Shown one piece after another: positions 1-55,870 of a stretch of 55,870 nt of DNA (within the stretch, counting starts at the first letter, position 1; each line of letters begins with the position of its first letter). The notes beneath the pieces are model-generated. The model worked only from the letters and a program-made list of their open reading frames with translations, did no database searches and had not been told where the DNA came from. The DNA comes from an uncultured Chlorobiaceae bacterium (GTDB lineage: Bacteria > Bacteroidota > Chlorobiia > Chlorobiales > Chlorobiaceae), in the NCBI GenBank assembly GCA_903843305.1, contig CAIMPI010000003.1:1-55870 (forward strand), written 5' to 3'. The position numbers and the translations under genes were made by a program.

Positions 1-1
1 C

Positions 2-730
2 TGGAACAATGCGCCGAAACTGTCCAGCGTTTTCGCCATGGAGCAGACTGACAACTGTCCCCATGTATTCGGAATCGGTACAGATAATACCCTGTATCTG
101 AATTGGCGGAACAAATCAGGCCAGTGGAGCGGTTGGATGGCGAACTGGAACAATGCGCCGAAACTGTCCAGCGTTTTTGCCATGGAGCAGACTGACAACT
201 GTCCCCATGTATTCGGAATCGGTACTGATCATACCCTGTATCTGAATTGGCGGAATCCATCAGGCCAGTGGAGCGGTTGGATGGCGAACTGGAACAATGC
301 GCCGAAACTGTCGAGCGTTTTTGCTATGGAGCAGACTGACAACTGTCCCCATTTATTCGGAATCGGTACAGATAATACTCTGTGTCTGAATTGGCGGAAC
401 TCATCAGGCCAGTGGAGCGGTTGGATGGCGAACTGGAACAATGCGCCGAAACTGTCGAGCGTTTTCGCCATGGAGCAGACTGACAACTGTCCCCATGTAT
501 TCGGAATCGGTACTGATCATACCCTGTATCTGAATTGGCGGAACTCATCAGGCCAGTGGAGCGGTTGGATGGCGAACTGGAACAATGCGCCGAAACTGTC
601 GAGCGTTTTCGCCATGGAGCAGACTGACAACTGTCCGCACATATTCGGAATCGGTACAGATAATACTCTGTATCTGAATTGGCGGAACAAATCAGGCCAG
701 TGGAGCGGTTGGATGGCGAACTGGGCCTAA
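2..730 (+). CDS. Tandem-repeat beta-propeller-like protein (PLL lectin-type repeats), 5' partial
   Basis: The reading frame is open from the window edge, so the gene starts upstream; 242 residues are visible. They consist of the tail of one 48-residue unit, five further units starting at 38, 182, 326, 470 and 614, and a final truncated unit ending GWMANWA. Each unit carries FGIGTD, LNWRN and GQWSGW. This spacing of aromatic residues resembles the blade repeats of PLL/PHL-type seven-bladed propeller lectins, so sugar binding is possible but unproven. Units are nearly identical at DNA level, with N/H alternating at one position (GTDN, GTDH, GTDN, GTDH, GTDN). No signal peptide can be judged because the N-terminus is missing. 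The fold assignment is inference from motif spacing only. Confidence 0.7.
   Translation, partial: WNNAPKLSSVFAMEQTDNCPHVFGIGTDNTLYLNWRNKSGQWSGWMANWNNAPKLSSVFAMEQTDNCPHVFGIGTDHTLYLNWRNPSGQWSGWMANWNNAPKLSSVFAMEQTDNCPHLFGIGTDNTLCLNWRNSSGQWSGWMANWNNAPKLSSVFAMEQTDNCPHVFGIGTDHTLYLNWRNSSGQWSGWMANWNNAPKLSSVFAMEQTDNCPHIFGIGTDNTLYLNWRNKSGQWSGWMANWA
38..720 (+). repeat. Tandem 144-bp coding repeats
   Basis: Copies begin at 38, 182, 326, 470 and 614, exactly 144 bp apart. The end of an earlier copy occupies the first 37 bases. Copies differ at only a few bases. Units 1, 3 and 5 read acagataatac at the variable site and units 2 and 4 read actgatcatac, which implies a 288-bp higher-order unit. Confidence 0.95.
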
Positions 731-789
731 TGCTTCTGCAGTGTCGAGCAATGGCTTTATCGTTGCCCGACATTCTACTCAACATTCTT

Positions 790-826
790 GCCTAACGCCA
801 GCGTTGAGCGGACGCGGGCGTTAGGT
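790..826. other. Strong hairpin with attC-like ends
   Basis: A perfect 9-bp inverted repeat (CCTAACGCC at 791-799, GGCGTTAGG at 817-825) encloses a second stem (GCGT/ACGC). The outer boxes GCCTAAC and GTTAGGT fit the integron attC R'' (RYYYAAC) and R' (GTTRRRY) consensus, and the inner GAGCGGAC resembles an L box. At 37 bp it is shorter than a normal attC, so it may be a collapsed attC or simply a hairpin 3' of the repeat gene. No integrase is in the window and no T-tract follows. Confidence 0.35.
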
Positions 827-909
827 AGTTCTCCGCTTTTGCGCAACCTGCCTGCCTGTTAACCGATTTTAACATTCTGCCTTTTGTTGATATTCTCAAA
901 TTTACACAT

Positions 910-1080
910 TTACGAATTATTGCTGGCATCACGGTCTTCGCGGAGGTAGATTTTCATGGTTCGGGGGTCGAGGCCGAAGTGTTCGAGAAGTTCTTTTATG
1001 TATTTGAGCAGGCTGTTTGCTGAGAGGTTGATTTCAGCGTAGAGACCTGAGTCGAGCTTTTCACCAAGGCGTAGATCGTG
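910..1080 (-). pseudogene. C-terminal fragment of an unrecognised protein
   Basis: On the minus strand a 56-codon frame ends in TAA at 910-912. It reads like real protein, including LGEKLDSGLYAEINLSAN and EHFGLDPRTMKIYLRED. An in-frame stop lies directly upstream at about 1081-1083, and there is no start codon with a ribosome binding site. It looks like the surviving 3' end of a larger gene. I do not recognise the family. The stretch 827-909 and the bases up to the hicB-like gene otherwise show only short GC hairpins near 1150-1180. Confidence 0.35.
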
Positions 1081-1312
1081 TTAATCTGATGACAATAGCG
1101 GTTTACAGTTACGCATTAAAACAAGAAGTACACATTTTTCCGGTATATTTCCCCCGAAAGCGGGGTGCCGACTTCGGCTCAACAAAATAGTACAATGAAA
1201 GCACTGCTCAGCTATGTGTGGCAGAACAGAAATTGCTCAGGTTTTTTATTCTTCAGAAATATTGGTGGACGAATTCAAAAATGGGCGATGCGCTTCAGAA
1301 TAAAGGCTTGCT

Positions 1313-1516
1313 ATGAAATTAAAAATTATTGTACATCCGGCAGAAGAGGGTGGCTTTTGGGCCGAAGTGCCTGCAATTCAGGGTTGCGCCACTCAAGGTG
1401 AGACGATGGAGGAACTTCTGGTGAATCTGCGCGATGCTGTAGATACCTGCCTTTCAGTGGATTTGGAAACCATCGAAATTTCAGAAAATGACAAAGTTTT
1501 AGAACTTGTGCTGTGA
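1313..1516 (+). CDS. HicB-like antitoxin (UPF0150/HicB_like fold)
   Basis: This is a 67-aa protein beginning MKLKIIVHPAEEGGFWAEVP. It has the HicB_like pattern: a beta strand, then EGGFWAEVPAIQGC, then a helix (EELLVNLRDAVDTCL). HicB proteins of this type normally neutralise a HicA mRNA interferase. The TGA stop overlaps a GTG that starts a hicA-like sequence, giving the usual translational coupling of a hicBA pair. Here hicA is destroyed after about 15 codons (next entry), so this copy is probably an orphan. Length and fold match small HicB family members without the C-terminal DNA-binding domain. Confidence 0.7.
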   Translation: MKLKIIVHPAEEGGFWAEVPAIQGCATQGETMEELLVNLRDAVDTCLSVDLETIEISENDKVLELVL

Positions 1517-1578
1517 AATCTATTTCAGGAAAACACTTTGCGCGGCTTCTTGAAAAGTTTTGTTGTAGAACATCCTGA
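1513..1578 (+). pseudogene. Truncated hicA-like toxin gene
   Basis: A GTG codon overlapping the upstream stop (GTGA) opens a frame reading VKSISGKHFARLLEK, the typical N-terminus of HicA toxins. After lysine 15 the similarity ends and the frame reaches TGA at 1576-1578. The catalytic histidine region of HicA is absent, so no toxin can be made. The break coincides with the start of a different gene fragment in another frame, indicating a deletion or recombination junction near 1557-1562. Confidence 0.6.
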
Positions 1579-1720
1579 GAAAACAGTTATCCAATCTGAT
1601 GGCAGAATCAAGAAATGGGCGCATATTAAGGAGAGTGGGAAAGTTTTACGAGTCATTCTGCTTGAAGATGGTGAAACAGTTCATAATGCCTTTTTCGATC
1701 GATCATATAAGGAGAGCTAA
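1559..1720 (+). pseudogene. C-terminal part of a DUF4258-like protein
   Basis: From about 1559 the frame encodes VVEHPEKTVIQSDGRIKKWA and then LRVILLEDGETVHNAFFDR, a pattern I associate with the C-terminal half of DUF4258-like small proteins often encoded next to DUF2283. The N-terminal half is missing and has been replaced by the hicA 5' end in a different frame. A TTG at 1538 could open a 60-codon reading frame whose first residues are out-of-frame hicA sequence. It is followed at once by the DUF2283 gene in the same frame, separated by a stop and one codon. Confidence 0.5.
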
Positions 1721-1723
1721 ACC

Positions 1724-1933
1724 ATTAAGGTAAAATATTTTGAAGATACCGATACCGCTTATGTCGAATTACTCGATAAACCGGTGTTTGAAACTCGTGA
1801 GATCAGTGAAAACATTTTGATTGATGTTGATGACAAGGGCTATCTTGTCAGTATGACCATCGAACATGCCAAAGAAAATGCTGGTTTATGGGAATTTTCT
1901 TATCAGGAAATTCCCCGTAAGGAAACCGCATAA
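1724..1933 (+). CDS. DUF2283 family protein with apparent ATT start
   Basis: The 69-codon frame encodes KVKYFEDTDTAYVELLD and ISENILIDVDDKGYLVSMTI, typical of DUF2283, a small all-beta family usually paired with DUF4258 genes in toxin-antitoxin-like operons. No ATG, GTG or TTG lies at the expected N-terminus. The codon before lysine is ATT (1724-1726), seven bases after a good Shine-Dalgarno sequence (GGAGAG, 1711-1716). An in-frame TAA two codons upstream excludes an earlier start. Either ATT is used, as in infC, or an ATG has mutated and the gene is decaying along with its broken partner. The function of DUF2283 is unknown. Confidence 0.6.
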   Translation: MKVKYFEDTDTAYVELLDKPVFETREISENILIDVDDKGYLVSMTIEHAKENAGLWEFSYQEIPRKETA

Positions 1934-2651
1934 GCCGTTTGAAGCGCTTTCACTTTTTCCCTATGTCATCGGCTTGCTTTTCCGGGAGACATTCCGGTTT
2001 GCCAATTTCGACCCAGCTCGAAACCGACGTCAGAGCCATTTCAAACCTGCGTTAGCATGCCACTTGAGCACTCCCTGAATATTTTCTGCTACAACGCCAT
2101 CCGTCTCGATTGGGGAACGCCCTTTATGTTGATGGGTTTAATGTTAGTACGCAGAAAGAACCTTCAGCTCCTATGTCATGCAGTAATGATACCGACCTGA
2201 TCGGCCACACCAAATGTTGCCAGCCCTCTGTTCCCCAGCCGGAAAAAGTACCCATTGTCATCCGATAACAGAAAATATCTAAAACTCTTACCTATATTAT
2301 CACTTGTATTTCCCATTAAGATCCAGTGACAACCCCTTCTTTTGGTATGAAGTTCTCAACTGTTCTTTCCGCTGAATGTGAGGACAACAAAACAGGGAAA
2401 GGCAGGGTATAAAAAAGAAACGCTCCCAACCAGGTTGAGAGCGTCAGACCGGAGATGCAGTCTTTGGTGATGTTAATCTCTCAGGGTTGAATTCCCCACC
2501 GCTTGCGGTGAAGTAAGTTAAGCTTCTTCTAAAAACAGATACCCCGCTGCTTGCGGCAAGGAACTTCATTTACAATAAGTTTGAAATGAATTGTGGTACA
2601 TGGAATCATGGTAGGTAAACACGCTTTGACAAGAAGTCGATCAAAGCTTCC
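1934..2651. other. Gene-poor region with hairpins and decayed coding fragments
   Basis: No convincing intact gene is present in this 718-bp stretch. It contains inverted repeats: near 2426-2448 (CGCTCCCAACC/GGTTGAGAGCG), near 2492-2505 (CACCGCTTGCGGTG) and near 2540-2558 (CCCCGCTGCTTGCGGC). The last two resemble each other and the subterminal hairpins of IS200/IS605-type elements. Short open fragments on the minus strand look like eroded coding sequence. Confidence 0.45.
2176..2316 (-). other. Possible small ORF or gene fragment, 46 aa
   Basis: The minus strand encodes MGNTSDNIGKSFRYFLLSDD and then GYFFRLGNRGLATFGVADQ before a TGA. The composition looks protein-like. I see no clear ribosome binding site, and the frame stays open upstream of the ATG for several sensible codons (RGCHWIL), so it may be the 3' end of a larger decayed gene. 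I do not recognise the family. Confidence 0.25.
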
Positions 2652-2681
2652 ATGAGAAATAAAGAATACACAGCATTGCGC

Positions 2682-4181
2682 ATGAGTCACGATATTCTAC
2701 AGCTCAATCCACCGGCGGTATGGAAACATTTTTACAGCCTGACCAGAATCCCCCGTCCATCCGGGAAGGAGGAGCAAATCAGGGAGTTCATCTCTGATTT
2801 CGGCAAAAACCTTGGGTTGGAAACTCTTGTTGACGATGTTGGCAATGTTATCATCCGGAAGCCTGCCACCTTCGGCATGGAGAATCGTCAGGGGGTGATT
2901 CTGCAAGGGCATCTCGATATGGTGCCGCAGAAGAACACAGGCAAGCAGCATGATTTTGAAAAAGATCCGATTGAAACGGTTCTTGATGGCGAGTGGGTGA
3001 GGGCGAACGGTACAACCCTGGGCGCCGACAATGGCATGGGCGTTGCTGCTGCCATGGTGGTGCTTGAATCAAGGGAGGTTCAGCATGGCCCGCTTGAGGC
3101 GCTCTTTACCAGCAATGAGGAGGCTGGAATGACTGGAGCAACCGGCCTGAAACCCGGTATGCTCAAGGGGAAGATTCTGATCAACATGGATTCGGAAGAT
3201 GAAGGCAAACTTTTTATTGGTTGCGCCGGTGGTACCAACGGAAAGATCACCTTTCGTTACAGCGAACAACCGTTATCAACGGAATGCAGGGGTTTCAGAA
3301 TCAAGGTGACGGGATTGAAGGGCGGCCACAGCGGAGTTGATATTCATTTAGGACGCGGCAATGCCAACAAGATCATGAACCGGATACTGTATCATGGGTA
3401 TCAGTACGGGCTGCAGCTTGCCTCTATTGAGGGAGGAAGTCTCCGCAATGCGATTCCCCGAGAATCATTTGCCCATGCAGCCATTCCTTTGGCAGGGGTT
3501 GAGGAGTTCCTCAACAGCGTCACGATCTTGACCGGCAAGATAAAAAATGAACTGTCGGGAGTTGAGCCAACCCTGAAGATTGAAGTGGTTGCTGCCGAGC
3601 TCCCCGGGAGCGTTATCGAACAGGATATTTTTATAAAGGTTTTGAACGCGATCTATGCTTGTCCGAATGGTGTGATGCGCATGAGCAATGAAATGGATGG
3701 TCTGGTTGAAACATCCAATAATCTTGCTCTGGTCAAATCCGGGCATGGAGTCATTACCATAGAGTGTTTGCTGAGAAGTTCGGTTGACTCTGCCCGTGAT
3801 GATCTTGAGATCATGATAAGAAGCATCTTTGACCTTGCAGGAGCGGCTTCGGTATTTGATGGAGCTTATCCAGGATGGAAACCGAATCAGGATTCTCCGA
3901 TCCTGAAGACCATGCAGGCGCTCTATACCAAGCAGTTCGGCAAAGTTCCGGAGATAACTGCTATTCATGCAGGTCTGGAATGCGGGATTATAGGCGGTAC
4001 CTATCCCGGACTTGACATGATCTCTTTTGGCCCGACTATTCGATATCCCCATTCGCCGGATGAAAAGGTGAACATTCCCTCTGTCGGGAAATTCTGGGAG
4101 TTTCTTGTCGAAACACTTAAAAATATACCGGAATCCTCCTCTTATCAGGAAATTTCTCGTCGGGAAAAGCCTTCAGTGTAA
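2682..4181 (+). CDS. pepD: Aminoacyl-histidine dipeptidase (Xaa-His dipeptidase, peptidase D)
   Basis: This is a cytosolic metallopeptidase of family M20C that cleaves Xaa-His and related dipeptides. With the ATG at 2682 it has 499 residues, close to the ~485 of E. coli PepD, and starts with the family pattern ILQLNPPAVWKHF. An in-frame ATG at 2652 would add ten residues; neither start has a strong Shine-Dalgarno, so homology decided. Metal-site motifs are visible: GHLDM (zinc-binding His and Asp), LGADNGMGVA (bridging Asp) and TSNEEAGMTGA (catalytic and ligand Glu). The C-terminal HAGLECG and the late PHSPDE carry further ligand residues. Its 3' end overlaps the convergent DUF2442 gene by 37 bp. 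Confidence 0.93.
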   Translation: MSHDILQLNPPAVWKHFYSLTRIPRPSGKEEQIREFISDFGKNLGLETLVDDVGNVIIRKPATFGMENRQGVILQGHLDMVPQKNTGKQHDFEKDPIETVLDGEWVRANGTTLGADNGMGVAAAMVVLESREVQHGPLEALFTSNEEAGMTGATGLKPGMLKGKILINMDSEDEGKLFIGCAGGTNGKITFRYSEQPLSTECRGFRIKVTGLKGGHSGVDIHLGRGNANKIMNRILYHGYQYGLQLASIEGGSLRNAIPRESFAHAAIPLAGVEEFLNSVTILTGKIKNELSGVEPTLKIEVVAAELPGSVIEQDIFIKVLNAIYACPNGVMRMSNEMDGLVETSNNLALVKSGHGVITIECLLRSSVDSARDDLEIMIRSIFDLAGAASVFDGAYPGWKPNQDSPILKTMQALYTKQFGKVPEITAIHAGLECGIIGGTYPGLDMISFGPTIRYPHSPDEKVNIPSVGKFWEFLVETLKNIPESSSYQEISRREKPSV

Positions 4182-4426
4182 CGTTCCAGCCCATCGGGAG
4201 CCAGGTCTTCACCTTCGGGCCAGCAGATGCCGCCAATGGGATCAATACTGACCTGCCGAAAATACCGCTCCTGACGCAGGCGCCAGTAGGCATCCCGACT
4301 CTGTATCAAAGGTTCGAGATTCAGGGTTAGTTCCTTGTCATTACTGAGTTTGACTTTTAATCTCAGTCCTGCATGTGGTGTCACTTCCACAACCTGTACC
4401 CATGGTGTTTCAAGTAGTGAGTTCAT
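4145..4426 (-). CDS. DUF2442 domain protein
   Basis: The 93-aa protein carries the DUF2442 core: VVEVTPHAGLRLKVKLSND, then LEPLI, then ISIDPIGGICWPEG-like sequence with aspartate and tryptophan. DUF2442 proteins are commonly encoded with DUF4160 partners and are suspected toxin-antitoxin components, with the activity unproven. Its start lies inside the 3' end of the DUF4160 gene (17-bp overlap), indicating translational coupling. Its own 3' end overlaps pepD on the opposite strand by 37 bp, so the two transcripts converge. Confidence 0.75.
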   Translation of the reverse strand: MNSLLETPWVQVVEVTPHAGLRLKVKLSNDKELTLNLEPLIQSRDAYWRLRQERYFRQVSIDPIGGICWPEGEDLAPDGLERYTEGFSRREIS

Positions 4427-4637
4427 TCCACTTTGCCATTAATTCCTCTTGGTTGTCCAAGATAAAGTGTTTTATCTTCTTTAGTTGTGCTGTTGGCATC
4501 TGGCCTGCGCATAAGTCGCCGCTCTCCAGACTGAACGATCCGGCATAATCCCCATACATTGCGTGACAATGAGGCTTTTCATGATCATCCATGTACATGT
4601 AGATCGAAATGCCAAAGAAAAAAGCTATGCGCGGCAT
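4410..4637 (-). CDS. DUF4160 domain protein
   Basis: The 75-aa protein shows the DUF4160 signature: MPRIAFFFGISIYMYMDDHE, then KPHCHAMYGDYAGSF, then a C-terminal helix with NQEELMAKWNEL. The HxKPHxHA histidine motif is conserved in the family, which is predicted to be the partner of DUF2442 in a two-gene module. It is first in the pair and overlaps the next gene. The module is complete and shows no damage. The assignment as toxin or antitoxin is not established, so I name only the domain. Confidence 0.78.
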   Translation of the reverse strand: MPRIAFFFGISIYMYMDDHEKPHCHAMYGDYAGSFSLESGDLCAGQMPTAQLKKIKHFILDNQEELMAKWNELTT

Positions 4638-5023
4638 GGTTCAGTGTTGAATTTTCAGGGTTTCGTGATACATACCACTTTCAAATCACTTGCTGAAGCA
4701 ATTTATAATAATTTTATTGAGAGCACAATATTCCAATTATTCATGCAATTCAGAATCGCAATCAAGATAGGCGCAATAGATTCTTTCCTATAGATTTAAT
4801 TTAGAATTTGGCTAATGTTGTAGTCGATAGTGAAGTCCATAGCAAAAGATCTTGATTGATAAAAAAAGCAGGCTTGTTTGAGAGCTATCTATAATTTTAA
4901 TAAGTAAGTACATCATGGAACACACACTTGATACATTTGCCATTTTTCAAAGATTCCGTTAAGTTGATATTTGCGACAAATCCGAAGCATTATGACGAAT
5001 AACACGACATTCCAACCGAAATC
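4638..5023. other. AT-rich intergenic region
   Basis: This is the 386-bp divergent spacer between the DUF4160 gene and the Fic gene. I see no RNA gene, terminator or convincing small ORF. It presumably holds promoters for both directions, but I cannot identify confident boxes. Confidence 0.5.
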
Positions 5024-6526
5024 ATGAAGACATCGCTTAAAAAAACGACAGTCGATGATTCACTGATCCTTTATGCAGAACTCAATGATGCTGAGGTAAG
5101 AGCTGCGCAACGACACCTGAAAACCGGCAGGTTAAAGCGCATTGTCCCTGGCGTTCTCAGCGCCAGCCCTGAAGAGGAGTGGCCGTCCATTATTGCTTTG
5201 CAGAGAATACGAGTCCTCGCTGCTCTTTTCCCTGGTGCTGTCATTGGCTATCGAAGTGCCTTCAATGGCGGTGTGCCCGTCGATGGCGTGATGCACCTCA
5301 GCTACAGCTACAAAAGGGTCGTCGATTTACCGGGATTACAAGTCGTTCTGGTCAAGGGGCACGGTAATGTTGCAGGTGATCAGCCAATGTCAGGACGAAA
5401 CATATTTTTTCCCTCTCAAGCACGCATGCTGATGGAAAACCTCACACAGAGTCGTGGAGCGATCAAAAAAGCCATGGGTCGTGTTGCCGTCGAAGAAAGG
5501 CTGATCAGTATTTACGAATCGAGAGGCCCTGACGCTCTCAATCGCATCAGGGAAGAAGCTTGCACTATTGCAGCCATCCTGGAGTTTGAGAAGGAATTCA
5601 GCATGTTGCATGACCTCATCGGAAGCATTCTCGGAACAAAAAGTGCCCAACTCGCCACTGCAGCAGGACAGGCACTGGCCGCAGGCATACCTTTTGACGC
5701 TCGGCGTTTGGCTCTTTTTGAAACGTTGGCCGCCACATTGCGAGCAATGCCTCTCATGCAAAAACCGTCACCGACCACAACCGGAAGCGCGCGCATCAAT
5801 TTTGCGTTTCTGGAGTCCTATTTCAGCAACTTCATCGAGGGAACGGAATTTGATGTCTCTGAGGCACGGCGAATTGTACTTGAGGGGAAAATTATCGACC
5901 AACGCCCGAAGGACTCACACGATATTCTCGGTGTATTCAGGCAAGCCATCGATCCCGGATGGTCAAACCAATCGATGGCATCTGGTGAAGCCGTATTACA
6001 CCAGTTGCGGCAGCGCCATGCCGATCTCATGAAAGAACGGCCGGAAGCCGCTCCCGGTGATTTTAAAGACAGGGAGAATTTTGCGGGAAACACCACCTTT
6101 GTCTCACCGCAGAATGTACGTGGAACTCTGATTGAGGGAAGCAAGATGTTGCCATCGGTTCATCCTGGAATGGCACGGGCATTGCTGGCGATGTTCATCG
6201 TCTCGGAAGTACATCCCTTTATAGATGGCAATGGCCGACTGGCACGCCTCATCATGAACGCAGAGTTGTCGGTTATCAATGCATGCAGAATGATTGTACC
6301 AACGCTCTTCAGAGAGGAATATCTGGATTGCCTGCGCGTGCTTACACGGCAAGGGAAACCCGAGCTGTTCATTTCTGCAATGCAGAAAATCCAGCAATGG
6401 ACCGCTGCATTCGACTACACCGATCTGGATCGTGTGATTGGCCAGATGAAGATCTGCAATGCATTTGAAAAATCCCGCAGGGAGTACCAACTGCTTAACC
6501 TCTCTGACTTGACCGGTTTACAATAG
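5024..6526 (+). CDS. Fic family protein with AbiEi-like N-terminal domain
   Basis: This 500-aa protein has a C-terminal Fic domain with the complete catalytic motif HPFIDGNGRLAR at residues 397-408, so it is expected to transfer AMP, or another phosphate-linked group, to a target. SNFIEG at 268-273 fits the inhibitory motif [S/T]xxxE[G/N], placed N-terminal to the Fic core as in class II Fic proteins, so it is probably autoinhibited. Residues ~10-140 (GRLKRIVPGVLSAS, GAVIGYRSAFNGG, LPGLQVVLVKG) resemble the AbiEi-type antitoxin winged-helix region, suggesting DNA binding or self-regulation. It stands alone with no separate antitoxin gene. The target is unknown. Conservation of the active site argues that it is functional. 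Confidence 0.85.
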   Translation: MKTSLKKTTVDDSLILYAELNDAEVRAAQRHLKTGRLKRIVPGVLSASPEEEWPSIIALQRIRVLAALFPGAVIGYRSAFNGGVPVDGVMHLSYSYKRVVDLPGLQVVLVKGHGNVAGDQPMSGRNIFFPSQARMLMENLTQSRGAIKKAMGRVAVEERLISIYESRGPDALNRIREEACTIAAILEFEKEFSMLHDLIGSILGTKSAQLATAAGQALAAGIPFDARRLALFETLAATLRAMPLMQKPSPTTTGSARINFAFLESYFSNFIEGTEFDVSEARRIVLEGKIIDQRPKDSHDILGVFRQAIDPGWSNQSMASGEAVLHQLRQRHADLMKERPEAAPGDFKDRENFAGNTTFVSPQNVRGTLIEGSKMLPSVHPGMARALLAMFIVSEVHPFIDGNGRLARLIMNAELSVINACRMIVPTLFREEYLDCLRVLTRQGKPELFISAMQKIQQWTAAFDYTDLDRVIGQMKICNAFEKSRREYQLLNLSDLTGLQ

Positions 6527-6735
6527 GCATGTCGGTAGAAACCAGCATAACAAAACTTGCTTTTTTTTACCTTCTCAGAGAGAGCTATACCCAACTTTTT
6601 TGATAAATGTTATATTGCTGAACATCTGGAACATCAAGGGTTTTTACGGGCCTTTTTTGTTTTTCCGTTGCCTGTAACTGATTATTATAAAGTATTCTAT
6701 ACTTCAGTCCATCAAATTTCTACTCCTGAGACCTC

Positions 6736-9700
6736 ATGAAAATATCTCGTCTGTTCACCCTCCCTGGCCAAAATGTCTATGACCGGTTCGAATACACGAC
6801 AAGGACTTCAGTCCTCCGCAATCCCGATGGGTCAATGGTTTTCGAAATGAACAATGTTGAGGTGCCGCAGCAGTGGTCGCAGGTTGCCGCTGATATTCTG
6901 GCGCAGAAATATTTCCGCAAAACGGGCATTCCACAGCGTGATGAACAGGGTAACGTGATAACCGACAGCGAGGGCAAGCCGGTGACGGGCAGTGAGCATT
7001 CGATCAAACAGGTGGTGCATCGTATGGCGGGCTGCTGGAAGGAGTGGGGCGAAAAGAACCGTTATTTTGATACGCCCGATGACGCCCAGGCCTTTTATGA
7101 CGAGGTTGCCTTCATGATTCTGGGGCAGATGGGCGCACCCAATTCGCCGCAGTGGTTCAACACGGGGCTTAATTTTGCTTATGGAACGACCGGTCCAGCC
7201 CAGGGTCATTATTATGTTGATCCCGCGAGTGGTGAGGTGAAGGAGTCGGGGGATGCCTATTCCCGGCCACAGGCTCATGCCTGTTTTATCCAGTCGGTCA
7301 ATGATGATCTGGTCAACGATGGCGGGATTTTTGATCTGGCGATGCGTGAGGCGAGGGTCTTCAAGTTTGGCAGCGGTTCCGGCACCAACTACTCGAACCT
7401 TCGTTCAGGCGGGGAAAAGCTGAGCGGCGGGGGAAGCTCTTCGGGGCTGATGAGCTTTCTGAAAATTTTTGATTCAGCGGCAGGAGCCATAAAGTCGGGC
7501 GGAACGACACGCCGTGCGGCCAAGATGGTGATTGTTGATATTGATCATCCTGATGTCGAGAAATTTATTGAGTGGAAGGCGAAGGAGGAGGACAAGGTTG
7601 CCTCACTGGTGGCCGGTTCGAGAATCTGTTCCCGTTTTCTCCAGGCGATTGTTGAAGAGGCGCTTGCCAATGGCGTTGATCGCAAGACAAATCCGCAACT
7701 GCATCAGTTGATCCAGAATGCGCTGAGCCGTGCCGTGCCGATGAGCTACATTATTCGTGTACTTGCTCTTGTTGAACAGGGGTACACCTCACTTGATTTT
7801 GCGGAGTACAACGCCAATTATGAATCGGAAGCGTATTCGACAGTTGGCGGGCAGAACTCCAACAATACGGTGCGGGTGACCAACGAGTTCATGAAGGCGG
7901 TTGAAAATGATGATCTCTGGCACCTTCGTGAACGTACAACTGGCAAGAGTGCGAGGGTGGTCAAGGCGCGTGACCTGTGGGAAAAAATTCTTCTCAGCGC
8001 GTGGAAGTGTGCCGATCCCGGTTTGCAGTTTGATACTACCATCAACGAATGGCATACCTGCCCGAAGAGCGGCCGTATCAATGCAAGCAACCCCTGTTCG
8101 GAATACATGTTTCTTGACGATACGGCCTGCAATCTTGCCAGCCTCAACTTGATCCATTTTGTTGATGAAGCATCAGGTAAAATGAAGGTAAAGGAGTTGC
8201 AGCATGCATCAGCGTTGTGGACGGTGGTGCTGGAAATTTCGGTGCTGATGGCCCATTTTCCTTCAAGGGATATTGCCCGCCTGAGCTATGAGTTTAGAAC
8301 ACTTGGTCTCGGTTTTGCCAATCTCGGCACGGTGCTGATGGTGCTTGGGATTCCTTATGATTCACCGAAGGCGCTTGCCCTGGCGGGTGCCATTTCCGCA
8401 CTGATGACAGGTCAGGCTTACGTCACCTCGGCTGATATGGCCCACGATCTTGGGGCTTTCAGCGGTTATGCGGCAAATGCCAATGAGATGCTTCGTGTAA
8501 TCCGCAACCATCGCAGGGCGGCACGGAACCTGTCGGAAGAGGAGTATGAAGGGTTGACGGTCAAGCCGCGCGGCATTGATTCGGAGTACTGTCCCAAAGA
8601 GCTTTTCGATGCGGCAGGAAAGGTGTGGGATAAAGCGTTGCAGAAGGGTGAAAAGTACGGGTTCCGTAATGCCCAGGTCAGCGTTATTGCGCCGACCGGC
8701 ACCATCGGGCTCGTGATGGATTGCGATACCACCGGAATTGAGCCGGAGTTTGCGATCGTTAAATTCAAGAAGCTTGCCGGTGGCGGCTATTTCAAGATTG
8801 TTAACCAGTCGGTGCATAAAGCTCTTGAACGGCTTGGTTATACCAGCGTCCAGATTGATGCTATCGAACATTATTGCAAGGGTCATGGCACGCTTGCCGG
8901 TTCTCCCTCAATCAATCGGCAGTGGTTGAAGAGCCGTGGTTTTACCGATGAGAAGATTGATGTGGTGGAGTCGCAGCTTGAAACAGTTTTTGATATCCGC
9001 TTCGCCTTCAACAAGTGGATTTTGGGTGAGGATTTCTGCGCCGCACTTGGCTTTACCAAAGAGCAGCTCGAAGATCCTGATTTTGACATGCTTCTGGCTC
9101 TTGGCGCTACTGCTGCGGATGCCGAGGCGGCCAATGACTATGTTTGCGGTGCGATGACTATTGAAGGTGCGCCGCATCTGAAGCTTGAAAATTTGCCAGT
9201 TTTTGACTGTGCCAGCAAGTGCGGCAGGAAAGGTCTCCGTTATATCAGGCATGAAGCTCATATTCGTATGATGTCTGCCGTTCAGCCGTTTATCTCTGGG
9301 GCGATCTCCAAAACGGTCAATATGCCCGGCACGGCTACGACCAAAGAAATTGGCGAGGTCTATCAGTCAGCCTGGCTGCAGATGGTCAAGGCGGTCACCA
9401 TCTATCGTGACGGTTCGAAACTTTCCCAGCCGCTCAATATTTCGAGCTATCAGGATCTTGACGAGGTCATCATGCTTGGTACGGAGGAGAACCTTGATGA
9501 AACCAAGGGGCCGAAAGAGGTTCAGGAGCGGATTGTCGAGAAGGTCTATCATCGTTCTGAGCGCCGGATGCTGCCCAAACGGAGAAAGGGCTATATCCGT
9601 GAAGCTCATGTGGGCGGGCACAAGGTTTTTCTCAGAACGGGGGAGTATGAGGATGGTTCTCTTGGCGAAATCTTTATCGATATGTACAAGGAGGGCGCTT

Positions 9701-10161
9701 CCTTCAAGGGGCTTCTGAACTGTTTTGCCGTGCTTGCCTCCAAGGCGCTGCAATATGGGATGCCGCTTGAAGAGCTGGTTGACAGCTTCACCTTTACCCG
9801 GTTTGAGCCCGCAGGCTCGGTTCAGGGTCACAATGCCATCAAGAATTCAACATCCATTCTTGACTACGTTTTCCGTTCGATCGGCTACGATTATCTCGGG
9901 CGCAAGGATTTTGTGCATGTCAAGGCGGTTGACGAGTTGCTGGAAAGCAATGGTGAGAATGGTCATGCACCTGTTGTTGAGCCGTCACTGGCCGTGCTCG
10001 TCGAGCCAGCACACTCTGCTACGCGCCAAAGTCAGGTATATCAGGCTAAAGTTCAGGGTTATACCGGAGAACAATGTGAAAACTGCGGTTCCATGCGCGT
10101 CAAGCAGAATGGCACCTGCAAAGTGTGCGATGATTGCGGCATGACGACGGGGTGCTCGTGA
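6736..10161 (+). CDS. nrdJ: Adenosylcobalamin-dependent (class II) ribonucleoside-diphosphate reductase
   Basis: This 1141-aa enzyme reduces ribonucleotides to deoxyribonucleotides using a coenzyme B12 radical, needs no oxygen, and suits an anaerobe. Visible signatures are the substrate-loop region GSGSGTNYSNLRSGGEKLSG, the active-site NPCSE with Cys454 on the finger loop, and APTGTIG in the C-terminal part of the barrel. The C-terminus ends in a cysteine cluster (CENCG...CKVCDDCG) typical of large NrdJ proteins, which holds redox or zinc cysteines. Length matches the long NrdJ class. The ATG at 6736 gives the expected N-terminus. It is flanked by accessory genes, and no cobalamin riboswitch is apparent upstream. 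Confidence 0.95.
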   Translation: MKISRLFTLPGQNVYDRFEYTTRTSVLRNPDGSMVFEMNNVEVPQQWSQVAADILAQKYFRKTGIPQRDEQGNVITDSEGKPVTGSEHSIKQVVHRMAGCWKEWGEKNRYFDTPDDAQAFYDEVAFMILGQMGAPNSPQWFNTGLNFAYGTTGPAQGHYYVDPASGEVKESGDAYSRPQAHACFIQSVNDDLVNDGGIFDLAMREARVFKFGSGSGTNYSNLRSGGEKLSGGGSSSGLMSFLKIFDSAAGAIKSGGTTRRAAKMVIVDIDHPDVEKFIEWKAKEEDKVASLVAGSRICSRFLQAIVEEALANGVDRKTNPQLHQLIQNALSRAVPMSYIIRVLALVEQGYTSLDFAEYNANYESEAYSTVGGQNSNNTVRVTNEFMKAVENDDLWHLRERTTGKSARVVKARDLWEKILLSAWKCADPGLQFDTTINEWHTCPKSGRINASNPCSEYMFLDDTACNLASLNLIHFVDEASGKMKVKELQHASALWTVVLEISVLMAHFPSRDIARLSYEFRTLGLGFANLGTVLMVLGIPYDSPKALALAGAISALMTGQAYVTSADMAHDLGAFSGYAANANEMLRVIRNHRRAARNLSEEEYEGLTVKPRGIDSEYCPKELFDAAGKVWDKALQKGEKYGFRNAQVSVIAPTGTIGLVMDCDTTGIEPEFAIVKFKKLAGGGYFKIVNQSVHKALERLGYTSVQIDAIEHYCKGHGTLAGSPSINRQWLKSRGFTDEKIDVVESQLETVFDIRFAFNKWILGEDFCAALGFTKEQLEDPDFDMLLALGATAADAEAANDYVCGAMTIEGAPHLKLENLPVFDCASKCGRKGLRYIRHEAHIRMMSAVQPFISGAISKTVNMPGTATTKEIGEVYQSAWLQMVKAVTIYRDGSKLSQPLNISSYQDLDEVIMLGTEENLDETKGPKEVQERIVEKVYHRSERRMLPKRRKGYIREAHVGGHKVFLRTGEYEDGSLGEIFIDMYKEGASFKGLLNCFAVLASKALQYGMPLEELVDSFTFTRFEPAGSVQGHNAIKNSTSILDYVFRSIGYDYLGRKDFVHVKAVDELLESNGENGHAPVVEPSLAVLVEPAHSATRQSQVYQAKVQGYTGEQCENCGSMRVKQNGTCKVCDDCGMTTGCS

Positions 10162-10218
10162 AGTGAACATGAAGTTGCTCAATATTGTTTGCCAGATCAT
10201 GAAAAGGAGTTCTGATAA

Positions 10219-10479
10219 ATGTTACCTTTAACACAAAACGCAAAAGACAAGATTTGTATTTACGGGATAGAAGAAAAAGAGGTAGAAGCAGGACTTGATG
10301 AAATTATTTTTGATTGCGAAGATGTTGTGGAGAAATCTGGAATTAAAATAATTGAGATTCGGAAAGTATTATTTGTTGTTGTTATATCGGCTGAAACAAA
10401 AAAAATTATAACAATTTACAGCACTGATTCTGCAACCATCGAAAATCGCAGGAGGGCTGGAAGATGGATATGTTATTAA
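10219..10479 (+). CDS. DUF4258-like small protein
   Basis: This is an 86-aa protein with a good ribosome binding site (AAGGAG) before ATG 10219. The order of elements, an N-terminal helix with a basic/acid patch (LTQNAKDKICIYGIEEKEVE) followed by strands ending in KVLFVVVISAETKKIITIYS, resembles DUF4258 proteins, a RelE-like fold suspected to be toxins. It overlaps the next gene by 16 bp, so the two are probably co-translated as a toxin-antitoxin-like pair. Base composition is AT-richer than nrdJ upstream, consistent with acquisition. The toxin role is inference. Confidence 0.55.
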   Translation: MLPLTQNAKDKICIYGIEEKEVEAGLDEIIFDCEDVVEKSGIKIIEIRKVLFVVVISAETKKIITIYSTDSATIENRRRAGRWICY

Positions 10480-10718
10480 GTATCAGGGGATTAGAAAAAA
10501 AAATTGATACTGAAACAGGAAGCATTCTGTTTTATCGGAAAAACTTTTCAGGTATTCCTGAGCAAGTCTTGCACGGAGAGGGATTTACCATTGAATGTAG
10601 TGGAGATGAAGTGGTGATGGTAGATATTTATAATGCAGATTTGGTGTTATCGAAATTGGCAAAAGAGGTTTTCGTCCCTTCGATACGGCCTTCGGCCTAC
10701 TCAGGGACCGGCAGATAG
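10464..10718 (+). CDS. Small partner protein of the DUF4258-like gene, tail replaced by repeat
   Basis: The 84-aa frame starts at ATG 10464, after GGAGG, inside the 3' end of the previous gene. Residues 1-70 (LLSIRGLEKKIDTETGSILF, ECSGDEVVMVDIYNADLVLS) look like an ordinary small protein and recall DUF2283-type antitoxin partners, but I cannot assign the family firmly. The last ~14 residues (PSIRPSAYSGTGR) are translated from the palindromic repeat beginning at 10676, so the native C-terminus has been lost or replaced. Confidence 0.5.
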   Translation: MDMLLSIRGLEKKIDTETGSILFYRKNFSGIPEQVLHGEGFTIECSGDEVVMVDIYNADLVLSKLAKEVFVPSIRPSAYSGTGR

Positions 10719-10793
10719 GCGGTGTGTTGGCCTTTCGGACGCCGAGTAGCGCGAAGCGCGTATCGAGGCGCGCACTACTCGGCGTCCGAAGGG
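10676..10793. repeat. Palindromic dispersed repeat, copy A
   Basis: This 118-bp element begins cccttcgatacggccttc and ends ggcgtccgaaggg. It contains the inverted motif gagtagcgcgaagcgcgtat and can fold into long hairpins. Copies B (14040-14148) and C (39872-39959) share its core. It supplies the stop codon of the upstream small gene. The bases from 10794 to 10962 hold no gene. Confidence 0.85.
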
Positions 10794-10962
10794 AATCACG
10801 AAATCAAGCGAATCCGGGCGAATCAAGGTTCATGATGATATCAGTAACTGCGTCGTTTCTTGCTCTTCACCCCTTTTCTGGTATTGAGTCTTGAAAGAAG
10901 GCTTTGATTTCTTATACTTGTTCTGAATATGAACTTCTTGAGAATCAGCCAACAAGTATGCC

Positions 10963-12306
10963 ATGGTCTCCATAGCTGAAATCTATGACCGTTTGTCGCC
11001 GGAACCGCTGCAGGGCGACGATCTGAAACGCTATTACGTCGATTCATTTGCAGGAAGGGGTGATAACCCGATGATCTCCCTGAAACGGCTGTTGCTGAGC
11101 AAGCCGGATGGAAAGCTTCAGATTCTCTTTTCCGGTTATCGAGGGTGTGGTAAAAGTACCGAATTGAACGAGTTGCAGCGTGAAATCAGCGACGATTTTA
11201 TTGTGCTCAATTTTTCTGTGCTTAAGGATCTTGATCCGGTGAATATCAATTATGTTGAGCTTTTTGTGATTGCTATGGAAAAGCTATTTGACGTTGTTGA
11301 CAAGCACAACATCCGCATTAACCCGCAATTATTCGCAAGCGTCAGCGAATGGAGCCATTCCGTTGAGATTGAAAAAATCACGAAGTTGACAGGAGATGCC
11401 TTGCTTGAAGCTGGTGCAGAAGTAAAGGTAAGTGCCCCGCTTTTCGCCCGTTTTTTTGCTAAAATGAGGGCATCCGCCAATGCGAGTTACTCAACCAAAA
11501 GAACCATTATTGAAAATATCGAGCCCCGCTTGTCAGATTTTATCAGCCACTGCAATGCTTTGATTCGTGAAATCAAAAGCCATCTGCCAGAGAGTGGTAA
11601 AAAGGGTTTGATTATTATCATTGAAGACCTCGACAAATTGAGTGTTGAGAAGGCCGAAGAGCTATTTTTCAACCACAGCCATATTCTCAGCACCTTGCAA
11701 ACCCATGTCATTTTTACCTTTCCTATCTCATTGCGCCACCATCAAAAGGCGACGGTGATCAAGGGAAATTTTGATGAGGATTTTGAACTGCCGATGCTCA
11801 AGGTGCACGACAAGCAGGGAAAGCCTTTTCTTGGACGTGAAGCCATGTATGAGATTATAACCTGCCGGACAGGAACAGCCTGTTTTGAACCTCCTGAGCT
11901 TGTGTATGAGTTTATTGACATCAGTGGAGGTTGCCTTCGCGACCTTTTCCGCATGATTCGCAATGCCGCCGATAACGCCCTGAATAATGAGCGGGAGGTG
12001 ATAACGAGAGTGGATTATACCAAAAGTTTTTTCAAGCTTCGCCGCGATTACGAGAATACTATTGCCGAAAAACGGGTGAATAATGAGGTTATCACTTCGG
12101 TTGCGGAGTATTATGAGACTTTGAAAACCCTCGCGTTGAGCACGACAAAAAAGGTGGACAATACTGAAGCTGTGCTTGATTTGCGACAGAACCTCTGCAT
12201 CCTTGGCTATAATGATGAAGGGTGGTGCGATGTGCATCCGGTTGTTCGTACCATTTTGTGCGAGCGCTTTCCTAAAGAGGTAATGCCGCTGACGTTGGAG
12301 GCGTAG
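10963..12306 (+). CDS. P-loop ATPase (AAA/STAND-like), first gene of an ATPase-TPR operon
   Basis: This 447-aa cytosolic protein has a Walker A motif GYRGCGKST at residues 58-66 and a Walker B LIIIIEDLDKL at 216-226. Between them is a long helical insertion (~100-200), and after them a sensor-like segment (THVIFTFPISL, ~247-257). The C-terminal part (SGGCLRDLFRMIRNAADNAL, then YNDEGWCDVHPVV) resembles the lid and winged-helix region of AAA/STAND ATPases. No effector domain such as a nuclease, TIR or protease is recognisable. It starts at ATG 10963, and the next gene begins two bases after its stop, so the products very probably act together. It lies between repeat copies A and B. Confidence 0.7.
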   Translation: MVSIAEIYDRLSPEPLQGDDLKRYYVDSFAGRGDNPMISLKRLLLSKPDGKLQILFSGYRGCGKSTELNELQREISDDFIVLNFSVLKDLDPVNINYVELFVIAMEKLFDVVDKHNIRINPQLFASVSEWSHSVEIEKITKLTGDALLEAGAEVKVSAPLFARFFAKMRASANASYSTKRTIIENIEPRLSDFISHCNALIREIKSHLPESGKKGLIIIIEDLDKLSVEKAEELFFNHSHILSTLQTHVIFTFPISLRHHQKATVIKGNFDEDFELPMLKVHDKQGKPFLGREAMYEIITCRTGTACFEPPELVYEFIDISGGCLRDLFRMIRNAADNALNNEREVITRVDYTKSFFKLRRDYENTIAEKRVNNEVITSVAEYYETLKTLALSTTKKVDNTEAVLDLRQNLCILGYNDEGWCDVHPVVRTILCERFPKEVMPLTLEA

Positions 12307-12308
12307 TT

Positions 12309-13817
12309 ATGACCGGAATAGATTCTGCTTCTGATGAGTATGCCGATAACCTTAAAATTGCCGAGCGTTTTTTTTTAAAGACATCTCGAAGTGGTTTTCT
12401 GTTTGCGGTGTGCAATGATGAACTTGTGCAGAGAGAGGTTAACAGCACCCTGCAATTCCTTTTGCTGGGTAAAGGCAAAACCTTGTATGTCCATACCTGG
12501 CAAAAGGGAGATGAGGCTGTTCACCCGCTCGAACAGTTGCGCCTCTTGAAGAAGAGCGTTCCCAATCTTGCTGGTTTTATTCTTGCCGGTCTTGATTCTG
12601 CCCTTCTTCAGAATACCGATCTTCTGGTACAGCTCAATTTTGGCCGAGAGGCGCTTTCCGAACTCGGTATTCCAATCCTCTTTTGGCTCAGCACCCGCAC
12701 CTTGCGGCGCATCAGCAACGAGGCCATTGATCTCTACAACCAGCGGGTTGGTGCGAATCTTTATTTTGAGCAAGCCGCAGAAACGACTGATACTGATAAT
12801 GCTGCCCGCCGTTATGTGGCGCAGGAGACGGTGCGCTCCAATGACAACATCCGCTATCTTGAAGCACGCATGAAGCTCTTGCAGCAGCAGCTTGATGAGG
12901 CAGAGCAACAGCAGCGCGATCCGGTGGTTATTGCCAATGAGATTGTGCTCGAACTCCTTCACGTGTATAATCAAATTCCTGGAACAGCGCAATTGATGCA
13001 ATCTTTGATTGATTGTTATCTCAGTAGTTTTGATTTGGAAAAACCGGAAAACTGTGCGATTGTTGCTAATGCTTTTAAGTGTGTTGGTGAGGTTAAAAAA
13101 GCTCTTGATTTGTATGAAATAGCGCTGAAGAAGTATCGAGAGCTAGCCGAAACAAACCCGCAGACATATCTGCCTTATGTTGCGATGTCATTGAATAGTT
13201 TGGCTCTCTTGCAGTCAGAACAGCGGAATTATGTGTCAGCAGATGCTCACTACCAGGAGGCACTAAAAATTTATCGTAAGCTTATATCTGATAGCAGAAA
13301 TAAAATTTATTTAGCAGATACTGCCATTGTATTGAATAACTTGGCTAATTTACATCTTGATCAAAAAGATTATTCTTCAGCAGTAATAGGATATAAGACT
13401 GGGTTAAATATTTATCGAGCGTTAGCTGAACGCAATCCAAAAACTTACTTGCCTGATGTTGCTATGATACTTAACAACTTGTCTAATTTGTTACAGGGTC
13501 AGAATAATTTTTCCGCAGCAATTGAAGGCTATGAAGAAGTGCTGAAGATTTATCGCGAGCTTTCATGCACGAACCTGACGTTATATCAGCCAGATATAGC
13601 GATGACGTTGATCAATTTGGGTGGGGTTTACTATCAACCTACAGTTTCTGATAAGGAAAAATCGCTTGAGTGTGTCAAGGAAGCATTACAGATTCTTCTT
13701 CCTCTTGTTAAAAATTTGCCAGACGCCAAAAATCACGTCGATATTGCGCTACAAGTCATCAAAGACTGGGGCATTGACCCTGAAGAGTTTGTCAAGCAGT
13801 TGGCTATGCACGAATAA
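12309..13817 (+). CDS. TPR protein with a P-loop-less NTPase-associated N-terminal domain
   Basis: This 502-aa protein has three parts. Residues ~15-155 form an alpha/beta domain (SGFLFAVCND, NLAGFILAGLDSAL, LNFGREALSELGIPILFWLS, DLYNQRVGANLYFE). That pattern occurs upstream of TPR arrays in STAND-like proteins, but no Walker A is present. Residues ~180-203 are a predicted coiled coil (LEARMKLLQQQLDEAEQQQR). Residues ~249-480 hold kinesin-light-chain-style TPRs of about 50 residues with recurring YQEALKIYRKL and VLNNLANLHL. It follows the ATPase by two bases. I infer a partner or sensor subunit for that ATPase; the biological role is unknown. Confidence 0.7.
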   Translation: MTGIDSASDEYADNLKIAERFFLKTSRSGFLFAVCNDELVQREVNSTLQFLLLGKGKTLYVHTWQKGDEAVHPLEQLRLLKKSVPNLAGFILAGLDSALLQNTDLLVQLNFGREALSELGIPILFWLSTRTLRRISNEAIDLYNQRVGANLYFEQAAETTDTDNAARRYVAQETVRSNDNIRYLEARMKLLQQQLDEAEQQQRDPVVIANEIVLELLHVYNQIPGTAQLMQSLIDCYLSSFDLEKPENCAIVANAFKCVGEVKKALDLYEIALKKYRELAETNPQTYLPYVAMSLNSLALLQSEQRNYVSADAHYQEALKIYRKLISDSRNKIYLADTAIVLNNLANLHLDQKDYSSAVIGYKTGLNIYRALAERNPKTYLPDVAMILNNLSNLLQGQNNFSAAIEGYEEVLKIYRELSCTNLTLYQPDIAMTLINLGGVYYQPTVSDKEKSLECVKEALQILLPLVKNLPDAKNHVDIALQVIKDWGIDPEEFVKQLAMHE

Positions 13818-13829
13818 CGATATCTTTGT

Positions 13830-13991
13830 ATGCCGTTAAGCCCGAAAGAGATACGTGATAACGCCCTGCTGTTTTCCTGTTCGTGGGCGGGTGTTGTTCG
13901 AGAGTGTGCTGATGCGCAGTCGTTCTGGAATGAGTTTTTCTCAAAGAAGATGAGCTGCCGAAGTATGTGCTGGTGCCGGGTTTTGGCGTAG
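13830..13991 (+). pseudogene. Remnant of an MmeI-like DNA methyltransferase/RM gene
   Basis: Thirteen bases after the TPR gene an ATG opens a frame reading MPLSPKEIRDNALLFSCSWA and AQSFWNEFF. This matches my memory of the N-terminus of large MmeI-type class I SAM-dependent DNA methyltransferases. After residue 40 the frame shifts. The +1 frame then reads DELPKYVLVPGF, resembling a motif about 100 residues further into those proteins (ELPRYVLVSDF). The stop at 13989-13991 ends the fragment, and repeat B follows within 50 bp. The rest of the gene is gone, so this is a deletion relic. Confidence 0.45.
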
Positions 13992-14039
13992 GGGGGTATG
14001 CACAATGCGCCTCTCTACAAATGTGCTATCGAATTCGGG

Positions 14040-14148
14040 CCCTTCGATACGGCCTTTGGCCTACTCAGGGACCGGCAAGGGGGGGACTGGACTTCGGTCG
14101 CCGAGTAGCGCGCGCCTCGATACGCGCTTTGCGCTACTCGGCGTCCGG
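14040..14148. repeat. Palindromic dispersed repeat, copy B
   Basis: This element begins cccttcgatacggccttt, like copy A, and shares the ggcctactcagggaccggca segment. It ends with tacgcgctttgcgctactcg followed by gcgtccgg. It is in the same orientation as copy A, so the ATPase-TPR operon is enclosed by direct copies of a self-complementary element. The bases from 14149 to 14236 hold no gene. Confidence 0.85.
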
Positions 14149-14236
14149 CTCTAATAAGTGAGTATTCTGGTGAACGTGTACCGCTCAGAGTGACCGGAGA
14201 GGGAAACAAGAAATCAGGTGAATTCAGGTTAAAGAC

Positions 14237-14947
14237 TCATGCTGGCGTGCCTGATGCCACCGCCGGTCGAAACCCTGTGGCCGACTGCTCCATGGTGGTC
14301 TCCACGAGGTTCAGGCCGCTGATCTGCAAAGTCCTGAAAGGGGAGTGGCGCACCAGCTCGTAGTCGTGGGTTCCGATCACCACGATGATGCCCTTCTGGT
14401 TGATTCGCTTCAGATAGTCAAGAATTTCAAGCGAAGTATCGGGGTCGAGGTTGCCGGTTGGCTCGTCGGCGAGGATGACGAGCGGCTCGCGCACCAGCGC
14501 ACGGGCAATGGATATTCTCTGCTGTTCTCCTCCTGAAAGGCGCAGGGGCATCAGTTTGGCGGCATGTTCAAGGCCCACGCTTTCGAGGGCGTGCATTACC
14601 AGTTCCTTGACGAGTTGCTCTTTTGTGCCAGTAACTTTCAGCACAAAAGCCAGATTATCATAAACGTTCCGATCTTCGAGCAGGCGGAAATCCTGGAAGA
14701 CAATGCCCAGCTTTCTGCGCAGGAGTGGGATCTGCCGCTTTTTTATGGTGCGGGAGCTGTATCCGGCAATTCGTATTTCTCCCTTTTTCGGTCGAATATC
14801 CATGTAGAGCGACTTGAGGAGTGTTGATTTACCCGTGCCGCTTTTTCCAACGATATAGACAAGCTCGCCCGGTTGAATGGTAAGGTTCAGATTTGTGAAG
14901 ATTGGCTTTTTATCAAGTTCGAGGTCAACGTGACTGAATGAGATCAT
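14237..14947 (-). CDS. ftsE: FtsE-like cell division ABC transporter ATP-binding protein
   Basis: This 236-aa ATPase is of the FtsE/LolD group. FtsE works with the membrane protein FtsX at the division site to control cell-wall hydrolases. Visible elements are Walker [10 protein letters not shown] (34-42), Q-loop [10 protein letters not shown], signature LSGGEQQR, Walker [11 protein letters not shown] and the H-loop THDYE. The sequence RPKKGEI and the [10 protein letters not shown] segment favour FtsE over LolD. Its start overlaps the pdxA 3' end by 23 bp, so it is co-transcribed with pdxA. No ftsX is adjacent. Specificity within the FtsE/LolD group is not certain. Confidence 0.8.
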
Positions 14948-15950
14948 CGTGGTTGTTCTGTTTGTTTTTTCTGTTCTGGGCGATGGTTATGGCGAGCAGC
15001 GTCGCTTCATAAAAACTTTTTTCGGAGGCAATTCCTTTGCCCGCAATATCGAAACCAGTGCCATGATCGGGTGATGTTCGCACTATCGGCAGTCCGAGGG
15101 TGACGTTTACACCGGTGTCGAAAGCGAGCACCTTGAAGGGCAGCAGCCCCTGGTCGTGATACATTGCCACCACAATATCGTAATTGTGGTACATTTTGGA
15201 GCCGAAAAAGCCGTCTGCCGCAAAGGGGCCATCTACTCTGAGCCGGGATGAGACTCTTTCAATGCAGGGCCGGATAATCTCCTGTTCTTCACTTCCCATG
15301 ATCCCGCCGTCGGAAGCGTGGGGGTTGAGGCCAAGCACCGCAATGCGGGGTGAGGCAATGGCAAAATCACTGTTCAGCGATTCGGCGAGGGAGGTGAGAA
15401 AGGCGTCAAGGTTCATCGAGCGGATCAGCCCGGGAACCTTGTCAAGAGATTCGTGGATGGTGGCAAGAGCGACCCTGAGTTCCGAGACAGGATCAAAAAA
15501 CATCATGGTCGGTGAGGGGATCCCGAAAAGTCTGCCGAGAAACCCTGTATGCCCCGTATCAGCACAGCCCGCTTTTGCGATGGCTTCCTTGTTGATAGGT
15601 GCAGTGACCAGCGCGTCGCACCGTCCATCCCGGCAGAGTTCAGCGGCGGCATTGATTGACTTTATAGCTATTTGTCCGGCTTCTGCCGATATCGTGCCTG
15701 GCATGATGGTTTTCGGTTCAGCGATACTCAGGACAGGTAATACCCCGCAACACGCTTTTGCTGTTGCAGTTACACTTTCGATCAGTTCCAGTTTGACTGG
15801 CAGATCAAGTGCTTTTCGGTAATAATCCATCACGGTATACGAGCCAGCGACAAAAAACGAATGGCCGGAGTGCTGAAGCTTCAAAAAACTTTTCAGAATG
15901 ATTTCCGGCCCGATGCCGTGAGGGTCACCGATAGACCAGACAATGCGCAT
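14925..15950 (-). CDS. pdxA: 4-hydroxythreonine-4-phosphate dehydrogenase
   Basis: This 341-aa NAD(P)-dependent enzyme oxidises 4-phosphohydroxy-L-threonine in the DXP-dependent route to pyridoxal phosphate. Recognisable motifs are GDPHGIGPEI at the N-terminus and three metal-binding histidine regions: DTGHTGFL, GLNPHASDGG and AMYHDQGLLPFK. GLPIVRTSPDHGTGFDIAGK is the family's conserved C-terminal segment. Length matches the family. It sits between the DUF4293 gene (2-bp gap) and ftsE (23-bp overlap), forming a three-gene minus-strand operon. Confidence 0.95.
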   Translation of the reverse strand: MRIVWSIGDPHGIGPEIILKSFLKLQHSGHSFFVAGSYTVMDYYRKALDLPVKLELIESVTATAKACCGVLPVLSIAEPKTIMPGTISAEAGQIAIKSINAAAELCRDGRCDALVTAPINKEAIAKAGCADTGHTGFLGRLFGIPSPTMMFFDPVSELRVALATIHESLDKVPGLIRSMNLDAFLTSLAESLNSDFAIASPRIAVLGLNPHASDGGIMGSEEQEIIRPCIERVSSRLRVDGPFAADGFFGSKMYHNYDIVVAMYHDQGLLPFKVLAFDTGVNVTLGLPIVRTSPDHGTGFDIAGKGIASEKSFYEATLLAITIAQNRKNKQNNHDDLIQSR

Positions 15951-15952
15951 CT

Positions 15953-16417
15953 TCAGAGCCTTTTGTATGCATTGGCAATTTTGTCATCCTTTTTAACCCC
16001 TTTCAGGGCCAGCATGAGCAGGACGGGTTCCGGCAGAATAATGAAAAATCCCGCTTCGGGTCGGTGTGTTATTACCGCGCGAATGCTTTCGAAATGCTGG
16101 TTCATGAAGTGTGCCGCGGTAAGGCCGGAGAAAAGATCAGCAACGAAGAGAAGAATGGCCAGCAGAATGAACTTGCTCTGCAGAACACGGTTTTTATAGA
16201 GAAAAATGGCGGCAATTGAGATGATGGCGGTCATGATCGAAAAGATTCCTCCTGCAGAGCTTGCAACAGAATACTGTATTTCAGCAAACTCGGATGCACA
16301 AAAATCGGAGACGAGAAAGAGATGGCCGGCGCTGAAACTCCAGAAAGGGAAAAACATGCTCGCTACAGCAAGCAAACCGGCAAAAAGCAGGTAAAGGTTT
16401 TGAATTCTGGCTACCAT
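15953..16417 (-). CDS. DUF4293 family membrane protein
   Basis: The 154-aa protein has four hydrophobic segments (LYLLFAGLLAVASMFFPF, FSIMTAIISIAAIFLY, FILLAILLFVADLFSG, GFFIILPEPVLLMLALKG). It begins MVARIQNLYLL, matching the N-terminal IQTVYLL-type start of DUF4293, a family found mainly in Bacteroidetes/Chlorobi. It ends with a short basic tail (KKDDKIANAYKRL) as usual for the family. It is the first gene of the operon with pdxA and ftsE. The function is unknown. Confidence 0.8.
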   Translation of the reverse strand: MVARIQNLYLLFAGLLAVASMFFPFWSFSAGHLFLVSDFCASEFAEIQYSVASSAGGIFSIMTAIISIAAIFLYKNRVLQSKFILLAILLFVADLFSGLTAAHFMNQHFESIRAVITHRPEAGFFIILPEPVLLMLALKGVKKDDKIANAYKRL

Positions 16418-16646
16418 GTGGGTTTTGTGCGGTTAAATGTCATTGAAACAAGTACCGACAATATACATAATCATGAGAAAAGAGTATAGTGAACCCCGAT
16501 TTTCAGAAAAAAGATTAAGTTTGAAATTTACCCTTTGTGTTTCCAGAGAGGATCTTGAGCTTTTGGTCAGTAATTCGTAAAATCGTTTTTATGGAGAGCT
16601 CATTTTTTTTGTAAAAATGTTTGATGAAAATAGGTAAGTGTAATTT

Positions 16647-17129
16647 ATGGTGAAGCTAAAAAAAGTTACTCTGCAGTATGTTGAGGTCGAGGATCGGATT
16701 CGTATGTCGGCTGAGTCGGATGGTGAGGAGCCAGTGGTGTTTTGGTTGACCCAGCGTCTTTGTGGGCGGTTGGTGAAGAGGCTTGCTCTCCATCTTGAAA
16801 AGTCCGCGCCTCAGTCAATTTTGCTGGACAAGGGACTGGCGCTCACGTTTCAGCAGCACGATGCAGAGTGGCGACAACAGCCTACGGAGCCGGTACGAAT
16901 TCGTTCGATTTCTCGTTCGGTGTTGCCTGAAAGGGTTGATCTGAACTTTCCTGTTGGTGGTGCGTCAATTAATTTCCCTCTTTATGATGGGGAGTCGGCA
17001 CGTTTGGAGATGAATATGGTTGAACTGCGGCAGTGGATGGGTGTCGTTTACAGGCAGTTTCAAGCTGCTGGTTGGCCAATGGATGTGTGGCCTCGGTGGT
17101 TTACCTTGGCTGATTCTGGCAGAAATTAA
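16647..17129 (+). CDS. Conserved hypothetical protein of the type I secretion locus
   Basis: This is a 160-aa soluble protein that I do not recognise. It is rich in charged residues and tryptophan, lacks a signal peptide or membrane segment, and has two parts: a strand-rich N-terminal part (KKVTLQYVEVEDRIRM, EPVVFWLTQRLCGRLVKRL) and a C-terminal helix (MVELRQWMGVVYRQFQAAGW). It is the first gene of a co-directional run that continues 14 bp later with a glycosyltransferase and then a full type I exporter. Position suggests an accessory cytosolic role in making or modifying the exported product, but nothing in the sequence proves this. Confidence 0.6.
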   Translation: MVKLKKVTLQYVEVEDRIRMSAESDGEEPVVFWLTQRLCGRLVKRLALHLEKSAPQSILLDKGLALTFQQHDAEWRQQPTEPVRIRSISRSVLPERVDLNFPVGGASINFPLYDGESARLEMNMVELRQWMGVVYRQFQAAGWPMDVWPRWFTLADSGRN

Positions 17130-17143
17130 AACATGTAGTTGTT

Positions 17144-18382
17144 ATGCGCATTCTTTTTGTTCACCAGAATTTTCCGGGGCAGTTCAAGTTTCTTGCACCT
17201 GCATTGTCTGCTGATCCCGCAAATAATGTTATGGCCATGACTATGCAGAAAGTTCAGGTCGATGAGTGGCAGGGTATTAAGCTGTGGCCTTATTCTGCTC
17301 AACGTGGCACTACAAAAGGTGTTCACTCTTGGGTGAGTGATTTCGAGACAAAGACAATCCGGGGCGAAGCGTGTTATCATGCAGCTCTACAGTTGAAAGC
17401 TCAAGGATTTAGTCCGGAGCTGATTATTGCTCATCCCGGTTGGGGTGAAAGCCTCTTTTTGAAGGATGTCTGGCCGAACGCAAAGCTTGGTATTTATTGT
17501 GAGTTTTATTATAGCCCAGAGGGTGCTGATGTTGGTTTTGACCCGGAATTTTTGCCAAGGTCAGATGGAGATGTCTGTCGTTTGCGTCTTAAAAATCTTA
17601 ATAACCTCTTGCATTTTCAGGTAGCTGATGCGGGAATTTCACCAACGGAGTGGCAGGCGAGTACTTTTCTGGAGCCTTTTCGATCAAGGATCACAGTGGT
17701 GCACGATGGTATTGATACTGATGCTGTTAGGCCGAATCCTGGGGTAAGCATGAGGATTAATGGGGACCTAGTGCTTGCGAAACATGATGAAGTTATCACC
17801 TTTGTGAATCGTAACCTTGAGCCATATCGTGGCTACCATATTTTTATGCGGGCGCTTCCTGAACTTCTCAGACGCCGGGCGAACGCTCATGTAATGATTG
17901 TTGGTGGCGACAAAGTGAGCTACGGAGCTAAGCCTGATGCGGATCGTACATGGAAAGAGATTTTTTCCAGTGAAGTTCGTCCACAAATAAGCGACGCTGA
18001 CTGGGCGAGGGTTCATTTTCTTGGTATTATTCCTTACCAGCATTTTATTCCGCTGTTACAGCTTTCCTCTGTACATGTTTATCTGACTTATCCCTTTGTT
18101 CTTTCATGGAGTCTGCTTGAGGCGATGAGTGTTGGGTGCGCTATTGTTGCTAGTGATACCCAGCCTTTGCATGAGGCGATCCGGCATAATGAGACAGGAA
18201 AGCTGGTAAATTTTTTTGATGTGGCAAACTTGACAAATGAAGTTTGCACGTTGCTTGATGAGCCGGCTGAAAGAGCAAGGTTGGGGGTAAACGCTCGATT
18301 TTTTGCACAAACTCATTATGACCTGAAAAAGGTGAGTTTGCCACGACAGTTGCAGTGGGTGAATGATTTGTATAATTTATAA
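17144..18382 (+). CDS. Family 4-type (GT-B) glycosyltransferase
   Basis: This 412-aa protein starts MRILFVHQNFPGQFKFLA, the usual N-terminal strand and glycine loop of GT4 enzymes. The C-terminal domain carries VTFVNRNLEPYRG-like sequence, HVMIVGGDKVSYG, and the nucleotide-sugar region YLTYPFVLSWSLLEAMSVGC with the E-x7-E type glutamates (LLEAMSVGCAIVASDTQPLHE). No membrane helix is apparent. The gene lies between an unknown gene and the exporter genes in one direction, so it may glycosylate the secreted protein or build a surface glycan. Donor and acceptor are unknown. Confidence 0.8.
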   Translation: MRILFVHQNFPGQFKFLAPALSADPANNVMAMTMQKVQVDEWQGIKLWPYSAQRGTTKGVHSWVSDFETKTIRGEACYHAALQLKAQGFSPELIIAHPGWGESLFLKDVWPNAKLGIYCEFYYSPEGADVGFDPEFLPRSDGDVCRLRLKNLNNLLHFQVADAGISPTEWQASTFLEPFRSRITVVHDGIDTDAVRPNPGVSMRINGDLVLAKHDEVITFVNRNLEPYRGYHIFMRALPELLRRRANAHVMIVGGDKVSYGAKPDADRTWKEIFSSEVRPQISDADWARVHFLGIIPYQHFIPLLQLSSVHVYLTYPFVLSWSLLEAMSVGCAIVASDTQPLHEAIRHNETGKLVNFFDVANLTNEVCTLLDEPAERARLGVNARFFAQTHYDLKKVSLPRQLQWVNDLYNL

Positions 18383-18497
18383 ATTATAAGGAAGTAACTG
18401 TTTGTCTATTTATGAAATATTTGGTTATTACTTACATGTGTTTTAGATTGTGCCGCTACAGGTTTATTAAAAGAAGTTGAATGGTAAGTGTTTTTTT

Positions 18498-18710
18498 ATG
18501 GCTAAAGTAAAGAAAGAAGAATCAACGTTGACCCATAACGGTATAATTTATAACGTGTCAGAACTTTCTGAAGAAGCGAGGAAACAATTGGTGAACGTCA
18601 GGATTGCTGAAAATGAAATAAGGCGTTTGCAGATGCAGTTGGCGCTTGCTCAAACTGCTCATAGTTCTTATCAGCAGGCGTTGATAGCTGAGCTTCCTGC
18701 CCAGGGGTGA
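18498..18710 (+). CDS. DUF6447-like small protein
   Basis: With the ATG at 18498 the product is 70 aa: [20 protein letters not shown], then [20 protein letters not shown] and a long helix [19 protein letters not shown]. This matches the DUF6447 pattern (short beta segment with a conserved Y, then LSEEAR and a coiled-coil-like helix). A TTG at 18477 in frame would add seven residues but is less likely. The gene lies 10 bp before the first exporter ATPase, the typical place for members of this family next to type I secretion genes. The function is unknown. Confidence 0.65.
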
Positions 18711-18720
18711 AGGTATTGTA

Positions 18721-20427
18721 ATGACCGTTATTAAAAAATCTCCATTCCGCGAGTCTCTTGCCTCCCTCTATCCGTTTATTAGGCATACCTTTTATTTTAG
18801 TTTGGTTGTCAACGTTCTTGTGCTTGCACCGTCTGTTTATATGATGGAGGTTTACGACCGTGTGGTTAATAGCCGTAGTCATACAACATTATTGATGCTC
18901 ACAATCCTTGTTGTAGGCAGCTATCTGCTGCTTGAGGCGCTTGAGTGGGTTCGCCGGAAGGTGATGAACAAAGCTGGCATGGATCTCGACAAAGGGTTGC
19001 GTCGCCGTGTTTTTGGTGCTGTTTTTTCTGCAAGGCTTCTTAATCTAACAGGGGCTGGAGCGCAGCCTTTGCGTGATCTGAAGACTATTCGTGATTTTTT
19101 GCCTTCTCCAGGTTTTCTGGCTGCTATTGATACACCTCTTGCCCTTTTGGTGCTTATCGTTATTTTTATGATGGCTCCTGTTCTTGGCTGGTTTTCTGTT
19201 GGAGGTGCTTTGGTACAGTTTACAATCGGTTTTTTTAACGAACGCAGAATCCGTGAGCCGCTTTTGGCTGCAAACCGGAGTTCAATCAGTGCCCAGAGTT
19301 ATGCGGACGGGGTGATTCGCAATGCCCAGGTTATTGAGTCGATGGGGATGCTTGGTCATATTCATCAGCGCTGGATGCAACGTCAGCAGGAGTTTCTTAT
19401 ACAGCAAGCGGAGGCTTCTGATCATGCAGGTACTAATGCTGCGCTATCCAAACTTGTACAAAGTTTGCTGGGTTCGATGTTGCTCGGTATGGGTTGCTGG
19501 CTTACGTTGAAAGGGGAACTACATGGTTCTGGGATGATTGTTGGCTCTATTCTCGGTGGCAGGGTGCTTGCTCCGTTAGTGCAGATTATCGGGAGCTGGC
19601 GTCAGGTAGAAGCGGCCCGAGAGGCTTATAACCGTCTTGATGTTTTGCTCAAAGAGTTTTCTTTGCCCGATAAAGGTATGGCCTTGCCTGCGCCGACTGG
19701 CTTCCTTTTTGTTGAGGGTGTTATTGCAGGTGCGCCCAGAAGTCCTGTTCAGATTATAAAAGGTGTAAGTTTCAGGGTTGCTCCAGCAGGAGCTCTGGCT
19801 ATTGTTGGCCCTTCGGCCTCTGGTAAAACCACTCTTGCGAGACTTTTAGTAGGTATTTGGCCTGCGATGCAGGGCAAAGTACGTCTTGATGGAAACGATA
19901 TTTATCAGTGGGATAAAGAGGAGCTTGGCCAGTATATTGGGTATCTTCCGCAGACTATAGAGCTATTTGATGGTACTATTGCTGAAAATATTGCGCGTTT
20001 TGGTAGTATTGATATAGGTAAGGTTCGTGACGCTTGCAGTATGGTGGGGCTTGATGGTTTAATTGAGCAGCTTCCGCAAGGGTACGACACCCAGATTGGT
20101 GATGAAGGCTCGTTTCTTTCAGGTGGTGAGAGGCAACGTGTGGCATTGGCGCGGGCTGTTTATGGAATGCCGAAGTTTGTGGTGCTTGATGAACCGAATG
20201 CAAGTCTTGATGAAGCTGGTGATCTGGCTCTGCTGAATGCTGTGAAGCTGTTGAGAGCGCATGGTACTACGGTAATTGTTATGACTCATCGCCTCAATAT
20301 TCTTGCTGCTATGGAGCACATGCTTGTGCTGGTTGATGGGCAGGTTCAGCGCTTCGGTACTTGCCAAGAAGTCATGGAGGCGTTACAGTCGCCTCAGAAG
20401 CCTTCGAATCCGAAGCCCAAAGCATAA
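18721..20427 (+). CDS. Type I secretion ABC permease/ATPase, PrtD/AprD type (first copy)
   Basis: This 568-aa inner-membrane half-transporter has an N-terminal membrane domain (hydrophobic segments such as [19 protein letters not shown] and [19 protein letters not shown]). The C-terminal nucleotide-binding domain has Walker [10 protein letters not shown] (363-371), signature LSGGERQ (466-472), Walker [13 protein letters not shown] and switch His in MTHR. There is no C39 peptidase-like N-terminal domain, so it belongs to the PrtD rather than HlyB branch. It drives export of a protein with an uncleaved C-terminal signal across both membranes, together with the HlyD and TolC homologues downstream. 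A second, similar gene follows 24 bp later. Confidence 0.9.
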
Positions 20428-20451
20428 CTCTTATCGTACAAACAGAACCTT

Positions 20452-22161
20452 ATGAAACCTGATTTTTTTGATCGCAGTATTTTGACTCGTCAGTTATGGT
20501 TGTTTCGACGTGAATTTTTTTGGGTTGGTATTTTTAGTCTGATAGCTAATGTGCTGATGCTGACTCCGACTATTTATATGCTTCAAGTTTATGGCAGGGT
20601 TATGAAGAGTGGGAGTGAGTTGACCCTTCTCATGGTGACGTTTTATCTTGTTTTTTTTTATGCGTTGATGGCTTTTGCTGAGTGGCTGCGCTCACGTATT
20701 TTGGTGCGAGCGGGCGTCAGACTTGATGAAGCGCTTAATTCGCTAGTTTTTACTGCAAGTTTTGAGGCTTATCTTAATCGTACTCGGCATAATGTTGCCG
20801 AGGCATTTTCAGATTTAACCAATATCCGCCAGTTTCTGACGGCTAATGGGATAATTGCTTTTTTTGATATCCCTTGGACCCCGATCTATATCGTCGTTAT
20901 ATTTTTGCTCAGCCCATTTCTTGGGTGGCTTTCTATCTTATTTGCTTTTATTCAGCTTGCTGTTACTTGGCAGAGTAATAAGATGATTATTCGCGAGATT
21001 GAGAGTGCGGCTGAGGCGGGTAGTAACAGCTATCGCTATGTACAAAGCAAGTTACGTAATATTGAGCCAATACATGCGATGGGTATGTTGGGAAACTTGC
21101 GGGAACGCTGGTTTAAGTTGCATGATGATTCGTTGGCTATTGCCGAGGAGTCTCTTGAACGGCAGCATCGCCACCAGGCGTTTACTAAGTTCGTCCGATA
21201 CAGTATGCAGTCTCTGACACTAGGAGCGGGTGCATTGATGGTTCTTGAAGGAAAGATGTATGCCGGTTCAATGATTGCAGCTAATGTATTGATGTCAAGG
21301 GCTCTTCAGCCGCTCGATCTTGTTGTGGCTACGTGGAAACCTTTTGTTCAGGCTCGAACAGCATTTATTCGATTAGAGAAACTTCTTGAGGCGTTTCCTG
21401 AACGAGAGCCGGGTGCAAAGCATCAAGATCCTTTAGGAGAGGTAAGGCTTGAAGCTCTTTCCGCTCTTGCCGACGGACGTGATACCCCAATTTTGAATGA
21501 TCTTACTGTGATGTTTCCTGTTGGAAAGGTGGTTGTGGTGCTTGGAGCGTCCGGATCTGGAAAATCGACACTGGCACGTTGTATTGTTGGTGTCTGGCCG
21601 AATCGGAAGGGGAAGGTTCTCATTGATGGTGAACCTGTTGAAAGCTGGGACAGAATGGAACTTGGTCCCCATATAGGCTATCTCCCACAAGATATTGAGT
21701 TGTTTGATGGGTCAATTGCTGAAAATATTGCTCGTTTTGGTGAGATTGACTCTCAAAAGGTAATTGAAGCTGCAAAGCGTACAGGTATTCATGAGATGAT
21801 TTTGCGCTTTCCGCGTGGTTATGATACTCAGATCGGTGAGGCTGGTGGTATGCTTTCTGGTGGGCAACGTCAGCGTATTGGCTTGGCCAGAGCGATGTAT
21901 GGTAATCCTGCTATTCTTGTACTTGATGAGCCGAATGCCAATCTTGATGATGTTGGCGAGCGTTCGTTGGTGGAAGCGGTCAAAGAGGCGAAGGCGGCAG
22001 GTAAGACGGTTATTCTCATTACGCATCGTCCGAGTATTCTTTCTGTTGCAGATTTAGTGGTTCTGATGCAGAAAGGGAAAATTGTTCGTAGTGGGCCCCG
22101 AGATGAGGTGATTGCTGAATTTCGTCCGCAGGGTGGAATGCCTAGGGAAAAGAATGCTTGA
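20452..22161 (+). CDS. Type I secretion ABC permease/ATPase, PrtD type (second copy)
   Basis: This is a 569-aa paralogue of the preceding gene with the same architecture. The membrane domain begins at about residue 25 (FFWVGIFSLIANVLMLTPTI), Walker A is GASGSGKST (365-373), the signature is LSGGQRQ (468-474) and Walker B is LVLDEPNANLDD. All catalytic motifs are intact in both copies, so neither is a degenerate partner. Tandem copies suggest a heterodimeric exporter or two transporters sharing one adaptor. The stop codon is followed by a short spacer to the adaptor gene. Confidence 0.9.
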   Translation: MKPDFFDRSILTRQLWLFRREFFWVGIFSLIANVLMLTPTIYMLQVYGRVMKSGSELTLLMVTFYLVFFYALMAFAEWLRSRILVRAGVRLDEALNSLVFTASFEAYLNRTRHNVAEAFSDLTNIRQFLTANGIIAFFDIPWTPIYIVVIFLLSPFLGWLSILFAFIQLAVTWQSNKMIIREIESAAEAGSNSYRYVQSKLRNIEPIHAMGMLGNLRERWFKLHDDSLAIAEESLERQHRHQAFTKFVRYSMQSLTLGAGALMVLEGKMYAGSMIAANVLMSRALQPLDLVVATWKPFVQARTAFIRLEKLLEAFPEREPGAKHQDPLGEVRLEALSALADGRDTPILNDLTVMFPVGKVVVVLGASGSGKSTLARCIVGVWPNRKGKVLIDGEPVESWDRMELGPHIGYLPQDIELFDGSIAENIARFGEIDSQKVIEAAKRTGIHEMILRFPRGYDTQIGEAGGMLSGGQRQRIGLARAMYGNPAILVLDEPNANLDDVGERSLVEAVKEAKAAGKTVILITHRPSILSVADLVVLMQKGKIVRSGPRDEVIAEFRPQGGMPREKNA

Positions 22162-22196
22162 TTTCTTTTTTTAACAAAAGAATTAATTACATAGTG

Positions 22197-23351
22197 ATGA
22201 TGCTTGTTCCTGAGAAAAAGGGAGGCGGAGGTAAAGGTGATGAGTATCGTGATACACGGAGTCCTGTCCGGCTTGGTATCTGGATATTGCTTGTCGGATT
22301 TGGGGGATTTCTGCTCTGGGCAGGTTTCGCTCCGCTTGATGAAGGGGTGCCCTGCCAGGGTCTGGTGAGTATTGCGACAAAACGCAAGGTGGTGGAGAAC
22401 CTTCATGGAGGTCGGATTGAGAAGGTTCATGTCAGGGAGGGGCAGATGGTTCATGATGGGGATGTGCTCATCACTCTCGACAGTCAGACTGCCAGGGCCC
22501 GTTATGACGAAATTCATCAGCACTACATTGGTATGCGGGCGACAGCAGACCGTTTGCAGGCGGAGATGAGCGGCGCCTCTTCGATCTCCTTTCACAAAGA
22601 TCTGTTGCATGATCCTGAACGCAGGCTGGCTGAACAGAATATGCAGAATCAGAGGCAACTTTTTTTGTCGCGACGGACGATGCTGAATATTCTTGGCAAA
22701 CAGTTGGCTGGCATTTCATCGCTGGTAAAGGAGGGATACGCCCCGTTGAGTCAGCAGCATGAACTTGAGCTCAAGATTGCGGAGTTCAAGAGCGGTACGG
22801 CATCCCAACTGGCGCAGGTGCAGCTCGAAGTGGAGGCTGATGCTGAAAAGAGCAGAGCGCTTGCCGCAGAGCTTGCCGATACCGAGGTCCGCTCACCAGC
22901 CTCAGGGCAGGTGGTGGGTTTGCAGGTGCAGACGGTGGGTGCGGTGGTTCAGCCGGGCCAGAAGATGATGGATATTGTGCCGCTCCATGAAGGGCTTCTC
23001 ATTGACGCAAAGGTTGCGCCCCATCTGATCGACAGCATCCATAAGGGGTTGCCGGTCGATGTGAGCTTTTCTTCGTTTGCCCACTCTCCCCAGCTTGTGG
23101 TGCAGGGGGTGGTTGAGTCGCTTTCGAAAGACATTGTGACGGATCCCCAGGTGAATCCGGCGCAGCCTGGCGCATCATATTATCTTGCGCGAATTTTAGT
23201 AACACAGGAAGGGATCAAGTCACTCGGAAAGCGTGAAATGCAGCCGGGAATGCCGGTGACTGTTGTCGTTAAAACGGGTGAACGCTCGATGTTGACCTAT
23301 CTCGTTGATCCGCTGATCAAGAGGATTACCGTTTCAATGAAAGAGGAGTAA
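22197..23351 (+). CDS. HlyD/PrtE-type periplasmic adaptor (membrane fusion protein)
   Basis: With ATG 22197 the protein has 384 residues. The pattern is a cytoplasmic N-terminus, one membrane helix (GIWILLVGFGGFLLWAGF), then the lipoyl/barrel-sandwich start (GLVSIATKRKVVENLHGGRI, VREGQMVHDGDVLITLDS). A helical hairpin follows, then the second lipoyl half (EVRSPASGQVVGLQVQTVGA) and a C-terminal beta domain ending in the conserved MQPGMPVTVVVKTGERSML. It links the ABC exporter to the outer-membrane channel. An upstream TTG at 22158 is a poor alternative start; ATG 22200 is equally possible. Confidence 0.9.
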   Translation: MMLVPEKKGGGGKGDEYRDTRSPVRLGIWILLVGFGGFLLWAGFAPLDEGVPCQGLVSIATKRKVVENLHGGRIEKVHVREGQMVHDGDVLITLDSQTARARYDEIHQHYIGMRATADRLQAEMSGASSISFHKDLLHDPERRLAEQNMQNQRQLFLSRRTMLNILGKQLAGISSLVKEGYAPLSQQHELELKIAEFKSGTASQLAQVQLEVEADAEKSRALAAELADTEVRSPASGQVVGLQVQTVGAVVQPGQKMMDIVPLHEGLLIDAKVAPHLIDSIHKGLPVDVSFSSFAHSPQLVVQGVVESLSKDIVTDPQVNPAQPGASYYLARILVTQEGIKSLGKREMQPGMPVTVVVKTGERSMLTYLVDPLIKRITVSMKEE

Positions 23352-23375
23352 TGTTGTGCAGAAAACTAAAAGTTT

Positions 23376-24725
23376 ATGAGTAGATCAATTATGAAGCTCT
23401 TGGTGCATTTGATCGTTTTGGCGGTGATCGTTGTTGCGTTGCCTGTTCATGCTGCCCAGCTCGATTTAACGACAGCGTATCAGCATGCGGTGGAGTATGA
23501 TGCCCGGCTCCGCTCGGCAAAAGCTGATAATCTGATGTATAAAGAGGAGATCGGCAAGGCGAGGTCACAGTTTCGGCCAAATGTGCGTCTGAACGCAGCG
23601 CGTGGACGCAGTGCGACACAGGCAGGCTATTTGGGACGCTTAAGAGCTCCTGATTTTTATAATACCATTAATTATGGAGTGTCGGTTCGGCAGTCTCTGT
23701 TCAATCTTTCGAATGTTGCCAGCTACAAGCAAGCCAAAATTATAGCGGCAAAAAGCGATGTTGACGTGGAGAAAGAACAGGCAAGTCTGATTGTCAGAAT
23801 AACTGAAGCCTATTGTAATGCTTTATATGCAGAGGATAATCTCACTTTCAGCAAAGCGCTGATCAAGGCAACACAGGAGCAGCTTCAACAGGCTAAACGA
23901 CGTTTTGATAAGGGTTTCGGGACAATTACCGAAGTGGAGGAGGCGCAGGCAGGCTACGATAATGCTCAGGCAGAGGGGGTGGACATTATGAACAGCGTAG
24001 AGTTTAGTCGCCAGGAACTGGAAAATATTACAGGGGTCTATCCCGAACAGCTTTGCAGAATTGTGCCTGAGAAAATGCTGCTTGTTCAGCCGCAGCCGAA
24101 CAATGTAGAATCGTGGATCCAACTTGCTCATTCGGCTAATCCAGAAGTGCTCGGGGCTCGTCAGGAAATTGCGATTGCCAAAAAGGAGATTGAAAAGCAG
24201 AAGGTCTCACGCTATCCAACGATTGATCTGGTTGCGGGGAGAAACTATTCGGAGAGTGAAAATAATTATTCAATCGGCTCGACCTACGACACCTATTCCA
24301 TCAGTCTGCAGATGAGTGTGCCAATGTATACCGGAGGTTATGTCAGCGCTTCGGTACGTCAGGCTCATGCAAAATGGCAGAAAGCTGAAGAGCAGTATAG
24401 TTCGCAAGAGCGTGGTGTTGAATCGGATATTCGCAAGTATTATAACGGAGTTGTCAGCAGTATTGCGCAGATCAAGGCTTATGAACAGGCTGTGAACTCT
24501 CATGAAATTGCCTTTGCTGGTACCAAAAAAGGGTATGAAGCCGGGATTCGCAGTAATGTTGATGTGCTTGATGCCCAGCAAAAACTCTATGCAAGCAGGA
24601 GAAATCTCGCTAAATCACGCTATCAGTTTATCCTCAATCGCCTCATGCTCAAGCAAACTGCCGGCATAATTTCAGCAACTGACGTCGAAGAATTGAACGG
24701 CTGGCTTGTTTGCGTAAAGCCATAA
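23376..24725 (+). CDS. TolC family outer-membrane channel of the type I exporter
   Basis: This 449-aa protein has a signal peptide near the N-terminus (MKLLVHLIVLAVIVVALPVHA, cleaved before AQLDL; given here as a 21-residue hydrophobic region at residues 6-26, key features K7 and the A-x-A site). It has the two-fold TolC repeat: long helices such as KEQASLIVRITEAYCNALYA and AQAGYDNAQAEGVDIM, and the ending TKKGYEAGIRSNVDVLDAQQ, the family's conserved late motif. It forms the trimeric exit duct. It is 24 bp downstream of the adaptor gene and last in the locus. Confidence 0.9.
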   Translation: MSRSIMKLLVHLIVLAVIVVALPVHAAQLDLTTAYQHAVEYDARLRSAKADNLMYKEEIGKARSQFRPNVRLNAARGRSATQAGYLGRLRAPDFYNTINYGVSVRQSLFNLSNVASYKQAKIIAAKSDVDVEKEQASLIVRITEAYCNALYAEDNLTFSKALIKATQEQLQQAKRRFDKGFGTITEVEEAQAGYDNAQAEGVDIMNSVEFSRQELENITGVYPEQLCRIVPEKMLLVQPQPNNVESWIQLAHSANPEVLGARQEIAIAKKEIEKQKVSRYPTIDLVAGRNYSESENNYSIGSTYDTYSISLQMSVPMYTGGYVSASVRQAHAKWQKAEEQYSSQERGVESDIRKYYNGVVSSIAQIKAYEQAVNSHEIAFAGTKKGYEAGIRSNVDVLDAQQKLYASRRNLAKSRYQFILNRLMLKQTAGIISATDVEELNGWLVCVKP

Positions 24726-24957
24726 AAACTCTTTTACTAAATAACGTTATCCATTGCATCTTTTTTTTCTTTTTTTCTGGGTAAGGTGTTTTATGGCTTC
24801 TTTTCATTACTTTAATATATAGATATAAGGATTCTGATGATGATTTTCTTTGTCAGCAGAATTACCTTTAAATCATATTGATTCAGGCCGCAGTTTTTTT
24901 CGCTGCGTGTTACAGTGTAGTGAGTTTTAAGCGTTCTAATATAAATGAGTTACTGTA

Positions 24958-27333
24958 GTGGCAAGACAGCGTTTTAATCGAAAGTCCAAAACCCCAGGCA
25001 ATAAAAGCAACCGTCAGATTACCCCGTTTACCGGGGAAAGGGTGAGGCCTAATGATCATATTCTGATCAACGAGTTTCTTTTCAGGCGCGGTGAAAGTTC
25101 CCTTGCTGCCGAAATTGTTACATTTTTTGCCGATCATGAGGGTGAGCGATTCAAGTCTGTAGAGCTGGCTAAAGCTCTGGGATATACTGAATCAAAGCAG
25201 CTTCCCGGTTTCTGGTATGTGTTGCATAAACTGCAGGAAGAGGGTACTGTTGACAAGGATTCCAACCGTTGTTACGGTATGTCAGGCACCGATGCCACGA
25301 CGTACGAAGACCATCTTGAACACGTCAAGCCCTTTCCTCTTCCAGGAAAGAAGCAATATGCTGTAGCCAAAAGCTATACGGGGTACATCTCAACACATCC
25401 CAATGGTTATGGGTTTGTCGATGTTGAAGGGTTTGATGATGATATTTTCATCAAGGCTGGTGATATGGGTACCTCCATTCATGGTGATGAAGTTGAAGTA
25501 TTAGTTTCCAAAGTTCCTGAAACATACGCATCTAAATCCACCCCTCATCAGCGTTGTGAAGGTGCGGTGCAGAAAGTGATTACCCGCCGTGTTACAACGA
25601 TTGTCGGTACACTGACCAAGGCAAACCGCAAGTTTGTTCTTAAACCTGATGACCGGAAACTGCTTCCTGAAATTATTGTATCCATAAAAAATTCCGCGAA
25701 GGCTGGTGATGGCCAGAAGGTGCTTGTCGGAGCGCTTGATTTCAGCAAAGAGGGAGTGATTCAGGGAAAGGTACTGGAGATTCTCGGGCAAGCAGGCGAT
25801 TCTGCGGTTGAGGTGAGCGCCATTGCCCGCAGCAAAGGGATCGATGAAACATTTGATCCGGCGCTGCTCGATTTTGCGGCTTCGGTTCGCGACAGCATTA
25901 CCGAAGAGGAGGTTAAAGGCAGGCTTGATATTCGTGACAAAGTTGTCTTTACTATCGATCCTGTTGATGCCAAGGATTTTGATGACGCACTTTCTGTGGA
26001 ACTGCTTGATGATGGACTTTACAGAATCGGCGTTCATATCGCTGATGTATCGCATTATGTGCCTGAAAATTCTCCTCTTGACCGAGAAGCTTTAAAACGA
26101 GCTACTTCAGTCTACCTTGTCGATCGGGTGATTCCCATGCTGCCTGCAAGACTTTCTGAACAGATCTGCAGTCTCAATCCTGGCGTTGACCGGATGGCGT
26201 TTTCAGTTTTCTTGTTGATAACCCCTGATGGCGAAGTTCGCAAGCACGAGTTCCATAAAACGGTTATTCATTCCAAACGTCGTTTTTCCTACGAAGATGT
26301 CGATGAGATACTGAAACGGGGTGAAGGTGACTATTTTACTGAGCTCCAGTCACTCGATCGTCTCAGTATCATTCTGCGTGAAAAACGGTTCAAACATGGA
26401 GGACTTGATTTCGAGACTGAAGAGGTGCGCTTCAAGCTTGGCAAGAAAGGTGAACCGCTGGAAGTGATCAAAAAAGAGCGTCTTGGCAGCCATCGTCTCA
26501 TTGAAGAGTTCATGCTGCTTGCCAATCGCAAGGTTGCCAAATATCTGACCAAGACATACAGGGAAAACAAGAAGGAGCCTCAGCCGGTTATCTACAGGAT
26601 ACACGGTGCGCCACAGCAGGAAAAGGTTATCATTCTTGCCAATTTTGTAAAGAGGCTTGGTTTTGATCTCAAGCTGAACAGGGGCAAAGAGGGGCCAATT
26701 GTTTCCGCACAAGTGCTTCGTCAGCTCCTGCAGCAGGTGAAGGGTACCAATGTTGAGTTTCTTGTCAGTGAGCTGGTGCTGCGCTCCATGTCCAAGGCAG
26801 TTTATACCGGAGACAATATAGGCCATTACGGCCTTGGGTTTGAGCACTACACTCACTTTACTTCACCAATCAGGCGTTATCCCGATCTGATTGTTCATCG
26901 TATGCTCTTTGAGTATGAGAACCTTCGCAAGAAGCGCCGTAAAATTACTCCGGCTCGGCTTGCAGAGTTGACCGATAAAATCCAGACGGTCTGCCAGATC
27001 TCTAACGAGCGTGAAAAGAGCGCTGTGGAGGCTGAGCGTGAGTCGATCAAACTCAAGCAGGTTGAGTATATGGCAAGCCATGTCGGCAAAGTTTATCCTG
27101 GAGTTATTTCAGGGGCAACTGATTATGGCATCTATGTGAGAATAGTTGACTTTGCTATTGAAGGTATGGTGCACATGCGCAACCTTACCGATGATTACTA
27201 CGAGTATGATGAGGCGACCTATTCTCTTGTTGGAAAACGTCGGAAGAAACGGTTGCAGATAGGTCAAAGGGTCAAGGTCAAGGTGAACAGTGTCGATATT
27301 CAGCGCCGAACTATTGATCTTGTTATAGAGTAG
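24958..27333 (+). CDS. rnr: Ribonuclease R
   Basis: This 791-aa processive 3'-5' exoribonuclease degrades structured RNA. Starting from GTG 24958 the order is a winged-helix-like N-terminal region (~35-110), cold-shock domains ([20 protein letters not shown] at ~140), and the RNB catalytic domain with [16 protein letters not shown] (333-348; Asp334, Asp340, Asp342 and Asp343 are the metal ligands). [20 protein letters not shown], the late RNB motif, comes next, then a C-terminal S1 domain ([20 protein letters not shown]). The C-terminus stops soon after S1 without the lysine-rich tail of E. coli RNase R. An ATG at 24945 is out of frame. Confidence 0.95.
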
Positions 27334-27491
27334 GGCAATCCACATTATCTACGTCGATAGTTCTGGTCTACTCAGTCACTCCTGACCTGAACTATTCGAA
27401 TAAAATGGTGCGTACGTCTTATGCGGTGCTGCTATGAGGTGAAAAGTTCAGGATTTCTTGCAGCCATCTATCCCGATTACTTGTGTTTTTT

Positions 27492-27565
<74 letters not shown>

Positions 27566-27626
27566 TTAATGAGGGACAAATATAAAGATATTTTTTTCCT
27601 GTGCAACTTTTTGATGTAACTTTTTT

Positions 27627-28826
27627 TTATAACGATAGTTCTCGTATTATTGTTTCCATGTCTTTGTCGCCTCTTCCAGAGAGATTAACAACAAGGATGG
27701 CCTCTTTTGACATTTCAGGCGCTCTTGTGATGGCGTAGTGCATAGCGTGCGCCGATTCAAGAGCACAGATAATGCCTTCAGTTTTTGCCAGCGTTTCAAG
27801 GGCAAACAGGGCTTCACGGTCTGTTACTGATGTATAGGTCACCAAGCCGAGTTCCTGAAGATAGCAGTGTTCAGGACCTACACCCGGATAATCAAGACCT
27901 GCGGATATTGAGTGTGCTTCCTGTACCTGTCCGTCTTCATTTTGAAGAAGTTTTGTCAGTGCGCCGTGAAGTACTCCGGGTTTCCCCAGTGTAAGAGAAG
28001 CCGCATGTCGAGCATTCAGGCCTTCGCCAGCCGCTTCAACACCAACAAGTTCAATCTCAGAGGCATCATTCAGGAATTCATAAAACATGCCGACGGCATT
28101 ACTGCCTCCTCCGACACATGCTGTAATGACATTGGGCAGTTTTCCTGCCTGTGCAATAATCTGGGCACGGGTTTCCTGGCCAATGATTGCCTGAAAATCA
28201 CGCACGATCATCGGGTAGGGATGCATGCCGACAACTGAGCCGATAATGTAGAATGTCTCTTCTGGATTATTCATCCAGTCTCGGATTGCTTCACTTGTTG
28301 CATCTTTCAGAGTTTTTGATCCGCTTCCGACTGCACGTACTTCAGCGCCCAGAAGTTTCATTCTTGCAACGTTAGGTGCCTGCCGCCGGATGTCCTCTTC
28401 TCCCATATAGACGACGCATTCAAGATCGAAAAGTGCGCAAACTGTTGCCGTTGCTACTCCGTGCTGCCCAGCGCCGGTTTCTGCAATCACCCTGTTTTTG
28501 CCCATGCGCAGGGCAAGTAGTACCTGGCCAAGTGCGTTGTTGATTTTATGGGCTCCGGTATGGCAGAGATCTTCTCGTTTGAGATAAATTTGTGCTCCAT
28601 TCAGTGTTCTACTCAGCCGTTCGGCATGATAAAGGGGTGTGGGTCTACCGACATAATCACGCAGGAGGTGAACAAGAGTAGACTGAAAGTCCGGATCATT
28701 TTTTGCTTTGAGATACTCTGACTCAAGATCGGCAGCATTTTTAACGAGCGTTTCAGGGATAAACTTGCCGCCGAAACAGCCGAAATGCCCAGAGGAATCG
28801 GGTGCGGAATAAGGTGTCGGTACCAT
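27627..28826 (-). CDS. trpB: Tryptophan synthase beta chain
   Basis: This 399-aa PLP enzyme condenses indole with serine to give tryptophan and pairs with TrpA. Key segments are [14 protein letters not shown] at the N-terminus, [13 protein letters not shown] with the PLP lysine, [13 protein letters not shown], the PLP phosphate loop [10 protein letters not shown], and [14 protein letters not shown] 28826 gives the family N-terminus ([20 protein letters not shown]); an extension to 28913 has no similarity. The partner gene trpA is at 41510, about 13 kb away, so the two subunits are not made from one operon. Confidence 0.96.
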
Positions 28827-28979
28827 GGAAAGAAAAAAAGTTAAAGAATTGTCAGCAGTGTGATTACAGGGCTCACAGCAAAGACTTTCTATAGAAAATA
28901 CTGGCCACACCACTAATAAAATAAATATATTAAACTTTTAACACCGACAATCACAATACTGTAGCGGAGCATTACTGCA

Positions 28980-31577
28980 TTGACGTTTATCAAGCGAAAA
29001 CCCCTGTTTCTGACTTTGTTAAGTCTCTTTATGTTCGCTCCGTTGTTTTCTCCCCTAAAACTTCTGCTGGCGGCTGAAATATCGGAAGAGCTGAAACCGG
29101 CAATTTCCGGAACCGGAAATTTTACAAATACTGTATTTTTTACAGCAAAGGATTCGGTTGTCTACAATTTTGACAACCGCAACATGGAGCTCTGTGGGAA
29201 AGCAACTATTGACCACGAGGGTACACGTGTTCAAGCACCAAAAATTGTTATTGATCTTGATACATCCCAGCTTCATGCTTATGGTACTAAGGCAGACTCT
29301 TCCAGAACCCTTGCAGAGCCAGCCATTTTTACGGACAAGCAGGGTAGTTTCCATGCTGAAACTATGGCCTATAATTTTAAGACAAGAAAAGGAGAAACGA
29401 CCATGGTGTCCTCCTCTTCCAAAGGGGTTAATTTTACCGGAGAGCATGTTTCGCGGCTTGAAAACGGCGAGATGATTGTTAAAGAGAGTATGTTTACCAC
29501 TTGTAATGATGATAGTCCTCATTACTGGTTTTCCTCCTCTTCCATGGTCATTAAGCCTGACGGCAAGGTAACAGCAAGTCCGTTGATTATGTATATCAGG
29601 CCGGAGATTTTTTCGAGGCGTCTTCCTGCCTTACCGATTCTGGCGCTTCCTTATATGGCCTTCTCGCCCAAAGAGAGCCGTTCGTCGGGTTTCCTTATGC
29701 CACATCTCAGCCATTACGACCAGAGTAACTATTTATCGAACCTTGGTTATTACTGGGCAATTAATGATTACTCGGATTTCAGAGCAGAGGGGGATATAGC
29801 GCTCAATGGAAGTTGGCGATTGGGAGAGCTGTTTCGCTATACAAAACGTGATGAGTTTGCCGGTAATATCTCAGGTGAATACAGGTGGTATTTTAAGGAT
29901 CCTGATCATCAACGCTACACTGACTGGAATTCAAAAATTGTTCATAACCAGATTTTTGATCCTTCCTCGCGTCTTGATGTCAATCTCCAGTTTCAGGGCG
30001 GGGTGCGTAACTATGATCTAAATTCAGTGAATGTTGAGACTATTGTGGCTGAACAGGTCAACTCTTATGCCTCTTTTGCAAAGACCTTCAACAATGAGAA
30101 CGGCATTGTCGATGTTACCTATAATCATTCACAGGATATTAGCAATCAGAATGGCCACAAGAATGGTCGCCAGAGTGTCAGCACTACGTTTTACCAGAAT
30201 AGAATCTATCCTTTTCGTTCCAGTTTTGATGCTGATAATAAGGACTGGAGATCGGATATTTCAGTAAATACCAGTGCATCCTTGACTGGAGAATATATTT
30301 CGCAGGCAAATCTCTCATCTTCCGGATATTCTGGATACGCTAATGGTGAACTCGGTTACTACCATGAGTTTGCTGATGGGTATAAAGCTCTGTTTACGCA
30401 GGGTTTCAACCTTCAGGGGATGCAGCCGGTTTCACCGTTTAATGACAACACATACAGCGGTATGCGGTTGCTGTTGCCGTTGCGCATGCAGTCTACCCTG
30501 TTTCATTATTTCTATATCAACCCATCACTGACCTATATGCACTCTCTGCGATCGGATGGCATGGACAGTGGATTTTCAACAACAATTTTGTCTGTTGATT
30601 TAAGTACAAGGCTTTACGGGATAGTTAAGACAGGGATTCTTGAGGATTTATTTGGGCTTAAGGCAGTGCGTCATACTTTTATTCCGGTTATTACCTATAC
30701 ATGGAACCCTGTGTTTTCGGGTAACTTTAATAATAGCGGGTTACAGCAATATGACTGGACTGATTCAGGGCTGTTCAGTTGGTTTGAAGATACCAGATAT
30801 TCAGGTGTTCCGCAGGGGCAGAGTACCGTGAGGATTACTCTGAAAAATATTTTTCAGGGTAAATTCAGCAACTCCTCTTTTTCTGGTGATGAAGGCGCTC
30901 CTGCAGGTGAGCATACGGAGCAATTGCTCTCATTGAGTGTTTCGACGGCCTGTAATTTTGCCGCTGAAGCGTTTCGTTTAGCACCTCTGACCATCATTGG
31001 TTCAAGCAATGCCCTGACACAGAATTTTCTTTTCAGCTCGGGCGCGATGTACGACTTTTACAGTTACGATTCGGTGACAGGCGAAAGAGTTAACCGTTTC
31101 AACAGCAGTGATGGAAATGGGTTGTTGCGTTTTATCAAAGGGTTTGTAAACATGAGCATGAACATTCAGGGAGGTAGTCAAACCGGCGCATCCACGGCAA
31201 CATCAGTTGCGCCGTTTGTGCAGAATGCCAATCAGAGCCTTTCTCGTAATTACTTCAATATGAGGGATTTCAACAGCACTGATTACATGTTGCCCTGGCA
31301 GTTCAGCCTCTCACTTTTTATGCAGTCAGATCGGAGCACTCCTCTGCTAAAGAGTGAAGACAAAATGGTCAACGTTGCATCAAGAGTTGCATTGTCAAAA
31401 AGATGGCAGACAGGTTTCAATACAGGGTATGATCTTGAAAATAAAAAATTTGTTTTTCCGATGCTGCAAATTTATCGTGACCTTCATTGCTGGCAGTTTG
31501 GTTTTCAGTGGGTTCCTTCCGGAGCCTTCCGCAGCGTTGCTTTTCAGATCGGTCTGAAAAGCCCTGTGGCAAAATAA
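28980..31577 (+). CDS. lptD: LptD-like LPS assembly outer-membrane protein
   Basis: This 865-aa protein has a signal peptide (KPLFLTLLSLFMFAPLF), an N-terminal OstA/LptA-like beta domain (~50-200, e.g. VYNFDNRNMELCGKATIDHE, MVSSSSKGVNFTGEHVS), and a long C-terminal beta-barrel rich in alternating aromatic strands. The segment LPALPILALPYMAFSPKESR, followed by RSSGFLMPHLSHYDQSNYLS, matches the LptD junction motif (RxSGFLxP). LptD with LptE inserts lipopolysaccharide into the outer leaflet. The start is probably TTG 28980, ten bases after GGAG; no ATG is available at that point. It is transcribed divergently from trpB. Confidence 0.85.
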   Translation: MTFIKRKPLFLTLLSLFMFAPLFSPLKLLLAAEISEELKPAISGTGNFTNTVFFTAKDSVVYNFDNRNMELCGKATIDHEGTRVQAPKIVIDLDTSQLHAYGTKADSSRTLAEPAIFTDKQGSFHAETMAYNFKTRKGETTMVSSSSKGVNFTGEHVSRLENGEMIVKESMFTTCNDDSPHYWFSSSSMVIKPDGKVTASPLIMYIRPEIFSRRLPALPILALPYMAFSPKESRSSGFLMPHLSHYDQSNYLSNLGYYWAINDYSDFRAEGDIALNGSWRLGELFRYTKRDEFAGNISGEYRWYFKDPDHQRYTDWNSKIVHNQIFDPSSRLDVNLQFQGGVRNYDLNSVNVETIVAEQVNSYASFAKTFNNENGIVDVTYNHSQDISNQNGHKNGRQSVSTTFYQNRIYPFRSSFDADNKDWRSDISVNTSASLTGEYISQANLSSSGYSGYANGELGYYHEFADGYKALFTQGFNLQGMQPVSPFNDNTYSGMRLLLPLRMQSTLFHYFYINPSLTYMHSLRSDGMDSGFSTTILSVDLSTRLYGIVKTGILEDLFGLKAVRHTFIPVITYTWNPVFSGNFNNSGLQQYDWTDSGLFSWFEDTRYSGVPQGQSTVRITLKNIFQGKFSNSSFSGDEGAPAGEHTEQLLSLSVSTACNFAAEAFRLAPLTIIGSSNALTQNFLFSSGAMYDFYSYDSVTGERVNRFNSSDGNGLLRFIKGFVNMSMNIQGGSQTGASTATSVAPFVQNANQSLSRNYFNMRDFNSTDYMLPWQFSLSLFMQSDRSTPLLKSEDKMVNVASRVALSKRWQTGFNTGYDLENKKFVFPMLQIYRDLHCWQFGFQWVPSGAFRSVAFQIGLKSPVAK

Positions 31578-31581
31578 TCTA

Positions 31582-32469
31582 TCATAAGGTCGGGTGTTTG
31601 TCAATCAAGTCAAGGATCAGGGCGAGTCGGTTGTTAAACTCTTCATGGGCATCATGGTGAATACAGTGTGATGCTTTCGGGATGATATACGCTCCTGCCT
31701 GCGGAAGAAGCTGCTGAAATTCAGGGATGATCTTATGAGGCGGAAGCGCTATATCTTCCGCTCCCCAAACAAGAAAAGCAGGCCCTTTGTAATTGCATGG
31801 TTTTGGAAGGTGATCGAGCCTGAAATCAAGAGGCCTCTTTGAAGGTGAGAGGTAAGAGAACTGCGCACCTTTGTCCTGGAGTGGCGTAGTGAACTGGTTT
31901 ATCAGCTTTTCATCAACCTTACTTTGATTAAAATATGTTGGCATGAGGCTTTGACCCACGGCAACAGGATTTGCAAAAGCGGCCAGAAGCATCTCGCCAA
32001 TGAGTGGTGATGCGACGAGACCGAAAAAAAGATTGCTCATGCCATCCATCGTGTCTCCAAAAAGGCCGGAGGGGTTGACGAGCACAAGTGCCTTAACCTT
32101 TTCGGGCTGGTGGTGGGCAAAGAAGACTGCGCTTGCAGCCCCCATCGAATGGCCTACAATAATGACTGAATCAAGTTTTTTCAGCAAGAGAAACGTTTCG
32201 ATTTGTGAGGCAAACAGTTCAAGACAATAACGAACATTGGGTTTCTGTGATTTGCCGAACCCGATCAAATCCATGGCATAGATTTTATGTTCACGGGCAA
32301 ACTCCGGAATATTCAGATTCCAGTGCTCAATCATTCCTCCATAACCGTGGAGAAAAAGCAGTGGTGTTTTTTCACGATTCTCCACGCCATACTCCTGGTA
32401 TCGGATTTTTGCTTCATTTTCAGGGGATAATTGCCAGAGGAAATATTGATCTTTCGTTGTGCTGCTCAT
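31582..32469 (-). CDS. Alpha/beta hydrolase fold protein
   Basis: This 295-aa protein has the typical order: oxyanion region [15 protein letters not shown], strand [15 protein letters not shown], nucleophile elbow [13 protein letters not shown] (Ser), a cap region (~145-215), acid region [14 protein letters not shown] (Asp), and catalytic His in [14 protein letters not shown]. Such proteins in Chlorobi are often annotated as chlorophyllase-like or lipase-like esterases; the substrate cannot be read from sequence. The start was set at ATG 32469 (MSSTTKDQ), and a further ATG lies at 32493. The 3' end converges with lptD with a 4-bp gap. Confidence 0.85.
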
Positions 32470-32581
32470 AGTGAAAATCAGTGAAATATTCACAAAAGGG
32501 AAAAACTTATTGGCAAATATACCCGTTAAAAAACAATAAATTAAAAGATATTGGTCAATACGTAATTATCAGGATTAAACT

Positions 32582-32995
32582 ATGCTTCAGGTTTCCAGAA
32601 AATTTGAATATGGACTTCACGCGGTTACCTATCTGGCAACCAAGGGTATGGACAGAGTGGTTACCGTCAAGGAAATGGCCGATGATATTGGCTTTTCGCA
32701 GGAATTTCTTTCAAAGGCTATGCAGAGTCTAAAACGCGCTGGTATTGCTACCTCCGTGCAGGGAGTAAAAGGTGGCTATAAACTCGGCAGGACGACGACA
32801 GATATCACTGTTGCCGATATTGCTATTGCTATTGAGGGAAAGCCGCATCTGGTGCGGTGTGGTGTGAAGGCGGACACTTGTGAGGTTTTTTCTTCGTGCC
32901 ACCACAGGGTTTATATGAGTGCCTTGCAACATAAAATCCAGACTCTTTTGGGAGCAACTACCATTCACTCGCTTTTGCAACAGATAGTTCCGTAA
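32582..32995 (+). CDS. Rrf2 family transcriptional regulator
   Basis: This 137-aa DNA-binding protein starts MLQVSRKFEYGLHAVTYLAT and contains the Rrf2 winged helix-turn-helix (EMADDIGFSQEFLSKAMQSL) and the wing segment SVQGVKGGYKLGR. Three cysteines (93, 100, 106) lie in RCGVKADTCEVFSSC. This is the position of the [2Fe-2S]-binding cysteines in IscR-type members, so it is probably a redox or iron-sulfur sensor. No isc/suf genes are adjacent, so the targets are not evident. It is transcribed divergently from the hydrolase gene. Confidence 0.9.
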   Translation: MLQVSRKFEYGLHAVTYLATKGMDRVVTVKEMADDIGFSQEFLSKAMQSLKRAGIATSVQGVKGGYKLGRTTTDITVADIAIAIEGKPHLVRCGVKADTCEVFSSCHHRVYMSALQHKIQTLLGATTIHSLLQQIVP

Positions 32996-33121
32996 TCGCC
33001 CGGATACAAAAAGGGTTTTTTCATGAGTTTCATTCTGTGTTTATTACCACTGTTGCTGGTGGTATTTTTTTTTCAAGCTTTTGCAATTTGATCGTTTCCT
33101 TAAACAAGACCAAACAAAAAT

Positions 33122-35977
33122 ATGATTACTCATAGACTCAAAAATTCAGCTTGCGCTGAAACGAGTCTGCCGGATGTTGTTCTTAAGGGCATCAAAACCC
33201 ATAATCTTCGAAACATCTCGGTTTGTATCCCTCGCAACAAATTTGTTGTATTGACCGGTGTAAGCGGATCAGGAAAGTCAAGCCTCGCTTTTGATACGCT
33301 TTATGCCGAAGGACATCGTCGTTATGTGGAATCCCTGTCAGCTTATGTACGGCAGTTTCTTGAACGAATGCCCCGGCCTGATATCGAAAGTGTCGAAGGG
33401 ATTGCACCGGCCATTGCCATTGAGCAGAAACCTATTCCGAAAAATCCGCGGTCTACTGTAGGGACTGTATCGGAAATATATGACTATCTTCGCCTGCTCT
33501 ATGCACGTATTGGCAAAATCTATTCTCGCGATACTAATGAGCTTGTTCTGAAGCATACTCCGGACGATGTGAGCCTTCAAGCAGGCTTTTTTGAAGAGGG
33601 CACAAAATTTTATGCTGGCTTCTTTTTCCCCGCCCATCAGGATGCAGGACACCATAATTGTTCGGTGCAGGATGAAATAGCCAACCTTTTGAAAAAAGGT
33701 TTTTTCAGGATAGTTGCCGGAGAAGATATTCTTGATCTCAACCAAGAGGCGTCGCGCAAGCGCTTGCTTGAGATGCCGCTATCCGAGCGTTCAGCCCTTC
33801 TTGTACTGGTTGACCGTTTTGTGGCACGACGGCATGATGAAAAGGTGTTCAGTCGTGTTTCGCAGGCGGCAGAGAGCTGTTTCAATGAATCAGGCGGTTA
33901 TGCAGTACTAAAGATTGTCGGAGGGAAGAGCTACCTTTTCAGCGACAGACTTGAACTTAACGGCATTGAATATCAGGAGCCTTCTCCTCAGCTTTTTGCT
34001 TTTAACTCACCTATAGGTGCATGTACTACCTGCCAGGGATTTGGACGTATTGCAGGCATTGATGAAGATGCTGTTGTGCCGGATAAATCGCTCTCAATCG
34101 AAGAGGGTGCCATTGTCTGCTGGAACTCGGAAAAATATCGATTGAATCTTATTGAGCTTCTTGACTATTCTGACGAAATGGGTGTTCCACTCAATGTTCC
34201 TTATGAAAAGCTTACCTATGCGCAAAAAGAGGTTATCTGGAAGGGACTTCCAGATGGAAGCTATTCGGGAATTCGTTCTTTTTTTAAACAGTTAGAGAGT
34301 GAGGCTGGTTACAAGATGCACTACCGGGTCTTTTTGAGCCGTTATCGTGGTTATGCGACCTGTCCTGATTGTGAAGGGAGTCGACTTAATCCTGATGCTC
34401 GTCTTGTAAGGGTTTCTGGCCGGAATATCGGTGAAGTTTCACGAATGAATATTACTGAAGCATTCGAATTTTTCCGCAACCTTGATATTTCATCGTTCGA
34501 CCGCAAGGTGGCGGAAGTTATTTTGCAGGAAATTATCAAACGTCTTGGGTATCTGCTTGATGTTGGGTTGAATTATCTCTCTCTTGATCGCCTGACACAC
34601 ACTCTCAGTGGAGGTGAATTTCAGCGCATCAATTTATCAACGTCTCTCGGTTCACCACTTGTCGGGGCTATTTATATCCTTGATGAACCAAGCATTGGCC
34701 TTCATCAGAGTGATTCAGCACGTCTCATCACACTGCTCAGGAAGTTGCGCGATCTTGGTAACACCGTGGTGGTTGTCGAGCATGACCGTGAAATCATTGA
34801 AGCCGCCGATGAGGTTATTGATCTTGGTCCCTATGCCGGGCGCTTGGGTGGCGACGTTGTTTTTCATGGTTCTGTTGCAGAGATGAAGGAGTCTGGCACT
34901 TCGCTTACTGCACAATATATGAATGGTATCAAACGGATTCCTGTACCGCAGCTTCGCAGAAAACCGGATTTTAATTCCTGTATCAAGATTACTGGTGCCA
35001 TGCAGAATAACCTGAAGAATATTGATGTGAGTTTTCCTCTCGGTATCATGACCTGTGTGACCGGTGTGAGTGGATCAGGCAAGTCTACTTTGGTCAACGA
35101 TATTCTCAATAAAGGGATTATGAAGGAAAAGGTCGGGATGAAGGAAAATGTAGGAACTCACCGTTCGATTTCCGGAGTCAGGTTTGTTGATCGTGTCGAG
35201 CACGTTGACCAGTCGCCTATTGGAAAATCAAGTCGCAGTAATCCGGTCACCTATTTAAAAATATTTGATGATATTCGGAACTTGTTTGCCCAGACAATAG
35301 ATGCCCGGCAAAAGGGCTTGAAGGCTGGATATTTTTCGTTCAATATTCCTGGAGGCCGTTGCGAAACCTGTGCCGGGGAGGGTAGTGTTCATATTGAGAT
35401 GCAGTTTCTTGCCGATATCGATGCTGTTTGTGAAGATTGTGGAGGCCTGCGTTACAAACACGATACACTGGAAGTGAAGTATCAGGGAATGTCGATTGCC
35501 GATGTACTTGATATGACGGTAGAGGAGGCCATCAGTTTTTTTTGCAACGAAAAGGGGATTGCAAAAAAACTAATGGTTCTCGATGAGGTAGGGCTTGGTT
35601 ACATAAGGCTTGGTCAGTCGTCAAGCACTCTTTCCGGCGGTGAGGCTCAGCGACTCAAGCTGGCAAGTTTCATAGCCCATGCAGACACGGCTCACACGCT
35701 TTTTATTTTCGATGAGCCGACAACAGGGTTGCACTTTGAGGATATCAACAAATTGATCTGCTGTTTTGAAAAACTGCTTGAACAGAAAAACACCCTTGTC
35801 GTCATTGAGCATAACCCCGACATCATAAAACAAGCGGACTGGGTTATTGATCTCGGGCCGGGCGCGGGCGATAAAGGTGGCTTTATTGTTGCCGAAGGGA
35901 CGCCTGAAGAGATTGCACTTTGCGAGGAATCGCTGACGGGGCGCTATATCAAGGAGTTGGTCTTGAACCTTGATTAA
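33122..35977 (+). CDS. uvrA: Excinuclease ABC subunit A
   Basis: This 951-aa damage-recognition ATPase of nucleotide excision repair acts with UvrB and UvrC. It has two ABC-type ATPase domains: Walker [11 protein letters not shown] near residue 48 and [10 protein letters not shown] in the second half; signatures LSGGEFQR and LSGGEAQR; Walker [12 protein letters not shown] and [12 protein letters not shown]. Zinc-module cysteines appear in CTTCQGFG...CPDCEGSRL and CETCAGEG...CEDCGGLRY. The N-terminal extension ([14 protein letters not shown]) is slightly longer than in E. coli. Length is normal for class I UvrA. Confidence 0.97.
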
Positions 35978-36038
35978 AGGATTGTTGGATTGGCTTGATT
36001 TGAGCAACATCGAGAATCATGGTTCAGACAATCAAGAC

Positions 36039-36314
36039 TCAAGCAATTGGATCATCCTCAAGTGCGCCGCCATGCAGCCTGATGTGCGGGAAGTGCCCTT
36101 GGGTGCGTTCAACCCATACGTCACTGCCTTTGCGGAGCTCGGTTTCGTTTGAAGTAACCGAAACGCGATTTTTGGCAAGTGCGGTGATCTCTTCAAGAAG
36201 AACTGCAAGTTTACGATCGTCAGTAGTGGCGGTATCGTCCTTCATTTTTGAGTGGATGCTGGAAAGTTTTTCTACAGCTACTTTACCGATGGTGTTATAG
36301 AGTTCCTGATTCAT
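36039..36314 (-). CDS. Small conserved-type hypothetical protein
   Basis: The 91-aa frame encodes an acidic, mostly helical protein (MNQELYNTIGKVAVEKLSSI, RKLAVLLEEITALAKNRVSV) followed by a short strand-rich tail with VWVERTQGHFPHIRLHGG. I do not recognise a domain. It is divergent from groES and shares its upstream region with the CIRCE element, so it might also respond to HrcA, although the element is nearer groES. No strong ribosome binding site is visible. The coding pattern looks genuine, and there is no competing ORF on the other strand with better features. Confidence 0.55.
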   Translation of the reverse strand: MNQELYNTIGKVAVEKLSSIHSKMKDDTATTDDRKLAVLLEEITALAKNRVSVTSNETELRKGSDVWVERTQGHFPHIRLHGGALEDDPIA

Positions 36315-36400
36315 AGTTGTGTCTAAAGTGAAAAATCCCTGTTTTACGGTACTAAAAGTGTTTGGAAGAGATGAAATTTTTATTATTATTCAAAGTCGTT

Positions 36401-36427
36401 TTAGCACTCTTCACTGTTGAGTGCTAA
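36401..36427 (+). promoter_or_regulatory. CIRCE operator (HrcA binding site)
   Basis: TTAGCACTC (36401-36409), nine bases, then GAGTGCTAA (36419-36427). This is a perfect match to the CIRCE consensus bound by the heat-shock repressor HrcA. It lies 65 bp upstream of groES, so groESL is expected to be induced by heat. Confidence 0.97.
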
Positions 36428-36491
36428 AAGATATAAATTGTTTTCCATAGTATCTTACTATTTCAATTAAAAACCCAAACGAGAGAAGACA

Positions 36492-36776
36492 ATGAACTTG
36501 AAACCCTTAGCTGATCGAGTTATTGTTAAGCCTGCAGCGGCTGAAGAAAAAACCAAGGGCGGCCTTTATATTCCTGATACCGGGAAAGAAAAACCGCAGT
36601 ATGGTGAAGTTGTTGCAGTAGGTGCCGGTAAAGTTGCAGATAACGGTCAACTGCTTGCAATGCAGGTCAAGGCTGGCGACAAAGTGCTTTACGGCAAATA
36701 TTCCGGCACAGAAGTGAGCGTGGAAGGTGAGGATTACCTCATCATGCGTGAGTCGGATATTTTCGCCATTCTTTAA
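36492..36776 (+). CDS. groES: Co-chaperonin GroES (Cpn10)
   Basis: This 94-aa protein starts with [20 protein letters not shown] and includes the mobile loop ([19 protein letters not shown]) and the dome-region pattern VGAGKV, ending with [10 protein letters not shown]. It caps the GroEL cylinder during protein folding. It has a good ribosome binding site (GAGAGAAG) and is followed 42 bp later by groEL, as a heat-shock operon under the upstream CIRCE. Confidence 0.98.
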
Positions 36777-36818
36777 TGTTACTAACATTTTAAAACCTTA
36801 TTGGAGGAAAACTTTACA

Positions 36819-38462
36819 ATGACTGCAAAAGATATTCTTTTTGACACCGATGCCAGAGCAAGGCTTAAAGTTGGTGTGGATAAACTGGCCAATGCTGTAA
36901 AAGTTACCCTCGGACCTGCCGGGCGTAACGTGCTTATCGACAAAAAATTTGGCGCACCGACCTCAACAAAAGACGGCGTGACTGTTGCAAAAGAGATCGA
37001 ACTTTCCGATGCTTTTGAGAACATGGGTGCCCAGATGGTGCGTGAAGTTGCTTCAAAAACCAGTGATGTTGCCGGTGATGGCACCACAACTGCTACTGTT
37101 CTTGCCCAGGCTATCTACCGTGAAGGTTTGAAGAACGTCACTGCTGGCGCTCGTCCGATTGACCTGAAAAGAGGCATCGATCGTGCGGTGAAAGAGGTTG
37201 TTCAGGAGCTGAGAAACATCAGCCGTAATATCTCAGGTAAAAAAGAGATTGCACAGGTTGGAACCATCTCGGCAAACAATGATCCTGAAATCGGTGAGCT
37301 GATTGCCGAAGCCATGGACAAGGTTGGTAAAGACGGTGTCATTACCGTTGAAGAAGCAAAGGGAATGGATACGGAGCTGAAGGTTGTTGAAGGTATGCAG
37401 TTTGATCGTGGCTACCTGTCTCCTTACTTCGTGACCAATTCCGAGACTATGGATGCAGAACTCGAAGATCCGCTGATTCTTATCTATGACAAGAAAATCA
37501 GCAACATGAAAGAACTCCTTCCTATTCTTGAAAAATCAGCACAATCAGGTCGTCCGCTGCTTATCATTTCAGAAGATATCGAAGGCGAAGCGCTTGCAAC
37601 TATCGTTGTTAACAAGCTCCGTGGCACCTTGAGAGTATGTGCAGTAAAGGCCCCTGGCTTCGGCGATCGCCGCAAAGCCATGCTTGAGGATATCGCTGTT
37701 CTTACCGGCGGTACCGTTATTTCAGAAGAGAAAGGCTATAAACTCGAAAATGCAACGATCTCTTATCTCGGTCAGGCTGGACGTGTAACCGTCGACAAGG
37801 ATAACACGATTATTGTCGAAGGAAAAGGCACACAGGAATTGATCAAAGCCCGCATTAACGAGATCAAGGGCCAGATCGAAAAAACAACCTCTGATTATGA
37901 TACTGAAAAGCTGCAAGAGCGTCTTGCAAAGCTTTCAGGCGGTGTTGCTGTTCTTAACATCGGAGCTTCTACCGAAGTCGAGATGAAAGAGAAGAAGGCC
38001 CGTGTTGAAGATGCACTGCACGCTACCCGCGCTGCTGTGCAGGAAGGTATTGTTGTCGGCGGCGGTGTTGCCCTGATCCGTGCGATCAAGGGTCTTGACA
38101 GAGCTATTGCAGACAATGAAGATCAGAAGACCGGTATTGAAATTATCCGCCGTGCGCTTGAAGAGCCACTTCGCCAGATTGTTGCCAACACAGGCACCAC
38201 CGATGGCGCAGTTGTGCTTGAGAAGGTCAAGGCTGGAACAGGTGATTTTGGTTTCAATGCCAGAACAGAACAGTACGAAAACCTGGTTGAGGCCGGTGTT
38301 GTCGATCCTACCAAGGTAACGAGAAGCGCTCTTGAGAACGCCGCATCAGTTGCCAGTATCCTTTTGACGACCGAAGCTGCTATTACTGACATCAAGGAAG
38401 AGAAATCCGACATGCCAGCAATGCCTCCAGGCGGAATGGGTGGTATGGGCGGCATGTATTAA
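36819..38462 (+). CDS. groEL: Chaperonin GroEL (Cpn60)
   Basis: From ATG 36819 (after GGAGG at 36802-36806) the protein has 547 residues, the usual length. It starts [20 protein letters not shown]. Signature segments are [14 protein letters not shown], the ATP-binding [16 protein letters not shown], and [18 protein letters not shown]. The C-terminus ends in the GGM-rich tail [13 protein letters not shown]. An in-frame TTG at 36801 overlaps the ribosome binding site and is not the start. The 3' end recurs in degraded form at 39982-40020 (separate entry). Confidence 0.98.
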
Positions 38463-38492
38463 TCTGCGCTTTCCAATCTCTATTCTTTAAAA

Positions 38493-38519
38493 AAGCCAGC
38501 CTTCGGGTTGGCTTTTTTT
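38493..38519 (+). terminator. Rho-independent terminator of groESL
   Basis: AAGCCAGCC, a TTCG tetraloop, then GGTTGGCTT (one G-T wobble) followed by a run of T. It lies 30 bp after the groEL stop codon. Confidence 0.95.
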
Positions 38520-38540
38520 ATTTGTGATTGACGGTTTATA

Positions 38541-38571
38541 TTGACTATTATAAGGTCTTTATTATAGTCAA
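38541..38571. promoter_or_regulatory. Inverted-repeat operator upstream of the Phd-ParE module
   Basis: TTGACTATTATAA (38541-38553) and TTATTATAGTCAA (38559-38571) form an inverted repeat with 12 of 13 positions paired, ending 17 bp before the antitoxin ATG. Position and symmetry fit the autoregulatory operator of a Phd/YefM antitoxin. Confidence 0.65.
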
Positions 38572-38588
38572 CGCAGAATTCTACTCTC

Positions 38589-38873
38589 ATGAAATACAGT
38601 GCATCGGTCAAGCCCATCAGCTTTTTGAAAACTCACGCTTCGGAAGTTATTCGGGAGGTTTCAGCCAACCGGGGAACCATGATTATCACCCATAACGGTG
38701 AAGCGAAGGTGATTGTGCAGGATGTTCATCTCTATGAAGAGACCCAGGAAAGCCTCGCTTTGCTGAAAATACTTGCGCAAAGTTCAGAGAGTATTGAGCA
38801 GGGAAGGTATAAACCCGCAAGCGAATCGTTTGAGTTGATTCGCCAGCAGATCGCTAAGCAGAAGGAGTTATGA
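38589..38873 (+). CDS. Phd/YefM family antitoxin
   Basis: This 94-aa protein starts MKYSASVKPISFLKTHASEV and continues IREVSANRGTMIITHNGEAK, the Phd/YefM DNA-binding fold (strand, helix, 'xxITxNGxAxAVV' motif). It is followed by a C-terminal helix that binds the toxin. It neutralises the co-encoded RelE/ParE-type toxin and represses the operon, probably through the palindrome just upstream. Its stop overlaps the toxin start by 4 bp (ATGA). Confidence 0.9.
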   Translation: MKYSASVKPISFLKTHASEVIREVSANRGTMIITHNGEAKVIVQDVHLYEETQESLALLKILAQSSESIEQGRYKPASESFELIRQQIAKQKEL

Positions 38874-39196
38874 ACTATGATGTTTTCCTGACTGAGGATG
38901 CGGAGGCAGATATTTTTGGTATCTGGAAGTATGTTGCCCGGCACGATTCGGTTGAACGAGCAGGTTCCCTTATTGATGCATTGCAGGAAGCTTGCTTCTC
39001 TCTTTGCCATTTTCCTGATCGGGGCCATTGCCCACCCGAACTTCAGAGAGTACGTGTTCTGGACTATCGTGAACTCCACTACAAGCCTTATCGGATTATT
39101 TACCGGATCGTTGATCGCCAGGTTTTTATTCACTGTGTGCTGGATGGCAGAAGAGATCTTCAGGAGCTTCTTCTCGAACGATTGATACGTGGATAA
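38870..39196 (+). CDS. RelE/ParE family toxin
   Basis: This 108-aa protein has the RelE/ParE superfamily pattern: an N-terminal strand with LTEDAEADIFGIWKYVA, two helices (IDALQEACFSLCHFPDRGHC), and strands with YRELHYKPYRIIYRIVDRQV and FIHCVLDGRRDLQELL. The R/Y-rich strands and the late HCVLDGRRD favour the ParE branch. It is translationally coupled to the antitoxin. It appears intact. Whether it attacks gyrase or mRNA cannot be decided from sequence. Confidence 0.88.
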   Translation: MNYDVFLTEDAEADIFGIWKYVARHDSVERAGSLIDALQEACFSLCHFPDRGHCPPELQRVRVLDYRELHYKPYRIIYRIVDRQVFIHCVLDGRRDLQELLLERLIRG

Positions 39197-39279
39197 GGGT
39201 TGCCGAACATTTCCATATTCACAGAATAATACCTATACTTCTACCACAAATGTAGTCAAATCAAACAAAAGGTAGTAGA

Positions 39280-39513
39280 ATGTTGGCAAGCACTTCTATA
39301 AGGATCAACAAGGAGCTTTACGAACAGGCCAGAGAAGATGCCACACTGGAGCATCGTTCTATTTCAGGACAGATCGAGTTTTGGGCACGGATAGGTCGGG
39401 CGGCACTTGACAACCCTGATTTGCCGGTCAGTTTTGTTGCGGAGTCGTTGGCGTCACTTGCAGAACCACGGGAGCACTCGACACCATTCGTCCCTCGGAG
39501 TGTCAGGCAATGA
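39280..39513 (+). CDS. ParD-like antitoxin
   Basis: This 77-aa protein begins MLASTSIRINKELYEQARED, followed by the helix SISGQIEFWARIGRAALDNP, the ribbon-helix-helix pattern of the 'TA system antitoxin ParD' family. The C-terminal tail is probably disordered until it binds the toxin. It overlaps the next gene by 4 bp. Near the start codon, ttctaccac (39239-39247) and gtagtagaa (39271-39279) are partly inverted and could be the operator. Confidence 0.82.
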   Translation: MLASTSIRINKELYEQAREDATLEHRSISGQIEFWARIGRAALDNPDLPVSFVAESLASLAEPREHSTPFVPRSVRQ

Positions 39514-39788
39514 TCTGGTCAGTCCGTCAAACCCGCCGATTTGCACGACAATACAAAAAGCTTCACGACAACACCGCTGCTGATGTAGACAGTGTTGTTG
39601 AGAAGGTACGGCAAAGCCCTGATATCGGAGAGCGAAAGAAAGGGGATCTGGCGGAATTGTACGTATATAAGTTTTGCAGCTCAGGCCAGTTGTATTTGCT
39701 TGGCTATTCGCTGGATGATAGTGTTCGGCTGGTGTATCTTGAAGCCTTTGGGCCTTACGAAAACTTCTACAGGGATTTGAAACGATAA
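39510..39788 (+). CDS. RelE/ParE family toxin (second module)
   Basis: This 92-aa protein has the RelE-fold order: MIWSVRQTRRFARQYKKLHD, the helix DVDSVVEKVRQSPDIGERKK, GDLAELYVYKFCSSGQLYLL, and YLEAFGPYENFYRDLKR at the C-terminus. The basic N-terminus and the aromatic C-terminus (YENFYRDLKR) are usual for this family. It is coupled to the ParD-like antitoxin by a 4-bp overlap. It appears intact. It is the last gene of the insert between groEL and queC. Confidence 0.85.
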   Translation: MIWSVRQTRRFARQYKKLHDNTAADVDSVVEKVRQSPDIGERKKGDLAELYVYKFCSSGQLYLLGYSLDDSVRLVYLEAFGPYENFYRDLKR

Positions 39789-39871
39789 TTGGCTTGGTTT
39801 GATAGTGTCGCTGAGAATCTTGATTGTACTGAATTCTTTACCGCTATCTGTACATGCTTGGTGCCACTACA

Positions 39872-39959
39872 CCTCGATACGCGCTTTGCGCTACTCGGTG
39901 ACCGGCGGTTTAGCGGTGTAGACCGGACGTTGAGTAGCGCGAAGCGCGTATCGAAAGGA
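39872..39959. repeat. Palindromic dispersed repeat, copy C
   Basis: It starts cctcgatacgcgctttgcgc and closes with the complementary gagtagcgcgaagcgcgtat plus cgaaagg, making an imperfect 88-bp palindrome. It shares these arms with copies A and B. It lies between the second toxin gene and the decayed groEL tail. Confidence 0.85.
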
Positions 39960-39981
39960 CCGAGGAAAAGGTATTTTTTTG

Positions 39982-40020
39982 CAAGCAATGCCTTCAGGTG
40001 GAATGGTGGTATTTATTAAT
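39982..40020 (+). pseudogene. Decayed duplicate of the groEL 3' end
   Basis: The bases agcaatgccttcaggtggaa followed by tggtggtatttattaat match the end of groEL (38417-38464: agcaatgcctccaggcggaa, tgggtggtat, then gtattaat). There are two C/T changes, one missing base and a missing ~9-base GGM codon block. It encodes AMPSGGM like the true tail. It stands 46 bp before queC and outside any gene. Confidence 0.8.
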
Positions 40021-40065
40021 TTAGCGTTTAGTACTTTATTTACCTTAAAAGTTATACATGGATTT

Positions 40066-40773
40066 ATGTCAACAACACAACCAAAAGCAGTCATACTTCT
40101 CAGTGGAGGCATGGACAGCCTTGTAACTACAGCTATTGCCCATGCGCAAGGCTTTGCATTAGCGGCCATGCACGTGAATTACGGTCAACGTACCTGGCAG
40201 AAGGAGCTTGAGTCATTCCGTTCTATTTGTAATCATTACAATATTGAGCAGCGTCTTGAGGTTAATGCGGATTTTCTTGGCCAGATAGGTGGTTCTTCTT
40301 TGACTGACTACTCCATGCCGGTGAGTGGCGCCGATCTTCAAGGCATTCAGGGCTCTTCGATTCCTACCAGTTATGTGCCATTCCGGAATGCTGGTTTTCT
40401 TTCGATGGCAGTGAGTTGGTCGGAAGTTATTGGCGCGGACAAGATTTTTATAGGAGCAGTCGAGGAGGATTCCTCCGGCTATCCCGACTGCCGCAAGGTT
40501 TTTTATGATGCTTTCAATACCGTTATAGCGCTTGGCACGAAGCCCGAAACGGCGATTGAAATTCTCACGCCTCTGATTGAAATGCAGAAATCTGATATTG
40601 TTCGCAAAGGTATAGAGCTTGGTGCGCCGTTCAATCTGAGCTGGTCGTGTTATAAAAGTGAGGGGAAGGCGTGTGGAGTCTGTGACAGTTGTGCGCGGCG
40701 GTTGCGGGCATTTGCGCTGATGGGTATGGCTGATCCGATTGACTATGAAGAGCGTCCTCAGTATATTACATAA
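40066..40773 (+). CDS. queC: 7-cyano-7-deazaguanine synthase
   Basis: This 235-aa ATP-dependent enzyme converts 7-carboxy-7-deazaguanine to preQ0 in queuosine biosynthesis. From ATG 40066 it starts [20 protein letters not shown], containing the SGGMDS PP-loop. Later signatures are [31 protein letters not shown], and the zinc cysteines in [20 protein letters not shown] 29-residue upstream extension in frame is the decayed groEL tail and is not part of the gene. queA, a later step of the same pathway, lies at 51001. Confidence 0.96.
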
Positions 40774-40798
40774 CATTAGTTAATTTAATTTCTCAGTC

Positions 40799-41494
40799 AT
40801 GAAATCTGTTAAATCGTTGAGTGGAAGCTTTTCCTCTTCAGAGTCGCTCAATGCGCGGTTGACTCTTTCTTTTTCGCTTATGGGGGCGATATGGTTGGTG
40901 GGTCTTCTCAGCCATTTTACACCACTCCATGAATGGCCTGCACTCTTTCTTTATGTTTTCGGCTCTATCGGACTTGTGCTGTATCGGGGCAAAACGAGTG
41001 ATGAATGGAAGAAGATGTATCTTGCCGGAGGAGATCTTCGTAAGTCACTGATGTGGGGTGGTATTGCTGGCGCTGTGCTTTTCGGCATGGATATCATGAA
41101 TACGGTGATGTACTATAAAAACGGTGGCGCTCCGATGTCCGGAATGGAGTTTATTCTCGTTAACCGTTCATTGCTCTGCCTATTTCCGGTACTTATTCTT
41201 GCCGAAGAGTTTCTCTGGCGGGGAATCATGTTTTCAGCCATGATCGAGCGCGGGATTAACAAACATTTGACGGTTTTTTTAACAGCCATGTTTTATGTTG
41301 TCAACCATTTTGCCGTTGCCCCTGTCGGCATGAAAGAACGGGCGCTTATGGGTATGATGGCTTTTCCGATTGGCATTTTTGGTGGTTATCTTGTTCTGAA
41401 AACCCGCAATGTATGGGGAAGTGTTCTGGTTCATCTGATTACCATGATTTCCATGGTGCTTGATATTTTTGTTATTCCTCAACTTTTGTTCTGA
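40799..41494 (+). CDS. CPBP family intramembrane metalloprotease
   Basis: This 231-aa membrane protein has about six hydrophobic segments. It carries the family's three motifs: EEFLWRG (Glu136, Glu137 and Arg141), FYVVNHF with His170, and the late VLVHLITM with a further His. These motifs define the CAAX-protease/bacteriocin-processing (CPBP/Abi) family of intramembrane endopeptidases. The substrate is unknown. It lies between queC and trpA in the same direction, 15 bp before trpA, so it may be co-transcribed. Confidence 0.88.
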   Translation: MKSVKSLSGSFSSSESLNARLTLSFSLMGAIWLVGLLSHFTPLHEWPALFLYVFGSIGLVLYRGKTSDEWKKMYLAGGDLRKSLMWGGIAGAVLFGMDIMNTVMYYKNGGAPMSGMEFILVNRSLLCLFPVLILAEEFLWRGIMFSAMIERGINKHLTVFLTAMFYVVNHFAVAPVGMKERALMGMMAFPIGIFGGYLVLKTRNVWGSVLVHLITMISMVLDIFVIPQLLF

Positions 41495-41509
41495 TTGATC
41501 AGTTCAGTT

Positions 41510-42313
41510 ATGTACCAAAACAGAATTACCACCCTTTTGAAGCAGGATAAAAAACTGCTGATCGCCTACTATATGCCCGAGTTTCCGGTAGCCGGTGCGA
41601 CGCTTCCTGTGCTTGAAGCGCTTGAAGAGAGCGGGGCTGATATTATTGAGCTTGGCATGCCCTATTCAGATCCAATCGGGGATGGCCCTGTCATTCAGGA
41701 GGCGGCCCACATCGCTATCCGCAACGGTGTAACCATCAAACATCTTCTTGAGCTGGTCCGACGTGCACGGCAGGGCGAAGGGTGCAGAAAGATTAGCGCT
41801 CCAATTCTTCTGATGGGTTACTGTAATCCAGTGATTGCTTATGGGCCAGCTTGTTTTCTGCGTGACGCTGTTGAGGCTGGAATTGACGGTTTGCTTATTC
41901 CCGACTTTCCTCCTGAAGAGGCTGAGGACTTTCTCGAGCAGGCCAAAGGGTTTGGGTTGACTGTTGTCTTCCTTGTGTCACCGGTAACTCCTCCTGAAAG
42001 GATAGAGCTTATTGACAGCCTTTCAACTGATTTTTCCTACTGTCTTGCGGTTAATGGCACGACCGGTACGGCCAAGCTTTCTGATGCGTCAACAGAGATG
42101 GCTGTTGATGAATACCTGAAAAGGGTACGCAGGCATGCACGTAAAAAATTTGTTGTCGGGTTTGGTATCAAGGACAAGTCCCGGGTGGAGTATATGTGGA
42201 GCCTGGCCGACGGGGCGGTCGTGGGTACTGCGCTCCTGCAGTATATTGCAGGTTCTTCAACTCCTGCGGAATGTGCTCGTCTTGCTGGCGAGTTCTGGAA
42301 AACACTGCGTTAG
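41510..42313 (+). CDS. trpA: Tryptophan synthase alpha chain
   Basis: This 267-aa enzyme cleaves indole-3-glycerol phosphate to indole, which is channelled to TrpB. ATG 41510 is preferred over an in-frame TTG at 41495. Signatures are ADIIELGMPYSDPIGDGPVI, with the catalytic Glu and Asp of the TIM barrel, and the phosphate-binding VNGTTGTAKLS and FGIKDKS, with GAVVGTALL near the end. The loop NGTTGTA replaces the more common GVTGAR-type sequence. It is followed 12 bp later by a GT2 glycosyltransferase gene. Confidence 0.95.
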   Translation: MYQNRITTLLKQDKKLLIAYYMPEFPVAGATLPVLEALEESGADIIELGMPYSDPIGDGPVIQEAAHIAIRNGVTIKHLLELVRRARQGEGCRKISAPILLMGYCNPVIAYGPACFLRDAVEAGIDGLLIPDFPPEEAEDFLEQAKGFGLTVVFLVSPVTPPERIELIDSLSTDFSYCLAVNGTTGTAKLSDASTEMAVDEYLKRVRRHARKKFVVGFGIKDKSRVEYMWSLADGAVVGTALLQYIAGSSTPAECARLAGEFWKTLR

Positions 42314-42325
42314 CAGATTTTCTTT

Positions 42326-43333
42326 ATGTATCCCTCTGTCGATATCATTATTCCTCATTACCAAAGGCGCGACATGCTTGAGCGATGCCTTGACTCCCTT
42401 GAAAAAACCAATTATCCATCAATGAGCATCCTGGTGGTCGATAATGGCGGATCGCAGGCAGGCCTTGTCTTTCTTGTCAAGCGTTACAGGAACGCCCGTC
42501 TTCTGCGGCTTCCGGAAAACAGAGGGTATTCTGGTGGCTGCAATGAAGGGCTTAAACACTCATCAGCCGATTATGTTGTTTTCATGAATGATGATACAGA
42601 GCACGATCCATTGTGGCTTGATGCTCTTGTCAGAGCGGCTCTTGAAGATAAGGACATTGGAGCTCTGCAGCCGAAAATCCTTTCGCTGAAGGATTATAAC
42701 AAAGGAAAAAAGATTTTTGAATATGCCGGTGCGGCTGGAGGCATGATTGACCGCATGGGGTATCCCTGGTGTCTTGGTCGAAAATTCTCAACGATTGAAC
42801 AGGACCGAGGGCAGTATGACGGTGGGCAGGATATTTTCTGGGCATCGGGAGTTGCCATGTTTGTAAAAAGAACTGTGGCTGAGGAACTGGGCGGGTTTGA
42901 CGACGAGTTTTTCATGCAGATGGAGGAGATTGATCTCTCCTGGCGTATGAAACTTGCCGGATACCATGTCCGTTCGGTTCCCTCATCAGTTGTGTTGCAC
43001 GAAGGTGGCGCATCGCTGCATGGTGGCTCGGCAGAAAAAATTTATTTCAACCACCGCAATAATATCGCCATGATTCTGAAGAACCGGAGTACGGCAGGTC
43101 TTTTGTGGGTGATTCCGCTACGGCTTCTGCTTGAGTTTGCCGCAGCGGTGTTCTACCTTACCCAGTTTCCTGGGGCGCTGAAAAAATCAGGAGCAGTATT
43201 TCGTGCGCTGGCTTATAATATCCGGAAACTTGCCAGTACCATAAAGAAACGTCAAAAGATACAGGCGATGAGGATTGTTGGTGACCGTACCATTTTTTGC
43301 CACTCTCCGATATCACTCATTGCTCGACGGTAA
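42326..43333 (+). CDS. Family 2 glycosyltransferase (rhamnosyltransferase-like)
   Basis: This 335-aa enzyme has a GT-A fold: SVDIIIPHYQRRDMLERCLD at the start, NRGYSGGCNEGLKHSSADYV, the metal-binding MNDDTEHDP, and the acceptor/catalytic EEIDLSWRMKLAGYHVRSVP with HEGGASLHGGS. This pattern is common in rhamnosyl- and other cell-envelope glycan transferases. The C-terminal ~60 residues include hydrophobic stretches (GLLWVIPLRLLLEFAAAVFY) suggesting membrane association. Its 3' end overlaps the convergent SRPBCC gene by 21 bp. Confidence 0.9.
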   Translation: MYPSVDIIIPHYQRRDMLERCLDSLEKTNYPSMSILVVDNGGSQAGLVFLVKRYRNARLLRLPENRGYSGGCNEGLKHSSADYVVFMNDDTEHDPLWLDALVRAALEDKDIGALQPKILSLKDYNKGKKIFEYAGAAGGMIDRMGYPWCLGRKFSTIEQDRGQYDGGQDIFWASGVAMFVKRTVAEELGGFDDEFFMQMEEIDLSWRMKLAGYHVRSVPSSVVLHEGGASLHGGSAEKIYFNHRNNIAMILKNRSTAGLLWVIPLRLLLEFAAAVFYLTQFPGALKKSGAVFRALAYNIRKLASTIKKRQKIQAMRIVGDRTIFCHSPISLIARR

Positions 43334-43969
43334 TGCAGTACCGTTGCTTGCTTCCGCCTGTTTTTTCATTGCTGATAACATTATGGGACAATCGCGGTGC
43401 TGAACATTTCTGACAGCAAACTGCGGGGCATAAAAATCAGGTTTTACTTCAGCTTTGTAGGTAAGAAATGTTCCGGCTCCCTGAGGGTAATCAACCAGGA
43501 TCCACTCTCCTTGATAGACTTTGAAATCACCGGTGATTTGCTGAAAACAGAGGCGCGTCAAGTTTTCACCCCAAACTTTCATTTTTATATAGACCTCTTT
43601 CTGGAAAAGAAACATCCTGCTCTTTCCTTTTTCAAACATCACCTTTTCAGTGCCGTTATCAGAAATTATTCCACTGTCGATAACGTTCGGTACAAAATTT
43701 TTGTGATTGTTATAATCGGTTATAACTTCCCAAACCTTTTTGGGAGGTGCTGCGATAAATATTTGTCCCTCAACGCCTGTAACCCCATCTTCAAGGTTCG
43801 AAAGAACAACAATGACCTCTCCGTTTAAGAGTTTTGTTTTTTCTATGGATAAAGAATCAGGAGTTATCGTTGCAATAGGTAGTGCTAGTACTGGATGAGA
43901 AAAAAAAGAAAACAGCACTGCCATGAAAAGCAGTATAACGCGCTCTATTTGTCGGATAACTCTTTGCAT
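43313..43969 (-). CDS. SRPBCC/START-like family protein with signal peptide
   Basis: From ATG 43969 the protein has 218 residues: a signal peptide (RVILLFMAVLFSFFSHPVLA) and a cyclase/START-type domain (VEGQIFIAAPPKKVWEVITD, YNNHKNFVPNVIDSGIISDN, GTFLTYKAEVKPDFYAPQ). It is expected outside the cytoplasm and may bind a hydrophobic ligand; the ligand is unknown. An upstream ATG at 44023 would overlap the next gene and lacks a better ribosome binding site. The gene follows the epimerase gene on the same strand, 23 bp away. Confidence 0.82.
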   Translation of the reverse strand: MQRVIRQIERVILLFMAVLFSFFSHPVLALPIATITPDSLSIEKTKLLNGEVIVVLSNLEDGVTGVEGQIFIAAPPKKVWEVITDYNNHKNFVPNVIDSGIISDNGTEKVMFEKGKSRMFLFQKEVYIKMKVWGENLTRLCFQQITGDFKVYQGEWILVDYPQGAGTFLTYKAEVKPDFYAPQFAVRNVQHRDCPIMLSAMKKQAEASNGTALPSSNE

Positions 43970-43992
43970 ATTTATGAGTTCCTGGTTGCTTG

Positions 43993-45036
43993 TTAATGTT
44001 TTGATGGGGAAAGATGACCCCATTTTACCATGTCATTTACGGATTCAATCATGCTCTCCCTGACCGCCCTGAAGGATAAGCCAAGTTCTCGTCTGATTTT
44101 TGTATTGTCATAACGCAGTGTTCGACCTATGTTTGTGCGGATATACATACCGGTATCTCTTGGTTGGGTAAAAGAGAGTACCTTCATGAGCAGCGAGCCA
44201 ACTGCTCCTGACAGATCAACCTTTGGCAGTGAGTAGGTCTCAAAACCGGAAGATTTCAACAGTGTGACCAGTTCTCTCATGTGTATTGCTTCATCCGCGC
44301 AAAGGTAACGCCCGCTTGCAGTATCGGTTTCCATGGCAAGAATGTGCGCTTTTGCTACATCCCGCACATCAACAAACCCCCAGTTCAGATCCATAATGCA
44401 CGGATAGACTCCACTCATGATATCACGGATCATTCCGTTTGAGGTATTGAGTGAAGAGGAGAGCGAAGGACCGATTACAAAAACAGGATTGATTACGACA
44501 AGATCAAATTTTGGTCTTTTCCTCATAATGAAATCCCATGCTTCGCGTTCTGCAAGTGTTTTAGAATAGTGATAGGGGTTTCGATCAAGGGAAGACATGG
44601 TATTCCAGTCTTTTTCGGTAAAGACTTTTGTGCTTTCAGGTTCATCAGTAATAGCCGCAATCGAGGAGGTAAAAATCAATCGTTTAACGCTGCCTGATTT
44701 CAGGCAACTTTCAAGCACATTTTCGGTACCTGTAACTGCAGGATCGACAAGGTCGATTTGTGGATTTTTAACATTAATTTTATAGGGGCTTGCGGTGTGC
44801 ATCACAGTGTCGCATCCCTCGACGACCCGGTCATACGCTCCGGCAGTAAGCAAGTCGGCTTTAACCAGTTCAAGTCGCTCCTTCGCACCAGGCAGGCTAA
44901 GAAGGAAAGGATAGTTTTCCGAGCTTTTGCGTACGGTTCCCTTGACGCGATATCCACGTTCAAGCAGTTCTCTGACGATATGGGCAGCAATAAATCCGGA
45001 AGCTCCGGTAACGCACACTGGGTTATTGGTCTTCAT
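43993..45036 (-). CDS. NAD(P)-dependent epimerase/dihydroflavonol-reductase-like SDR
   Basis: This 347-aa protein begins MKTNNPVCVTGASGFIAAHI with the Rossmann glycine motif. It has YHYSK as the catalytic YxxxK pair, the substrate-loop NPVFVIGPSLSSSLN, and VDVRDVAKAHILAMETD, the conserved extended-SDR segment of the dihydroflavonol reductase subgroup. The substrate is unknown. The frame is open further upstream to 45255, but that sequence lacks similarity, so ATG 45036 was chosen. It precedes the SRPBCC gene on the same strand. Confidence 0.88.
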   Translation of the reverse strand: MKTNNPVCVTGASGFIAAHIVRELLERGYRVKGTVRKSSENYPFLLSLPGAKERLELVKADLLTAGAYDRVVEGCDTVMHTASPYKINVKNPQIDLVDPAVTGTENVLESCLKSGSVKRLIFTSSIAAITDEPESTKVFTEKDWNTMSSLDRNPYHYSKTLAEREAWDFIMRKRPKFDLVVINPVFVIGPSLSSSLNTSNGMIRDIMSGVYPCIMDLNWGFVDVRDVAKAHILAMETDTASGRYLCADEAIHMRELVTLLKSSGFETYSLPKVDLSGAVGSLLMKVLSFTQPRDTGMYIRTNIGRTLRYDNTKIRRELGLSFRAVRESMIESVNDMVKWGHLSPSKH

Positions 45037-45211
45037 TATTTTTTGTGAGGGAATGGTTGCAGGTGAAAAAACCGCCTTAAAGCAGCCGCCTGCATTCTGT
45101 AGTGAAAATCGCCTGGATCTTTTGTTATAGTTAATATACATTACGTAAAGAAACTCTCCAATGAGTCTCTTCCTGTATTCCGTTGCTATTTTCTTGACAG
45201 TAAGGTGCTTG

Positions 45212-46591
45212 TTATGCCAAAAGCGGTTCGGCGTGAATAATGACTCTTCCAGCATTGTTCACGGATTTGTAGATAGAGCCTTCAAGCTGGCTTGTGAGTG
45301 AGTGTACTTCTTCAAGGAGTGCTTCATCGTCAAATGAGCAGTGCAGGGTGATGACGAGCTTTTGTTGATCGGTTTTCCGGATCTTTATGTCGTGGACGTC
45401 CTGAATTTTCTCAATGCTTTGCGATGCTTTGACAATCAGAGAGCGTACTTGCTCTTCTTCTTCGGACGATAGGGAATTGGTGGTGCGTTCATCATAGCGG
45501 AGTGGATCAAGATGAATACAGATATCAAGTTCACCGTCAAATTCCCGGTGCAATTCCTTTTCAAGAGCTGTCACAGTATCGTGAGCCTGCTTTATGGTCA
45601 GGCGCTGGTCAATTTCAACATCAAAGGTGATCTGTTTTTTTTGGTCGCTCAGGCTTGTCGAAATGTTATGGGCATGAAGGTTGTGGTTAAGGCCGATGAC
45701 ATGCACCCGTTCAGCAATGGTTTCACTGTTGAGAGCAATTGGTCTGGAGTTGATGGTGATGTCACCCACAGAAAACTCTTCTCGTACCTTTTGTTCAATA
45801 TTTGTGCAGATTGCCTGGACTTTTTCAACCGAAAGCGTTCTGTTCACACAGACAGCCATCTCAATAAATATCTGCGGCCCGGTAGGTTTTACTCTGATTT
45901 TATCAATTGAGATTACTCCGCCCACTGTCATGGTAATTTCCTCAATTCGTTCTGCAAGGCCTTCGGGTGCTGCGTCAATCAGGACGTCAATAGTTTTTTT
46001 CCCAAGGCTGAATGCTGCCCGCCCAACAAGCAAGGCTACGGCAATACCTGCAACAGCATCAGCCCATGCTACACCTATTGAGACGAAAACAAGGCCGACG
46101 AGAACGACAGCCGAGCTGAGAATATCCGAACTGAAATGGAGGGCATCAGCCTCAAGCGCCTGGCTGTTGGTCTCCTTTGCAACTCTTTTCAGCGCTCTTG
46201 ATCTGGAAAAATCAACAATAATGGAGATGACCATGATGGCAATGGCATACCATTTAACCTCGATTTCCGTTGTTCCAGCAATCAACCGTTCTGAAGCAGT
46301 ATAAATTATCCATAAACTTGTTATTACTAATAGACCGGTTTCAATGAGTGCCGAAACACTTTCAACTTTGGCATGGCCATAGTGGTGTTTGCTGTCGGCA
46401 GGTTTATCGCTCATGTTTACAGCAAAGAAAGTCAGAGCTGCAGCGCCAAAGTCAAGGGCAGAGTGAGCGGCTTCGGAGATAATGCCGATACTGCCGGTCA
46501 TGATGCCGACAACCAGCTTCATTGCGGTCAGAAATAGGCTTGCCGTTACAGAGGAAAGTGCGACATTCTTTTTTTTTTGACTGTGTTCCAT
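45212..46591 (-). CDS. Cation diffusion facilitator (CDF) metal transporter
   Basis: This 459-aa inner-membrane exporter has six membrane segments in the first 220 residues. The metal-site motifs are HSALDFGAA (His and Asp of helix 2) and DALHFSSDILSS (helix 5), with the histidine-rich link KHHYGHAKVES. The cytoplasmic C-terminal part is about twice the usual length, with two metallochaperone-like (ferredoxin-fold) modules, ~210-290 and ~310-455. CDF proteins export Zn, Fe, Mn or Co by proton antiport; the exact metal cannot be assigned. It is divergent from bshA across a 667-bp gap. Confidence 0.9.
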   Translation of the reverse strand: MEHSQKKKNVALSSVTASLFLTAMKLVVGIMTGSIGIISEAAHSALDFGAAALTFFAVNMSDKPADSKHHYGHAKVESVSALIETGLLVITSLWIIYTASERLIAGTTEIEVKWYAIAIMVISIIVDFSRSRALKRVAKETNSQALEADALHFSSDILSSAVVLVGLVFVSIGVAWADAVAGIAVALLVGRAAFSLGKKTIDVLIDAAPEGLAERIEEITMTVGGVISIDKIRVKPTGPQIFIEMAVCVNRTLSVEKVQAICTNIEQKVREEFSVGDITINSRPIALNSETIAERVHVIGLNHNLHAHNISTSLSDQKKQITFDVEIDQRLTIKQAHDTVTALEKELHREFDGELDICIHLDPLRYDERTTNSLSSEEEEQVRSLIVKASQSIEKIQDVHDIKIRKTDQQKLVITLHCSFDDEALLEEVHSLTSQLEGSIYKSVNNAGRVIIHAEPLLA

Positions 46592-46966
46592 TCAGTATTG
46601 TATGATGTTGAGAATTGTTTTTCAAGAGTATCTGTGTAGTTACTTTGTTCATCAAAAATGCAGATGCTCCGGGATTTAATGGTATTAGTCTTTCATAACA
46701 GGATTACAATATGTTCAATTTTACAATGTACGCAGAGGAACTGAGAGAATCCTGATTTTTTTTGTTGTATTCACTACACCCATAATACCCTAAAATTACT
46801 TATTCTCCTGCAAATCAATAATTCTTGTAAACCTCTGCATTTACTCGTATTTATCTATACTGCCTGAAAAGTTGTCGAGGGATAACTTTTATAGGAACTA
46901 TTCAATAAGTCCCTTCATTTCTTTGACATAGAAGCTCTGGAGTATCTAATCAATTTGTTGAAGGGC
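46592..46966. other. AT-rich intergenic region before repeat copy 1
   Basis: There is no convincing gene on either strand. It may hold the promoter of the CDF gene. I see no RNA gene or terminator. Confidence 0.5.
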
Positions 46967-47200
46967 ACTGCAAATATTCCGTTATCGATTCTCCATGCTT
47001 GAAAGAAAGAAAAGGGTGGCTGGTTATGATATTTTCTACCAATATGCCATGTCTACGACATTGAAGAAAATGCTCATTGTTTTCAAGCCCCGGAGGGGCA
47101 GCATGTTGGTAGCAAAGAAAAAGGCAGCCCTCCCTCTTTTTCTTGTGGTAACGGAGGTAGAAGTGGCATGTCAAAAGGAGTTTCTCAGGAAATCTTTTAA
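46967..47200 (+). repeat. ~230-bp dispersed repeat, copy 1
   Basis: It runs from ctgcaaatattccgttatcg to gtttctcaggaaatctttt. It contains inverted arms ctaccaatatgcc (47036-47048) and gcatgttggtag (47101-47112) around a GC-rich loop. Copy 2 is at 55282-55512 in the same orientation. A 70-codon frame at 46995-47207 is not preserved in copy 2, so the repeat is judged non-coding. Coordinates are approximate at both ends. Confidence 0.85.
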
Positions 47201-47276
47201 GGTTTAATCGAAAGGCTTGCCGTGAAAAAGAATGATAAGCAATGAATAAATAAAGCTATTGTTAAAAATGCGAACA

Positions 47277-48413
47277 ATGAAGATTGGTATATCTTGTCAT
47301 CACACCTATGGGGGAAGCGGTGCAATTGCTACTGAGTTGGGCAAGGCGCTTGCTGTAAAGGGCCATAAGGTTTATTTTTTCAGCAAGGAAGCTCCGTTCA
47401 GGTTGGGTGCTTTTTCTCGAAACATTTTTTACCACGAGGTTGAAGTGATGCATTATCCTCTGTTTGATGCTCCGTTTTATTCCCTTGCCCTTGCCTCAAA
47501 AATTGCAGAGGTCGCTTTTTATGAAAAGCTTGATGTAGTGCATGCCCATTATGCAATTCCTCATGCGTTCAGTGCAATGCTTGCCCGTCAACTGCTGGAA
47601 GACAAGTGTGCAGAATCGAAATGTTTCAAGTTGGTAACTACTCTTCATGGCACGGATATTACTGTTGTTGGCGCTGACAGGGGGATGCAGGACGTCGTCA
47701 GACTTGCTATCAACAAATCTGATGGAGTCACAGCAGTGTCTGGTTACCTGAAAGAAGAAACGATCAAAATGTTTATTCCTAAAAAAGAGATAACAGTTAT
47801 CCCTAATTTTGTTGATACTTCGGTTTTTTTTCGTTCCCCAAAAAGCGAGATTCGCGATCAGCTTGGTCTCAGGGATGAGAAGATTGTTATTCATATCTCC
47901 AATTTCAGACCCGTGAAATGTATTGGAGATATTATCCGGATTTTTTATGCGATAAGCCAGAACAGCAATGCAACATTGCTACTGGTTGGTGATGGTCCGG
48001 AACGGAGTGAAGCTGAGGTTTTGGTACGCCAGTTCGGGATTGTTGACCGGGTAAGGTTTCTCGGAAAGCTTGTTGATATTGTACCGTTGCTTTCTATTGC
48101 GGATATAATGCTGATGCCGAGCAATGCAGAGTCATTTGGTCTTGCCGCGCTTGAAGCAATGGCATGTGGTGTTCCGGTTGTAGCCACCATGGCTGGTGGA
48201 TTTCCTGAATTTATTGTTCACGGCGAGCATGGGTACCTGCTTGCTCCAGGAGATATTGAAGGCATGACGGAAAAGGCTCTTCTTCTTCTTTCAGATTATG
48301 ATCATTGGCTTGAGTGTTCTGAAGCCTGTGTTCAACAGGCAAAACGATATGAGACCGCATTGCTTGTTGAACAGTATGAAGCTTATTACGAGCGGCTTCT
48401 GGCAGATGAATAG
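47277..48413 (+). CDS. bshA: N-acetyl-alpha-D-glucosaminyl L-malate synthase
   Basis: This 378-aa GT-B glycosyltransferase adds N-acetylglucosamine to L-malate, the first step of bacillithiol synthesis. From ATG 47277 it begins MKIGISCHHTYGGSGAIATE, the BshA-typical glycine loop. It has TTLHGTDITVVG, IPNFVDTSVF, HISNFRPVKC, and the C-terminal PSNAESFGLAALEAMACGVP. Green sulfur bacteria are known to make N-methyl-bacillithiol, which fits. Alternative in-frame starts at 47268 (ATG) and 47259 (TTG) exist. The 3' end converges with mreB. Confidence 0.9.
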   Translation: MKIGISCHHTYGGSGAIATELGKALAVKGHKVYFFSKEAPFRLGAFSRNIFYHEVEVMHYPLFDAPFYSLALASKIAEVAFYEKLDVVHAHYAIPHAFSAMLARQLLEDKCAESKCFKLVTTLHGTDITVVGADRGMQDVVRLAINKSDGVTAVSGYLKEETIKMFIPKKEITVIPNFVDTSVFFRSPKSEIRDQLGLRDEKIVIHISNFRPVKCIGDIIRIFYAISQNSNATLLLVGDGPERSEAEVLVRQFGIVDRVRFLGKLVDIVPLLSIADIMLMPSNAESFGLAALEAMACGVPVVATMAGGFPEFIVHGEHGYLLAPGDIEGMTEKALLLLSDYDHWLECSEACVQQAKRYETALLVEQYEAYYERLLADE

Positions 48414-48433
48414 CCTATGGAATTGCCCTTTTT

Positions 48434-49462
48434 TCAGTATTGCTTGTTTGTAAGGAGAACTGTCCGGTATTTCTCAAGATTTTCAAGAACCTCTCCTGTG
48501 CCTCTGGCAACCGCAGTTAGAGGATCTTCGCTGATATGCACGGCAAGCTTTGTCTCCTCGTTGATCCTTTTGTCGAGTCCCTTGATAAGCGAACCACCTC
48601 CGGCAAGAAAGAGGCCACGATCCAGAATGTCGGCTGAAAGTTCCGGTTTGGTAACTTCCAGGCTTTTTTTGATTGATGTAATGATCTGGCTGATCGGGGT
48701 TGCAATGGCCTCTCTTATGGTGGCTGAGTTGACTTCACGTTCTTCCGGAAGGGCGGTAACAAGATTTCTTCCCCTGACCATCATGGTCATTTCTTTATCC
48801 AGCTTGTAGGCAGAGGCAATCTTGATTTTGACATCTTCTGCCGTTCGTTCACCAATGGCCAAGTTGTAAGCCTTGCGGAAGTGACGGACAATGGCGTTGG
48901 TGATATCGGTTCCCGCGACTCGAAGAGATTCGCCGGATGCAATTCCGCCAAGTGAAATAACGGCAATTTCCGTTGTGCCACCTCCAATATCGACAATCAT
49001 GTTGCCCATTGGCTCCTTTACATCAAGTCCGATACCAATTGCTGCAGCCATGGGCTCTGTGACCAGGTAGACTTCTCTGGCACCCACATGTTCAGCAGAA
49101 TCGCGCACCGCTCTTTTTTCAACTTCGGTAATGCCCGACGGGATTCCAATAACCATACGGCGGATACCGAATGAAAACTGGGTTTTTGTTTTATTGATTA
49201 GTCCCTTAATCAACTCTTCTGTTGCTTCGTAGTCGGCAATTACTCCATTGGCAAGTGGACGGATAGTGACAATTCCGGGATGGGTTTTTTCGTGCATGAG
49301 AAGAGCTTCATGCCCGATAGCCACAATTTTGCCTGTATTACGTTCGCGGGCAACAATGGAAGGTTCATTTAAAACAACACCTTTGCCCCGGATAAAAATC
49401 AATGTGTTTGCTGTTCCGAGATCAATGGCGATATCTCTGAACAAATTACTGAAAAAGCTCAT
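48434..49462 (-). CDS. mreB: Rod shape-determining protein MreB
   Basis: This 342-aa bacterial actin homologue forms membrane-associated filaments that guide side-wall synthesis. It starts with an amphipathic N-terminus (MSFFSNLFRDIAIDLGTANT) containing the phosphate-1 motif DLGTANT. It has the phosphate-2 motif VDIGGGTTEIAVISLGG and the adenosine motif LFLAGGGSLIKGLDKR. Length and motifs are normal. mreC/mreD are not adjacent, unlike in many genomes. It converges with bshA (20-bp gap). Confidence 0.96.
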   Translation of the reverse strand: MSFFSNLFRDIAIDLGTANTLIFIRGKGVVLNEPSIVARERNTGKIVAIGHEALLMHEKTHPGIVTIRPLANGVIADYEATEELIKGLINKTKTQFSFGIRRMVIGIPSGITEVEKRAVRDSAEHVGAREVYLVTEPMAAAIGIGLDVKEPMGNMIVDIGGGTTEIAVISLGGIASGESLRVAGTDITNAIVRHFRKAYNLAIGERTAEDVKIKIASAYKLDKEMTMMVRGRNLVTALPEEREVNSATIREAIATPISQIITSIKKSLEVTKPELSADILDRGLFLAGGGSLIKGLDKRINEETKLAVHISEDPLTAVARGTGEVLENLEKYRTVLLTNKQY

Positions 49463-49717
49463 GTTAACATGGTTCTATATGCTCTGTCATAGTGGCTTGG
49501 AATGGAGCCGATTCAGGCTATATTCCAAGGGTTCAACTGAACAACTAAGGTAGCTAATGGAATTTTTTTTTCAAATGAAAAGCGTCTTTCCTGTGATACT
49601 TTTTTAAGGTTTTTTTTCAGTTCTCAGATTGTAGTGTCCTGTTTCAGTAAACAGGGCTATTGGGTATATTGCTTTACAGTTAATTTGCTCAAATCAGATA
49701 ATCAAATATCAGTAATT

Positions 49718-51004
49718 GTGTTACATCTTTATCGTTTTGCTGACGAAGGTTCAGCCTTGAAAGAGCAATTGAACAGGCGCGTTACGTTTGACCCTTCTGC
49801 TCAGTTTGTTGTTGATGAGATTCTGCAACAGGTTCTCCAAAATGGAGATAGCGCAGTTTTGGACTATACGGAGCGTTTTCAGGGTATCCGGTTGTCGGCG
49901 CTGCAGGTTTCAACCGATGTAATCGAAAAAGCCTTTAATGATGCAGATCCAGCTTTTCTTGCCGTGCTTGAAGAGTCTTATGCCAATATTGTTCGTTTTC
50001 ACCAGCTTGAAGTGGAAAAAAGTTTTTTTTATGAAGCTGAGGGAGGTGTGTTGTTGGGCCAGCGGGTTACTCCAATGGACAAAGCACTGCTTTATGTTCC
50101 GGGCGGCAAGGCTTCTTATCCTTCATCGCTGCTGATGAATGCAGCACCAGCTAAAGTTGCAGGGGTAAAAGATATTTATATAACCACACCCTGTGATGCT
50201 TCTGGGGAGGTAAGTCCTAATATTCTGGCTGCTGCAGGGGTTGCCGGTATCAGTTCCGTTTACAAAATTGGTGGTGCTCAAGCAATCGCAGCTTTTGCTT
50301 ACGGTACCGAATCTATTCCGAAAGTTGATATTATAACCGGCCCGGGAAACAAATATGTAGCGTTGGCCAAAAAACAGGTATTCGGTCATGTTGCGATTGA
50401 CAGTGTTGCAGGTCCCTCTGAAGTAGTTATCATTGCAGATGAATCGGCAAATCCGGAATTTATTGTGCTTGACATGTTTGCTCAGGCTGAGCATGATCCT
50501 GATGCATCGGCTGTCCTGATTACACCCTCCGAGTCGCTGGCTGCTGCCGTACGGGAGTGCGCCGAAGCACGGCTGCCGTCAATGCTACGTTGCGAAATTA
50601 TCGAATCTTCGTTACAACATAACGGTGCTGTTATTCTTGTAGGATCGCTTGAGGAGGCCTGTGCGGTGTCGGATATGATTGCGCCGGAACATCTGGAGCT
50701 TCATGTAGAGCATCCCTGGGATATTCTTCCGCTTCTCAAACATGCTGGAGCTATTTTTATGGGAGGGTATTCCTGCGAAACGGTTGGTGATTATTTTGCA
50801 GGACCGAACCATACATTACCAACCAGTGGTACAGCACGTTTTTTCTCGCCGCTTTCGGTACGTGACTTTGTCAAACATACGTCGATTATTTCCTATTCGA
50901 AAAAGCAGTTGCTCCGGTGTGGAGAAAAAATTGCAGCATTTGCCGATTATGAAGGGCTCCAGGCTCATGCCGAGGCTGTCCGGGCAAGATTGAGAGCGCT
51001 ATGA
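49718..51004 (+). CDS. hisD: Histidinol dehydrogenase
   Basis: This 428-aa zinc enzyme catalyses the last two steps of histidine biosynthesis (histidinol to histidine, NAD-dependent). Signatures are [37 protein letters not shown]-like sequence, [17 protein letters not shown], and [14 protein letters not shown], plus the zinc-site region [11 protein letters not shown]. The likely start is GTG 49718 ([11 protein letters not shown]); an upstream ATG at 49634 adds 28 residues without family similarity. Its stop overlaps the queA start (ATGA). Confidence 0.95.
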
Positions 51005-52026
51005 GAGTTGCTGACTTTGATTATAAGCTGCCCGATGAAAAGATTGCCAAATATCCACCTCTGGAGCGTGGTTCCACTCATCTTCTGGTGCTCAATCGTC
51101 AAACGGGCGCTATCGAACATGCTGACTATGCTCGACTGGATGCTTTTCTGGAGAAAGGAGACTTGCTGGTACTTAACGACACCGGCGTTGTTCGAGCCAG
51201 GCTCATGGCCTGTAAACATACCGGTGCAAAGATCGAGTTGATGCTTCTTGAAAAGCACACAGAGGAACAAAACCTTGTGCTTTACCGGGGAAGGCTGAAA
51301 AAAGGTGACAAGCTTGATGTGCATGCTCATGAACTTATGGTTGCTGATATTGTCGAGCACGGAATCGCACGAATTGAGATGAAGGATGGTGGTGCATTAA
51401 AAAATATTTTTGACCATTTTGGCGGAGTGCCCATTCCACCTTATCTCAAACGGAATGCTGAAGAAGTTGACCGGGAGCGCTATCAGACCGTTTTTGCTGA
51501 ATCGCCAGGTTCTGTGGCAGCTCCAACTGCCTCCCTTAACATGACGCAGGAACTGCTTGAAAAAATTGAAAACAAAGGCGTTGAGATTGCTAAAATGACT
51601 CTTCATGTTGGTCTTGGCACTTTTCTTCCTATACGGGTGGAGTCGTTTCAGGAACATGTCATGCATCGGGAGTTTTACTCTATTCCGGTCAAAAGTGTTG
51701 AAAAAATCCGGAGGGTTAAAGCATCCGGAGGAAGGATTATTGCTGTTGGTACAACTGTTACCAGGGCCCTTGAACATGCCGCAGAGCGTCTTTTGGCTTT
51801 TTCGGGAGATAATGTTCTGACTGGTGAGGCGGATATTTTTATCTATCCAGGATATCATTTTTCTATTATTGATGCGCTTCTTACCAATTTTCATGCGCCA
51901 AGATCAACAGTATTGATGCTTACCGCTGCTTATGCGGGAGCGGATAACCTCCGAAATGCCTATTACGAAGCGCTTGAAAAGGGATATCTCTTTCTCAGTT
52001 ATGGGGACAGCATGTTAATTCGTTAA
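51001..52026 (+). CDS. queA: S-adenosylmethionine:tRNA ribosyltransferase-isomerase
   Basis: This 341-aa enzyme transfers the ribose of SAM to preQ1 in tRNA to give epoxyqueuosine. It starts [20 protein letters not shown]. It contains [51 protein letters not shown]-like sequence, [13 protein letters not shown], and the C-terminal [18 protein letters not shown]. It is translationally coupled to hisD by a 4-bp overlap, although the pathways are unrelated. queC is ten kilobases upstream. Confidence 0.96.
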
Positions 52027-52265
52027 AATTCTGTTCTGTATAATTTTCAACATATCTTGATTAGCCTTAAATAAAAAGGAGTGATCACATTTCAAGCATG
52101 AAGAACTTAGTCTGTGGTTGATGTTGTCGTTCTTGGCTCTTTTGTTTTTAAAAGGCATGTATGGTATTTTAAGGCTCGTTGTTCATTGCTTGGGCACGTA
52201 CGTTTTCCTGCATTATTTTAGAGTATATTCGTGTTAACCATATATAAAATAAGGAGATTTATCTT

Positions 52266-54836
52266 ATGAGTCTTGTAGGTGAATATCGTCAGCATACCGA
52301 AGAACGCGCAAAGCTCAGCATACCACCGCTACCCCTGACTGCCGAGCAGGCCAGCTCTCTTGTCGGGTTACTCCAGAAAGAAGTTATTGAAGAAAAAGAG
52401 TATCTGCTTGAGTTGTTTAACGATCACATCAGTCCAGGTGTAGATGACGCTGCTTTTGAGAAAGCTGTGTTTCTCGACGCTATTATTAAAGGGGAAGCTT
52501 CCTGTGCTGTGATTGATAAACTTCAGGCCGTCAGAATTTTGGGAACCATGCTTGGTGGTTACAATGTCAAACCTCTTGTTGATGCGCTCAGCCATAATGA
52601 ACCGACGATTTGCAGTGAAGCTGCTGCGATGTTGAAAAAGACCCTTCTCGTCTATGATTTGTTTGATACTGTGGTTGATCTTTCCAAAACCAACCGATAC
52701 GCAGCAGATGTGCTTACATCATGGGCAGAAGCCGAGTGGTTCACCTCAAAACACCTTTTGCCGGAAAAAATGATGCTAACGGTCTTTAAGGTGCCTGGTG
52801 AAACTAATACTGACGATCTTTCTCCCGCAAGTGAGGCATTTACCCGTAGTGATATTCCTCTCCATGCCCGCTGTATGTTGGGTGCCAAAATAAACGATCC
52901 TATTGGTACTATCGCTGAGCTGAAAGCAAAGGGCTATTCGCTTGCTTATGTTGGCGATGTTGTTGGTACCGGTTCGAGTCGGAAGTCCGGTATAAACTCG
53001 GTTCAGTGGCATATTGGTAACGATATTCCTGCAGTACCGAATAAGCGGACAGGTGGTGTTATTATTGGAAGTATTATTGCTCCGATTTTTTTTAATACTG
53101 CGGAGGATTCAGGTGCATTGCCAATTCAGGCTGATGTCTCATCTCTGGAAATGGGTGATGTCATTGAACTTGATCTTGCCAACGGTACGATTATGAAGAG
53201 TGGCGAAGTTGTAGCACGTTTTGAACTTTCGCCGAACACTATTGAGGATGAAGTACGGGCCGGAGGTCGAATTCCCCTGATTATCGGCAGGACACTGACC
53301 AGAAAGGCCAGAAAAGTGCTTGGTCTTGGTGAAGATACCATCTTCACGAGTCCTGAACAGCCTGCTGACACTGGTAAAGGTTACACGCTTGCACAGAAAA
53401 TGATTGGCAAGGCCAGTGGTCTTCGTGGTGTGCGGCCAGGGATGTATGTCGAACCGGAGACACTTACGGTGGGTTCACAGGATACAACAGGTGCCATGAC
53501 CCGTGATGAGGTGAAGGAGTTTGCCGCTTTAAGTTTCAGTGCCGACTTATTGATGCAGAGTTTCTGCCATACATCGGCCTATCCAAAGCCGTCTGATGTC
53601 CAACTGCATCGAAACCTTCCCTACTTTATCATGAGCAGGGGTGGTGTTGCACTTAAACCGGGGGATGGGGTTATTCATACTTGGTTGAACCGCATGGTAT
53701 TACCGGATACTCTTGGTACCGGTGCTGACTCCCATACCCGTTTTCCAATAGGTATTTCTTTTCCTGCAGGCTCGGGGCTTGTTGCGTTTGCCGGTGTTAC
53801 CGGAACGATGCCACTCAATGTACCTGAATCTGTGCTTGTACGTTTCACTGGTGAGTTGCAGAAAGGGATTACGCTGCGTGATCTTGTCAATGCCATTCCT
53901 TATGAGGCCATCAAGCGTGGTCTGTTGACTGTTGAAAAAAAAGGCAAAAAAAATGTTTTTGCTGGACGTATTCTTGAAATTGAGGGCTTGCCGGACCTCA
54001 AAGTTGAGCAAGCGTTTGAACTTAGTGACGCATCTGCTGAAAGGAGCGCTGCGGCGTGTTCAGTACGTCTCAATAAAGAGCCTGTAATTGAATATCTCAG
54101 TTCTAATATCAAATTGCTTGAGCAGATGATTGAGGAGGGCTATGGCAATTCTGATACCATCCAACGTAGAATTGGGAAGATGCAGGATTGGCTTGAAAAT
54201 CCCACTCTTCTCGAACCAGATGCCGATGCGGAGTATGCTGAGGTTATCGAGATAGATATGAGTACTATTATCGAACCGATTATTGCCTGTCCCAACGATC
54301 CTGACGATGTCAAGACTCTTGGCGATGTACTGCTTGATGAAAAAATGCCGAAAATTCTTAATGATGTCTTTGTTGGAAGCTGTATGACCAATATCGGACA
54401 TTTTCGGGCTCTCGGTGAAATATTAAGGAATAAGGGTGCGGTACCAGTAAAACTCTGGATTGTACCTCCCACAAAGATGGATATGAAAAAACTTGTTGAA
54501 GAGGGTTATTATTCAATTTTTGGGGCATCAGGCGCAAGGATTGAGCAGCCAGGATGTTCACTCTGTATGGGTAACCAGGCAAGAGTAGCGGATAATGCTG
54601 TGGTTTTCTCTACTAGTACAAGGAACTTCGATAACCGTATGGGCACTGGTGCTCAGGTTTATCTTGGTTCTGCAGAGCTTGCGGCAGTATGCGCACTTCT
54701 TGGCCATCTGCCGAACAAAGATGAATATATGGAGATTTTCAACCGGCATCTTTCAGGAGATAAAGAAAAGGAAATTTATCAATATCTCAACTTTCATGAA
54801 TTGGAAAAAGCTGAATTAGAGTTGCTTGTTGAATAA
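52266..54836 (+). CDS. acnB: Bifunctional aconitate hydratase 2 / 2-methylisocitrate dehydratase (aconitase B)
   Basis: This 856-aa iron-sulfur enzyme interconverts citrate, cis-aconitate and isocitrate, used here in the TCA cycle or its reductive version. It has the AcnB domain order: a HEAT-like N-terminal domain (~1-160), the swivel domain (~165-380) with [20 protein letters not shown], then domains 1-3. The cluster cysteines are C706 (GSCMTNIGH), C764 and C767 (PGCSLCMGN), equivalent to the E. coli triad. [19 protein letters not shown] is the substrate-binding segment. A good Shine-Dalgarno (AAGGAG) precedes ATG 52266. Confidence 0.97.
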
Positions 54837-54852
54837 AAAAATTATTTATTTA

Positions 54853-54887
54853 TGGCGGGATGTGGGAAATTTTTGCATATTCCGCCA
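54853..54887 (+). terminator. First hairpin after acnB
   Basis: TGGCGGGAT (54853-54861) pairs with ATTCCGCCA (54879-54887), with one G-T wobble. There is no long T-tract directly after it; a second hairpin follows. Confidence 0.6.
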
Positions 54888-54893
54888 TACAGT

Positions 54894-54922
54894 AGACTTT
54901 TGAAAAGTCTCTGTTTTTTTTT
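54894..54922 (+). terminator. Second hairpin and T-tract after acnB
   Basis: The palindrome AGACTTTTGAAAAGTCT (54894-54910) is followed by CTG and a run of eight or more T, a plausible intrinsic terminator for acnB. Confidence 0.7.
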
Positions 54923-54978
54923 ATTATTCGAGAGCTGATGAAGCTGTCAATTATCAAACAACAAAAATAATCATAGCA

Positions 54979-55164
54979 ATGAAAAAACTTTTTATTTTCC
55001 TCTTTCTTTTAAGCTCTGTTTCTTTCGTGGGCTGCGCAAAAAAAACTGAAGCTCCTGCTGAAGCTCCTGTTGAAGCACCAGCAGCACCAGCAGCACCAGC
55101 AGCACCTGCCGCAGAAGCAGCACCTGCCGCACCAGCAGCACCTGCCGCACCAGCAGCAAAATAA
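54979..55164 (+). CDS. Small Ala/Pro-rich lipoprotein
   Basis: This is a 61-aa protein with a lipoprotein signal peptide: MKKLFIFLFLLSSVSFVGC, with lipobox FVGC and Cys19 as the modified residue. The mature part is KKTEAPAEAP followed by repeats of APAAPAAPAA (about 36 residues of Ala, Pro and Glu). It should be a flexible, surface-exposed or periplasmic tether; no domain or partner is evident. The tract is encoded by repeated gcaccagcagcacctgccgc-like units, so its length may vary between strains. A strong terminator follows 30 bp after the stop. Confidence 0.8.
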   Translation: MKKLFIFLFLLSSVSFVGCAKKTEAPAEAPVEAPAAPAAPAAPAAEAAPAAPAAPAAPAAK

Positions 55165-55193
55165 GTTTCCGGTATTACGGTTTCTTATGATGA

Positions 55194-55226
55194 AGAGACA
55201 GAATGAAAGTTCTGTCTCTTTTTTTT
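55194..55226 (+). terminator. Rho-independent terminator of the lipoprotein gene
   Basis: AGAGACAGAA (55194-55203) pairs perfectly with TTCTGTCTCT (55210-55219) across a six-base loop, followed by a run of T. Confidence 0.97.
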
Positions 55227-55281
55227 GCATAACAATTCAGGAAGTCCCTTCTTTTCTGTAACAGAGAAACTATGGGAGGAG

Positions 55282-55512
55282 CTGCAAATATTCTGTTATC
55301 GATTGTCTGTGCTTCAAAGAAAAAAAAAGAGGGGGGCGTGTTATGCTGGTTTCTACCAACATGTCATCCCTACGGGATTTAAGAAAATGCTCTTTGTTTT
55401 CTAGCCCCTTTGAGGCGGCATATTGGTAGCAAAAAAAATCTCACTCCCTTTTATTTTTGTAGTAAAGAAGGCTTGAGTGGCATGTCAAAAGGAGTTTCTC
55501 AGGAAAGTCGTT
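55282..55512 (+). repeat. ~230-bp dispersed repeat, copy 2
   Basis: It begins ctgcaaatattctgttatcg and ends with the same tcaaaaggagtttctcagga block as copy 1. The inverted arms ctaccaacatgtc (55353-55365) and ggcatattggtag (55417-55429) enclose a diverged loop. The 70-codon frame of copy 1 is broken here by a stop codon. Between this repeat and the tRNA cluster (55513-55645) I see no gene. Confidence 0.85.
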
Positions 55513-55645
55513 AGACGGTTTTCACTGAATGCGCTTCAGTGTCAACGAAAACTGCTACCGAGATTTTCCCGATAGAGCCAGAGAAGAGCAGCGGTTTAAT
55601 GGCTTACAAGCAGAGGTTTCTTGAGAAACAGGGAGAAGAAGTTTG

Positions 55646-55719
55646 TTGAGGAGGCAGGACTCGAACCTGCAAATTGCCTGATCCAGAATCAGGAGCCTTA
55701 CCAATTTGGCCACTCCTCA
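55646..55719 (-). tRNA. tRNA-Gln (anticodon CTG)
   Basis: The minus strand shows acceptor TGAGGAG/CTCCTCA, a D arm with GGTAAGG, anticodon stem CCTGA/TCAGG around loop TTCTGGA, T arm GCAGGTTCGAGTCCTGC and discriminator A. It is 74 nt. CCA is not encoded in full. Confidence 0.93.
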
Positions 55720-55730
55720 ATAGTTTGTTG

Positions 55731-55804
55731 TGCACCCGAGAGGAGTCGAACCTCTAACCGTCTGATTCGTAGTCAGATACTCTATCCAGTTGAGCTACGG
55801 GTGC
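55731..55804 (-). tRNA. tRNA-Arg (anticodon ACG)
   Basis: The minus strand shows acceptor GCACCCG/CGGGTGC, D arm AGCTCAACTGGATAGAGT, anticodon stem TCTGA/TCAGA around loop CTACGAA, T arm AGAGGTTCGACTCCTCT and discriminator A. It is 74 nt and 11 bp from tRNA-Gln. Confidence 0.95.
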
Positions 55805-55813
55805 ATTTGTTTG

Positions 55814-55870
55814 TAGCGTGTACGGGATTCGAACCCGTGATCTTCGCCTTGAGAGGGCGATGTCCTGGGC
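55814..55870 (-). tRNA. tRNA-Glu (anticodon CTC), 5' partial
   Basis: The minus strand shows the 3' acceptor half ACACGCT, T arm ACGGGTTCGAATCCCGT, and anticodon stem TCGCC/GGCGA around loop CTCTCAA. The 5' acceptor arm and part of the D arm lie beyond the window end. Confidence 0.88.

Follow-up and report, generated by a model that had tools for sequence, protein, structure and literature searches.

In the PLL/PHL lectins of Photorhabdus, the hydrophobic (fucose) pocket of PHL is formed by a Thr and two Trp residues, and PHL also has a polar (galactose) pocket of Arg, Glu and Trp, which some sites of the PLL family lack (PMC5584973). Near-identical propeller blades are already well known: in the survey of Pereira and Lupas (PMC9218822), half of whose sequences are WD40 and whose main text does not name the PLL lectins, highly repetitive propellers often exceed the median blade number of their family, and a two-blade fragment is reported as the origin of one propeller only. 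Given that this is the single reported case of its kind, any claim that blades were amplified in pairs matters.

Here we describe the 3′ part of a gene at the edge of a 55,870-nt stretch of DNA (hereafter the window), which is a whole contig (C3) of the 2.59-Mb, 99.9%-complete genome of a green sulfur bacterium; the same genome encodes the FMO protein (PF02327). We consider it probable that window positions 2–730 encode the propeller at the C-terminus of a protein with two domains, putatively a lectin joined to a protease-like domain, whose blades were copied singly or homogenised.

The blade array, its fold and its pockets

The open frame at 2–730 (+ strand; 242 aa) enters from the window edge and contains five PLL-type beta-propeller blades at the C-terminal end of the protein, as read from the frame itself, TRF and phmmer. 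TRF reports a period of 144, 5.0 copies and 94% matches at 1–724, and the five tandem 144-bp units, which lie in frame with phased starts at 35, 179, 323, 467 and 611, form an array that is far beyond chance expectation. The tail of a preceding blade (1–34) is followed by blades W1 (35–178; Asn type), W2 (179–322; His type), W3 (323–466; Asn type, with Tyr changed to Cys at a pocket position), W4 (467–610; His type, with three differences from W2) and W5 (611–730; Asn type, the final blade, ending ...GWMANWA-stop), all on the + strand. In residues, the unit reads AMEQTDNCPHVFGIGTD[N/H]TLYLNWRN[K/P/S]SGQWSGWMANWNNAPKLSSVF. A sequence-only reading of this DNA had described five near-identical 144-bp units in which one site alternates between aca-gataat and act-gatcat (Asn/His), and this description is confirmed for window 2–730.

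The window starts within the array, where the contig itself begins, and the truncation is an effect of the contig boundary rather than a biological feature. A search of the same genome turned up a unit in just one other place, where contig C38 ends; this contig terminates in 55 nt that are identical to window 1–55. A shared end of 55 nt is the overlap expected between neighbouring contigs in a k = 55 assembly. The C38 frame (L006:14428–15324) is a 299-aa open reading frame that consists of an N-terminal domain of ~245 aa and then one Asn-type blade. This upstream sequence brings the count of visible blades to six across the two contigs (five in the window and one on C38), with pairwise identities of 92–98% among the window units and the C38 unit over the 114 comparable bases.

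Searched with phmmer against the PDB, the window protein matched PHL (E 6.8e-24), PLL2 (E 7.1e-23) and further Photorhabdus PLL lectins. Against the NCBIfam model beta_propeller_lectin (NF052348), the partial window protein reached 86 bits (E 2.2e-24) and its complete relative 72 bits, both below the 200-bit cut-off, so the window protein is not filed as a member. Pfam matches of the repeat region to MMS21_N, TSP_3, PDE6_gamma and others fell below cut-off and were rejected as repeat-driven. One close relative was found in a genome collection of 84,980 species, a protein from a Bacteroidales metagenome-assembled genome (L003) with 74% amino acid identity, which has seven blades at exact 48-aa spacing on a single contig; in this protein (L003:3841–5841) the propeller is N-terminal and is followed by a domain of ~320 aa that has no Pfam match and carries Cys-/His-rich motifs. 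Phages, viral contigs and 60 related genomes held no relative of the repeat region, and no second strain carrying the gene was found.

AlphaFold (AF2) models, the alignments behind which consisted of two sequences only, gave a pLDDT of 78 for the L003 propeller, for which the best Foldseek matches were all PHL/PLL (TM ~0.8 over about 345 residues), and a pLDDT of 81 for the window part, for which the best matches were likewise PHL/PLL. The sequence-only reading had suggested a propeller fold with a lectin-like pattern and had named structure prediction as a check; the check came out in its favour, and the sequence matches to PHL/PLL point the same way. The view that the five repeats are blades of a PLL/PHL-type, lectin-like propeller is thus supported at the level of predicted structure.

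Pocket residues were read by alignment to PHL, with sites as described previously (PMC5584973). No visible blade of the window protein has lost the Thr or the second Trp of the fucose pocket, and the first Trp is replaced by Tyr (by Cys in W3). At the galactose pocket, Arg is replaced by Cys and Glu by His in every blade of both proteins, with Trp kept, and all of these blades read N-C-P-H where PHL has G-R-L-E. Given the missing pocket Trp and the missing Arg and Glu, sugar binding is not assured, and the loss of the latter two (which are not a strict family requirement) makes the protein PLL-like rather than a full PLL/PHL member. The propeller could even have lost sugar binding altogether and bind metal, or act as a scaffold only, through Cys and His at the former galactose site, as the N-C-P-H replacement in every blade of both proteins and the persistence of the Cys/His pair in the subfamily would allow; however, the fucose-type Thr and second Trp are retained throughout the visible window-protein blades, and we regard such a loss as unlikely. 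In the same alignment, the site that alternates between Asn and His falls two residues beyond the Thr of the fucose pocket, and the difference could tune the predicted fucose pocket.

Age and unit of the blade copying

The diverged, seven-bladed L003 relative allows a blade-by-blade comparison. Within the window protein, pS between blades averages 0.15; the corresponding means are 0.80 for the blades of L003 and 0.98 between the two proteins, with a pN/pS of 0.21, and mean blade identity in DNA is 95% in the window protein versus 76% in L003. In a tree, the window blades group apart from the L003 blades, from which they are separated by 11 fixed DNA differences. These values, the separate grouping and the fixed differences together indicate that the blades were amplified or homogenised after the split of the two proteins and under purifying selection, which bears out the earlier claim that this happened recently. 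Pereira and Lupas count consecutive blades with a median identity of >60% as highly repetitive, and the DNA mean of 95% places the window protein well within that range.

A further claim of the sequence-only reading, that the units were amplified as pairs with a 288-bp periodicity, is not supported. The alternating bases (82/86, 226/230, 370/374, 514/518 and 658/662) are A/A, T/C, A/A, T/C and A/A, so that W1–W5 read Asn-His-Asn-His-Asn; at a spacing of 4 bp the two bases amount to a single character, and a random ordering of three Asn and two His blades would alternate with a probability of 1/10. Mean differences are 6.75 at lag 1 versus 5.0 at lag 2 (permutation p = 0.22), and when the two bases are masked the values become 4.75 versus 5.0 (p = 0.6) and the period-2 signal is gone, in tests that cover five or six blades and have little power. 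W1/W3 and W3/W5 are no closer than neighbouring blades, and the K/P/S codon together with sites 135 and 144 groups adjacent blades, against the alternation; the variable sites outside the two alternating bases group either adjacent blades or still other combinations. Eight site pairs are mutually incompatible among the blades, the outcome predicted if blades exchange sequence by conversion or unequal crossing-over (a few of the pairs could be due to recurrent mutation). The L003 relative reads N-S-N-N-N-N-N at the same site, with no alternation.

If the blade pair (288 bp) were nevertheless the amplification unit, giving N(HN)3 over seven blades, this would accommodate the alternation of the two linked bases through five window blades, the closeness of W2 and W4 (3/144 bases) and the Asn of the upstream C38 blade, given that one missing His blade would complete N-H-N-H-N-H-N; with no unit missing, the order would be N-N-H-N-H-N and the alternation would be broken. 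Set against the chance of the observed order, the lag distances before and after masking, the sites that group neighbours and the relative that does not alternate, amplification by pairs seems to us quite unlikely. Less likely still is the fuller scenario of a bacterial PLL-type propeller built from a two-blade unit, with alternating Asn/His pocket loops and Cys/His at the former galactose sites, whose multivalent ring directs a cysteine protease to its target; if true, its two-blade origin would be the second case beside the one already reported (PMC9218822).

Blade-by-blade amplification with mosaic homogenisation fits better than two-blade amplification. We suggest that single blades were copied in turn, or that unequal crossing-over or gene conversion homogenised them time and again, a history that would produce mosaic units whose differences fit no one tree; the Asn/His alternation would then represent one tract common to W2 and W4 and not a repeat unit of two blades.

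Ring size, N-terminal domain and genomic setting

A contig break inside a repeat suggests that the assembler met more than one path and that one or more units are probably missing. As the closest relative has exactly seven blades and PLL family structures have seven, we infer that the full ring has seven blades, one of which was lost at the break. An array longer than one ring (that is, eight or more blades, or two rings), with many units hidden by the break, would agree with contigs that end inside the repeat at a 55-nt shared end and with the tendency of highly repetitive propellers to exceed their family median (PMC9218822); the seven blades of L003 and of the family structures make it quite improbable. 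Units do occur at two contig ends, but that C38 and the window carry different genes, from two separate array copies, is highly improbable: an N-terminus is present only on the C38 side and a C-terminus only on the window side, the two 55-nt ends are a perfect match, a congener (G013) has the flanking genes in the same order, and the 99.9%-complete genome yielded no array ends beyond these two. The case is also a caution that repeat number in such genes is not readable from short-read assemblies.

In G013, the NAD(P)H dehydrogenase-like gene that lies upstream (−) and the peptidase gene that lies downstream (+) occur in this order on one contig, 13 kb apart, which supports the junction of C38 with the window; the G013 interval between these two anchors holds other genes (including methylase- and helicase-like genes) and is thus variable. 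The interval from the dehydrogenase-like gene to the peptidase gene (L006:13264 to window 2652; L038) may be an insertion hot spot. Two copies of a direct repeat of ~200 bp, at C38:13301–13498 (L006:13301–13498) and at window 1107–1304 (+; 188/198 identical), flank the lectin gene on either side and may mark how the gene was inserted. Pieces of this repeat are present elsewhere in the genus. At window 1313–1516 there is a HicB/UPF0150-like small open reading frame (just below Pfam cut-offs), followed by a possible HicA-like frame.

The N-terminal domain shows the papain-like motifs GDCVTAEEA, DHCVSLCGYG and TW, and we infer from these that it is a papain-like cysteine peptidase; no significant papain-family match was obtained in Pfam, NCBIfam or PDB, so the protease label rests on the motifs. 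Weak PDB matches to photosystem I were judged spurious, and searches of 295 further genomes from the phylum, of plasmids and of phages returned no relatives of the domain. The surface or secreted location suggested by the sequence-only reading found no support: no signal peptide is apparent by eye at the N-terminus of either the window protein or the Bacteroidales relative. A small open reading frame just upstream (L002:481–699) and the start of the lectin protein (L002:769–830) share the N-terminal motif PKRGA[IF]P[ST]P[RK], which is possibly a shared targeting or leader sequence.

Comparison with known propellers

Similar to the Photorhabdus PLL/PHL lectins (PDB 5MXE, 6RFZ and 8Q83; PMC5584973, PMC6943638), the window protein has four-stranded blades of ~48 aa with the fucose-pocket Thr and second Trp, and their seven-bladed fold is seen in the L003 relative. 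It differs in its 24–29% identity in structural alignments, in having Tyr for the first pocket Trp and Cys/His for Arg/Glu, in its fused N-terminal domain, and in blades that are ~95% identical in DNA. With recently amplified propellers, for example WRAP of Nostoc (PMC9218822, PMC6805158), it shares near-identical blade DNA and blades that cluster by protein, not by position; unlike those (PMC9218822), its blades are mosaic. The 47-blade NACHT propeller of Penicillium camemberti (CRL31138.1; PMC9218822) resembles it in the claimed two-blade periodicity, yet the two-blade fragments there have a median identity of 100%, whereas in the window protein only two bases alternate.

Protease fusions to PLL-like propellers occur elsewhere. 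A Nocardia plasmid protein (WP_331764087.1; L033) joins a papain-like (C70) domain to such a propeller, although its peptidase is C-terminal, its blades are of 52 aa and identity is 27%; one pair of its blades shows 100% DNA identity over the 126 bases compared and another two blades show 98%, indicating that the same recent copying occurs elsewhere in the PLL-like lineage. In a congener (G266; L008:799–2955), a canonical PLL-type propeller of seven blades is fused to a C13-like peptidase whose match falls just short of the Pfam cut-off, and a Paenibacillus plasmid carries an annotated matrixin joined to a PLL-like propeller. On the basis of these fusions, the best reading of the window protein, as judged from sequence, is a putative glycan-targeted cysteine protease, in which the propeller would act as a multivalent sugar-binding module with pockets between its blades and would bring the N-terminal catalytic domain to a glycan target.

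Two features are mildly new, the replacement of the galactose-site Arg and Glu by Cys and His throughout the blades and the joining of the propeller to a protease-like domain, and together they suggest a distinct subfamily. As a freshly homogenised case from the PLL lineage, the array is further evidence that blade amplification continues to build propellers; measured against the propellers already described, it is an ordinary, well-formed case in which a known process has acted on an unusual protein.
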